The notes below the pieces were generated by a model, which made no database searches, had not been told where the DNA came from, and saw only the letters and a program-made list of their open reading frames with translations. From the NCBI GenBank assembly GCA_023265025.1, contig JAHFUP010000044.1, positions 1 to 40,351 of the forward strand: a stretch of DNA of 40,351 nt, read 5' to 3'. The stretch comes from Acidimicrobiia bacterium. Its GTDB lineage: Bacteria; Actinomycetota; Acidimicrobiia; Acidimicrobiales; AC-14. A program made the translations under genes and the position numbers. Positions 1 to 40,351 of this stretch are shown here, in pieces; within the stretch, counting starts at the first letter, position 1; each line of letters opens with the position of its first letter.

Positions 1-479
1 GGCGGGGCGGCCGCGGCCGGGCGCTGGATCGTCGGGGGCGGCGGCAGGCGGCGGGGCGGCATCGGCTGGCTGGGCGAGCCCGGCTCGGGCTGCTCGCTGG
101 CCGGGCGGCTGGTGATCAGGCGGTGCTCGGGGTCGGCGGGCCGCTCGTAGGGGACCTCCGGCTCCGGCGGGGCGGGCGGCACAGTCGGGGTGCCCCCGGT
201 GTCGGGTGCGGGCGCGTCGACCGGGCCCGGGCCGGGGCCGGCGGTGGCCGGGTCGGCCTTCTTGGCGCCACGGCCGCGGGCGGTGGGCTCGGGCGGCGAG
301 ACGTCGCGACGGAGGCCGTCACGGTCGGCCTTGCGGCGGACGCGGTCGGCCTGGGCGTCCTCGATGCTCGAGGAGTGACTCTTGACCCCAATGCCGAGCG
401 CGATGCAGAGATCGAGCGTCTCTTTGTTGGTGAGCCCCAATTCGCGGCCCAGCTCGTAGACCCTGATCCTCTGTGCCAA
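1..479 (-). CDS. infB: Translation initiation factor IF-2, N-terminal part (cut by window edge)
   Basis: The reading frame starts at a TTG at 479 and runs off the left edge, so only about 159 residues are visible. The N-terminus reads AQRIRVYELGRELGLTNKET, the small N-terminal helical domain typical of bacterial IF-2, with the conserved continuation LCIALGIGVKSHSSSIEDAQADRVRRKADRDG. After about residue 60 it becomes a Pro/Ala/Glu-rich linker, as in actinobacterial IF-2; the GTPase domain lies outside the window. A purine-rich stretch (GGGAAAGGACGG) lies about 10 nt upstream of the TTG. A GTG at 516 in the same frame is an alternative start but would add residues not conserved in the family. 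It follows nusA and ylxR, the usual nusA-infB operon order. IF-2 delivers initiator tRNA to the 30S subunit. Confidence 0.93.
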   Translation of the reverse strand, partial: MAQRIRVYELGRELGLTNKETLDLCIALGIGVKSHSSSIEDAQADRVRRKADRDGLRRDVSPPEPTARGRGAKKADPATAGPGPGPVDAPAPDTGGTPTVPPAPPEPEVPYERPADPEHRLITSRPASEQPEPGSPSQPMPPRRLPPPPTIQRPAAAAP

Positions 480-578
480 CTGGCGAATCCGTCCTTTCCC
501 GGCTCCCACCGGTCACTGCGTTCGTGGCGTCCCCGATTTGTGTCTCAGGCGACGTCTTCCCTGCGGCGGTCGGCCGCG

Positions 579-845
579 TCAGCTATCTAGTCTCCCACGC
601 TCGGCGAGGGTGGTCCTGAGGTCTTCCACAGCCCGTCCGTGAAGGGTGGTCCGCAAGGCCCGGTCGAACGCCCTGCGGCGCTCGGCGGCGTCGACGCACG
701 CCGGCGATCCGGCGCACAGCCACGCCCCCCGTCCGGGGTTCGTCCGTCCCACTGCGAGGCTTCCGCCCGGGCCGGCCACCACCCGAACCAGCTCGCCGGG
801 CGACGCCACCCTACGGCAGCCCACGCAGGTCCGCGCCGGGGCTAT
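579..845 (-). CDS. ylxR: YlxR (DUF448) family RNA-binding protein; probable non-standard ATA start
   Basis: The protein shows the YlxR hallmark ARTCVGCRRV at its N-terminus, then GRGAWLC and ACVDAAERRRAFDRALR, and ends at about 88 residues, the normal family length. YlxR is a small nucleoid/RNA-associated protein encoded between nusA and infB. The start is odd. The family usually begins about eight residues before TCxGC, and here that position is ATA at 845-843, overlapping the nusA stop as ATAG. No ATG, GTG or TTG lies in frame between this ATA and a GTG at about 965; the next one downstream is a GTG at 824 inside the CVGC motif. The in-frame ATG at 1007 would add 54 low-complexity residues read inside nusA. 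The gene is certain; the start is not. Confidence 0.82.
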   Translation of the reverse strand: MAPARTCVGCRRVASPGELVRVVAGPGGSLAVGRTNPGRGAWLCAGSPACVDAAERRRAFDRALRTTLHGRAVEDLRTTLAERGRLDS

Positions 846-2011
846 GCCGGACGCTCCCCGGCGGTCTCGGCCGGCGCCGGCGCCGCCCCGTCGCTCACGG
901 GCTCGGTCGGGGTGGCGTACTCCACCGCCGACACGCCCTCGCCGCCCTCCGCCGGCTGCCACACCATCTCGCCGGCGTCGTTGGTGACCCACTCCCCCTC
1001 GGCCCACTCCTCGCCGGCGTAGCTCGCCTCCTCCTCGGCCAGCTGGCTCTCGCTCTTGATGTCGACCCGCCAGCCGGTGAGGCGGGCGGCCAGGCGGGCG
1101 TTCTGACCCTCCTTGCCGATGGCCAGCGACAGCTGGTAGTCGGGGACGATCACCTCGGCGGTGCCGGTCTCCTCGTCGATGCGGACCTCTTTGACCTTCG
1201 CCGGCGACAGCGCCTTCATCACGAACTCCGAGGGGTCCTCCGAGAACGGGACGATGTCGACCTTCTCGCCCCGCAGCTCATTGACCACCATGCGCACCCG
1301 GGCCCCCCGGGCGCCCACGCAGGCGCCGACCGGGTCCACGTTGTGGTCGTTGGACCACACCGCGATCTTGGTGCGGTGACCGGGCTCACGGGCGACGGCC
1401 TTGAGCTCGACGACCCCGTCGGCGATCTCGGGCACCTCCAGCACGAACAGCTGCTTGATGAGGCCCGGGTGGGTGCGGCTGACGACGATCTGGGGGCCCT
1501 TGGTGGTCTTGCGGACCTCGACGATGTAGGCCTTCAGGCGGGCGCCGTGCTCGTAGCGCTCGTAGGGGACCTGCTCGGCCTGGGGCAGCAGGGCCTCGAC
1601 CCGGCCCAGGTCGAGCAGGGTGTAGCGCTGGTCGTTCTGCTGGATGATCCCGGTGACGATGTCGCCCTCGCGGCCGGCGTACTCCTCGTACTTCATCTCC
1701 CGCTCCGCCTCCCGGATGCGCTGGAGGATGACCTGCTTGGCCGTCTGGGCCGCGATGCGGCCGAAGTCGTCGGGGGTGTCCTCCCACTCGCGCACGACGT
1801 TGCCGTCGTCGTCCAGCTCCTGGGCGTAGACGTGCATCTCCCCGGTGTCGGGGTCGATGGTGACGAAGGCCTCCTCGGCCGCCTTGGGCATGCGCTTGTA
1901 GGCGGAAACCAGGGCGTTGGCCAGGGCTTCGAGGAGGGTGTCGACGGACACCCCCTTCTCGCGCTCGATTACCTGGAGGGCCTCCATGAGCTCGAAATTG
2001 GCTGCAGTCAT
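842..2011 (-). CDS. nusA: Transcription termination/antitermination factor NusA
   Basis: 389 residues from the ATG at 2011. The N-terminal RNA polymerase-binding domain ([19 protein letters not shown]) covers roughly residues 1-125. An S1 domain follows ([11 protein letters not shown], about 130-200), then KH1 ([19 protein letters not shown]) and KH2 ([19 protein letters not shown]). An acidic tail follows; the gene ends at a TAG at 844. It is the short actinobacterial form without the extra acidic repeats of enterobacteria. Its ATG overlaps the rimP stop as ATGA, so the two are translationally coupled. An in-frame start at 2062 lies inside rimP and is not needed. NusA binds elongating RNA polymerase and modulates pausing, termination and rRNA antitermination. 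Confidence 0.97.
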
Positions 2012-2493
2012 GATGGGTGTCCGATCTTCTTGGCCGGCGACTTCTGGCCCCCGGCGGGCCACACGAACACTGTCCTCGCCTTCTCGATGTCGGCATGGGC
2101 GACGCGCCGACCCGCCACGACCACGCCGTCGTCATCGGCGTCCTCCAGGACGCCGGCCAGCCGGCGCTCGCCCTCCACGCCGGGACGCAGCTTGACCGCC
2201 ACCTCGGTGCCGACAAAGCGGACGAAGTGCTCGGGAGTGCGCAGCGGGCGCTCGATGCCCGGGCTGGAGACCTCCAGCGTCGTCCGCTCGCCCACCAGGT
2301 CGGTGGCGTCCAGCAGCTCGTTGACCAGGCGGGTGGCCTCGGTGACGGCTTCCAGATCCACGCCGGCGGGCCGGTCGACGGTCACCCGGAGGGTGCTGCC
2401 CTGGCGCTCGACGTCGACCAGCTCGAAGCCGTGCTCGCCGAGAGGCTGCTCGACCACGGCACGGACGCGTTCGTCTGCGTGTTGGTCGGTCAC
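2008..2493 (-). CDS. rimP: Ribosome maturation factor RimP
   Basis: 161 residues from a GTG at 2493, preceded by an excellent Shine-Dalgarno (AAAGGAGG, 7 nt spacing). The RimP core is clear: VRAVVEQPLGEHGFELVDVE, STLRVTVDRPAGVDLEAVTEATRLVNELLD, then LEVSSPGIERPLRTPEHF, the family signature. The C-terminal SH3-like domain ends in KKIGHPS. RimP assists late 30S subunit maturation. It is the first gene of the rimP-nusA-ylxR-infB operon; its TGA overlaps the nusA ATG. A longer frame to 2553 runs through the leader hairpin and is unlikely to be translated. Confidence 0.96.
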   Translation of the reverse strand: MTDQHADERVRAVVEQPLGEHGFELVDVERQGSTLRVTVDRPAGVDLEAVTEATRLVNELLDATDLVGERTTLEVSSPGIERPLRTPEHFVRFVGTEVAVKLRPGVEGERRLAGVLEDADDDGVVVAGRRVAHADIEKARTVFVWPAGGQKSPAKKIGHPS

Positions 2494-2509
2494 TCCTCTC
2501 CCTCCTTTG

Positions 2510-2542
2510 CTGGGCAAACAAAAGCGTGGGCACTGCCCACGC
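2510..2542 (-). terminator. Terminator-like leader hairpin upstream of rimP
   Basis: On the minus strand a perfect 8-bp stem (GCGTGGGC, loop AGT, GCCCACGC; 2542-2524) is followed directly by TTTTGTTTGCC, the form of an intrinsic terminator. It lies just upstream of the rimP Shine-Dalgarno, so it may end an upstream transcript or act as an attenuator for the rimP-nusA-infB operon. Conserved leader hairpins before rimP are known in other bacteria; equivalence here is inferred. Confidence 0.7.
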
Positions 2543-2759
2543 TCGGTCACCACCCAATGTCGACGACAGATTCAGGATCCAGCATAGCGCCGGCCGTCGC
2601 CGTAGAAGGCTCACCCGGGCCCGGATCGACCCCGGGCGACGACCGAGGACGCCCGCTCCGCGTACGACGATGGCTCGCTCGGGTGAGGGGTGATTGCCGT
2701 CGGCCGCTCCTGCCGCCGGAGGCGGCCACGTCGGCTGGCGGCTGAGAAGGGACAGCGAA

Positions 2760-2785
2760 CTCGGCGAGCAAGCTCCGCGTGCGAG
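2760..2785. repeat. Palindromic intergenic element, copy A
   Basis: One of three 26-nt related imperfect palindromes in this window (others at 13491 and 16112). It begins CTCGGCGAGCAAGCTCC and ends in GTGCGAG. It lies just downstream of the stop codon of the beta-helix gene. The stem has one mismatch relative to the other copies. Confidence 0.65.
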
Positions 2786-2792
2786 ACGGAAC

Positions 2793-3755
2793 CTACGGGT
2801 TGAACACACACGGCGGCGTGCCGGTGCCCCCCAGGTTGCCGTGCCACTGGTTGGTGCCGCAGGTCGGCTGCCCGTCGCGCAGATCGGACGACGTGTTGCC
2901 GAAGGAGACGTTGCGCAGGATCTGATTGCCCGCCGGCGCCGGGAAGCTGCCCGCCGCGGCCCGCACGAAGATGCCCTGGCCCCGGTTCCCCCGGACGTTG
3001 TTGCCCTCGATCACGTTGTCGTTCCCGCCGGCGAAGACCGTGATGCCGTCCAGGGCGTTGAAGAGCACCTGATTGGACCGGATCTGGTTCCGGCTGCCGC
3101 CGGCGAACACCTCGATCCCGTAGATGCCGCTGTTGGTCACCTGGTTGTTGGTGATGACGTTGTCGTTGGAGGCGACCCGGCCGGCGTTCTCGATGCGGAT
3201 GCCGGCGGTGTTCGAGGCCGACTGGTTGTTGTCGGTCACCCTGTTGCCGTCGATCACGTTGAAGTTGGCGGTGATCATCCCGATGCCGTCGTAGGGCCCG
3301 TTGTTGCGGACCTCGTTGTTGAGGACACGGTTCCGGTCGCTGGAGAACAGCGCGATCCCGTCGCCGAAGTTGGCCCCGCTGCCCCGGTTGTCGACCACCT
3401 TCATGCTGACGACGGTGTTCGCCGACCCGCCCAGGACGGCGACGCCGGCGTCGAAGAGCGTGACTGTGCCGTTCTTGACCGTGACGCCGGTGCGGCCGTC
3501 CAGGGTGATGCCGGCGTCCTCGCCGGCGCCGGGGTTGCCGGAGATGGTGAACCCGTTGAGGTCGAGGGTGATGTTGCTGGCCCCGATCGTGAGCCCGGTG
3601 GCGCAGGGCCCGACGTTGGCGTCGAGCACGGTGGTGACGAGGATCGTCTGCCCGCAGGTGACATGGACGGCGCCGGCCGGCGACGCCAGCCCGACCAGCC
3701 CGAGCGACAGAAGGAGGACCGAGCCCGCCAATGCCAGGAATCGCCGTGTGGTCAT
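2793..3755 (-). CDS. Secreted right-handed parallel beta-helix (NosD/PbH1-type) protein
   Basis: 320 residues from the ATG at 3755, with AAAGGGG 5 nt upstream; a GTG two codons earlier is an alternative. A clear signal peptide (RRFLALAGSVLLLSLGLVGL, then ASPAGA) is followed by a mature protein made of repeated Asn/Gly/Ile/Val-rich strands such as NTVVSMKVVDNRG, NRVLNNEVRNNG, NVIDGNRVTDNN, NVITNNQVTNSG, NQIRSNQVLFN and NVIEGNNVRGN. These are the PbH1 repeats of parallel beta-helix proteins. The family includes polysaccharide lyases, epimerases and NosD-like proteins; no catalytic residues can be assigned, so the substrate is unknown. A single gene, it ends next to palindromic element A and belongs to the accessory block between rimP and ispG. 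Confidence 0.85.
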   Translation of the reverse strand: MTTRRFLALAGSVLLLSLGLVGLASPAGAVHVTCGQTILVTTVLDANVGPCATGLTIGASNITLDLNGFTISGNPGAGEDAGITLDGRTGVTVKNGTVTLFDAGVAVLGGSANTVVSMKVVDNRGSGANFGDGIALFSSDRNRVLNNEVRNNGPYDGIGMITANFNVIDGNRVTDNNQSASNTAGIRIENAGRVASNDNVITNNQVTNSGIYGIEVFAGGSRNQIRSNQVLFNALDGITVFAGGNDNVIEGNNVRGNRGQGIFVRAAAGSFPAPAGNQILRNVSFGNTSSDLRDGQPTCGTNQWHGNLGGTGTPPCVFNP

Positions 3756-3788
3756 GACCACCCCTTTCGCCGGAGTGGCCGCATTCTG

Positions 3789-4499
3789 TCACCGCCGGAA
3801 GGAGATCACCCGGAACGACTCGGCGTACCGGTACCCGTGGGCCTCGCCGGCGGCCGCCATGCGCTGGGCCACGAACGGCCCGACGTCCCGATCCCCGAGC
3901 TGGCTGGCGTGGGCCCGCAGGGCGGCCACCTTGCGGTCGAAGCCGGCGCTCACGTCGACCACCGTCGGGCCGGCGCCCGGCCCGACCAGCCACACCTCCT
4001 CCAGCTCCCGCCACGGCTGGAGGCCCTCGTCGCGGATCAGCTCGGGGAAGATGGCGGCCGTCGTCCCGCCGGTCATGGTGATGTCGAGGGTGGCGACGCC
4101 GGTGGCGCGGTGGTCGGGATGGTTCACGAACCGCTCGGTCGGCAGGATCTCGGGGTCGATGGCCACCAGCCGGTGGGGCCGGTGGATGCGGAACTGCCGG
4201 GCGATGTCGAGGCGCAGCCGGCGGGGGTCGGCCCACGCCAGCTCGCTGTCCATGTACCGGAGGAAGGTCACGTCGGTCACGCCGCACACCGCCGCCGCGG
4301 CCCGGGCCTCGGCCTCCCGGACACGGCCGAACGCCTCGGGGTCGACGTCGACGTCCTGGCTGCCCTTCTGGCCCGACGTCACGATCACGTACCGGACGTC
4401 CCAGCCCTCGTCCACCCAGCACGCAATCGTGGCGCCGCAGCCGAACTCGATGTCGTCGGGGTGGGCGCCGACGACCAGCGCCCGCCGCGGTTCAGTCAG
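3789..4499 (-). CDS. PIG-L/LmbE-family zinc-dependent deacetylase, probable CTG start
   Basis: Starting from CTG at 4499 the protein has 236 residues and begins TEPRRALVVGAHPDDIEFGC. The AHPDD motif (residues 12-16) supplies zinc ligands in the PIG-L family (GlcNAc-PI deacetylase, MshB, LmbE-like). NHPDHRATG near residue 126 supplies the later zinc-binding His. The first ATG/GTG/TTG in frame is a GTG at 4415, which would delete the AHPDD motif, and an in-frame TGA lies a short way upstream of the CTG. GGGAG precedes the CTG by about 4 nt, and the CTG overlaps the end of the upstream antitoxin-like gene, suggesting coupled translation. The likely reaction is hydrolysis of an N-acetyl group from an amino sugar; the substrate is unknown. 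Confidence 0.85.
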   Translation of the reverse strand: MTEPRRALVVGAHPDDIEFGCGATIACWVDEGWDVRYVIVTSGQKGSQDVDVDPEAFGRVREAEARAAAAVCGVTDVTFLRYMDSELAWADPRRLRLDIARQFRIHRPHRLVAIDPEILPTERFVNHPDHRATGVATLDITMTGGTTAAIFPELIRDEGLQPWRELEEVWLVGPGAGPTVVDVSAGFDRKVAALRAHASQLGDRDVGPFVAQRMAAAGEAHGYRYAESFRVISFRR

Positions 4500-4770
4500 G
4501 GTTCTCCCAGTCGACGTCGGGAGCGTCCCTCAGCGGCCGGCGGACCAGGGTCTCCGGATGCTCGGCGGCGTGCCGCATGGCGGCCACGATCTCCGGGTGG
4601 TCCAGGAGTCGGAGCACATGTGTCGGTACGACGGTCGCCGGCGTGAACGTCATCGTCCCGTCCGGGTCGGTCCGAACCAGATACCGGCGGTCGGTGCTAC
4701 GCCCCACCTTGGAGAGGTACACCCGCCGACGCTCATCAAGCTCGACCAGGACGTCCTCGGTAGTACTCAT
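4492..4770 (-). CDS. Small antitoxin-like protein, divergent to a RelE/ParE-like toxin
   Basis: 92 residues from ATG at 4770. The N-terminal half (VLVELDERRRVYLSKVGRS, then RRYLVRTDPDGTMTFTPATV) looks like a short beta-rich DNA-binding domain of the AbrB/MazE kind, although I cannot assign it firmly. The C-terminus (LRLLDHPEIVAAMRHAAEHP, ending in DWENPD) is helical and acidic, as in antitoxins that wrap a toxin. A TANNNT box (TACCCT, 4783-4778) lies 7 nt from the ATG and there is no Shine-Dalgarno, suggesting a leaderless mRNA. It overlaps the PIG-L gene downstream and faces away from the toxin-like gene at 4861. Confidence 0.6.
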   Translation of the reverse strand: MSTTEDVLVELDERRRVYLSKVGRSTDRRYLVRTDPDGTMTFTPATVVPTHVLRLLDHPEIVAAMRHAAEHPETLVRRPLRDAPDVDWENPD

Positions 4771-4787
4771 GTCCCGAAGGGTACCAC

Positions 4788-4834
4788 GGCACGGCCCTTT
4801 TAGGTCCAATAGGGCAGGAGCTAGTAGCCGTGCC
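4788..4834. promoter_or_regulatory. Divergent promoter region with inverted repeat operator candidate
   Basis: Between the divergent antitoxin-like and toxin-like genes lies an 8-bp inverted repeat, GGCACGGC (4788-4795) and GCCGTGCC (4827-4834). A TATATT box at 4849-4854 is followed 6 nt later by the toxin ATG, the spacing of a leaderless actinobacterial transcript. The minus strand has TACCCT at 4783-4778. The repeat lies between both -10 candidates, where an autoregulating antitoxin could bind. Confidence 0.45.
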
Positions 4835-4860
4835 GGCCTTACACAGAGTATATTGAAGGG

Positions 4861-5136
4861 ATGTGGGAAGTCCTCTTTGAGCCCGCCGCCGACGCAGCGA
4901 TGACGGCGCTTGAGCAGGAACCGTCGGCCGCTGCATTGGTCCATCGCCTCAATGCGGCGCTCCGGGCGCTCGCCATGAGTCCGGGTGACGCTCGCTTCCG
5001 CAGACGCTCGTACGCCCCGGTCGGCCACATGTGGGGGTTCCTCGTCCGCTGGCGCGACGATGACCGGCTCCTCATCTGGAAGTACGGCCCCAACGACGGT
5101 CAACTGACGATCCGGTACATCGGGCCGGACCTGTAG
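4861..5136 (+). CDS. RelE/ParE-superfamily toxin-like protein
   Basis: 91 residues. The pattern MWEVLFEPAADAAMTALEQE, followed by two amphipathic helices, then RRRSYAPVGHMWGFLVRWRDDDRLLIWKY and a C-terminal strand TIRYIGPDL, matches the short RelE/ParE fold: beta strand, helical hairpin, then a four-stranded sheet rich in Arg/Lys/Tyr. RelE-type toxins cleave mRNA on the ribosome and ParE-type toxins act on gyrase; the sequence does not decide between them. The ATG is 6 nt after a TATATT box, consistent with a leaderless transcript. It is divergent from the antitoxin-like gene, whereas most type II pairs are co-directional. An isolated RelE-like protein is the alternative. Confidence 0.65.
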   Translation: MWEVLFEPAADAAMTALEQEPSAAALVHRLNAALRALAMSPGDARFRRRSYAPVGHMWGFLVRWRDDDRLLIWKYGPNDGQLTIRYIGPDL

Positions 5137-5161
5137 CGCCGCGAAGCGGCATGCTGGGCGG

Positions 5162-7000
5162 ATGGATCAGCCGACGCCGCGGGAGGAGGTGCTCGCCAAC
5201 CTCCGCGGCGTCGGTCTGGTGGTCAAGGCCGCCCCTGGGCTGGCCCTCGCCCTGCTGGCGTTGACGGCGGTCTCCGGCGGGGCGCCGGCGCTGGCGGTGG
5301 GCGCCACCGGGCGGTTCTTGTCCCAGCTCCCCGAGGCCGTGCGCCAGGGCGGCGACTCGCTGCCGGGCCGCGAGGTCCGCTCGGCGCTCCTCCTCATCGC
5401 CGGCGCCGTCTTCCTCAGCCAGCTGGTCGGCCCGCTCCAGCAGGCGGTGCTGTTCGGCCTCCAGCGGAAGTTCGAGGCCTACCTGTCCCGCCGGCTGATG
5501 CGCGCGACGGTCGCCCTGCCCGGCCTGGCCTACTTCGAGGATCCGGCCTTCCGGGACGAGCTGGCCGTCGCCCACTGGATCGGGTACGGACCGGTCCACA
5601 CCCTGCAGTTCCTCAGCCAGGTGCTCCAGCAGGCCACCCAGCTGCTGGCCATGGCCGCGGTCGCCGCCACCTTCGCCGGCTGGGTGCCTCTGGTCGTCCT
5701 GGCCTCGGCCATCCCGGGCGGGCTGGCGTCGTGGCGGTTCGAGTCGATCACCGGCCTGGCCCGCTGGCGCCGGTCGGAGGACACCCGCCGGGCCGACTAC
5801 TACCGCAACCTGGCCGTCACCCGGGAGCCGGGCAAGGAGCTGCGCATCTTCTCGCTGCCGGGCTGGGCCAAGGCCCGCCAGTCCCGCCACTGGCTGGCCG
5901 GCGTGAAAGAGATGTTGGCCCTGCGGCGCAAGGGCCTCATCGCCGTCCTGTGGCTCCACGCCCTGGCTGTCGCCGGCCTGGCGTTCACCTACGTCGTCAT
6001 GCTGCGCAGCACCATCGACGGCGACACCGCGGTCGGGCGCTTCACGGCCGCCTCGATCGCCACCGTCGGCCTGTCGACTGCGGTCGTGATGCTCTTCCGC
6101 GAGGCATCACGCGCCCGGCGGAGCAGCTTCTACATGCCCTCGGCCATGCGGGTCCTGGGACTGGCCAAGGCCGACCCCCGCCTCGACGTCGCCGGCACCC
6201 GCCCGGCCCGCCAGCCGGCCCGCACCGGCATCCGCTTCGAGGGGGTCAGCTTCGTCTACCCGGGCACCCAACGCCGGGTCCTCGACCAGCTCGACCTCGA
6301 CATCGACGCCGGCACCTCCATCGCCCTCGTCGGCGAGAACGGCGCCGGCAAGACCACCCTCATCAAGCTCCTCTGCCGCTTCTACGACCCCACCGAGGGC
6401 CGGATCACCGTCGACGGCGTCGACGTCCGCGACCTCGACCTGGACGACTACCGCTCCCGGCTGGCGGTCATCTTCCAGGACTTCGTGCACTACCAGCTGC
6501 CGGCCAGAGACAACGTGGGCTTCGGCGCCCTGGAGTCGGCCGGCGACGAGTCGGTGCTGCGCCGGGCCGCGGCCCGGGTGGGCATCCTGGAGCAGCTCGA
6601 AGCCCTCCCCGACGGCTGGGACACGCCGCTGGCCCGGGAGTTCGGCGGCGTCGACCTGTCCGGCGGCGAGTGGCAGCGGGTCGCCCTGGCCCGGGCCATG
6701 ATGGGCCAGATCGGCCGCGACGCCGACCTGCTCGTCCTCGACGAGCCCACCGCCAGCCTCGACGTGCGGGTCGAGAACGAGCTCTACGGCCACTTCGCCG
6801 AGCTCAGCCGGGGCCGCACGACCCTGCTCGTCTCCCACCGGTTCTCGACCGTCCGCATGGCCGGCAGAATCGTCCTCCTCGCCGGCGGCCGGGTGGTCGA
6901 GGACGGCAGCCATGAGGCGCTCGTCGCCGCCGGCGGCCGCTACGCCGAGCTGTACGAGATCCAGGCGTCGCACTACCGCCTGACCGGGAGCCTGGAGTGA
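5162..7000 (+). CDS. ABC exporter, fused permease and ATPase (first of pair)
   Basis: 612 residues. About 340 residues of hydrophobic and coupling helices form the type IV exporter membrane domain. The ATPase domain has Walker A GENGAGKTT (near residue 391), Q-loop VIFQDF, signature DLSGGEWQRVALARA (near 498), Walker B LLVLDEPTASLD (near 523) and H-loop SHRFSTV. All catalytic residues, including the Walker B Glu, are present. The motif FQDFVHYQLPARDNVGFG resembles a subfamily often seen in actinobacterial peptide-export clusters, but no precursor peptide is seen nearby. The stop overlaps the GTG of the next exporter (GTGA), so the two half-transporters are probably made together and may form a heterodimer. 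Substrate unknown. Confidence 0.92.
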   Translation: MDQPTPREEVLANLRGVGLVVKAAPGLALALLALTAVSGGAPALAVGATGRFLSQLPEAVRQGGDSLPGREVRSALLLIAGAVFLSQLVGPLQQAVLFGLQRKFEAYLSRRLMRATVALPGLAYFEDPAFRDELAVAHWIGYGPVHTLQFLSQVLQQATQLLAMAAVAATFAGWVPLVVLASAIPGGLASWRFESITGLARWRRSEDTRRADYYRNLAVTREPGKELRIFSLPGWAKARQSRHWLAGVKEMLALRRKGLIAVLWLHALAVAGLAFTYVVMLRSTIDGDTAVGRFTAASIATVGLSTAVVMLFREASRARRSSFYMPSAMRVLGLAKADPRLDVAGTRPARQPARTGIRFEGVSFVYPGTQRRVLDQLDLDIDAGTSIALVGENGAGKTTLIKLLCRFYDPTEGRITVDGVDVRDLDLDDYRSRLAVIFQDFVHYQLPARDNVGFGALESAGDESVLRRAAARVGILEQLEALPDGWDTPLAREFGGVDLSGGEWQRVALARAMMGQIGRDADLLVLDEPTASLDVRVENELYGHFAELSRGRTTLLVSHRFSTVRMAGRIVLLAGGRVVEDGSHEALVAAGGRYAELYEIQASHYRLTGSLE

Positions 7001-8847
7001 ACCGGGCAACTGGTGACGATCGGACAGGCCAGGACCGGTCGAAGCGTCACCAGTCCGGCACGTTCGGCCGGGTCCTGCGGGTCTACCGGGTCATCCTGGG
7101 GCTGGCGTTCGAGGCGGCCAGGGGCCGGGCGGTGGCGCTGTTCGCCTGCGCCGGCCTGTTCGGCATGTTCGGCGCCGTCACCGGTCTGATCACCAAGTTC
7201 GTGGTCGACGCCCTGTCGAGCGGCAACCCGGGCCGGGCCATGGGCATCGGCGTGGTGTACCTGCTGCTGGTCGGCGCCGGCGCCCTGATCGACGACGTCG
7301 CCTCCCTCCTGCAGTCCGACCTGGCCGAGCAGACCAGCCAGGCCGTCGAGCAGAAGCTGATGGCGGTCTCTTCGGCGGCCGCCGGCCTCGAGCACCTCGA
7401 GCGGCCCGAGTTCGCCGACAAGGTGAAGCTGGTCAAGGACCGCAGCTTCATCCCCTACTTCGCCTTCACCAACCTGAACGGGTTCGCGTCGATCTTCTTC
7501 GGGCTGGCCGCGGCCATCGTGCTGCTGGGCTTCGTCCACCCGGTGCTGATCCTGCTGCCGGTGGTCGTCGCCCCCGGCGTGGTGATCCAGTTCCGCAACT
7601 ACCGCAAGCACTTCGCCCGTCACGACGCCACCGCCCCCGACGAGCGCCTGGCCAAGCACTACCTGGAGCTGGCCACCGAGCCGGCGGCGGCCAAGGAGAT
7701 CCGCCTCTTCGGCCTCGGGGCGCACCTGATCGAGCGCCACCGGGTCCTGACCAACGCGTACAACGGGATGCTCTTCCGTGACCAGCTGCACCGGGCGTGG
7801 GCCGGCGTGGCCGCCGGCGGGCTCTACGGCGCCGGCCTGGCCGGCGCCATCGGCTTCGTCGGCTGGCTGGCCATCGACGGGCGGGCCTCGCTGGGCGACG
7901 TCGCCCTCGTCGTGCAGGTGGCCCGCATGGCCATCGGCCAGGTCCAGAGCGCGGCCCGCCAGGCGGCGTGGCTGGCCGAGCTGTCCTTCGTCGGCGAGCG
8001 CTACCTGTGGCTGCTCGACTACCGCCCGACGGTCACGGTCAAGCCGCCCGGCGAGGCGGTGCCGGCGCCCGACCGCATCGCCGGCGGCATCTCCTTCGAG
8101 CACGTCTCCTTCACCTATCCCGGCACCACCGAGCCGGTCCTCACCGATGTCTCGCTGTTCCTCCCCCCGGGGACGACGGTCGCCCTCGTCGGGGAGAACG
8201 GCGCCGGCAAGACCAGCCTGGTCAAGCTGCTCTGCCGGTTCTACGACCCCACCGACGGCCGCATCACCGTCGACGGCATCGACCTCCGGGACATGGACCT
8301 CGACGGCTGGCGCTCGAGGACCGGCGCCGCCTTCCAGGACTTCGTCCACTTCCAGCTCGTGGCCAGCGAGGCCGTCGGCGTGGGCGACCTCCCGGCCATC
8401 GACGACCTGGCGCGGGTCGGCACGTCCGCGCAGCAGGCCGGCGCCGACCGGGTGATCGACCGCCTCCCCGCCGGCCTGTCCACCCAGCTCGGCCGATGGT
8501 TCGAGGGCGGCGTCGAGCTGTCCGAAGGCGAGTGGCAGCGGGTGGCCCTGGCCCGCGGCCTCATGCGGCCGGCGCCGGCGCTGCTCGTCCTCGACGAGCC
8601 CACCGCCAGCCTCGACCCCCGCGCCGAGCACGAGGTCTTCGCCACCTTCGCGGCGATGGCCCGGCGCAAGGCCGGCGACAGCCCGGTCACCATCCTGGTC
8701 TCGCACCGGTTCTCGACGGTGCGGATGGCCGACGTCATCGTCGTCGTCCACGACGGGCGCATCGAGGAGCTCGGCTCCCATGACGAACTGCTCGCCGCCG
8801 GCGGCCGCTACGCCCAGCTCTTCCGCCTCCAGGCGTCGAGGTACTAA
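6997..8847 (+). CDS. ABC exporter, fused permease and ATPase (second of pair)
   Basis: 616 residues from a GTG that overlaps the preceding stop by 4 nt. The membrane domain occupies roughly residues 30-340. The ATPase has Walker A GENGAGKTS (near residue 399), Q-loop AAFQDF, signature ELSEGEWQRVALAR (near 508), Walker B LLVLDEPTASLD (near 529) and H-loop SHRFSTV. The signature reads LSEGE instead of LSGGQ/E, a modest deviation that could make one ATP site weaker, as in asymmetric heterodimeric exporters. Its sequence is clearly paralogous to the first exporter. The ECF sigma gene begins 41 nt downstream on the same strand, so all four genes from 5162 to 10693 could share a transcript. Confidence 0.92.
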   Translation: MNRATGDDRTGQDRSKRHQSGTFGRVLRVYRVILGLAFEAARGRAVALFACAGLFGMFGAVTGLITKFVVDALSSGNPGRAMGIGVVYLLLVGAGALIDDVASLLQSDLAEQTSQAVEQKLMAVSSAAAGLEHLERPEFADKVKLVKDRSFIPYFAFTNLNGFASIFFGLAAAIVLLGFVHPVLILLPVVVAPGVVIQFRNYRKHFARHDATAPDERLAKHYLELATEPAAAKEIRLFGLGAHLIERHRVLTNAYNGMLFRDQLHRAWAGVAAGGLYGAGLAGAIGFVGWLAIDGRASLGDVALVVQVARMAIGQVQSAARQAAWLAELSFVGERYLWLLDYRPTVTVKPPGEAVPAPDRIAGGISFEHVSFTYPGTTEPVLTDVSLFLPPGTTVALVGENGAGKTSLVKLLCRFYDPTDGRITVDGIDLRDMDLDGWRSRTGAAFQDFVHFQLVASEAVGVGDLPAIDDLARVGTSAQQAGADRVIDRLPAGLSTQLGRWFEGGVELSEGEWQRVALARGLMRPAPALLVLDEPTASLDPRAEHEVFATFAAMARRKAGDSPVTILVSHRFSTVRMADVIVVVHDGRIEELGSHDELLAAGGRYAQLFRLQASRY

Positions 8848-8888
8848 GGGCTCAAGTTCGGCGCCGGCGTGCCCGAGAAAACCATGCA

Positions 8889-9437
8889 ATGGCGTACCGG
8901 GAGCCGTTCGAGAGGGTGCTGTCGGCCGCCCAGGCCGACACCCCGTGGGCCTACGAGCAGCTGTACCGCTCGCTGTCCCCGTCGATCTGCGGCTACCTGC
9001 GCCTCCAGGGCGTGGCCGACCCGGAGGACCTCACCAGCGAGGTCTTCCTCGGCGCGTTCCGGGGGATCAGGTCGTTCAGGGGCGACGAGGCCAAGTTCCG
9101 CTCGTGGGTGTTCACCATCGCCCACCGCCGGCTGACCGACGAGCGCCGGGCCCGCGGGTGCCGCCCGCAGACGGCCGACGCCGAGCTGGGCGACATCGCC
9201 GGCGGCGACGTCGAGGAGGAGGCCCTGCGCCGGCTCTCGGCCGACCGGGTCCGCTCGCTGTGCGCCGGCCTCGCCCCCGACCAGGGCGACGTCCTCCTGC
9301 TCCGGCTCGTCTCCGGCCTCACCGTCGAGGCCATCGCCGGCGTGCTGGGCAAGAACACCGGGGCGGTCAAGGCCCTCCAGCGCCGGGGCCTCTGCGCCCT
9401 CCGCAAAACAATCGAGCGCGAGGGCGTACCCCTGTGA
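8889..9437 (+). CDS. ECF-type RNA polymerase sigma factor
   Basis: 182 residues. Sigma region 2 is clear (PWAYEQLYRSLSPSICGYLR, DPEDLTSEVFLGAFRGI, then FRSWVFTIAHRRLTDERR). Region 4 follows (LAPDQGDVLLLRLVSGLTVE, AIAGVLGKNTGAVKALQRRG) with a helix-turn-helix. There is no region 1 or 3, which defines the ECF group. Its stop overlaps the GTG of the next gene (GTGA), the arrangement typical of an ECF sigma factor and its anti-sigma partner. ECF factors usually transcribe their own operon after an envelope signal, so the upstream ABC pair and the downstream Cys-repeat protein are reasonable candidate targets. The Shine-Dalgarno is weak. Confidence 0.93.
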   Translation: MAYREPFERVLSAAQADTPWAYEQLYRSLSPSICGYLRLQGVADPEDLTSEVFLGAFRGIRSFRGDEAKFRSWVFTIAHRRLTDERRARGCRPQTADAELGDIAGGDVEEEALRRLSADRVRSLCAGLAPDQGDVLLLRLVSGLTVEAIAGVLGKNTGAVKALQRRGLCALRKTIEREGVPL

Positions 9438-10693
9438 GCCGCTCGTCCGATTTCTCCTTCGAGATGTCCGGTGAGCTTCCTGGGGACGATGCACTCTCGT
9501 CGTTCGCCGAGGAGGTCCGCTTCGCAGTCAGCGGCCCCCCGCCCCTGCCGTCCGCGGCACTGGCGGAGGTCCTGTATGCGGGGTTCTCGGGCGTCTCTCC
9601 AACCGAAAAGGGCGACCTGCTGGTGACAGCAGGGAGCAACGTCCACGGGCCTGCGTCGCAGGTGGCCGGACTACCGAACTGGAAAGAGGAGAACGAGATG
9701 CCTGCAGTTGGAATCACCGCGGGGTTGTTCGCGAAGATCAGCGGGATCGGGGCCGCGGCCAAGGCCGCCCTCGCCTCGGTGACCGCCGTCACCACCATGG
9801 CCCTCGCCGGCGGCGCGGCCGGCGTGCTGCCCGCACCGGCCCAGAACCTGGTCGCCGCCGCCGTCAACGCGGCCACGCCGTTGAACTTCCCGGACGCCGG
9901 CGGCGTCGTCGGCACCGTCGAGCACGCCGTCCCGGCGCTGCCCACCGTCACCGTGCCGCCCGTCCCGAACGTCAGCGTCCCCACCATCCCGCCGGTCTCG
10001 GTGACCGTCGCCGCCGGCGCCAAGGCCGGGTCGACGTCCGCCAAGGGTTCGGCCGGCGCCACCGCACCCGCGGCAACCCCGACCCTCCCCACGGTGCCCG
10101 GGTTGCCCCAGGTCACGGTGCCGCCGGCCGTGTCGAACCTGGTCAAGGGCCTTCCCGCCTGCGTGACCAACCTGATCCCCGCCGGCGGGACCACCCCCGA
10201 CCCGACCAGACTGGCGACCCAGATCCCCGGCTGCATCACCCAGGTCCTGGGCACGGCCAGCCTCCCGCCTGACGTGGCCAAGTGTGTCTCGTCCATCCTC
10301 GGCACCATCGGCGGCGCCAGCGGCATGCCCACGTCGGCCGTGCCCAGCATCGGCAGCCTGAGCGTCTCCACCTGCGTGCCCATGGACGTCTCCAAGTGCG
10401 TGACCAACCTGCTCGGCCTCCTGGGGACGATCCCCGGCGGGACGGGCGGCATCCCCGGCCTCGGCAGCCTCCCGGGCCTGGGCTCGCTCCCCGGTCTGAG
10501 CACCGTCACCGGCTGCGTCCCCATGAACGTCACCGCCTGCCTCACGTCGATCACCAGCGCGGCGGGTACGGGCACCACGCCCAAGCTCGACCTGTCGGCC
10601 TGCATGCCGACGACCGCCCCCGGCCTGCCCGGCCTGCCCGGTCTGGGCAGCCTGCCCGGACTCGGTGGCGCCCTGGCCTTCTTCGGCTCGTAG
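9434..10693 (+). CDS. Cys-repeat membrane/secreted protein coupled to ECF sigma factor; possible anti-sigma
   Basis: 419 residues from a GTG overlapping the sigma stop. Residues 1-88 are soluble and include DALSSFAEEVRFAVSGPPPL, a short segment that could bind sigma. A small-residue hydrophobic stretch follows (near 95-130, AALASVTAVTTMALAGGAAG). The rest is Pro/Thr/Val/Gly-rich with eight cysteines in recurring contexts (ACVTNL, GCITQVL, KCVSSIL, KCVTNLL, ACLTSI) and the doublet CVPMDV/CVPMNV, separated by PGLGSLPGLG runs. An in-frame ATG at 9698 has a strong GAGGAG site 6 nt upstream and would give a shorter signal-peptide-like product, so two products are possible. No family was recognised. 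A transmembrane anti-sigma factor with a cell-surface sensor is one reading; a secreted structural protein is another. Confidence 0.75.
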   Translation: MSRSSDFSFEMSGELPGDDALSSFAEEVRFAVSGPPPLPSAALAEVLYAGFSGVSPTEKGDLLVTAGSNVHGPASQVAGLPNWKEENEMPAVGITAGLFAKISGIGAAAKAALASVTAVTTMALAGGAAGVLPAPAQNLVAAAVNAATPLNFPDAGGVVGTVEHAVPALPTVTVPPVPNVSVPTIPPVSVTVAAGAKAGSTSAKGSAGATAPAATPTLPTVPGLPQVTVPPAVSNLVKGLPACVTNLIPAGGTTPDPTRLATQIPGCITQVLGTASLPPDVAKCVSSILGTIGGASGMPTSAVPSIGSLSVSTCVPMDVSKCVTNLLGLLGTIPGGTGGIPGLGSLPGLGSLPGLSTVTGCVPMNVTACLTSITSAAGTGTTPKLDLSACMPTTAPGLPGLPGLGSLPGLGGALAFFGS

Positions 10694-10700
10694 CCCAACG

Positions 10701-10774
10701 CCTGCCGGTGTGTTTCTGGTCGTGATCCGGTCCGAATTGGCCGAATTTCACGACCAGAAACACACCGAGGCAGG
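10701..10774. repeat. Long inverted repeat after the Cys-repeat gene
   Basis: Arms 10701-10725 and 10748-10774 are inverted copies: GGTGTGTTTCTGGTCGTGA on the left is matched exactly on the right, with CCTGCC outside and a 2-nt bulge. The 22-nt loop contains AATTGGCCGAATT. It could be a bidirectional terminator for the operon ending at 10693, or a small palindromic mobile element. The T-rich portion lies inside the stem, not after it, which is unlike a classic intrinsic terminator. Confidence 0.75.
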
Positions 10775-10783
10775 ATCTTCTCC

Positions 10784-11398
10784 ATGACCACGCCCGTGTA
10801 CCTGGAAGTCGGGACCAAGAAGGTCTTCGCTTGTTCGCTCGACTGGCCCGGCTGGTGCCGGGCGGACCGCACGGCGGAGGCGGCGTTGCAGTCGCTGGCC
10901 GCCTACGCCGAGCGCTACCGGCCGGTCGCGGTGGAGGCCGGCGCCCACTTCCCGAAGTCCGCCGGCGCCGACTTCGACATCGTCCAGCGACTGGGGGGCG
11001 ACGCCACCACCGACTTCGGCGCCCCCCACATCCCCGCCGGCGCCGACGCCTCCTCGCTGACCAAGGCCCAGGCCGAGCGGCTCGCCAGCCTCGTGCAGGC
11101 GACCTGGACGGTCTTCGACCGGGTCGTCGAGGCGTCGCCCGCCGAGCTGCGCACGGGCCCCCGCGGCGGCGGCCGCGACCGGGACAAGATGGTCGCCCAC
11201 GTGGTCGACGCCGAGACGGCCTACTTCGCCAAGGTGGGTGTCAAGGACGGCCGGGACGCCTTCCTCGACGCCCTGGGGGCCGCCCGCCAGCCCCAGCCCG
11301 AGCTCAAGAACACGAGCTGGCCCTGGCGCTACACCGCCCGCCGGGTGGCGTGGCACGTCCTCGACCACGCCTGGGAGATGGAGGACCGGCGGGCGTAG
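10784..11398 (+). CDS. HicB-like N-terminus joined to a DinB-like domain
   Basis: 204 residues. The N-terminal part (VYLEVGTKKVFACSLDWPGW, then CRADRTAEAALQSLAAYAER) follows the HicB-like pattern of a strand pair, a Pro-Gly turn and an amphipathic helix. The C-terminal part (RDKMVAHVVDAETAYFAKVG, then YTARRVAWHVLDHAWEMEDR) resembles the DinB/YfiT metal-binding four-helix bundle, with His in HVVDAE and HVLDHAWE at the usual places. The function is not known; DinB-like proteins include thiol-dependent transferases that use mycothiol in actinobacteria. It stands alone after the long inverted repeat and converges with the methyltransferase gene, their ends 3 nt apart. Confidence 0.7.
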   Translation: MTTPVYLEVGTKKVFACSLDWPGWCRADRTAEAALQSLAAYAERYRPVAVEAGAHFPKSAGADFDIVQRLGGDATTDFGAPHIPAGADASSLTKAQAERLASLVQATWTVFDRVVEASPAELRTGPRGGGRDRDKMVAHVVDAETAYFAKVGVKDGRDAFLDALGAARQPQPELKNTSWPWRYTARRVAWHVLDHAWEMEDRRA

Positions 11399-11401
11399 GG
11401 G

Positions 11402-12154
11402 TCAGGCCCGGCGGGCGACCAAGTTCAGGCGCACGTAGTCGAGCGTCGGGCTCGGGAGGCGTTCGGCCACCCGCCGGACGAAGCCGGCCCGCTCCCCCTC
11501 CGGCAGCCGGTCGACGTGGGCCCGGAGGACCACAGTGGCGAGGAACGTCTCCGTCGGCTCGCCGGGCTCGAGGGGTGTGGGTTCCTCGTGCAGCCACGCC
11601 TCGACGTCGACGAAGCCGGCGGCCTCCATGCGGGGCACGGTCTCCTCGGGGGTGGCGAACGTCCACGGCCCCGGCCACGTCTCCCCGAGCTCGGCCACCG
11701 CCCGCCGGACAGAGGCGACGTTGCCGGCGCCGCCGCACTGGGCGACGAGGCGGCCGCCGGGACGCAGGACGCCGGCCAGGTTGGCGAACAGGGCGTCGTG
11801 GTCGGGCACCCAGTGGAAGGTGGCCGTCGAGAAGACGGCGTCGACCGGCCCGTCGAGGGGAAGGGGGCGGCCGAGGTCGCACTCCACGAACGTCACCCGG
11901 TCGCCGAAGCGCGCCAGGCGCCGGCGGGCCTCGACCAGCATCGAGGGCGCGGCGTCGGCGGCGATGACCCGACCGCCAGGGAGCCGACAAGCCAGTTCCT
12001 CGGTGACCCGCCCGCTGCCGCAGCCGGCGTCGAGCACCGTCTCGTCCCCGGTGAGCGGCAACCGGCCCAGGACTTCGGTGCCCCACCACGTCATCGGGTC
12101 GGCGATCCGGTCGTAGGTGGCGCCGTCCCAGTCGCCAGGGGCGGAGGCGGTCAG
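11402..12154 (-). CDS. SAM-dependent methyltransferase (trans-aconitate methyltransferase-like), probable CTG start
   Basis: 250 residues from CTG at 12154. The SAM-binding motif I is VLDAGCGSGRVTEELA; motif II is VIAADAAPSML; FVECDLGRPLPLDGPVDAVF and FHWVPDHDALFANLAGVLRP follow, all typical of the Tam-like class I family. The family N-terminus (DWDGATYDRIADP) lies upstream of the first standard start (ATG 12094). A perfect Shine-Dalgarno AAGGAG sits 5 nt before the CTG, and no ATG, GTG or TTG occurs in frame there. The CTG overlaps the ispG stop (CTGA), so it is probably the last gene of the rseP/ispG transcript. The substrate is inferred only from family resemblance. Confidence 0.87.
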   Translation of the reverse strand: MTASAPGDWDGATYDRIADPMTWWGTEVLGRLPLTGDETVLDAGCGSGRVTEELACRLPGGRVIAADAAPSMLVEARRRLARFGDRVTFVECDLGRPLPLDGPVDAVFSTATFHWVPDHDALFANLAGVLRPGGRLVAQCGGAGNVASVRRAVAELGETWPGPWTFATPEETVPRMEAAGFVDVEAWLHEEPTPLEPGEPTETFLATVVLRAHVDRLPEGERAGFVRRVAERLPSPTLDYVRLNLVARRA

Positions 12155-13368
12155 GTCAGCTCCTTGCGAATCAGTTCGACCCGCTGGCCGACGGCGTTGG
12201 GGTCGTCGCCCTGCTCAGCCAGCAGCACCTGGCGGTCGCGCTCGGCCTCCTCGACCGCCCCGACGTCGGCGGCGGCGATGCGGGCCTCCGCCCCCTCGGC
12301 CACCAGCCGCTCCGCCTCCTCGACCAGGGCGGCCACCATGTCGGCCTCGGGCACGACCCGGATCATCTGGCCCTTCACGAACAGGTGGCCCTTGCCGTTG
12401 CCGGCGGCGATGCCCAGGTCGGCGGTGCGGGCCTCACCGGGCCCGTTGACCACACAGCCCATGACCGCCACCTGGATGGGGAGCTTGCGGTCGGCCAGCG
12501 CGGCCTCGGCCTCCTTGGCCACCCGGATGACGTCCACCTCGGCCCGGCCGCAGGAGGGGCAGGCGATGAGGTCGACGGTCTTGCGGGTCCGCAAGCCCAT
12601 CGCCTCCAGCAGCTGGCGGCCGGCGCGGGCCTCCTCGACGGGGTCGGCGGTGAGGGAGTAGCGGATCGTGTCGCCGATCCCCTCGGCCAGCAGGGTGGCG
12701 ATGCCGGCGGTGGCTTTGACCAGCCCCGCCGGCGGGGGCCCGGCCTCGGTGACCCCGAGGTGCAGGGGGTGGTCGGTGACCTCCGCCAGCGCCCGGTAGG
12801 CCTCGATCATGAGGGGGACGTTCGACGCCTTCACCGAGATCTTGACGTCATGGAAGTCGACCTCTTCGAAGTAGGCGAGCTCGCGCTGGGCCGACTCGAC
12901 CAGCGCCTCGGGCGTGGCCGAGCCGTACTTGGTGTACATCTCGGGGTCGAGGGAGCCGGCGTTGACCCCGATGCGGATGGGCACGCCCCGGGCCTTGGCC
13001 TCCTCGGCCACCAGCTTGATCTGCGCCGGCTTGCGGATGTTCCCGGGGTTGAGGCGCAGGCAGGCCACGCCGGCGTCGAGGGCGGCCAGGGCCAGCTTGT
13101 ACTGGAAGTGGATGTCGGCGACGATCGGCACCGGCGACCGCGGCACGATGGCGGCCAGCCCCTCGGCCGCCTCTGGCTCATTGCAGGTGCAGCGCACGAT
13201 ATCGGCGCCGGCCGCGGCCAGGGCGTAGATCTGAGCCAGCGTGCCCTCGACGTCGGCCGTCTTGGTGATCGTCATCGACTGCACCGAGATGGGGGCGTCC
13301 CCGCCGACCTTCACGGACCCGGAAGCCCCCGTGAGCGTGACCTGGCGGGTCTGACGACGAGCGATCAT
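12151..13368 (-). CDS. ispG: 4-hydroxy-3-methylbut-2-enyl diphosphate synthase (flavodoxin-type), IspG/GcpE
   Basis: 405 residues from ATG at 13368. It begins RRQTRQVTLTGASGSVKVGG, then APISVQSMTITKTADVEGTL, ADIVRCTCNEPEAA, RLNPGNI and RIGVNAGSLD. The [4Fe-4S] cysteines are in IACPSCGRAEVD and MGCVVNGPGEA. It performs the penultimate step of the MEP pathway, making HMBPP from MEcPP. Dxr, the first committed enzyme of the same pathway, is three genes away. A C-terminal tail after VAEGAEARIAAADVGAVEEA runs about 45 residues beyond the usual end. No good Shine-Dalgarno is visible. Confidence 0.97.
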   Translation of the reverse strand: MIARRQTRQVTLTGASGSVKVGGDAPISVQSMTITKTADVEGTLAQIYALAAAGADIVRCTCNEPEAAEGLAAIVPRSPVPIVADIHFQYKLALAALDAGVACLRLNPGNIRKPAQIKLVAEEAKARGVPIRIGVNAGSLDPEMYTKYGSATPEALVESAQRELAYFEEVDFHDVKISVKASNVPLMIEAYRALAEVTDHPLHLGVTEAGPPPAGLVKATAGIATLLAEGIGDTIRYSLTADPVEEARAGRQLLEAMGLRTRKTVDLIACPSCGRAEVDVIRVAKEAEAALADRKLPIQVAVMGCVVNGPGEARTADLGIAAGNGKGHLFVKGQMIRVVPEADMVAALVEEAERLVAEGAEARIAAADVGAVEEAERDRQVLLAEQGDDPNAVGQRVELIRKELT

Positions 13369-13448
13369 GGGACCAGTATGGGCGCCAGCGGCGCGGTGGC
13401 CGCAGTCGCCGCCGCCAGGCGGCCCCCACAACCCAGCAGGGGGAACGA

Positions 13449-13481
13449 CGAAGGGGCACCGGCTCCGCCGGCGCCCCTTCG
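13449..13481 (-). terminator. Strong hairpin between rseP and ispG
   Basis: Left arm 13449-13463 and right arm 13467-13481 form a 15-bp stem with a 3-nt loop. The single non-identical pair is a G-U wobble only in the minus-strand RNA, so the minus transcript is fully paired, which fits termination after rseP. It is followed by TCGTTCC, not a full T tract. Confidence 0.7.
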
Positions 13482-13490
13482 TGCGATTAC

Positions 13491-13516
13491 CTCGCCGAGC
13501 AAGCTCTGCTTGCGAG
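13491..13516. repeat. Palindromic intergenic element, copy B
   Basis: CTCGCCGAGCAAGCTCTGCT followed by TGCGAG. The inner stem GCAAGC/GCTTGC is perfect. It is flanked by a 10-bp direct repeat GTGCGATTAC (13481-13490 and 13516-13525); the right copy runs over the rseP stop codon. See the finding on this element. Confidence 0.75.
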
Positions 13517-13521
13517 TGCGA

Positions 13522-14808
13522 TTACTGAAATGGATTCGCTACGGGCTTGACGATGTCGAGGTAGATCGACGACACGCCGATGAGCACCAGGACGATGATC
13601 ACCGCGGCGGCGATCGGCATCATCTTGCCGACGTCAGCCTGGTAGCGCCGGCCGGCCCGGGAGCGCAGGCGCTCATAGGTGCCGATGGCCACGTGCCCGC
13701 CGTCGAGGGGCAACAGGGGCACCAGGTTGAACACCCCGATGAAGATGTTCAGCAGGACGAGCAGGTAGACGACGTTGAAGATGCCGCTCTCCGCCGCCTG
13801 CCCGGCGATGCGGGCGACGCCGACCACCGACACGAAGCGCTGGTCGTCGGCCGACGCCGGCTTGTTGTTCGTGGAGTTCGTCAGCTCGCCGGCGTAGTCA
13901 CGCAGTGCCGACGGGGTGAAGAACGAGCCGAGGGCCTTGAGCGACCCGACCGACAGGTCCCAGATGTCGGCGATGGCCTCGCCGGACGCGGCGATCGGGT
14001 TCGTCTTCTCGATCTCCGGCTTGGGGCCGACGCCGATGAACCCCCGGGTCACGCCGTCGCGCTCCAGCCTGGCCGGCGTGGCGGTCAGGGTGACCTGCTG
14101 GCCGTCGCGCTCGACGACGAAGGCGAGCGGCCGTTCGGGGCTCTCACGGACCAGGGGAAGCACAGCGTCCCAGTTGGCGACGGCCCGGCCGCCCACGGCA
14201 AGAATACGGTCGCCGACCTTGAAGCCGGCGTCGGTGGCCGGGCTTTGGCCGGTCTCCAGGCGGCTCAGGCTGCCGACGGTGAGGCTGGGCTTGTCGTAGT
14301 TGGGGACCCCCACCACGGTGAGGAGCAGGACGAGGAGGAGGAAGGCCATGGTGAAGTGGGTGGCCACCCCGGCCATGGCGACCAGCATGCGCTTGGGGTA
14401 CGACGCCTGCCGGTAGGTACGGGACTCGTCCTCGGGGGCGATGTCCCGCTCGAGGTTGCTCATCCCGATGATCTTCACGTAGCCACCGAAGGGGATGGCC
14501 TTGATGCCGTACTCGGTCTCGCCCTTGCGGACCGACCACAGGCGGGGGCCGAAGCCGAAGAAGAACTCGGTGGCCTTCATGCCGGACCACTTGGCCGCGG
14601 CGAAGTGGGCGGCCTCGTGGAGCATGACCACCGCGGCCATGGCGAAACAGAAGGCGACGACCGGGAACGTCCCGGTCATCAGGGAAAGGCCGATCCCGCC
14701 GGCCATGATGCCCGCCAGCAGAAGCAGTTTGCGCCGCTCGGCGCTATGCACATCAGGGTCGGTCATCACCGGCTCGTCGTGGATCAAGGTGGGGCTGGTC
14801 TGAGTCAA
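13522..14808 (-). CDS. rseP: Site-2 protease family zinc metalloprotease RseP
   Basis: 428 residues from a TTG at 14808 that overlaps the dxr stop (TTGA); an ATG at 14766 is an alternative. The catalytic motif HEAAH (residues 64-68) lies in the first membrane helix. Then come FFGFGPRLWSVRKGETEYGI and PFGGYVKI, a PDZ domain (VGDRILAVGGRAVANWDAVL), and the second conserved motif NLVPLLPLDGGH in a C-terminal helix, completing zinc coordination. The fold spans the cytoplasmic membrane and cleaves transmembrane anti-sigma factors or signal-peptide remnants. It lies between dxr and ispG as in most actinobacteria. Whether it acts on the coupled protein at 9434 is speculation. Confidence 0.96.
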   Translation of the reverse strand: MTQTSPTLIHDEPVMTDPDVHSAERRKLLLLAGIMAGGIGLSLMTGTFPVVAFCFAMAAVVMLHEAAHFAAAKWSGMKATEFFFGFGPRLWSVRKGETEYGIKAIPFGGYVKIIGMSNLERDIAPEDESRTYRQASYPKRMLVAMAGVATHFTMAFLLLVLLLTVVGVPNYDKPSLTVGSLSRLETGQSPATDAGFKVGDRILAVGGRAVANWDAVLPLVRESPERPLAFVVERDGQQVTLTATPARLERDGVTRGFIGVGPKPEIEKTNPIAASGEAIADIWDLSVGSLKALGSFFTPSALRDYAGELTNSTNNKPASADDQRFVSVVGVARIAGQAAESGIFNVVYLLVLLNIFIGVFNLVPLLPLDGGHVAIGTYERLRSRAGRRYQADVGKMMPIAAAVIIVLVLIGVSSIYLDIVKPVANPFQ

Positions 14809-15959
14809 GCTGCTGCGCTCCGTTCTACGACCCGCCTGGCTCGTTCCCGCGCTAGCCGGTCCGCATCAAGAACAACGTCGACGCTCACCGGCTTCGTTCC
14901 ATGATGCCGTACCAGCGTCTCTTTGCATACATCTGCGATGGATTTCCAAGAAATGATTCCTTCCAGAAACGCGGCGACGGCAACCTCGTTGGCCGCGTTC
15001 AACCACGCCGGCGCCGTCCCGCCCTCCCGGCCGGCCTCGTAGGCCAGGTCCAGGCACGGGAACGCGACCCGGTCGGGGGCCTCGAAATCGAGGCGGCCGA
15101 CCGCCGACCAGTCCAGCGCCCCGAACGCCACCTCGCCCCGGTCGGGGTAGGCCAGAGCGTAGGAGATGGGCAGGCGCATGTCGGGCTGGGACAGCTGGGC
15201 CATGGTCGACCCGTCGGTGAACTCCACCATGGAGTGGACGATCGACTGGGGGTGGACGACGACCTCGATGCGTTCGTAGTCGACCCCGAACAGCTCGTGG
15301 GCCTCGATCACCTCCAGGCCCTTGTTCATGAGCGTCGAGCTGTCCACCGTGATCTTCGGCCCCATGGCCCACGTCGGATGGGCGAGGGCGTCGGCCACGG
15401 TCACCGACGCGAGGTCGGCCGCGCTCCGGCCCCGGAACGGGCCGCCGCTGGCGGTCAGCACGATCCGGGCCACACGCTCCATGCCGCCGGCGCGCAGGCA
15501 CTGGTGCACGGCGGCGTGCTCGGAGTCGACCGGCAGTATCTCGGCGCCCGGGGTGGCCCGGGCGTGCTGCACCACCGGGCCGCCGGCGATCAGCGACTCC
15601 TTGTTGGCCAGCGCCAGGCGCCGGCCGGCCTCCAGGGCGGCGAGGGTGACCGGAAGGCCGGCGAAGCCCACCACCCCGTTGACCACGACGTCGGCCTCGC
15701 GGGCGATGGCGGCCAGGGCCTCGGGCCCCGCCCACACCTCCGTGCCCTTCGGCACCCTGGCCTCCAGCTCGCCGGCCAGGGAAGCATCGGCGATGGCGAC
15801 CCGCTCGGGACGGACCGCCTGGGCCTGGGCGACCAGCAGGTCGACGGACCGGTTCGCGCCGAGGGCGACAATCCGGTACCGCTCCGGCTCGGCCGCCACC
15901 ACCTCGAGCGTCTGGGTGCCGATCGAGCCCGTGGACCCGACAACGCTGATTGTCCTCAA
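14805..15959 (-). CDS. dxr: 1-deoxy-D-xylulose 5-phosphate reductoisomerase
   Basis: 384 residues from a TTG at 15959 with a GGAGGGGGG site just upstream; this start gives LRTISVVGSTGSIGTQTLEV, the NADPH-binding N-terminus of Dxr. Conserved parts follow: VVNGVVGFAGLPVTLAALEA, LALANKESLIAGG, ILPVDSEHAAVHQCL (metal ligands Asp and Glu), LTASGGPFRG, HPTWAMGPKITVDSSTLMNK and WLNAANEVAVAAFL. Length and order match the family. Dxr commits carbon to the MEP pathway by making MEP from DXP. Reading further upstream, to 16241, would add residues with no family support. It is coupled to rseP through TTGA. Confidence 0.96.
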   Translation of the reverse strand: MRTISVVGSTGSIGTQTLEVVAAEPERYRIVALGANRSVDLLVAQAQAVRPERVAIADASLAGELEARVPKGTEVWAGPEALAAIAREADVVVNGVVGFAGLPVTLAALEAGRRLALANKESLIAGGPVVQHARATPGAEILPVDSEHAAVHQCLRAGGMERVARIVLTASGGPFRGRSAADLASVTVADALAHPTWAMGPKITVDSSTLMNKGLEVIEAHELFGVDYERIEVVVHPQSIVHSMVEFTDGSTMAQLSQPDMRLPISYALAYPDRGEVAFGALDWSAVGRLDFEAPDRVAFPCLDLAYEAGREGGTAPAWLNAANEVAVAAFLEGIISWKSIADVCKETLVRHHGTKPVSVDVVLDADRLARERARRVVERSAAA

Positions 15960-16111
15960 AGCCCCCCTCCGCCCGTGGTAGGGGCGACAAGGGAACGATG
16001 AGGATCGCCGGCGGCCGCCCACGCCGGCGGAGCCGGCCACCATCCGGCTGCCGGCCAGGCAAGCGACGGCGGAGGCTGACCGGTTCCGCCGGGCAGCCGG
16101 AGCGCGATTGC

Positions 16112-16137
16112 CTCGCCGAGCAACCTCCGGTTGCGAG
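16112..16137. repeat. Palindromic intergenic element, copy C
   Basis: CTCGCCGAGCAACCTCCGGT followed by TGCGAG. The inner stem is GCAACC/GGTTGC, a compensatory change relative to copy B (GCAAGC/GCTTGC). GCGATT flanks it on both sides. It lies immediately after the cdsA stop codon. Confidence 0.75.
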
Positions 16138-16146
16138 GCGATTCGC

Positions 16147-18243
16147 TCAAATAGCGCCGGCGTTGAAGAGCAGCACGCACAGGTAGTAGACGGCCGGGAT
16201 GACGAAGAGCAGGGCGTCGATCCGGTCGAGCACGCCGCCATGGCCGGGGAGGATCTTGCCCATGTCCTTCACGCCCAGGTCGCGCTTGATCATCGACTCG
16301 CACAGGTCCCCCAGCGGGGCGGCGATGGCCACCACGACGCCGAGCCAGAAGACCTGGGTCCAACCGTCCCAGGGGTCGATCCGGCCGACGACGACCAGCG
16401 CGACCAACACCGACGCCAGCACGCCGCCGACCAGGCCCTCGAAGGTCTTGTTCGGCGACAGCTCGGGCGCCAGCGGCGTCTTGCCCCAGTACTTGCCCAC
16501 CAGGTAGGCGCCGATGTCGTGGGCCACCGTGCAGATGACCGCCCCGAGCAGCAGTCCCACGGCGCGCTCGCCGGGGACGGCGAGGAAGAGGCAGGCGAAG
16601 CTCCCCAGGAAGCCCACGTAGACGAAGGCGAACACCGTCACCGCGATGTTCATCGTCGGCTTGGCGTGGACCACGCCGGCCAGGTACCAGAGGAAGCTGA
16701 AGATCACCACCAGTGTGAGGATCAGCGGGAACGCCACCAGGCCGTAGTTGTAGGCGGCCAGCACCATGGACCCGCACCCGACGAGGCCGAGGAGCGTCGC
16801 CGGCTGGTAGCCGCGGGCCCGCAGGGCCTGGAACAGCTCGGCGCCGGCCATGGTGACGGCGGCCAGCACGAGCAGCACGAGGGCGGTGGACCCGATGGCT
16901 GCGGCCGCCAGCAGCACGCCGGCGGCGATCACACCCGTGACGACGCGCGTCGACAGGTCGCTGGCACCGCCGCCCCCATTCCCGCCGGGCCCTCCCGGAC
17001 CCGTGGCCCCCGGCTGGGGACGGTTCGGCCCGCCGGGGCCGGCACCGGGCCGGTCCCGGCGCGACGTCGGGCGGACCTGGGTGGCCGTGCCGCGGGCCTG
17101 GCTGACCGGCTGGGGCGGTGGCGCAGCGGCGACGGCCTGGTCGAAGGCGAACAGGTCGCCCTCGTCGTCGATGTCGGGCTGGTCGCGGAGGGCGCCGACC
17201 CGTGCCTCCCGGTCGTCGAGGACGGTGTCACCGAAGTCGGCTTCGTCCCAGTCGGCGGGCTGGTCCCGCCAGCGGGGACCGGTGGACAGTGCCGACCAGG
17301 CGCTCAGCTCGTCGTCCGCCGAGGCGGCCGGCGGCGGGGGGCCGTCGGCCAGGATGCGGGGCACCTCGCCGCTGGGCGGCTCGGTCCAGTGTGGCAGCGA
17401 GAGGGTGGGAGGGTCGTCCGCCGCAGACGAGGCGGCCGGTGGCGGCCCCGATGGCGTCGGATCGTCCAGGAAGTCCCAGGATCCCTTGTCTCCGTCGCCC
17501 ACCGGCCTCCTTCCGCTGGTGGGCCCGGTCAGCCGGTCCCAGTCCGATTGGGCCACCACTTCCGGGCCCGATGATCCCGGAAGGCTACGCCCTGCATGCG
17601 AGGGCGGGCCGACGTTGCCGCCCAGGCCGGACGCCACCGCCCACTCCCCCGACACCGGGTCGGAGGTGAGCGGCCGGTCGGGGCTGATCTCGCGCAGCTC
17701 GGGCTCGGCCGGCGCGGCCGGCGGCACCGAGGGGTGTGACCCGGATGCGACCGCCTGGGCCTGGGCCTCCGCCTCGGCCTTCGCCGCGGCGGCGACCAGT
17801 TCCTCGAACCGCCCGGGCGGCGCGGTGGCCACGACCGGCGGGTCCCAGAAGTCGCTCGCGTCGTCGGCGCCCAAGGGCCGGAGGTCGAACCCTGATGCGG
17901 CGACGCGGGGCTCCGGCGCCGGCGGCGGGACGGGTGGCGGGTCGGGGACGACGACCGCCGGCTTGGCCACCGCCGCGGGGTCCGTGCCCGGGAAGCGCAG
18001 CGGCGGCTGGGGACCGGACGGCGTCTCCGGCACGTCGCCGAAGCGGGGGGCGTCGTCGGGGACCCGGGGCGACGCCTGTCCCGACTCGATGGCGGCGGCG
18101 GCCTCCTCGGCGCCGATGATCCTCACACCCTCGGCCGGCGGCCGGGGACCTCGGGCGATGCCCGACCAGGCCGGGCCCGGATCCGTCGCCAGATGATCGT
18201 CCTTCGCTGCCTCTGGGTGGTCGTCGGTCTGGAAATCGTCCAA
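16147..18243 (-). CDS. cdsA: Phosphatidate cytidylyltransferase with a 428-residue disordered N-terminal extension
   Basis: 698 residues from TTG at 18243 with AGGAGGGG 7 nt upstream. The last 270 residues are the CdsA enzyme: about eight membrane helices and the signature SMIKRDLGVKDMGKILPGHG followed by GVLDRID. CdsA makes CDP-diacylglycerol from phosphatidate and CTP at the membrane. The first 428 residues are Pro/Ala/Asp/Gly-rich and probably disordered and cytoplasmic. They contain short patterned segments such as EGVRIIGAEEAAAAI, PRFGDVPETPSG, PLRFPG and SALSTGPRWRDQPADWDEAD. The usual family length is 270-300 residues. The extension is in frame with no start signal near the enzyme domain, so it is probably translated. 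Confidence 0.95.
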   Translation of the reverse strand: MDDFQTDDHPEAAKDDHLATDPGPAWSGIARGPRPPAEGVRIIGAEEAAAAIESGQASPRVPDDAPRFGDVPETPSGPQPPLRFPGTDPAAVAKPAVVVPDPPPVPPPAPEPRVAASGFDLRPLGADDASDFWDPPVVATAPPGRFEELVAAAAKAEAEAQAQAVASGSHPSVPPAAPAEPELREISPDRPLTSDPVSGEWAVASGLGGNVGPPSHAGRSLPGSSGPEVVAQSDWDRLTGPTSGRRPVGDGDKGSWDFLDDPTPSGPPPAASSAADDPPTLSLPHWTEPPSGEVPRILADGPPPPAASADDELSAWSALSTGPRWRDQPADWDEADFGDTVLDDREARVGALRDQPDIDDEGDLFAFDQAVAAAPPPQPVSQARGTATQVRPTSRRDRPGAGPGGPNRPQPGATGPGGPGGNGGGGASDLSTRVVTGVIAAGVLLAAAAIGSTALVLLVLAAVTMAGAELFQALRARGYQPATLLGLVGCGSMVLAAYNYGLVAFPLILTLVVIFSFLWYLAGVVHAKPTMNIAVTVFAFVYVGFLGSFACLFLAVPGERAVGLLLGAVICTVAHDIGAYLVGKYWGKTPLAPELSPNKTFEGLVGGVLASVLVALVVVGRIDPWDGWTQVFWLGVVVAIAAPLGDLCESMIKRDLGVKDMGKILPGHGGVLDRIDALLFVIPAVYYLCVLLFNAGAI

Positions 18244-18279
18244 AAGTGGACCCCTCCTGCGGCCCGAAGGCCAGCGTTC

Positions 18280-20358
<2,079 letters not shown>

Positions 20359-20359
<1 letters not shown>

Positions 20360-21426
20360 CAGGCCTCCTCGGGCGCGGTCGTGGCGCCGCCGGTGCCGGC
20401 GGTCTCGGCGGCCGGCGCCGGGTCGGCCTCGGCGGCGGGCGCCGCGTCATCTGCGGGCGCCGCGGCCTCGGCGGCGGGAGCCCCGTCGGCGGCGGCCTCG
20501 GGAGCCGGCGCCGCATCCTCGGCCGCGGTCGCCTCGGCGGCCGGCGCCTCGGCGGCGTCAGCCTCCCGGCGGGACGCCGCGAGGCGGGCCTCGCGCTCCT
20601 GGGCCTGGAGGGCGGCCTGGCGGCGGGCCTCGGCCTGCTGCTGGGTGCGACGAGCCTCGGCCTCGGGGTCGGCCGGAGCGGGTGCGGCGGCGGTCGGGCG
20701 GGTGGCGGCGGCCGCCGCGGCCCGGTTGGCGTTCTTGCGGGAGGCGATGAACTTGCCCTCCTCGACGGCGTCGGAGATCACCCGGCACATGAGCGTTCCG
20801 GCCCGGATGGCGTCGTCGTTGCCGGGAATGACGTACTGGATCAGATCGGGGTCGCAGTTGGTGTCGACGACGGCGACGATCGGCATGTTGAGCTTGTTGG
20901 CCTCGGTGACGGCGATGTGCTCCTTCTTGGTGTCGATGATGAACACCGCGTCGGGCATGCGGTTCAGGCCGCGGATACCGCCGAGGTTGCGCTGCAGCTT
21001 CTCCAGCTCGCGGCTGAGGATGAGCGCCTCCTTCTTCGGCATGGCCTCGAAGTCGCCGGCCTCCTTCATCCGCTCGTACTCCATCATCTTCTTCACCCGG
21101 GCGCTGATGGTGGTGAAGTTGGTCAGCATCCCGCCGAGCCAGCGCTCGTTCACGTACGGCATGCCGCACTTGTTGGCCGCGTCGGCGATGGGGTCCTGGG
21201 TCTGCTTCTTGGTGCCGACGAACAGGATCGTGCCGCCGTTGGCGGCCATGTCACGGACGAAGGTGTAGGCGGATTCGATCCGGACCAGCGTCTGGTTCAG
21301 GTCGATGATGTAGATGCCGTTGCGCTCGCCGAAGATGAACCGCTTCATCTTCGGGTTCCAGCGCCGGGTCTGGTGACCGAAGTGGACCCCGGCCTCCAGC
21401 AGTTGCTTCATGGTGACGACAGCCAC
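20359..21426 (-). CDS. rpsB: 30S ribosomal protein S2 with long Ala/Glu/Pro tail
   Basis: 355 residues from a GTG at 21426, 8 nt after GAGGAG. The S2 core is complete: [71 protein letters not shown], and the C-terminal [20 protein letters not shown]. After about residue 240 there are some 110 residues of Ala/Glu/Pro repeats, a low-complexity tail absent from most S2 proteins, though tails of this kind occur in some actinobacteria. S2 binds S1-like proteins and the mRNA exit region of the 30S subunit. Confidence 0.97.
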
Positions 21427-21514
21427 GCGTTGTTCTCCTCTCCCATCGGTTGGCGGGCCCTGCGCGCCGCGCCCCCGCAGGGGCGACCGTGGGACAGCGG
21501 GCAGGGAGGTTCGG

Positions 21515-21575
21515 ATCCACCCGAGCCGGGTGGATGGGCCACTCTATCCTCACCCCGGACGCTCCGGGCCGGGGT
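21515..21575. promoter_or_regulatory. Two hairpins in the divergent rpsB / thiol-oxidoreductase intergenic region
   Basis: ATCCACCC, five bases, GGGTGGAT (21515-21535) forms an 8-bp stem. A second inverted repeat, CACCCCGG / CCGGGGTG, occupies about 21551-21575. Both lie in the 170-nt region between the divergent starts. The first would be in the rpsB 5' leader, where ribosomal protein autoregulatory structures are common; no known leader was recognised. Confidence 0.4.
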
Positions 21576-21595
21576 GCCACGACGAGGGAGAGCAC

Positions 21596-22201
21596 GTGAG
21601 AGTCGACTTCTGGTTCCACCCGGGATGCCCGTGGACGTGGGTGACGTCGCGCTGGCTCCTGGACGTGGCCCCGGAACGGGACCTCGACGTCCACTGGCGC
21701 AGCTTCAGTCTCACCCTGCTCAACGGGTGCGCAGACGTTCCCCACCAGTATCGGGACCGGGCCGAGAGCGCCCACGACGTCCTCCGGGTGGTCGAGGCTG
21801 CCCGCCACGCCGGCGAGCACCAGTCGGCGATCGGCGAGTTCTACACCGGCGCCGGCCGGGAGCTGTTCTCGGGCATGTGGCCGCTGCACGTACCCGACAC
21901 CCTCGCCGCCGCCGGCATGGATCCCGGCCTGGCCGGCGCCTACTCCGACTCGGCCTGGGACCGGGCCATCGAGGCCTCCATGGTCGAGGCCGCCGACCTG
22001 TGTGGCTCCACGGCCGCCTCCCCCACCATCGCCCTCGAATCGGCTCCCGGCCTTGGCTTCTTCGGGCCGGTCCTCTCCCACAAGCCCGAGGGCAAAGCCG
22101 CCCTCGACCTCTGGGACGCATTCGCCTACCTCGCCTCCGCCGGCGCGGTGTACGAGCTCAAGCGCGACCGCATGGAGGGCATCCAGATCCCACCGGGCTG
22201 A
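21596..22201 (+). CDS. DsbA-family protein, Rv2466c-like (mycothiol-dependent nitroreductase family)
   Basis: 201 residues from GTG at 21596, 5 nt after GAGGGAG. It starts RVDFWFHPGCPWTWVTSRWL, the thioredoxin-fold active-site region of the Rv2466c family, in which CPWx occupies the first helix. Here the motif is CPWT, so the second cysteine of a CxxC pair is absent. ASPTIAL supplies the cis-Pro loop and the helical insertion lies between. The family reduces disulfides and nitro-compounds using mycothiol. It is divergent from rpsB and convergent with the beta-propeller lipoprotein gene 10 nt away. Confidence 0.85.
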   Translation: MRVDFWFHPGCPWTWVTSRWLLDVAPERDLDVHWRSFSLTLLNGCADVPHQYRDRAESAHDVLRVVEAARHAGEHQSAIGEFYTGAGRELFSGMWPLHVPDTLAAAGMDPGLAGAYSDSAWDRAIEASMVEAADLCGSTAASPTIALESAPGLGFFGPVLSHKPEGKAALDLWDAFAYLASAGAVYELKRDRMEGIQIPPG

Positions 22202-22211
22202 GGCGCCGGCT

Positions 22212-23363
22212 TCACCAGGCGGGACCGGCTTCGACGGTGTTCACCGGCGCCTCCCGCTGCGACGAAACGAGGAACCCGCCCGGCCCGGTGGCAATTCCAC
22301 TGACCCGACCGGCGGGCGGGCGCAGGAACTCCGTATCCCGGGTGGGCCCGGCCAGGAGCAACCGCCCGTCGTCGAGCGTCAGGGCGAAGGTGCCCGCCGG
22401 GCCGGCGATCGGCCCGCCCCGCATCGCGGCACCGTCGGTCGCCACCTTCCAGCTACGCCGGCCGGTGGCCACGTCAAGGAGATCCAGCCCGCCGAGGCGG
22501 TGGGCGACCAGGACCGAGCGGTCGTCCACCGCCAATGGCGGCACTTCCGGCGAGCCGGCGCCACCCAGCGCCGTGCGCCACCGCTCCTCGCCGGTGGTCA
22601 GTGCCAAAGCATGGGCAGCGAGGTCGCCGGCAACCACGACCGCCGTACCGGCCCCGGTGAGCGTCGGTCCGCTGATCCCGCCACCGGGCAGCGGGACCGC
22701 CCACCGCTGGCGCCCCGTCGACGCGTCGATGGCGACCACGCCCCCGCTCCGCGTGCCGGAACGGTCCCAGGTGGCGAGCACCACGGAGCCATCGGTGGCC
22801 GGCGGCCCGAGCGAGGGGCCAGGCAGGGCCACCCGCCATGCGACCTTCCCGTCGGCCAGGTGGAACGCCGCCAGGGAACCCTCCCAGGTCGTGGTGATCG
22901 CGAGGCTTCGCGCCATCACCGGGCTGTTCGCCCGTTCCGCCAGGGGCGTGTCCCAGAGGGCGACGCCGTCCGAGCGCCGGAAGGCGGCCACGCCGTCATC
23001 GGTGGCGGCCACAACGACGTCGGCGCCCAGCCGGGGGGCGACGTCGCGCAGGCCGAGCCGGTAGGTGTCCCATTGCCGCCGGCCATCGGCGTCGAGGAGG
23101 ACCAGATGCTGGTGGCCGTAGGTGAAGGTCACCTCCTTGCCGTCCGCGGCAGGCAATCCGACCCACGCCGGCCCGGGCGCGGTCCAGATCCACCCGTCGC
23201 CGTACGCAGTGGCGTCGGCGCCGGGACGGGCGTCGCCAGCGTGGGGGTCGCCGGCGCCGGTGCCTTCGGGCGCCGCCCGCCCGCCTCCGCCGGACCGGCA
23301 GCCGGTGGCCACGAGGAGGGCGAGAACGCAGAGGATGCGGGCGAGGCTAACGGGGCGGTTCAA
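22212..23363 (-). CDS. PQQ-like beta-propeller lipoprotein
   Basis: 383 residues from TTG at 23363, which has GGAGG 7 nt upstream and overlaps the 3' end of the LytM-lipase gene by 17 nt. The signal peptide (SLARILCVLALLVATGC) ends in a plausible lipobox. The mature part has repeated outer-strand motifs such as GVALWDTPL, GKVAWRVALPG, GRQRWAVPLPGG, GEERWRTALGG and GRRSWKVATDG, each a WD/PQQ-like blade, so a 7- to 8-blade propeller is likely. No PQQ-binding or catalytic residues are assigned; such lipoproteins often bind protein partners or polysaccharide. Its coupling to the LytM-like gene suggests a joint envelope role. Confidence 0.82.
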   Translation of the reverse strand: MNRPVSLARILCVLALLVATGCRSGGGGRAAPEGTGAGDPHAGDARPGADATAYGDGWIWTAPGPAWVGLPAADGKEVTFTYGHQHLVLLDADGRRQWDTYRLGLRDVAPRLGADVVVAATDDGVAAFRRSDGVALWDTPLAERANSPVMARSLAITTTWEGSLAAFHLADGKVAWRVALPGPSLGPPATDGSVVLATWDRSGTRSGGVVAIDASTGRQRWAVPLPGGGISGPTLTGAGTAVVVAGDLAAHALALTTGEERWRTALGGAGSPEVPPLAVDDRSVLVAHRLGGLDLLDVATGRRSWKVATDGAAMRGGPIAGPAGTFALTLDDGRLLLAGPTRDTEFLRPPAGRVSGIATGPGGFLVSSQREAPVNTVEAGPAW

Positions 23364-25050
23364 GGTCGTACCTCCGGGGGACTGTGGTCTTGAGTTCGGG
23401 GCTGTCGAGCCTGCGTTGGAGATAGCGGGCGCCGCCGTACGCGCCGGCGCCGAGGAGGGTCTCCTGGGTGTAGATGGCTCCGGACACTGCGGCATCGGCC
23501 ATCGCGTCGCCAAAGCTCTGGCAGGTCGGCGTGAGGCCGGCCAACGCCAGGGCGATCTCGCGCTGGGCCTCGGGCGAGCCCGGCAGGTCGAGATGGTCGT
23601 TGAAGTGGCCCGGCACGGACACCGTGACGTTGTTCGCGCCGTCAACGACCGTCTGGCCGGCTGGGACCATCAAGTCCTCCCGGGCGGCGATGGAGGTGAA
23701 CTTCACGCCGGCAGGAGGCGGCGTGCGCTTGAGCCGCTCGATGACGTCGGAGTATTCGGCCATCTGCTCCACTGACGTGCCGGTGGGGTCGATCTGGTTC
23801 GGCATCGCCACATGCCCGGCGAGCAGCAACATGCCGCCAATGTCCGTGTGGTTGAGCATGGTCGCGGCGGTGGCGGCCGGCGTCCCTCGGTGGGGCGTGC
23901 CCAGCGTCACCAGCGAGCTCACCTGGGCCAGCCGGGGGTCGGTGGGCTCCCCCTCGTCGGATATCGCCATCCGGGCCACGAGACCTCCCTGGGAGTGGGC
24001 CACGATGTCGATCGGGACGCCGGGGTTCTCGGCCTGGACCCGCGCGAGGAGGTCCCTGAGCCGGCGAGCGGAGACCTTGAGATCCTCGGTCGTGTCGGTG
24101 GCATTGTACTTGTTCTCCTTTGTCGTGCCGCCGAGGTAGGAGAAGCGCATGTCGTCGTTCGGGGCGTAGCCGAGGGCCGCGGCGTCGACCGCGTCGACTG
24201 CGGCACCGTCCTTGCCCTCCTTGCCCTCCTTGCCGCCCGAGGAGCCCAAACCGCCGACACGGACGAGGATGTGGCGCTCCTGGAGCTTGGGCTGCGGTAC
24301 GTCCTCCGGCGTGCAGGTCGCCCGTGCGTCCCACCACGCCTTGGCTGCGGCGGCGAAGCGCTCGAAGTGCGCCATCGGCTGCAGAGCCTCGAGGTAGTGG
24401 ATGGCGCCGCGGGCCTCGTCGACCTTGTCCGCTATGTAGCCGGCCGCCGTGCTGAAAGCGGCGTCCTTGGCCCAGCCCACCGCCGCCGCTCCGGCCTTGA
24501 ACGCACGGGCCGCCAACCCGGGGAACATGCGGGCCACGCCCTCCCGCTCCTGCGCCTCGGTCTGGGGCCGGCGCAGCTCGTCGGGCACGAGGTAGACCTG
24601 GGGCGGTCCCCCGCCGAACAGGAGGGCCGGGTCGAGGTAGGCGTCGCCGGCCCGGACGCCGAAGTGGAACCGGTCCTGGGTCGTCCCCAGCGTCTGGCCT
24701 TGGGTGACCTTCTCGCCCCGATGGACGGCGATGAGGGCGAGGAACGAGTAACTGGTCCGCAGGCCGTCGTCGTGCAGCACGACGACGTGGAGGCCATCGG
24801 CCACGGGGCCGGCGAAGACGACCTCGCCCGCCGCCGAGGCGGCGACGAGCGTGCCCGGCGTGGTGGCGTACTCCAGACCCCGATTGCCGGAGTTCCAGTT
24901 CTCCGCCGGCGGGCGGAACGGGTCGATGATCGGCGCGTCGACCGGTGGCCGGTAGGTGACTGCGCCGGGCGGGCCGGCGGCGCCGGCGGTGGCAGGAGCG
25001 GTCGCGGCGAGCGCGACGAGCGTGGCCAGCACGAAGGCCAACCGGCGCAT
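23347..25050 (-). CDS. Degenerate LytM (M23-like) domain fused to an alpha/beta-hydrolase (lipase-like) domain, secreted
   Basis: 567 residues. A signal peptide (RRLAFVLATLVALAATAPAT) is followed by an M23-like domain at about residues 35-150. The metal-binding pattern HxGxD is replaced by NRGLE (residues 56-60), and the HxH pair is reduced to RFH (127-129), so it is probably not an active endopeptidase. A helical linker follows. An alpha/beta-hydrolase domain has the nucleophile motif AHSQGG (Ser353), TLGTPHRGTP and candidate Asp459 and His482/His486, as in PGAP1/lipase-like proteins. A Gly/Lys-rich segment (near 271-283) lies at the domain border. Position between rpsB and the sigma gene is where actinobacteria normally carry an M23 peptidase. 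Confidence 0.82.
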   Translation of the reverse strand: MRRLAFVLATLVALAATAPATAGAAGPPGAVTYRPPVDAPIIDPFRPPAENWNSGNRGLEYATTPGTLVAASAAGEVVFAGPVADGLHVVVLHDDGLRTSYSFLALIAVHRGEKVTQGQTLGTTQDRFHFGVRAGDAYLDPALLFGGGPPQVYLVPDELRRPQTEAQEREGVARMFPGLAARAFKAGAAAVGWAKDAAFSTAAGYIADKVDEARGAIHYLEALQPMAHFERFAAAAKAWWDARATCTPEDVPQPKLQERHILVRVGGLGSSGGKEGKEGKDGAAVDAVDAAALGYAPNDDMRFSYLGGTTKENKYNATDTTEDLKVSARRLRDLLARVQAENPGVPIDIVAHSQGGLVARMAISDEGEPTDPRLAQVSSLVTLGTPHRGTPAATAATMLNHTDIGGMLLLAGHVAMPNQIDPTGTSVEQMAEYSDVIERLKRTPPPAGVKFTSIAAREDLMVPAGQTVVDGANNVTVSVPGHFNDHLDLPGSPEAQREIALALAGLTPTCQSFGDAMADAAVSGAIYTQETLLGAGAYGGARYLQRRLDSPELKTTVPRRYDLEPPR

Positions 25051-25109
25051 GGAAACCCCCTGGAAACGGGTGGACCGTTGGGGGGAAGGGGGCGCCGACC
25101 GGCGCTACG

Positions 25110-25129
25110 GCCGCCGGAAGGCCGGCGGC
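25110..25129 (-). terminator. Hairpin downstream of the sigma factor gene
   Basis: GCCGCCGG, AAGG, CCGGCGGC is an 8-bp perfect stem with a 4-nt loop in the 153-nt gap between the LytM-like gene and the sigma gene. A second small stem, CTAGAAAACTTCTAG, lies at about 25176-25190. No T tract follows, so a terminator role is uncertain. Confidence 0.4.
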
Positions 25130-25203
25130 GAGCCGGGTGGAACTCTACCCGGTGGGGTGAGACAGCGCCAGAGGCCCTAGAAAACTTCTAGAGACGGAAA
25201 GGT

Positions 25204-25983
25204 TTAGGCGTGCTCCCGCTGCGGCTCGGCGAGCTTCGAGCGCAGCTGGATGACGGCCTTGGTGTGGATCTGGCACACCCGGCTCTCGGTGATGCCCAGG
25301 ATGCCGCCGATCTCGCCCAGGGTCAGACCCTCGTAGTAGTAGAGGGTGAGCACGATCTTCTCCCGCTCGGGGAGGCGGTTGAGCGCCTGGGCGAGGATCT
25401 GTTTCGTCTCCTCGACCTCGAAGGCGCCGACGGGCCCGAGGCCGGCGTCGGGGATTGTGTCGCCCAGGGTGACCGACTCACTGCGGTCGGCACCGACGGA
25501 GACCGTCTCCTCCAGGGCCACGAGGCCGAAGAAGGAGATCTGGGTGAAGACGTTCTGCAACTCCTCCTCGGTGGTGCCCAGCTCGTCGGCCACCTCGGCG
25601 TCGGTGGGTGTGCGCAGCAGCTCGTGCTCGAGCTTGGTGTACACCTTCTCGACGGCCCGGGCCTTGGCCCGCAGCGACCGGGGCACCCAGTCGATCGAGC
25701 GCAGCTCGTCGATGATCGAGCCCCGGATACGCGACATGGCGTACGTCTCGAACTTGAAGCCCCGGGACGGCTCGAACTTGTTGATGGCGTCGATGAGGCC
25801 GAACATGCCGTAGCTGACCAGGTCGGCCTGCTCGATACTGTTCGGTAGGCCGGCGGAGAGCCGGCCGGCGACGTACTTCACGAGCGGGGAGTAGTGGACG
25901 ACGAGGCGGTTGCGGTCGTCCATCGAGCCCTTGGACTTGAAGTCCTCCCAGAGCTTGGTGATGGCGGCCGATTCGGGTTCCAC
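25204..25983 (-). CDS. whiG: FliA/WhiG-family sigma factor
   Basis: 259 residues from GTG at 25983 (AGGAG 3 nt before). Region 2 reads RLVVHYSPLVKYVAGRLSAG, QADLVSYGMFGLIDAINKFE and ETYAMSRIRGSIIDELRSID, then WVPRSLR, the FliA/WhiG hallmark. Region 3 includes TPTDAEVADELGTTEEEL and region 4 EREKIVLTLYYYEGLTLGEI, then GGILGITESRVCQIHTKA. WhiG directs sporulation or developmental genes in Streptomyces and FliA directs flagellar genes elsewhere; the neighbourhood favours the WhiG side, but function in this organism is inferred. It follows the Xer gene by 6 nt. Confidence 0.9.
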   Translation of the reverse strand: MEPESAAITKLWEDFKSKGSMDDRNRLVVHYSPLVKYVAGRLSAGLPNSIEQADLVSYGMFGLIDAINKFEPSRGFKFETYAMSRIRGSIIDELRSIDWVPRSLRAKARAVEKVYTKLEHELLRTPTDAEVADELGTTEEELQNVFTQISFFGLVALEETVSVGADRSESVTLGDTIPDAGLGPVGAFEVEETKQILAQALNRLPEREKIVLTLYYYEGLTLGEIGGILGITESRVCQIHTKAVIQLRSKLAEPQREHA

Positions 25984-25989
25984 GCGCTC

Positions 25990-26856
25990 CTAGGCTCGGG
26001 GATGGGTTCCGTCGTACACGGACCGCAACCGCTCCTTGCTGACATGAGTGTACAACTGGGTCGTCGCCAAGTCCTGGTGACCGAGCAACTCCTGCACAGC
26101 ACGAAGGTCGGCGCCGCCGTCGAGCAGGTGGGTGGCGAAGGTATGGCGCAGGGCGTGGGGGTGCGTCGGCGAGGCTGCCCGCCGGTCCAGAATGCGGCGA
26201 ACATCCCGTGGCGTGAGCCGGTGCCCGCGCCGGTTCACGAACACGGCATCGGCCGGCGTGTCGGTCGTGGCCAGGTCGGCCCGGCCGTCGCGCAGCCACT
26301 CCCGGACGGCGTCGACCGACGATTCGCTCATCGGGAGCTGGCGTTGCTTGGAGCCCTTGCCCCACACCAGGAGCTGGCCCCGGACCAGGTCGACGTCGGC
26401 CGGTCGGAGGCTGCACAGCTCCCCGACCCGCAGGCCGCTCCCGTACAGCAGCTCGATGACGGCCCGGTCGCGGCGGCCGATCGGCCCGTCGTCGGCGCCC
26501 TCGGCGAGAAGGGTGTCGAGCTCCTCCGTCTTCAGGACCTGCGGGAGCCGGCCGTCGCCCTTGGGGGCCGTAAGGCGCCGGGCCGGGTCGGATGCCAGGG
26601 CCCCGGTGCGGGTGAGCCAGGCGAAGTAGCGGCGCAGCGCCGCCGCCTTGCGGGCGATCGACCGCTTGGCCACCCCCCGGGTGGTCAGGAAGGCCAGGTA
26701 CCGGCGCAGCACGAGGCGGTCGACCCCGGCCGGGCCGTCGAGCTGCGCCCGCTCGGCCCAGACGACGAAGTCGCGGACGTCTCGCCGGTAGGCGTCGACG
26801 GTGTTGGCCGACAATGAGGAGAGCGAGCGCACGAACGCCTCTTGCTCCCAACCCAT
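25990..26856 (-). CDS. xerC: Tyrosine recombinase XerC-like
   Basis: 288 residues. The SAM-like N-terminal core-binding domain (residues 1-90, SANTVDAYRRDVRDFVVWAE) is followed by the catalytic domain with GSGLRVGELCSL (Arg), WGKGSKQRQLP (Lys), HALRHTFATHLL (His-x-x-Arg), LGHQDLATTQLYTHV (His and Tyr). The catalytic set is complete. XerC/XerD resolve chromosome dimers at dif. The place between dprA and the sigma gene is common in actinobacteria. Confidence 0.93.
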   Translation of the reverse strand: MGWEQEAFVRSLSSLSANTVDAYRRDVRDFVVWAERAQLDGPAGVDRLVLRRYLAFLTTRGVAKRSIARKAAALRRYFAWLTRTGALASDPARRLTAPKGDGRLPQVLKTEELDTLLAEGADDGPIGRRDRAVIELLYGSGLRVGELCSLRPADVDLVRGQLLVWGKGSKQRQLPMSESSVDAVREWLRDGRADLATTDTPADAVFVNRRGHRLTPRDVRRILDRRAASPTHPHALRHTFATHLLDGGADLRAVQELLGHQDLATTQLYTHVSKERLRSVYDGTHPRA

Positions 26857-26883
26857 CGGCCCATTCTCCCCGGCCGGCGGCGG

Positions 26884-28008
26884 TCACGTCGTGATCCTTT
26901 CCCACCAGCCGGCTCGCTCGGCCACCCACCCGCCGGCCTGCAGCCGGGCCAGGCCGACGCTCACCTGCCCCGGGCTGCGACCGGTCCGGGCGCAGAGGTC
27001 GTCGAACGTCGCCGGCTCCCAGCCGAGGGCGTCGAAGACCGGCGCCTCCTCCTGGCCGGGTGCCTCTCGACGGTCGACAGGGGCCCCGCCGCCGGCGCTG
27101 CTCAGACCGAGGGCGACCAGCACGTCCAGGGCGTCCCGCACCGGGTGGCAGCCGTCGGCGAGCAGGCCGTTGGTGTACGACGAGACCGGGCTGCGGACCG
27201 AGCCGGGCACCGCCATCACCAGCCGGTCGCGAGCCATGGCCGCCTCGACGGTGTGACGCGAACCGCCCTTGTCGGACGACTCGACGACGACCACCACCTC
27301 GGCGAGGGCGGCGATGACCCGGTTGCGCACCGGGAAGCGCCACGGCTCGGGGCGGGCACCGAGGGGCGCCTCGCTCAGGAGGAGGCCGGCGCCGGCGACC
27401 TGTTCCCAGAGGGCGCTGTGCGCCGGCGGGTACACGACATCGAGCCCGCTGCCGACTACGGCCACCGGCGGGGCGGCGCCGGCGGCCAGGGCGCCCCGGT
27501 GGGCGGCGCCGTCGACGCCAAGCGCCAGGCCCGACACCACCCGCACGCCGGCCGCCGCCAGGTCGCGGCCCAGCTCGTAGGCGACGTCGCGCCCGTAGCG
27601 GGTGCACCGGCGGCTCCCCACGATGGCCACTCGCCGGCCCTCGAGCGCGGCCGGGTCGCCACGGGAGAACAGGACCGCCGGCGGCTCGGTGTCGAGGTGG
27701 AGCTCGGTCGGGTACCCGGGCCCTCCCGGCAGGGAGACGGTGATCCCCCGCCGGTGGTGCGCCTCCCAGACGTCGACAATTGACGTGCGCCGCGCCGCCA
27801 CCCGCCAGTGGGCCGCCAGCCCGGCGGGATCGGGCCGGCAGGCCAGCGCCACCGCCGGCCGGGAGCACGCCGTGCCGGCCAGCATGTGGGCCCACGCCGC
27901 CACCGGCGCCCAGGTCGCCAGCACGGCCCGGAGGCGGGCCGGCCCCATGGCCGGCAGCCCGGCGAGCGCCGCCGCCCACCCCTCCGGCGGCACCGACACC
28001 TCGCTCAT
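26884..28008 (-). CDS. dprA: DNA-processing protein DprA
   Basis: 374 residues from ATG at 28008, overlapping the comM stop as ATGA. The Rossmann-like DprA core has VAIVGSRRCTRYGRDVAYEL, GVRVVSGLALGVDGAAHRGA, AVVGSGLDVVYPPAH, SEAPLGARPEPWRFPVRNRV and ESSDKGGSRHTVEAAMARDR. A C-terminal winged-helix-like domain (ATFDDLCARTGRSPGQVSVG) is present. DprA loads RecA on incoming single-stranded DNA during transformation, though many non-competent bacteria have it. Confidence 0.95.
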   Translation of the reverse strand: MSEVSVPPEGWAAALAGLPAMGPARLRAVLATWAPVAAWAHMLAGTACSRPAVALACRPDPAGLAAHWRVAARRTSIVDVWEAHHRRGITVSLPGGPGYPTELHLDTEPPAVLFSRGDPAALEGRRVAIVGSRRCTRYGRDVAYELGRDLAAAGVRVVSGLALGVDGAAHRGALAAGAAPPVAVVGSGLDVVYPPAHSALWEQVAGAGLLLSEAPLGARPEPWRFPVRNRVIAALAEVVVVVESSDKGGSRHTVEAAMARDRLVMAVPGSVRSPVSSYTNGLLADGCHPVRDALDVLVALGLSSAGGGAPVDRREAPGQEEAPVFDALGWEPATFDDLCARTGRSPGQVSVGLARLQAGGWVAERAGWWERITT

Positions 28009-29516
28009 GCCGCCGCCTCCGCCGGCGCCAGCTCCGCCCGCAGGCTCAGGGCGAGGCAGACGTGCTCCTCGGCCACCGGCCCGCCGGCGCCGGCCAGGTC
28101 GGCGATGGTGCGGGCGACACGACGGATGCGGTGCACGCCGCGGGCGCTCAGCTGCCCGCTCCGCAGCCGGTGCTCCAGGACCCGGGCTGCGCCCGGCGTC
28201 ATCGGCGCCAGGACGTCGAGCCGCGGCGCCGGCAGCTCGGCGTTGCACCGGACACCCCGCTCCCGAGCCAGCTCGCGGGCTGCAGCGACGCGATCGGCGA
28301 CGGGCGCGCTCGCTTCGCCCGGTGGCCCGCCCAGCACCGACATGGCGTCGGGCCGGCTCACCACCACCCGCAGGTCGAACCGGTCGAGCAGCGGGCCCGA
28401 CAGCCGCCGGCTGTACCGCTGCCGGGCGGCAACCGGGCACCGGCACGGTCGACCAGGGCCGCCGTCGCCGCAGGGGCACGGATTGGTCGCACCCACCAGG
28501 AGGAACCGGGCGGGGTACGACACGGTGGCCCGCGCCCGGCACACCCGGACCACGCCCTCCTCGATCGGCTGGCGCAGCGCGTCGAGCACCGAGGCCGGGA
28601 ACTCGCACATCTCGTCCATGAAGAGGACGCCGGCATGACTGAGGCTGATCTCGCCCGGCCGCATGAAGCCGGTGCCACCGCCGATCAGCGCCACCGCGGA
28701 CGCCCCATGGTGTGGCGCCCGGAACGGCGGCTGCACGACCAGCCCGCTCGGCGGCAGCGCCACGCCGGCGGCGGAGTGGATCCGCGTCGCAGTCAGCGCG
28801 TCGTCCCCGGACAGCGCCGGCAAGAGGCCGGGCAGCCGACGGGCCAGCATGGTCTTGCCCGCGCCGGGTGGGCCGGAGAGCAGGAGGTGGTGACCGCCGG
28901 CGGCGGCCACCTCGATGGCGGTGCGGCCGACGGCCTGGCCGCGGACGTCGGCGAGATCGGGCGCCGGCATCGGCTCCGGCACCGGCCCGGCGACCGGCGG
29001 GTCGGGCCACGGTGCATCGCCACGGAGGGCGGCGAGCAGCTCCTTTACCGAGCCCGCCACCCTTACCTTGTGGCGCCCGACCACGCTGGCCTCGGCGAAG
29101 CAGTCGGGCGGGACGACCACCACCCGGGTCGACAACGCCGCCACCAACGGCACGATGCCCGGCACCCGGCGGATCGACCCGTCGAGGCCCAGTTCGCCGA
29201 TGAACCCGCAGCCCGCGACCGCCTCCCCGACCAGGTCATCCGACGCCACCAGCAACCCCACGGCGATCGGGAGGTCGAGGCCGGCGCCGCCCTTGCGGAC
29301 GCTGGAGGGGGCCAGGTTGACGGTCACCCGCTTCAGCGGCCACGTCAGGCCGCTCGACATCAGCGCGGCGCGGACCCGGTCCCGCGACTCCCGGCACGAC
29401 GCGTCGGGCAGGCCGACCACGGTGAACCCGGGCAGGCCATTGGACACATGGACCTCGACGGCGACGGGCGTACCCTCGACGCCGAGCAGCGTGGCCGACG
29501 GGATGGTGGCGATCAA
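28005..29516 (-). CDS. comM: ComM/YifB-family AAA ATPase
   Basis: 503 residues from a TTG at 29516 with GAGGAG 7 nt upstream. This start gives IATIPSATLLGVEGTPVAVE, then VHVSNGLPGFTVVGLPDASC, the usual ComM N-terminus. A Lon-like domain is followed by the Mg-chelatase-type AAA+ domain: GPPGAGKTMLARRLPGLLPA, FRAPHHGASAVALIGGG, MDEMCEFPASVLDALRQPIE, GATNPCPCGDGG (Cys motif) and GPLLDRFDLRV. ComM is a branch-migration helicase helping integrate transforming DNA. An in-frame start near 29615 would add residues lacking family support. Confidence 0.95.
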   Translation of the reverse strand: MIATIPSATLLGVEGTPVAVEVHVSNGLPGFTVVGLPDASCRESRDRVRAALMSSGLTWPLKRVTVNLAPSSVRKGGAGLDLPIAVGLLVASDDLVGEAVAGCGFIGELGLDGSIRRVPGIVPLVAALSTRVVVVPPDCFAEASVVGRHKVRVAGSVKELLAALRGDAPWPDPPVAGPVPEPMPAPDLADVRGQAVGRTAIEVAAAGGHHLLLSGPPGAGKTMLARRLPGLLPALSGDDALTATRIHSAAGVALPPSGLVVQPPFRAPHHGASAVALIGGGTGFMRPGEISLSHAGVLFMDEMCEFPASVLDALRQPIEEGVVRVCRARATVSYPARFLLVGATNPCPCGDGGPGRPCRCPVAARQRYSRRLSGPLLDRFDLRVVVSRPDAMSVLGGPPGEASAPVADRVAAARELARERGVRCNAELPAPRLDVLAPMTPGAARVLEHRLRSGQLSARGVHRIRRVARTIADLAGAGGPVAEEHVCLALSLRAELAPAEAAA

Positions 29517-29618
29517 CGGTGCACTCCTCGACAGGACGGACCAGGAGGAGGGCCGTGGCGCCGGCCACTCGAAGCGAGCTGATTGGAGCATAACGAAGGG
29601 GTGGGACAGAATCACCCG

Positions 29619-29732
29619 ATGGGCTTCAACCCGCTCCGCCAGCAGCGCCGGCGACCCAGCGACTACCTCATGGTCGTCGCCGCGTTCGCCGTGGTGGCCG
29701 TGCTCCTGATCTGGGCCCTCCTCCCGAGATGA
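29619..29732 (+). CDS. 37-residue single-pass membrane peptide coupled to rpiB
   Basis: A 37-residue frame starts at ATG 29619, with GGGGTGGG about 11 nt upstream. It has a short basic N-terminus (FNPLRQQRRRPSDY) and one hydrophobic helix (LMVVAAFAVVAVLLIWALLP). Its stop overlaps the rpiB ATG as ATGA, a strong sign that it is really translated. Positive-inside topology predicts a cytoplasmic N-terminus. No family was recognised. It is divergent from comM. Confidence 0.7.
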   Translation: MGFNPLRQQRRRPSDYLMVVAAFAVVAVLLIWALLPR

Positions 29733-30199
29733 GGGTCGCCGTCGCCGCCGACCACGCCGGCTACCGGCTGAAGACCGTTGTCGCCGCCCACCTGGCCGAC
29801 ACCGGCCACGAGGTGCTCGACATGGGGACGGACTCCGAGGAGTCGGTGGACTACCCGCCGTTCTGCGCCGCCGCCGGCCGGGCCGTCGTCGACGGCCTCG
29901 CCGACTTCGGCGTGGTGATCGGCGGCAGCGGCCAGGGCGAGCAGATCGCGGCCAACAAGGTCAACGGCGTCCGCGCCGCCCTGTGCCACGACGAGTGGAT
30001 GGCCCGCATGGCCCGCCAGCACAACAACGCCAACGTGGTGGCCTTCGGCGCCCGGGTCGTGGCCGACGCCCGGGCCCTGCTCATCCTCGACCTTTTCCTG
30101 GAGACCGAGTTCGAGGGCGGGCGCCACCAGGCCCGCATCGACCAGCTGGCCGCCATCGAGCAGCAGGAGTGCGAGAAGAAGGGTGCCCCGCCGGCGTAG
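29729..30199 (+). CDS. rpiB: Ribose-5-phosphate isomerase B
   Basis: 156 residues: RVAVAADHAGYRLKTVVAAH, VLDMGTDSEESVDYPPFCAA, VVIGGSGQGEQIAANKVNGV, RAALCHDEWMARMARQHNNA and NVVAFGARVV are the RpiB signature segments. The catalytic loop reads GSGQGEQ, as in the actinobacterial type in which Glu replaces the usual active-site Cys as the base (known for the M. tuberculosis enzyme). It interconverts ribose-5-P and ribulose-5-P. The ATG overlaps the stop of the 37-residue peptide gene. Confidence 0.95.
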   Translation: MRVAVAADHAGYRLKTVVAAHLADTGHEVLDMGTDSEESVDYPPFCAAAGRAVVDGLADFGVVIGGSGQGEQIAANKVNGVRAALCHDEWMARMARQHNNANVVAFGARVVADARALLILDLFLETEFEGGRHQARIDQLAAIEQQECEKKGAPPA

Positions 30200-30207
30200 G
30201 CCGCCCC

Positions 30208-30576
30208 TCAGAACGCCCCTTCGAGCACTTCGATCTCGCCCCGCAGCACCGACGCCACGTCGAAGCGGATGTCGGTCGGGCGGAGCGGGGCGTCCTCCAG
30301 CCACCGGGCGGCCAGGTGGCGGACCCGCACCTGCTTGTCCCGGGTCACCGCCTCGACCGGCGCGCCGAAGGCGTCGGAGGAGCGGGTCTTCACCTCGCAG
30401 AACACGAACGTCCGGCCCCGGCGCACGATGAGGTCGAGCTCGCCTGACCGGCAGCGCCAGTTCCGCTCGACGATCTCATAGCCCTGCGCGACGTACCAGG
30501 CCGCGACGGCGTCCTCGCCCCCGGCCCCCAGCGCCCGGCGCGCCTGCGTCACCGACCGGGCGTCACGGGTCCACAC
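30208..30576 (-). CDS. yraN: YraN/UPF0102 family endonuclease-like protein
   Basis: 122 residues from GTG at 30576. It reads RALGAGGEDAVAAWYVAQGY, EIVERNWRCRSGELDLIVRR and TFVFCEVKTRSSDAFGAPVE, with the restriction-endonuclease-like ELD...EVK catalytic pattern. UPF0102 proteins are predicted Holliday-junction-resolvase-related nucleases of unclear role. Its neighbours comM and DUF2469 are usual. Confidence 0.92.
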   Translation of the reverse strand: MWTRDARSVTQARRALGAGGEDAVAAWYVAQGYEIVERNWRCRSGELDLIVRRGRTFVFCEVKTRSSDAFGAPVEAVTRDKQVRVRHLAARWLEDAPLRPTDIRFDVASVLRGEIEVLEGAF

Positions 30577-30611
30577 TCCCTTCGGGAGCGCGTCCCCGTG
30601 AGTGCTGGTTG

Positions 30612-30632
30612 GACCGGCCGTCCCGGCCGGTC
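30612..30632 (-). terminator. Hairpin at the DUF2469 stop codon
   Basis: GACCGGCCG, TCC, CGGCCGGTC is a perfect 9-bp inverted repeat that includes the DUF2469 stop codon. No T tract follows, so it is only a candidate terminator or translational brake before yraN. Confidence 0.45.
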
Positions 30633-30939
30633 AAGGGTCGTTTCGGATCTTCTCGATGTTCACGTCCTTGAACGTGACGATGCGCACCGACGACACGAAG
30701 CGGGCCGGGCCCGGCCGGTAGATGTCCCAGACCCAGGCGTCCTTCAACTCGAGCTCCAGGTGGCTGCGCCCCCCGCCGGCGCCGTCGTCCTCGCGCAGCT
30801 GCATATCGACCGTGTTGGCCAGGTAGAACCGGCGCTCCGTCTCGACGACGTACCCGAAGAGGGGCAGGACGTCGCGGTACTCCTTGTACAGCTGGAGCTC
30901 CATCTCGGTCTCATACCGCTCCAGATCCTCTTCGCTCAT
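30631..30939 (-). CDS. DUF2469 family protein
   Basis: 102 residues from ATG at 30939. The sequence MSEEDLERYETEMELQLYKE, then YRDVLPLFGYVVETERRFYL, and the C-terminal DAWVWDIYRP...RFVSSVRIVTFKDVNIEKI match the small DUF2469 family found next to lepB, rnhB and yraN in actinobacteria. Function unknown. In this window rnhB (RNase HII), which commonly sits between lepB and this gene, is absent. Confidence 0.9.
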   Translation of the reverse strand: MSEEDLERYETEMELQLYKEYRDVLPLFGYVVETERRFYLANTVDMQLREDDGAGGGRSHLELELKDAWVWDIYRPGPARFVSSVRIVTFKDVNIEKIRNDP

Positions 30940-30967
30940 GGCATCACTGTACGACCGAACGCGAGGA

Positions 30968-31579
30968 TCAGAGGAAGGATGTGTGGTTGAGCGGCCAGAC
31001 CCGGGCGAAGGCGCGCCCGACCACCGTCGACTGGGCCACGGCACCGAAAGTCCGGCTGTCGGCCGAGTTCCCCCTGTTGTCGCCCATGACCCACAGCGTG
31101 CCGGGAGGGACGACGACGGCCGGGAACTCGCTCGTGGTGGTGCCCTTGGGCAGGTACGGCTCGACCAGCTCACGCCCCTCGACGAGGACCTTGCCGCCGC
31201 GGCCCTCCACCCGCTCGCCGGGCAGCGCCACCACCCGCTTGATGTACTCGTCCGTCGACGGCGCCGACAGCCCGATCGACTGGATGATGCTGCGCACGAC
31301 CCGCTCCGGCAACGGCGAGGAGTCCTTCGGCCCACCACCCGGTGCGTCGAAAACCACGATGTCGCCGCGGTGCGGGTCGTGAATCCGGTAGGAGATCTTC
31401 GAGACGACCACCCGGTCGTCGATCTGCAGCTGCGGCAGCATCGAGCCCGACGGGATGTAGAAGGCCTGGGCCACGAAGCTCTTGACCACCACGGCGATGA
31501 CCAGCGCGGTCACCACCAGGATGGCGAGCTCCCGGACGACCTGGAGGACCCTGGATTGCTGGCGGTCGGACCCGATCAC
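30968..31579 (-). CDS. lepB: Signal peptidase I
   Basis: 203 residues from GTG at 31579. A single membrane helix (LAILVVTALVIAVVVKSFVA) precedes the catalytic Ser motif YIPSGSMLPQL. Box C DRVVVSKISYR, the general-base Lys in YIKRVVALPGERV, and GDNRGNSADSRTFG (box E) follow. It cleaves signal peptides of exported proteins at the membrane surface. Confidence 0.96.
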   Translation of the reverse strand: MIGSDRQQSRVLQVVRELAILVVTALVIAVVVKSFVAQAFYIPSGSMLPQLQIDDRVVVSKISYRIHDPHRGDIVVFDAPGGGPKDSSPLPERVVRSIIQSIGLSAPSTDEYIKRVVALPGERVEGRGGKVLVEGRELVEPYLPKGTTTSEFPAVVVPPGTLWVMGDNRGNSADSRTFGAVAQSTVVGRAFARVWPLNHTSFL

Positions 31580-31628
31580 GTCCGTCAGGACCAGCCTCCC
31601 GGGCCGGTCTGCGACTCGCCGGGGGCGC

Positions 31629-31979
31629 TCACCTGACGGTGCGCTTCTCCTTGATCTTGGCCTTCTTCCCGATCCGGTCGCGGAGGTAGTACAGCTTGGC
31701 GCGGCGTACGTCGCCCAGGCGGTCCACTTCGATCTTGGCCAGGATCGGCGAGTGCACCGGGAAGGTCCGCTCCACGCCGACGCCGAAGCTCACCTTGCGC
31801 ACCGTGAAGGTCTCCCGCACACCGGAGCCCTGGCGGCGGATCACGACGCCCTGGAACACCTGCACCCGCTCGCGGTTCCCCTCCACCACCCGTACATGGA
31901 CCTTGAGCGTGTCGCCCGGCCCGAATTGAGGGATGTCGTCGCGAAGGCTGTCGCGATCGACGAGATCGGTGGGGTTCAT
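31629..31979 (-). CDS. rplS: 50S ribosomal protein L19
   Basis: 116 residues: [80 protein letters not shown]. All family blocks are present, and the length is right. Its ATG overlaps the trmD stop as ATGA. Confidence 0.98.
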
Positions 31980-32758
31980 GGCGCGCTCGACTCCTGCGAC
32001 GGGTCTTCCGGGGACAGGCCACGATACTCCTCCTCACCCAACTCCTCCACCAGGACCTCCTCCTCCGCAGTCAGCCCCCCCCGTGCCGCGATGAGATCCG
32101 GTCGCCGGTCGACGGTCCGGGCCAGGGAGACGGCCCGCCGCCACCGGGCGACCCGGGCGTGGTCACCGGAGCGCAGGACGTCGGGCACCACCCACCCGCG
32201 GAAGTCCGCCGGCCGGGTGTAGTGCGGCGCCTCGAGCAGGCCGTCGACAAAGGACTCCTCCCCCGCCGAGGCGTCGTTGCCCATGACACCGGGCACCAGG
32301 CGGGTCACCGCCTCGACGATCACGAAGGCCGCCGCCTCGCCGCCGGCGAGCACGAAGTCGCCGACGGACAGCTCGCCGTCGACCAGGTGCCGGCGGACCC
32401 GCTCGTCGACCCCCTCGTACCGTCCGCACAGCAGCGAGAACCCGGGGCCGGCGGCCAGCTCGGCGGCGAGGGCCTGGTCGAACCGGCGCCCTCCGGGGTC
32501 GAGCAGGAAGAGGGGCCGCTGGGGCTGGACCGCCTCCACCGCCCGGAAGACCGGCTCCGGTGACAGCACCATGCCTGCTCCCCCACCGAACGGCGAGTCG
32601 TCCACCGACCGGTGGCGGTCGGCGGTGTGGTCGCGGAGATCGTGGATCCGCACGTCGACGATGCCCCGCTCGCGCGCCCGGCCGAGCAGGCTGGCGGAGA
32701 AGGGGCCCTCGAGGATCTGGGGCAGGGCGGTGAAGACGTCGACATGCATTTGCATCAT
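31976..32758 (-). CDS. trmD: tRNA (guanine-N1-)-methyltransferase
   Basis: 260 residues from the first ATG of MMQMHVDVF (32758); the third ATG (32749) is closer to the family start. The SPOUT fold motifs are clear: [39 protein letters not shown], the SAM knot [14 protein letters not shown], then [20 protein letters not shown] and [14 protein letters not shown]. TrmD methylates G37 of tRNA and prevents +1 frameshifts. It usually follows rimM and rpsP, but here the minus-strand cluster ends at trmD and divergent lipoprotein genes follow. No clear Shine-Dalgarno. A continuation of the frame to 33229 only reads lipoprotein DNA backwards. Confidence 0.96.
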
Positions 32759-32796
32759 CTGTCTACAGCGGTGTGGACCATGGGCCGATAAGCATG

Positions 32797-32806
32797 GGGA
32801 TATCCC
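32797..32806. promoter_or_regulatory. Palindrome in the trmD / lipoprotein intergenic region
   Basis: GGGATATCCC is a perfect 10-bp palindrome in the 67-nt gap between divergent trmD and the first lipoprotein gene. It could be an operator; nothing else supports this. Confidence 0.25.
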
Positions 32807-32825
32807 AGGGCGAGAGGACCTCCAC

Positions 32826-33689
32826 GTGCGGACCAGATTTTCCATGCTCATCCCTGCGGTCGCGCTTGCGGCCGCCCTGACCGCCTGCGGCGACGACGGG
32901 CCGAACAAGGCCGAGTTCGTGGCCAAAGCCGACGCCGCGTGCGCCCCGGGCAACAACGCCATCTCCACGACGGCGAAGCCCACCAACGCCCCCCAGGTCG
33001 CCACCGCGTCGGGCACCGCCGTCACCACCATCGACAGCCAGGTCACCGCGCTGCGGGCACTGAAGATGCCCGGCGGCAAGGACAAGGCCCAGATCCAGGC
33101 CATCGTCGCCGCCATCGCCGACGTCAGCGCCCCCACCAAGGCGCTCCAGGACGCGGCCGGCAAGACCGACGACGCAGCCATGGCCAAGGCCGCTCTCGAC
33201 ATGCAGGCCAAGGCCGACGCGGCCAACAAGTCGGCCGAGGCCTACGGGCTGGCCCAGTGCGGCACCCAGCTCAAGTTCGGCCTGGGGAACATGTTCGACG
33301 GCGTGAAGAACGTGGTGAAGGCGACCTACGTCCAAAAGGCCGAGACCCTGTGCCGCGAGTACTACCGCAAGAGTGACGCCCTCGGAGTGCCGGGCAGCAC
33401 GCCGGCCTCCTTCGCTCGCTACCTTGATTCCTTCCTCACGCTCACGACCAAGCTCGTAACCGACATCAAGGCCATCCCCACCCCACCGGGCGACGAGGCC
33501 ACCATCGCCGACATCGGCACGGCCATGGACGCCGCTCTCGGCAAGTTCAAGGATGCCGGCGAGGCGCTCAAGGCCGGCAACGGCCGGCTGGCGATCGGCC
33601 TCTTCGAGGAGGCAGATGTGGCCAACACGGCGATGAACGCCAGGTTCGACGCCTACGGGCTGCCGGTCTGCGGTTCGACCGGGCCGTGA
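32826..33689 (+). CDS. Two-repeat lipoprotein, copy A1
   Basis: 287 residues from GTG at 32826 (AGAGGA 8 nt upstream). The signal peptide ends in the lipobox ALTAC (Cys21). The mature part is two related halves: Cys39 and Cys145 in the first, Cys176 and Cys282 in the second, each pair exactly 106 residues apart. Shared motifs are FVAKADAAC/YVQKAETLC, ALRALKMPGG/DIKAIPTPPG and AYGLAQCG/AYGLPVCG. Helix-rich Ala/Lys content suggests helical bundles closed by a disulfide. No known family was recognised. It overlaps B1 (GTGA). Residues 1-167 are nearly identical to A2. Confidence 0.87.
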   Translation: MRTRFSMLIPAVALAAALTACGDDGPNKAEFVAKADAACAPGNNAISTTAKPTNAPQVATASGTAVTTIDSQVTALRALKMPGGKDKAQIQAIVAAIADVSAPTKALQDAAGKTDDAAMAKAALDMQAKADAANKSAEAYGLAQCGTQLKFGLGNMFDGVKNVVKATYVQKAETLCREYYRKSDALGVPGSTPASFARYLDSFLTLTTKLVTDIKAIPTPPGDEATIADIGTAMDAALGKFKDAGEALKAGNGRLAIGLFEEADVANTAMNARFDAYGLPVCGSTGP

Positions 33690-34546
33690 GCCTCCACCGG
33701 TTCGGCCCTCTCGTGGGCACGCTGGCCCTCGCCGCGGGACTCGCGGCCTGCGGCGGCGGCGTGTCGAAGTCCAGCTTCGTGTCCAAGGCCGACGGCGCCT
33801 GCGGGTCGGGCAACGCCACGCTCGGGGGGGTCGCCAAACCGACGAACCTGCCTGAGCTGGCCACCGCCGCCGGCACCGTGGCCACCACCGTCGACACCCA
33901 GGCCGGGGCCCTGCGCGCCATCAAGGCGCCCGGCGACGACAAGGCCGCCATCGCCGGCGTGATCGCGGCACTGGCCGATGTCGCCGCGCCAGCGCGTGCC
34001 CTGCAGGATGCGGCGGGCAAGGCCGATGACGCAGCAACGGCCCGCGCCGTCACCGCGCTGAAGGCCAAGGTCGACGCCGCGTCGACACAGGCCACGACCT
34101 ACGGGCTCACGGCCTGCGGCGCGGGCCTCCAGACGCCGGTCAATACGGTCTTCGACGGCGGCAAGGCGGTGCTCAAGGCGGCATACGTCGCTCGGGCCGA
34201 CGCGCTCTGCACCGCGGCCAACAGGAAGGCGGACGCCCTCAACCAAGGCAGCTCGCTGGCCGCGTACGGCCGGTACCTGGTCATCTACATCCCCATTGAG
34301 GAAAAGCTCTTCGCCGACATCAAGGCGCTCGTGACGCCGCCGGGCGACGAGGCGACAGTGGCCGACATGCTGGCCGCACAGGACAAGGTCATCGCCAACG
34401 ACAAGGACACCCGCGCTGCGGCGCAAAAGGGTGACTCGGCCCAGGTCGACCGCTTGGGCGACCTCAACAACACCTTCGTCACCCAGTCCAACTCCAAGTT
34501 CGACGCCTACGGCCTGCGCAACTGCGGGACCCTCGGCAACTTCTGA
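33686..34546 (+). CDS. Two-repeat lipoprotein, copy B1
   Basis: 286 residues from GTG at 33686, overlapping the A1 stop by 4 nt. Lipobox LAAC (Cys22). It has the same two-half plan as A1: Cys39/Cys144 (FVSKADGAC, TYGLTACG) and a second pair (ARADALC, AYGLRNCG). Motifs ALRAIKAPGDDKAAI and DIKALVTPPGDEATV align with A1. It forms a two-gene unit with A1. Function not known. Confidence 0.87.
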   Translation: MSLHRFGPLVGTLALAAGLAACGGGVSKSSFVSKADGACGSGNATLGGVAKPTNLPELATAAGTVATTVDTQAGALRAIKAPGDDKAAIAGVIAALADVAAPARALQDAAGKADDAATARAVTALKAKVDAASTQATTYGLTACGAGLQTPVNTVFDGGKAVLKAAYVARADALCTAANRKADALNQGSSLAAYGRYLVIYIPIEEKLFADIKALVTPPGDEATVADMLAAQDKVIANDKDTRAAAQKGDSAQVDRLGDLNNTFVTQSNSKFDAYGLRNCGTLGNF

Positions 34547-34607
34547 CCTCCGGGGCCGAGCGGTGAAACGTGGACATGACAAACTCCATCGGCGAGAGGA
34601 ACCTCAC

Positions 34608-35471
34608 GTGCGGACCAGATTTTCCATGCTCATCCCTGCGGTCGCGCTTGCGGCCGCCCTGACCGCCTGCGGCGACGACGGGCCGAACAAGGCCGAGTTC
34701 GTGGCCAAGGCCGACGCCGCGTGCGCGCCGGGCAACAACGCCATCTCCACGACGGCGAAGCCCACCAACGCCCCCCAGGTCGCCACCGCGTCGGGCACCG
34801 CCGTCACCACCATCGACAGCCAGGTCACCGCGCTGCGGGCACTGAAGATGCCCGGCGGCAAGGACAAGGCCCAGATCCAGGCCATCGTCGCCGCCATCGC
34901 CGACGTCAGCGTGCCGACCAAGGCGCTCCAGGACGCGGCCGGAAAGACCGACGACGCAGCCATGGCCAAGGCCGCTCTCGACATGCAGGCCAAGGCCGAC
35001 GCGGCCAACAAGTCGGCCGAGGCCTACGGGCTGGCCCAGTGCGGCACCCAGCTCAAGTTCGGACTGGGCAACATGTTCGACGGCGTCAAGAACGTGGTGA
35101 AGGCGACGTTCGTGTCCAAGACCGAAACCCTGTGCCGGGACTTCGACCGCAAGGCCAGTTCGATCACCCGCCCGGGGAGCACGCTGGCGTCGCTCACCCG
35201 CTACATCGATACCTTCACCCCCGTGATGAACAAGTTCGTGGCCGACATCCGGGCCCTCACCGTGGCGCCGGGCGACGAGGGGGCCATCAGTGAGCTGACG
35301 GCGGCCCTGGACAACCTGATCGCCAAGTTCAAGGAGATCGGCGCCGCCGCCGTGTCCAACAACCCGCGCCTGGCCGGCGGCCTGGTCAACGAGCTCGACG
35401 TGGCCGGCACGGCCGTCAACGCCAAGTTCGACGCCTACGGTCTGACCGTCTGCGGATCGGCCGGCGTGTGA
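34608..35471 (+). CDS. Two-repeat lipoprotein, copy A2
   Basis: 287 residues from GTG at 34608 with GAGAGGA upstream. The first 167 residues differ from A1 only at residue 102 (Ala to Val). From about residue 168 on, the two diverge clearly (RDFDRKASSITRPGS against REYYRKSDALGVPGS), with the cysteine frame kept. The identity border lies near nucleotide 35107 (33325 in A1). Lipobox and repeat plan as in A1. Coupled to B2 through GTGA. Confidence 0.87.
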   Translation: MRTRFSMLIPAVALAAALTACGDDGPNKAEFVAKADAACAPGNNAISTTAKPTNAPQVATASGTAVTTIDSQVTALRALKMPGGKDKAQIQAIVAAIADVSVPTKALQDAAGKTDDAAMAKAALDMQAKADAANKSAEAYGLAQCGTQLKFGLGNMFDGVKNVVKATFVSKTETLCRDFDRKASSITRPGSTLASLTRYIDTFTPVMNKFVADIRALTVAPGDEGAISELTAALDNLIAKFKEIGAAAVSNNPRLAGGLVNELDVAGTAVNAKFDAYGLTVCGSAGV

Positions 35472-36328
35472 GCGCCTGGCGGTTCGGCCCCTTCGTCAGC
35501 GCCCTGGCCCTGGCCGCCGGCCTGGCCGCGTGCGGCGGCGGCGTGTCCAAGTCGGGCTACGTGTCCAAGGCGGACGTGGCGTGTGGGCCGGGTAACGCCT
35601 CGCTCGGGGCGGTCGCCAAGCCGTCGAACCTCCCGGAGCTGGCCACGGCGGCCGGCACCGTGGCCACGACCGTCGACGCCCAGGCCGGCGCACTACGCGC
35701 CATCAAGGCGCCCGGCGACGACAAGGCCGCCGTCGCCGACGTGATCGGCGCCCTCGCCGAGGTCGCCGCACCGGCCCGCGCTCTGCAGGACGCGGCGGGT
35801 AAATCGGACGACGCGGCGACGGCACGGGCGATCAACGACCTCAAGGCCAAGGCCGACGCCGCGTCGACACGGGCCTCCACCTACGGCCTCGCTGCGTGCG
35901 CGGTCGGCCTCAAGGCGCCCGTCGCGACCGTGTTCGACGGAGGGAAGACGGTGATCAAGGCGGCGTACGTCGCCCGGGCCGACTCGCTCTGCACCGCGGC
36001 GAACAAGAAGGCCGAGGGCCTCGCCGCACCCACATCGCTGGCGTCGTTCAGCCGCTTCCTAGTTGCCTATATCCCGATCGAGGAGAAGCTGCTCAACGAC
36101 ATCAAGGCGCTGGTCGCCCCGCCCGGCGACGAGGCCACCATCGCCGACATCGTCGCCGCCCAGGACAAGGTCATCGCCAACGACAAGGACACCCAGGCCG
36201 CGGCCCAGAAGGGCAGCACGGCCCAGGTCGACAAGTTCGACGACCTCAACACCATGCTCATCACCCAGGCCCACGCCAAGTTCGACACCTACGGCCTTCG
36301 CAACTGCGGGACGCTCGGGAACTTCTGA
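35468..36328 (+). CDS. Two-repeat lipoprotein, copy B2
   Basis: 286 residues from GTG at 35468, overlapping the A2 stop. It aligns with B1 along its whole length with scattered differences, unlike the A1/A2 pattern. Lipobox LAAC. Cysteines follow the same spacing (YVSKADVAC, LAACAVG, ARADSLC, LRNCGTLG). It is the last gene of the unit and is followed by a strong hairpin. Confidence 0.87.
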   Translation: MSAWRFGPFVSALALAAGLAACGGGVSKSGYVSKADVACGPGNASLGAVAKPSNLPELATAAGTVATTVDAQAGALRAIKAPGDDKAAVADVIGALAEVAAPARALQDAAGKSDDAATARAINDLKAKADAASTRASTYGLAACAVGLKAPVATVFDGGKTVIKAAYVARADSLCTAANKKAEGLAAPTSLASFSRFLVAYIPIEEKLLNDIKALVAPPGDEATIADIVAAQDKVIANDKDTQAAAQKGSTAQVDKFDDLNTMLITQAHAKFDTYGLRNCGTLGNF

Positions 36329-36331
36329 CGA

Positions 36332-36361
36332 ACAGGGGAGGGACGAGAGCCCCTCCCCTGT
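36332..36361 (+). terminator. Hairpin after the lipoprotein quartet
   Basis: ACAGGGGAGGG (36332-36342), an 8-nt loop, and CCCTCCCCTGT (36351-36361) form a perfect 11-bp stem just after the B2 stop. TAATCC follows, with no T tract. It probably ends transcription of the quartet. Confidence 0.65.
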
Positions 36362-36804
36362 AATCCAACTGGCCGTGACTCGATACGGAGTCAGAGCGCC
36401 GAACCGCTCGGTTCGGAGAAGACCGTCCGTGAAATCCGGTGGCTCAGGGCTGCTCCGCCGAAGCCCCCGTCACCGGGACGCTTCACCGAACCACTCCTAC
36501 GGGACACGAGCTGAAGTCGTGCCCTCGCGGAGCATCGCCATCCGCTGAGATTTCCTCCTGCGGGCCAGGGTCGTCGTTGCTCCTGCGGGACCCCGGTCGT
36601 CGTTGGTGAACTGGTCGGTGATCTCGTCAGATCGGTAGGCGTACGACGAGAGGTCGATCGTCGACTGAGCCTACGTTCCTCACGAGCTACCGCGATCGGA
36701 CCTGTGACGCCTATGCCTTCACTTCCTCGCCACGGGTAGCGGCGATTACCCGTTATCGTTGCGACAACCCTTGTCCCGTGCCACGGGCCAGGGCGAAAAG
36801 CGAG
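36362..36804. other. 443-nt non-coding region with small hairpins and two copies of the 26-nt repeat
   Basis: No gene was recognised here. It holds CCGAACC/GGTTCGG (about 36399-36416), an imperfect hairpin at 36501-36524 (GGGACACGA ... TCGTGCCC), two units of the 26-nt repeat that is tandem at 37506 (36552-36602), and ACGGGTA/TACCCGT near 36734-36756, just before the next gene. Confidence 0.5.
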
Positions 36805-37404
36805 GTGATCGCGGTGGTCATCCACCGGCTGTTCGTCCCTGTCACCGTCTTGGCCTGCCTTCTCGCCGGAGTCTCGTGCTCGAGCGAAGAGGCCGGAAGT
36901 CCGGCGGTGACCACGCAGAGCACTCCACCCGTCCCGTCGACCACGGCCTCCTCGGCGACCAGTTCGGCAGCGACGCCGTCCTCCACCGCGACGACCTTCT
37001 CCAAGACCATCGCCATCGGCAACATCACCTTTCACGTGCCTCCCTCATGGGGTGTGGACGGCGGGCCGCCGAGGGCCTACGTCGGCGTGCTCGCCGGTGG
37101 GCGCGGGGACGTGACCTTGCGCGTCGAGACCGGCTTCGACGGGACGATCGACAGCCTGGCGCCGACCAGGTGTCTGGGCGCACCCGTCGCCGCGCCTGCC
37201 CGCGTCGACCTGATCGACCAGGGTTTCCGGCCGATCGGCGACCGAACGGCCGAGTTCCGGTTCTGGCGCTCGTCGTGCCCGCAGGGCGACCTGAAGATCG
37301 AGGAGCACCGCGCGTGGCTCCTGCCCATTTCGCACATCGCCATCTTCGAGCAGCGCCACGAAGCTGAAGTGGAGGCGGTCGTGGCGACGGCGATGGTCGG
37401 GTAG
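36805..37404 (+). CDS. Small lipoprotein-like secreted protein
   Basis: From GTG at 36805 it has about 199 residues; a GTG at 36778 is an alternative. A hydrophobic signal (LFVPVTVLACLLAGVSC) ends in a weak lipobox. A Ser/Thr-rich linker (STPPVPSTTASSATSSAATP) follows, then a compact domain with ITFHVPPSWGVDGG, DVTLRVETGFDGT, RVDLIDQGFRPIGDRTAEFR and WLLPISHIAIFEQRH. Two cysteines (TRCLG, RSSCPQG) may pair. No family was recognised; the layout suggests an envelope protein. It is flanked on both sides by the 26-nt repeat. Confidence 0.7.
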   Translation: MIAVVIHRLFVPVTVLACLLAGVSCSSEEAGSPAVTTQSTPPVPSTTASSATSSAATPSSTATTFSKTIAIGNITFHVPPSWGVDGGPPRAYVGVLAGGRGDVTLRVETGFDGTIDSLAPTRCLGAPVAAPARVDLIDQGFRPIGDRTAEFRFWRSSCPQGDLKIEEHRAWLLPISHIAIFEQRHEAEVEAVVATAMVG

Positions 37405-37505
37405 GCGATCGCTAGACGCGCCGACCCTTCCGGTCCCGGTTGGCCCAGTTCTCGGGCTGGGCGCTGCAATCTGTGAGCCTGTCTGACACTCCCAGCATCA
37501 GCGCG

Positions 37506-37710
37506 CGTTCCTCCTGCGGCACCCCGGTCGTCGTTCCTCCTGCGGGACCCCGGTCGTCGTTCCTCCTGCGGGACCCGGTCGTCGTTCCTCCTGCGGCACC
37601 CCGGTCGTCGTTCCTCCTGCGGGCTCCGGACGCCGTTCCTGCCGGCCCCGGGTCGTGGTTCCTGCTGCGGGAGCGCCCGATAGTCGTTCCTCCTACCCAC
37701 CCCGGGTCAC
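37506..37710. repeat. 26-nt tandem repeat array
   Basis: About eight head-to-tail units, with no spacers. The first four are near identical (37506-37531, 37532-37557, 37558-37582 with one base deleted, 37583-37608): each begins TTCCTCCTGCGG and ends CGGTCGTCG. Later units decay (37609-37710) and the last runs into the stop of the TPR gene. Two more units lie at 36552-36602. Confidence 0.85.
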
Positions 37711-38876
37711 CGCTCCTTCTCCGGCGCAGGACCGATGTCGAGGGGCGCAGATTTCACGTTCAGAGGCTGGGCCGTGTTTTTCTCCATCGTGAGTGGCCCC
37801 GCCTTGAGCTTGGTGATAGTCGGAAAGGAAAACGCGCACAGAACGAGAAGCAAGGATCCGAGTACCAGGCTGCTAAAGCCAGTAGACGTCAAATCCTTGC
37901 CATCGAGCCTGACGAGAAGTATGGCGATCAGGATTGCCGCTCCCGCTGTGACGAGGTAGGGAAGCCACACCGGCGGGAGGCCTGATGAAACGCCCCGTCT
38001 CCGGTTGATGCGCCGCAGGTTGCGCTCCGCGACCCGTCCGATGCCACTGCCCGGGTCCGACCGGTGCACACTGGCGTCGAAGGCCCGGGCTGCCTCCCCG
38101 ATCCGCGACAGCTTCATCAACGCATATCCTCGCAACAGAGCTACCAGCGCGTGGGGCTCGGACTTCGGGGGGTCACCCTGGAGACGCGGGAGCACAGGTT
38201 TCGCTTCGTCTAGTTCCCCGAGGGCATCCAGATAGAAGGCGTCGTCGAGGTACCGGTCGCCCATGTCGATATAAATCTGGGCGAGGGTAGCCCGGACGTG
38301 CCAAGTCGGGCTCTTGTCGGCGAGGATCGCCTGCTGTCCCCGCCGCTCGGCCTCGGCGAGGTCGCCGTTGCGCCGGAGTGCCTCGGCCAGGTTGTTCAGA
38401 GTAGCCGCCGACCTGTCCCCCTCCTCGACCGCCCGCCGGAGCGCAGCCTCGGCCTCTTTGTACTCGCCAACCTGTAGATGAGCGAGTCCGAGGACGGACC
38501 AGGCGTCTGCCCGGTCCGGTTCCTTTTGAAGCGCCAGCGTGAGTGCCTCTATGGCCTTGGTCGGCTTGCCGAGCCGCATGGCCAGCCATCCCTGGACAAG
38601 CCGCACGTACGCCACGACCTCGTCGGCCTCGGGCCCGGGGTGCTTCTGCGCGATCCGGAGGACGTCGGCGCTCGCCTTCCTCGACGTCTCCCACTGATCC
38701 GTCTCGTAGGCCGCCCGGGCTAGGAGGGCATTCGCGATCAGGACATCCTCCTCGTGCTCATCTTCGGAGAGCTGGGCGAGGGCTATATCGAGCAGTTTGA
38801 TGGCGTCGCCCCATTGCTCCCGGTGGCACGCGTCCTCGGCCCGCCCGATGAAGGCGATCGCTTCCGCCTCCCCCAT
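37707..38876 (-). CDS. TPR protein with C-terminal membrane anchor
   Basis: 389 residues. Residues 1-290 hold helical pairs of the tetratricopeptide type (DAIKLLDIALAQL, AIEALTLALQKEPDRADAWS, VLGLAHLQVGEYKEAEAALR, NNLAEALRRNGDLAEAERRG, GYALMKLSRIGEAARAFDAS). Two membrane helices follow at about 303-323 and 334-353. A short tail (EKNTAQPLNVKSAPLD) ends the protein. There is no signal peptide, so the TPR part is cytoplasmic. It starts 1 nt after the protease stop. TPR proteins are scaffolds; here the partner is likely the protease. Confidence 0.88.
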   Translation of the reverse strand: MGEAEAIAFIGRAEDACHREQWGDAIKLLDIALAQLSEDEHEEDVLIANALLARAAYETDQWETSRKASADVLRIAQKHPGPEADEVVAYVRLVQGWLAMRLGKPTKAIEALTLALQKEPDRADAWSVLGLAHLQVGEYKEAEAALRRAVEEGDRSAATLNNLAEALRRNGDLAEAERRGQQAILADKSPTWHVRATLAQIYIDMGDRYLDDAFYLDALGELDEAKPVLPRLQGDPPKSEPHALVALLRGYALMKLSRIGEAARAFDASVHRSDPGSGIGRVAERNLRRINRRRGVSSGLPPVWLPYLVTAGAAILIAILLVRLDGKDLTSTGFSSLVLGSLLLVLCAFSFPTITKLKAGPLTMEKNTAQPLNVKSAPLDIGPAPEKER

Positions 38877-38877
38877 G

Positions 38878-40008
38878 TCATCGCCCCCTCCACTGGAGTA
38901 CCACCCCGCCTTCGGAGAACGGCCGTCCCATTGCGAGAACGCTCGCCGTGGCCGCCGAAGGGATCGTTCCTGGCTGCATGGTGCGAGCGATCTCTCCTGC
39001 CACCGATGCCGCGGCGAAGGACGTCCCGCTCCACTCGGCGTAGCCGTTGAAGGCCACCATCGATCCCGTGGACGGAGCTTGACGCCCTTGAAATGTGACG
39101 AAGCTACTTATGACGTCAACACCAGTGGCCCAGGCGTTGACCCACGGTCCGTAGTTGCTGAAGAGCGCCCGCGATCCTTCCCCGTCGATAGCGCCCACGG
39201 CCAGGACTGACGAGGCGGCTGCGGGCCAGAACGGCCGATCGCTGGCAAAGTTGCCCGCCGCCCCAACTATGGCGGTGTCGGCGCTCAGACCGTGGAGGGC
39301 ACGTCGGAGGGCAGGGGAAAGGCGGTCGTCGCTTGTGTAGCCGCCGAAGGGCAAGAGCACCACGTCAGCGTCGATCGAAAGCAGGGCGGAGGCCAACGCC
39401 AGGTCGTCGCCGGTCCCGCGTACATCCAGATCAGAACGAACCTGGACGGTCGCTCCTGGCGCGTGCTGGACAACGATGCCGGCGACGAACGTCCCGTGGC
39501 CAGCGAACGGGCCGAGCGCCCCGTCGGGGTCGACGTCGAGGGCGTCGTCGTCCTGGCGGCCCCGGGACCGCACCCGGTCGGCGAGGTAGGGATGGTCGAG
39601 TTTTACCCCGGTGTCGAGCACCGCCACCCGTACGCCACGCCCGCCGCCATCGATCGGACGTGGAGGCACGGTTCTCGTCGGTCTGGGAAGGGCTGGAAGC
39701 TGCGGCAGCGTGTCGTCGTGGATCATTGCGGCCTGGAAGACGTGGTTGAGATGGACAACCGGCTGCTCGAGTCGGCGCCGCATCTCCTCGACGATCGCCG
39801 GCAGGTCGAACTCCTCGGGAATCGCGACGATGGCCAGCCCGAGATCGTCCTCTACCGATGTCGTCTCGCCGTGGTACTCCCGGATGACGCCTTCGGCGCT
39901 TTCGAGGGCGTCGGTTGCCACGAGGAGCTGGCCCGGCCGATAGAGGAAGTTGCCGACAGGGGACTCGCCCAGGGCGATGGCCTCACGAGTCCGCTCGTCG
40001 CCGTTCAT
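38878..40008 (-). CDS. Subtilisin-like (S8) serine protease, no signal peptide
   Basis: 376 residues from ATG at 40008. The catalytic triad is Asp132 (VAVLDTGV), His171 (GHGTFVAGI) and Ser330 (WSGTSFAAASVAGEIA), with oxyanion Asn253 (GAAGNFA). The N-terminal 120 residues look like an inhibitor/propeptide-like domain (YRPGQLLVATDALESAEGVI, DLGLAIVAIPEEFDLPAIVE). No signal peptide or membrane helix is seen, so it is probably cytoplasmic. It is followed after 1 nt by the membrane-anchored TPR gene. The substrate is unknown. Confidence 0.9.
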   Translation of the reverse strand: MNGDERTREAIALGESPVGNFLYRPGQLLVATDALESAEGVIREYHGETTSVEDDLGLAIVAIPEEFDLPAIVEEMRRRLEQPVVHLNHVFQAAMIHDDTLPQLPALPRPTRTVPPRPIDGGGRGVRVAVLDTGVKLDHPYLADRVRSRGRQDDDALDVDPDGALGPFAGHGTFVAGIVVQHAPGATVQVRSDLDVRGTGDDLALASALLSIDADVVLLPFGGYTSDDRLSPALRRALHGLSADTAIVGAAGNFASDRPFWPAAASSVLAVGAIDGEGSRALFSNYGPWVNAWATGVDVISSFVTFQGRQAPSTGSMVAFNGYAEWSGTSFAAASVAGEIARTMQPGTIPSAATASVLAMGRPFSEGGVVLQWRGR

Positions 40009-40231
40009 ACCGCCCCTCGCCTCGTTTCGACTGAATGCGAGTCCAGAACAACCGCGTGCCGCACCGACGCCGATGTCTCGGCGTCAGACGGTTGACAACG
40101 GTTTACGCGATCACCAAGTTGGCCCATCTGCCCGAAGCGAGCTACGACGGACCGACAAACAGAGTCTTGATCCGGCCGCCGTTCATGTCAACCCTGCGGA
40201 GGCGCGTTGAAATGAGGTCCCCCAGCCGGTA
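40009..40231. other. Non-coding region upstream of the protease gene
   Basis: No gene was recognised. It should carry the promoter of the protease-TPR pair; TTGACA occurs at about 40095 on the plus strand but without a convincing -10. Confidence 0.3.
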
Positions 40232-40251
40232 CAGGGTTGCGCGGTAGTCGG
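40232..40251. mobile_element. Candidate terminal inverted repeat of an ISAs1-type element
   Basis: CAGGGTTGCGCGG lies just outside the transposase stop codon, where an IS end would be expected; family ends beginning CAGGG are recalled, not checked. The other end lies beyond the window, so the repeat cannot be confirmed. Confidence 0.35.
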
Positions 40252-40255
40252 CGGG

Positions 40256-40351
40256 CTATAGGCCGAGGAGGGTGAGTGCTCGTGTGGCGTTCCGGGCGAT
40301 GTGTCGCAGCGCTCGGGCGATGTTGGTGTGGCCGTGGATTCGCAGCACGCT
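40256..40351 (-). CDS. ISAs1-family transposase, C-terminal fragment (cut by window edge)
   Basis: The last 31 residues are visible: SVLRIHGHTNIARALRHIAR, then NATRALTLLGL and TAG. This is the conserved C-terminal tail of ISAs1-type DDE transposases (LLRIDGxTNIAxALRxxARNPxRAL). The catalytic part is outside the window. Confidence 0.8.
   Translation of the reverse strand, partial: SVLRIHGHTNIARALRHIARNATRALTLLGL

Follow-up and report, generated by a model that had tools for sequence, protein, structure and literature searches.

Near one end of a contig from the draft genome of an Acidimicrobiia bacterium, the gene for a subtilisin-like protease is followed almost immediately by a gene for a TPR protein. 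Do the two genes form a recurrent two-gene module, as an original prediction made from the sequence had proposed, or did the pair arise in some other way? The window examined here is the whole stretch of 40,351 nucleotides, which makes up all of contig 172 in a draft genome of 5.45 Mb (185 contigs, 98.4% complete). We find that the pair is a variant, found once, of a recurrent locus that combines an S8 subtilase with a TPR-CHAT protein and an ECF sigma factor (S8/TPR-CHAT/ECF), with its upstream side behind a contig break; it looks like a one-off partner change and not a new widespread system. Coordinates are collected in Table 1.

Table 1. Features of the subtilase-TPR locus in the window
Feature	Position	Strand	Basis or remark
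S8 subtilase, 376 aa	38878..40008	-	ORF, PF00082, invariant catalytic residues
Prodomain-like N-domain of S8	about residues 20-86		strand/helix order, sub-threshold Pfam match
Gap between S8 stop and TPR start, 1 nt	38877..38877	-	ORF coordinates
TPR protein, 389 aa	37707..38876	-	ORF, Pfam TPR, hydropathy, AlphaFold model
26-bp tandem repeats, 7.8 copies	37506..37705	+	directly past TPR stop codon
Two further copies of the same 26-bp unit	36555..36605	+	
Intergenic stretch upstream of S8	40009..40227	.	site of divergent TPR-CHAT gene in most relatives
End of repeated element, insertion-sequence-like, 124 nt	40228..40351	-	cut off by contig end

The subtilase and its TPR neighbor

The first protein of the pair belongs to peptidase family S8: PF00082 (Peptidase_S8) matches residues 123 to 345 with an E value of 2e-26 and a score of 93.4 bits, well above the Pfam cutoff of 21.8, and the triad residues Asp132, His171, and Ser330 together with the oxyanion residue Asn253 are invariant in an alignment with four relatives. 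A simple hydropathy scan found no hydrophobic stretch at the N terminus that could serve as a signal peptide, the feature by which a secreted subtilase would be recognized, and the sole hydrophobic stretch begins at residue 203, within the catalytic domain; the complete triad and the missing signal peptide had both been predicted. Judged from its sequence, the protein is a subtilase of the intracellular kind whose catalytic residues are all in place. Its identification as a T7SS mycosin was rejected, the TIGR03921 equivalog scoring 86.5 bits against a cutoff of 278.75.

The N-terminal domain of the S8 protein resembles a prodomain. It gave a weak match to the fervidolysin N-terminal prodomain (E value of 0.057, under the Pfam cutoff), and in the AlphaFold model of residues 21 to 80 (pLDDT of 61 to 74) the strands and two helices follow one another as in a ferredoxin-like domain. 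The model of the whole protein is poor (mean pLDDT of 36.6) and had no match in the PDB at an E value of ≤0.001 when used for a fold search, so the prodomain reading draws on the order of secondary-structure elements and the sub-threshold Pfam match. Solved S8 structures align mainly with the catalytic part (best match 1dbi, 1.7e-17, residues 116 to 331), and some PCSK9 structure entries match from residue 84 on.

Several Pfam TPR families match the second protein, the best being PF13432 (2.1e-16), and a single-sequence AlphaFold model predicts a TPR superhelix at about residues 1 to 200, with a pLDDT of 92 to 98 at residues 11 to 170 that declines from 89 to 73 at residues 171 to 200. All of the best 50 matches listed in a fold search with this model were TPR proteins or complexes containing them. 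As predicted, the protein carries two C-terminal hydrophobic segments, which begin at residues 303 and 337 and were called as transmembrane segments by a simple hydropathy scan (Kyte-Doolittle, 19-residue windows); the AlphaFold model gives no information there, with a pLDDT below 50 for most of residues 212 to 375, the transmembrane part included. Basic residues flanking a membrane segment mark its cytoplasmic side under the positive-inside rule, and the TPR protein has RRINRRR ahead of the first segment and KLK behind the second. Applied by eye, the rule predicts that the N- and C-terminal ends both lie in the cytoplasm.

The 1-nt gap between the two genes also agrees with the original prediction. 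A GGAGG stretch ends 10 nt ahead of the ATG of the TPR gene, which together with this gap suggests translational coupling of the two genes, and both ORFs were retained by a codon-score gene caller. The tandem repeats that had been reported beside the pair proved to consist of a 26-bp unit in two places (Table 1), whose core is present at the window locus only among the loci we fetched. An ISAs1-type element had been proposed as well; a fragment of a repeated element does lie at the contig break, but the ISAs1 label could not be confirmed, since the transposase-like frame in the fragment (32 to 33 aa) matched no Pfam or NCBIfam model. The 124-nt element end occurs at seven places in the genome, including the window, and the other six are all within 62 nt of contig ends. 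In the window the element lies 219 nt upstream of the S8 gene and the contig breaks off 343 nt ahead of the S8 start, which places the true upstream neighbor out of view. The neighbors tested on the visible side comprised lipoprotein-like genes that match no Pfam family and others such as a tRNA methyltransferase gene.

Relatives of the TPR protein

A full-length search with the TPR protein in 10 genomes recovered one relative, in genome G007 of the same taxonomic family, with 34% identity over residues 76 to 368, and no further relative was found in 298 genomes of the order when six candidates were scored per genome. A profile built from the two tails recovered the window and G007 in 296 genomes of the order, the window alone in 301 genomes of the class, and the window plus four further matches in 396 genomes of the phylum, these three samples being overlapping ones. 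The four further matches (L054 to L057; E values of 6.5e-5 to 5.4e-4) were dropped as chance matches because the first has no called gene and the genes at the other three encode no tailed TPR protein.

The relative in G007 has 612 aa and its gene adjoins a membrane-dipeptidase gene and one that resembles a ribose-5-phosphate isomerase gene. There is no S8 gene in the 16 kb fetched around it, and the same genome carries two S8 genes of the family on other contigs (L045 and L050). After the second helix the two TPR proteins share the tail P-x-[IV]-T-K-L-K-x-G, followed by E-K, and this motif, drawn from only two sequences, is the best mark of their small family.

Genomic neighborhoods and phylogeny of the S8 family

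The S8 protein has many more relatives. In 298 genomes of the order we found at least 30 places with an S8 match (E value of ≤1e-15), including the window, in at least 24 genomes; in 386 genomes of the phylum there were at least 29 places, comprising the window, contig 79 of the same genome, one place already taken, and 26 new ones. These counts are lower bounds, because six candidates were scored per genome in the order searches with the S8 and TPR proteins and five in the phylum search with S8. We surveyed 50 relative loci: 29 from the order, one from Nonomuraea, and 20 of the 26 new places from the phylum. Genes were labeled as CHAT, ECF, or TPR-CHAT with profiles from four seed loci (L042, L043, L046, and L052). 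In a Pfam check of the four seeds, the long protein scored above the cutoff for CHAT in every case and also matched TPR in every case (below the cutoff in L046), while sigma-70 region 2 was present in the three tested (L042, L043, and L046); for L052 the check covered the TPR-CHAT gene.

A gene for a TPR-CHAT (caspase-like) protein is present in 43 of the 50 relative loci, usually upstream of S8 and divergent from it. In 39 it lies within 200 nt of the S8 gene or overlaps it, the overlaps being a product of taking ORFs at their longest possible start and not real gene overlaps; the more distant cases are L145 (268 nt), L130 (758 nt), L042 (1,099 nt), and L144 (4,127 nt). At L050 the TPR part alone precedes the contig end, and at L134 the TPR-CHAT frame is split. 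An ECF sigma factor gene falls within the fetched stretch at 33 of the 50 loci (17 are without one), and in at least seven (L042, L059, L064, L065, L070, L127, and L133) it immediately follows S8 in the same orientation, filling the slot that the TPR gene occupies in the window. The seven loci without TPR-CHAT are L045 and L137 (contig-cut), L061, and the set L072, L074, L075, and L077, which forms its own group in the S8 tree. A cyclase-ATPase-TPR protein stands in place of TPR-CHAT at L061, which indicates that partners can change.

None of the 50 loci encodes a relative of the window TPR protein (E value of ≤1e-3). That proteases of this kind pair with TPR proteins is a real theme, as had been suggested, with TPR-CHAT genes at 43 of 50 loci, but the combination of S8 with a TPR protein bearing two C-terminal transmembrane segments was found only in the window. 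The claim of a recurrent two-gene module does not survive this survey, nor does it fit the sole TPR relative found, which has no S8 gene within 16 kb; the original prediction had itself named rare co-occurrence of the two families in other genomes as grounds for abandoning it, and in our sample co-occurrence was rare.

A comparison of S8 with plasmid records matched 82 of them; the best match is to an 11.85-Mb Nonomuraea record that is listed as a plasmid and carries an S8/ECF/TPR-CHAT locus. The TPR protein had no match in 72,556 plasmid records at an E value of ≤1e-5. Neither protein had a relative among viral contigs, in scans able to detect close relatives only, and a phage origin is unsupported. 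A scan of genome contigs with S8 gave one Stenotrophomonas locus, which was set aside as too weak a relative, with 31% identity over residues 123 to 217 only.

We performed a phylogenetic analysis (FastTree) of 51 members of the S8 family, including that of the window, with five other S8 proteins of the same genome. The window protein groups with those of L066, L045, and L131 (support of 0.888) within a group of 11 (0.946), and TPR-CHAT is encoded in the locus of nine of its other 10 members (at L042 a sigma factor gene lies between), the tenth being the contig-cut L045. Deep nodes are weak, some with support below 0.1. By the tree, the window S8 falls inside the S8 clade associated with TPR-CHAT and ECF, and this nesting makes TPR-CHAT the most likely ancestral partner, as judged from the sequences compared.

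The linker between the N-domain and the catalytic domain varies in a way of its own within this family. In 17 of the 51 S8 proteins it holds near-perfect tandem arrays of 5 or 6 residues, with units (such as ANPVY, PNYAA, TPYPGG, LANPAL, NPAEI, and NPAYQG) that vary among lineages and are uniform within each protein. Sixteen of the 17 fall in one clade of 18 (support of 0.997), in which the other two, L048 and L052, have interrupted array copies; L144 is the seventeenth and lies outside it. The remaining 32 proteins, including that of the window, have no linker array by this test. The node joining all 17 has a support of 0.041, and the distribution could reflect a single origin followed by loss or two origins.

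Search for the missing partners

The same genome carries a complete locus on contig 79, with S8, a divergent TPR-CHAT gene, an ECF sigma factor gene, and a gene for a 161-aa protein without a Pfam match. CHAT occurs at three places in the assembly: beside this other S8 gene, on contig 45 (in a protein of about 1,820 aa), and on contig 155 (short). The last was rejected as the lost partner of the window S8, its neighbors being different and including two TIR-like frames (by eye). No second TPR-CHAT gene or fragment was found in the 98.4%-complete assembly, where the TPR-CHAT protein of contig 79 matches itself alone.

In the window, a tblastn search with 42 CHAT and 32 ECF ORFs (E value of ≤1) placed no TPR-CHAT remnant in the stretch between S8 and the repeated element among the best 30 matches listed; the two top matches (E values of 0.007 and 0.010) map to the TPR gene, where they seem to reflect the general resemblance among TPR sequences. 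The contig has no adjacent TPR-CHAT gene and no match to the ECF profile at 1e-4, in a view that stops 343 nt upstream of S8. An ECF gene at positions 8889 to 9437 lies about 28 kb off and does not fit the ECF profile of the relatives. Loss of TPR-CHAT is likelier than a hidden copy, and the contig break leaves room for either.

The contig ends inside the repeated element on the side where most relatives encode TPR-CHAT, and the standard partners could persist beyond it on an unjoined contig, with the window TPR protein added to an otherwise standard system as an extra component. We consider this quite unlikely, because the whole-assembly search found CHAT on contigs 79, 45, and 155 only and no second match to the contig 79 protein. 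A different reading of the same break is that recombination at the insertion element cut S8 off from TPR-CHAT and the sigma factor, leaving a relict beside a TPR gene that is a chance neighbor without joint function. The position of the element, 219 nt from S8 on the usual TPR-CHAT side, agrees with this, as do the genome's lack of a second detectable TPR-CHAT, the single occurrence of the pair, and the separation of the G007 relative from S8. Against this, the two genes are 1 nt apart, their frames are full length, and the catalytic residues are intact, which suggests that both genes have been kept and are coexpressed; we regard a relict as possible though somewhat doubtful.

Comparison with known systems

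The loci on contig 79 and in Nonomuraea gerenzanensis (NZ_LT559118) resemble the window in having an S8 protein of the same clade with a similar N-terminal domain and a TPR protein in the locus. More generally, the S8/TPR-CHAT/ECF loci encode close relatives of the window S8 that likewise lack a signal peptide, but there the TPR protein bears CHAT, often with an ECF gene in the locus, whereas the window locus shows no CHAT and no ECF partner and its TPR protein has a predicted membrane anchor. A literature search found no description of such a locus, subscription journals being mostly outside its reach. Intracellular subtilisins also lack a signal peptide, and together with subtilases with a fervidolysin-type prodomain they share with the window protein an S8 catalytic domain and a short N-domain that may inhibit it; we know of no TPR partner gene for either.

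LbcA and NlpI, partners of the enzymes CtpA and MepS, are TPR proteins. According to parts of two reports (PMC11021448, PMC11211486), a membrane-anchored partner activates a protease in CtpA-LbcA and recruits a hydrolase in MepS-NlpI; in the former, LbcA switches on CtpA (PMC11021448). These systems differ from the window in acting in the Gram-negative envelope through lipoproteins and non-S8 enzymes, whereas the window pair has predicted cytoplasmic domains and a subtilase, but LbcA-CtpA offers a precedent for a partner that activates a protease. In the type III-E CRISPR complex Cas7-11-Csx29 (Craspase), an ECF sigma factor is under the control of a TPR-linked protease, which cleaves the inhibitor of that factor (PMC10028731). 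Craspase resembles the TPR-CHAT and ECF layout of the window's S8 relatives, but its protease is of the CHAT type and RNA guided, and the window has no adjoining CHAT, matching sigma factor, or CRISPR gene.

A system described in 2021 co-encodes a peptidase, a TPR protein, and an ECF sigma factor and was read in parts of that report as stimulus-driven immunity (PMC8195603). It shares this three-part makeup with the loci of the S8 relatives but, as presented there, differs in that it uses a caspase domain with EACC2 and that its TPR protein belongs to the DUF1822 family; the words "subtilisin" and "subtilase" are absent from the main text.

The original prediction had raised placement in a defense island, and the evidence does not point that way: PADLOC returned a generic "subtilase" match (1.2e-11) and weak stretches of similarity (IetS, Cas3, and others), with no system partner. 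A defensive function could still be imagined in which, on infection, S8 cuts the TPR protein and frees or activates the two-helix segment as a membrane-damaging effector. That segment does follow a stretch modeled with low confidence, and S8, trypsin-like, and caspase-like peptidases are listed in predicted bacterial conflict systems in part of PMC7159879. We nevertheless think such a suicide pair very unlikely, since the defense matches are generic or weak, two short helices flanked by charges resemble a simple anchor, and no related pair was found elsewhere.

Discussion

In this study, we characterized a subtilase-TPR gene pair whose protease comes from a family with a different customary partner. 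Our tentative preference is that the window encodes an intracellular subtilase of the TPR-CHAT-associated type that lost the partners typical of its family and became coupled to a TPR protein tethered to the membrane, whose probable role is to dock or activate the enzyme. What we observed is the order of the genes, the catalytic residues, the family to which S8 belongs, the predicted TPR fold, and a contig on which the usual partners are not present. In the mechanism we envisage, the prodomain-like N-terminal domain would keep S8 inactive, the membrane-anchored TPR superhelix would bind S8, an activator, or a substrate on the cytoplasmic side of the membrane, where S8, once triggered by a signal, would cut one protein or a few. 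Joint expression of the two genes, tethering, gating, the substrate, and the signal would all be parts of this proposal.

We favor such coupling because the 1-nt spacing and the GGAGG stretch favor joint expression, because S8 keeps its catalytic residues and sits in the TPR-CHAT-associated clade, and because a second TPR-CHAT was not found in the genome; the TPR gene, moreover, fills the slot that ECF occupies in at least seven of the 50 relatives, and L061 too has a different partner. The proposal is weakened because the arrangement was found once and the G007 TPR relative has no S8 gene within 16 kb, and also by the poor S8 model, the hidden upstream neighbor, and the weak deep nodes of the tree.

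A bolder form of our preferred coupling, which we regard as unlikely, is that the subtilase was rewired, its CHAT partner and sigma factor having been exchanged for a membrane-tethered TPR receptor to give a minimal two-protein proteolysis switch at the inner face of the membrane. If this is true, the protease would signal without CHAT, and the TPR part would be an exchangeable sensor. The pair alone is a single case, and its value is as a pointer to the recurring locus of S8, TPR-CHAT, and often ECF. The window locus is a natural variant without the caspase-like part and can be contrasted with contig 79 in the same genome. That comparison would bear on which of the TPR proteins controls the subtilase and on whether a sigma factor relays its proteolysis, as with Csx29.

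Recurring S8 locus and its partners

The S8 protease, a TPR protein with a caspase-like CHAT domain (TPR-CHAT) and an ECF sigma factor form a locus that recurs among the relatives of the window S8 protease, with TPR-CHAT found at 43 of the 50 related loci and the ECF sigma factor at 33. A 161-amino-acid protein with no Pfam match is a further member of this locus in the window's own genome. On contig 155 of that genome (locus L089), a short CHAT gene adjoins frames that appear TIR-like by eye, and this region is possibly a conflict island.

Features at the window and related loci
Location	Coordinates	Feature
Window	33686-36328	Run of three genes whose lipoprotein-like products (~286-290 aa each) resemble one another
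Window	36555-36605	26-bp tandem repeat
Window	37506-37705	26-bp tandem repeat, same as at 36555-36605
L043	7835-13058	Example of S8/TPR-CHAT/ECF sigma locus
L061	8114-12311	Cyclase-ATPase-TPR protein gene, then S8 gene
L089 (contig 155)	2531-8324	Short CHAT gene and frames TIR-like by eye

Tandem repeats in the window and in S8 linkers

The three lipoprotein-like proteins of the window had no match in Pfam. The 26-bp repeats at 36555-36605 and 37506-37705 flank one lipoprotein-like gene, and among the fetched loci the core of this repeat was not seen outside the window locus.

Near-perfect tandem arrays of 5 to 6 residues lie in the linker that joins the N-domain to the S8 domain in 17 of the 51 family members (the window protein and those of the 50 related loci): L049, L050, L051, L059, L061-L065, L069-L071, L076, L128, L129, L132, and L144. 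All except L144 fall in one clade of 18. The array unit varies from lineage to lineage, with proline present in all of the units shown, and L048 and L052 carry copies that are interrupted. The L061 array contains a 100-base run of N. A different S8 protein of the window's genome (L001, contig 125) carries a SSWYG tandem array of ∼7 copies at its C-terminal end.

With its cyclase-ATPase-TPR protein, L061 is another case of an S8 protease with a changed partner.
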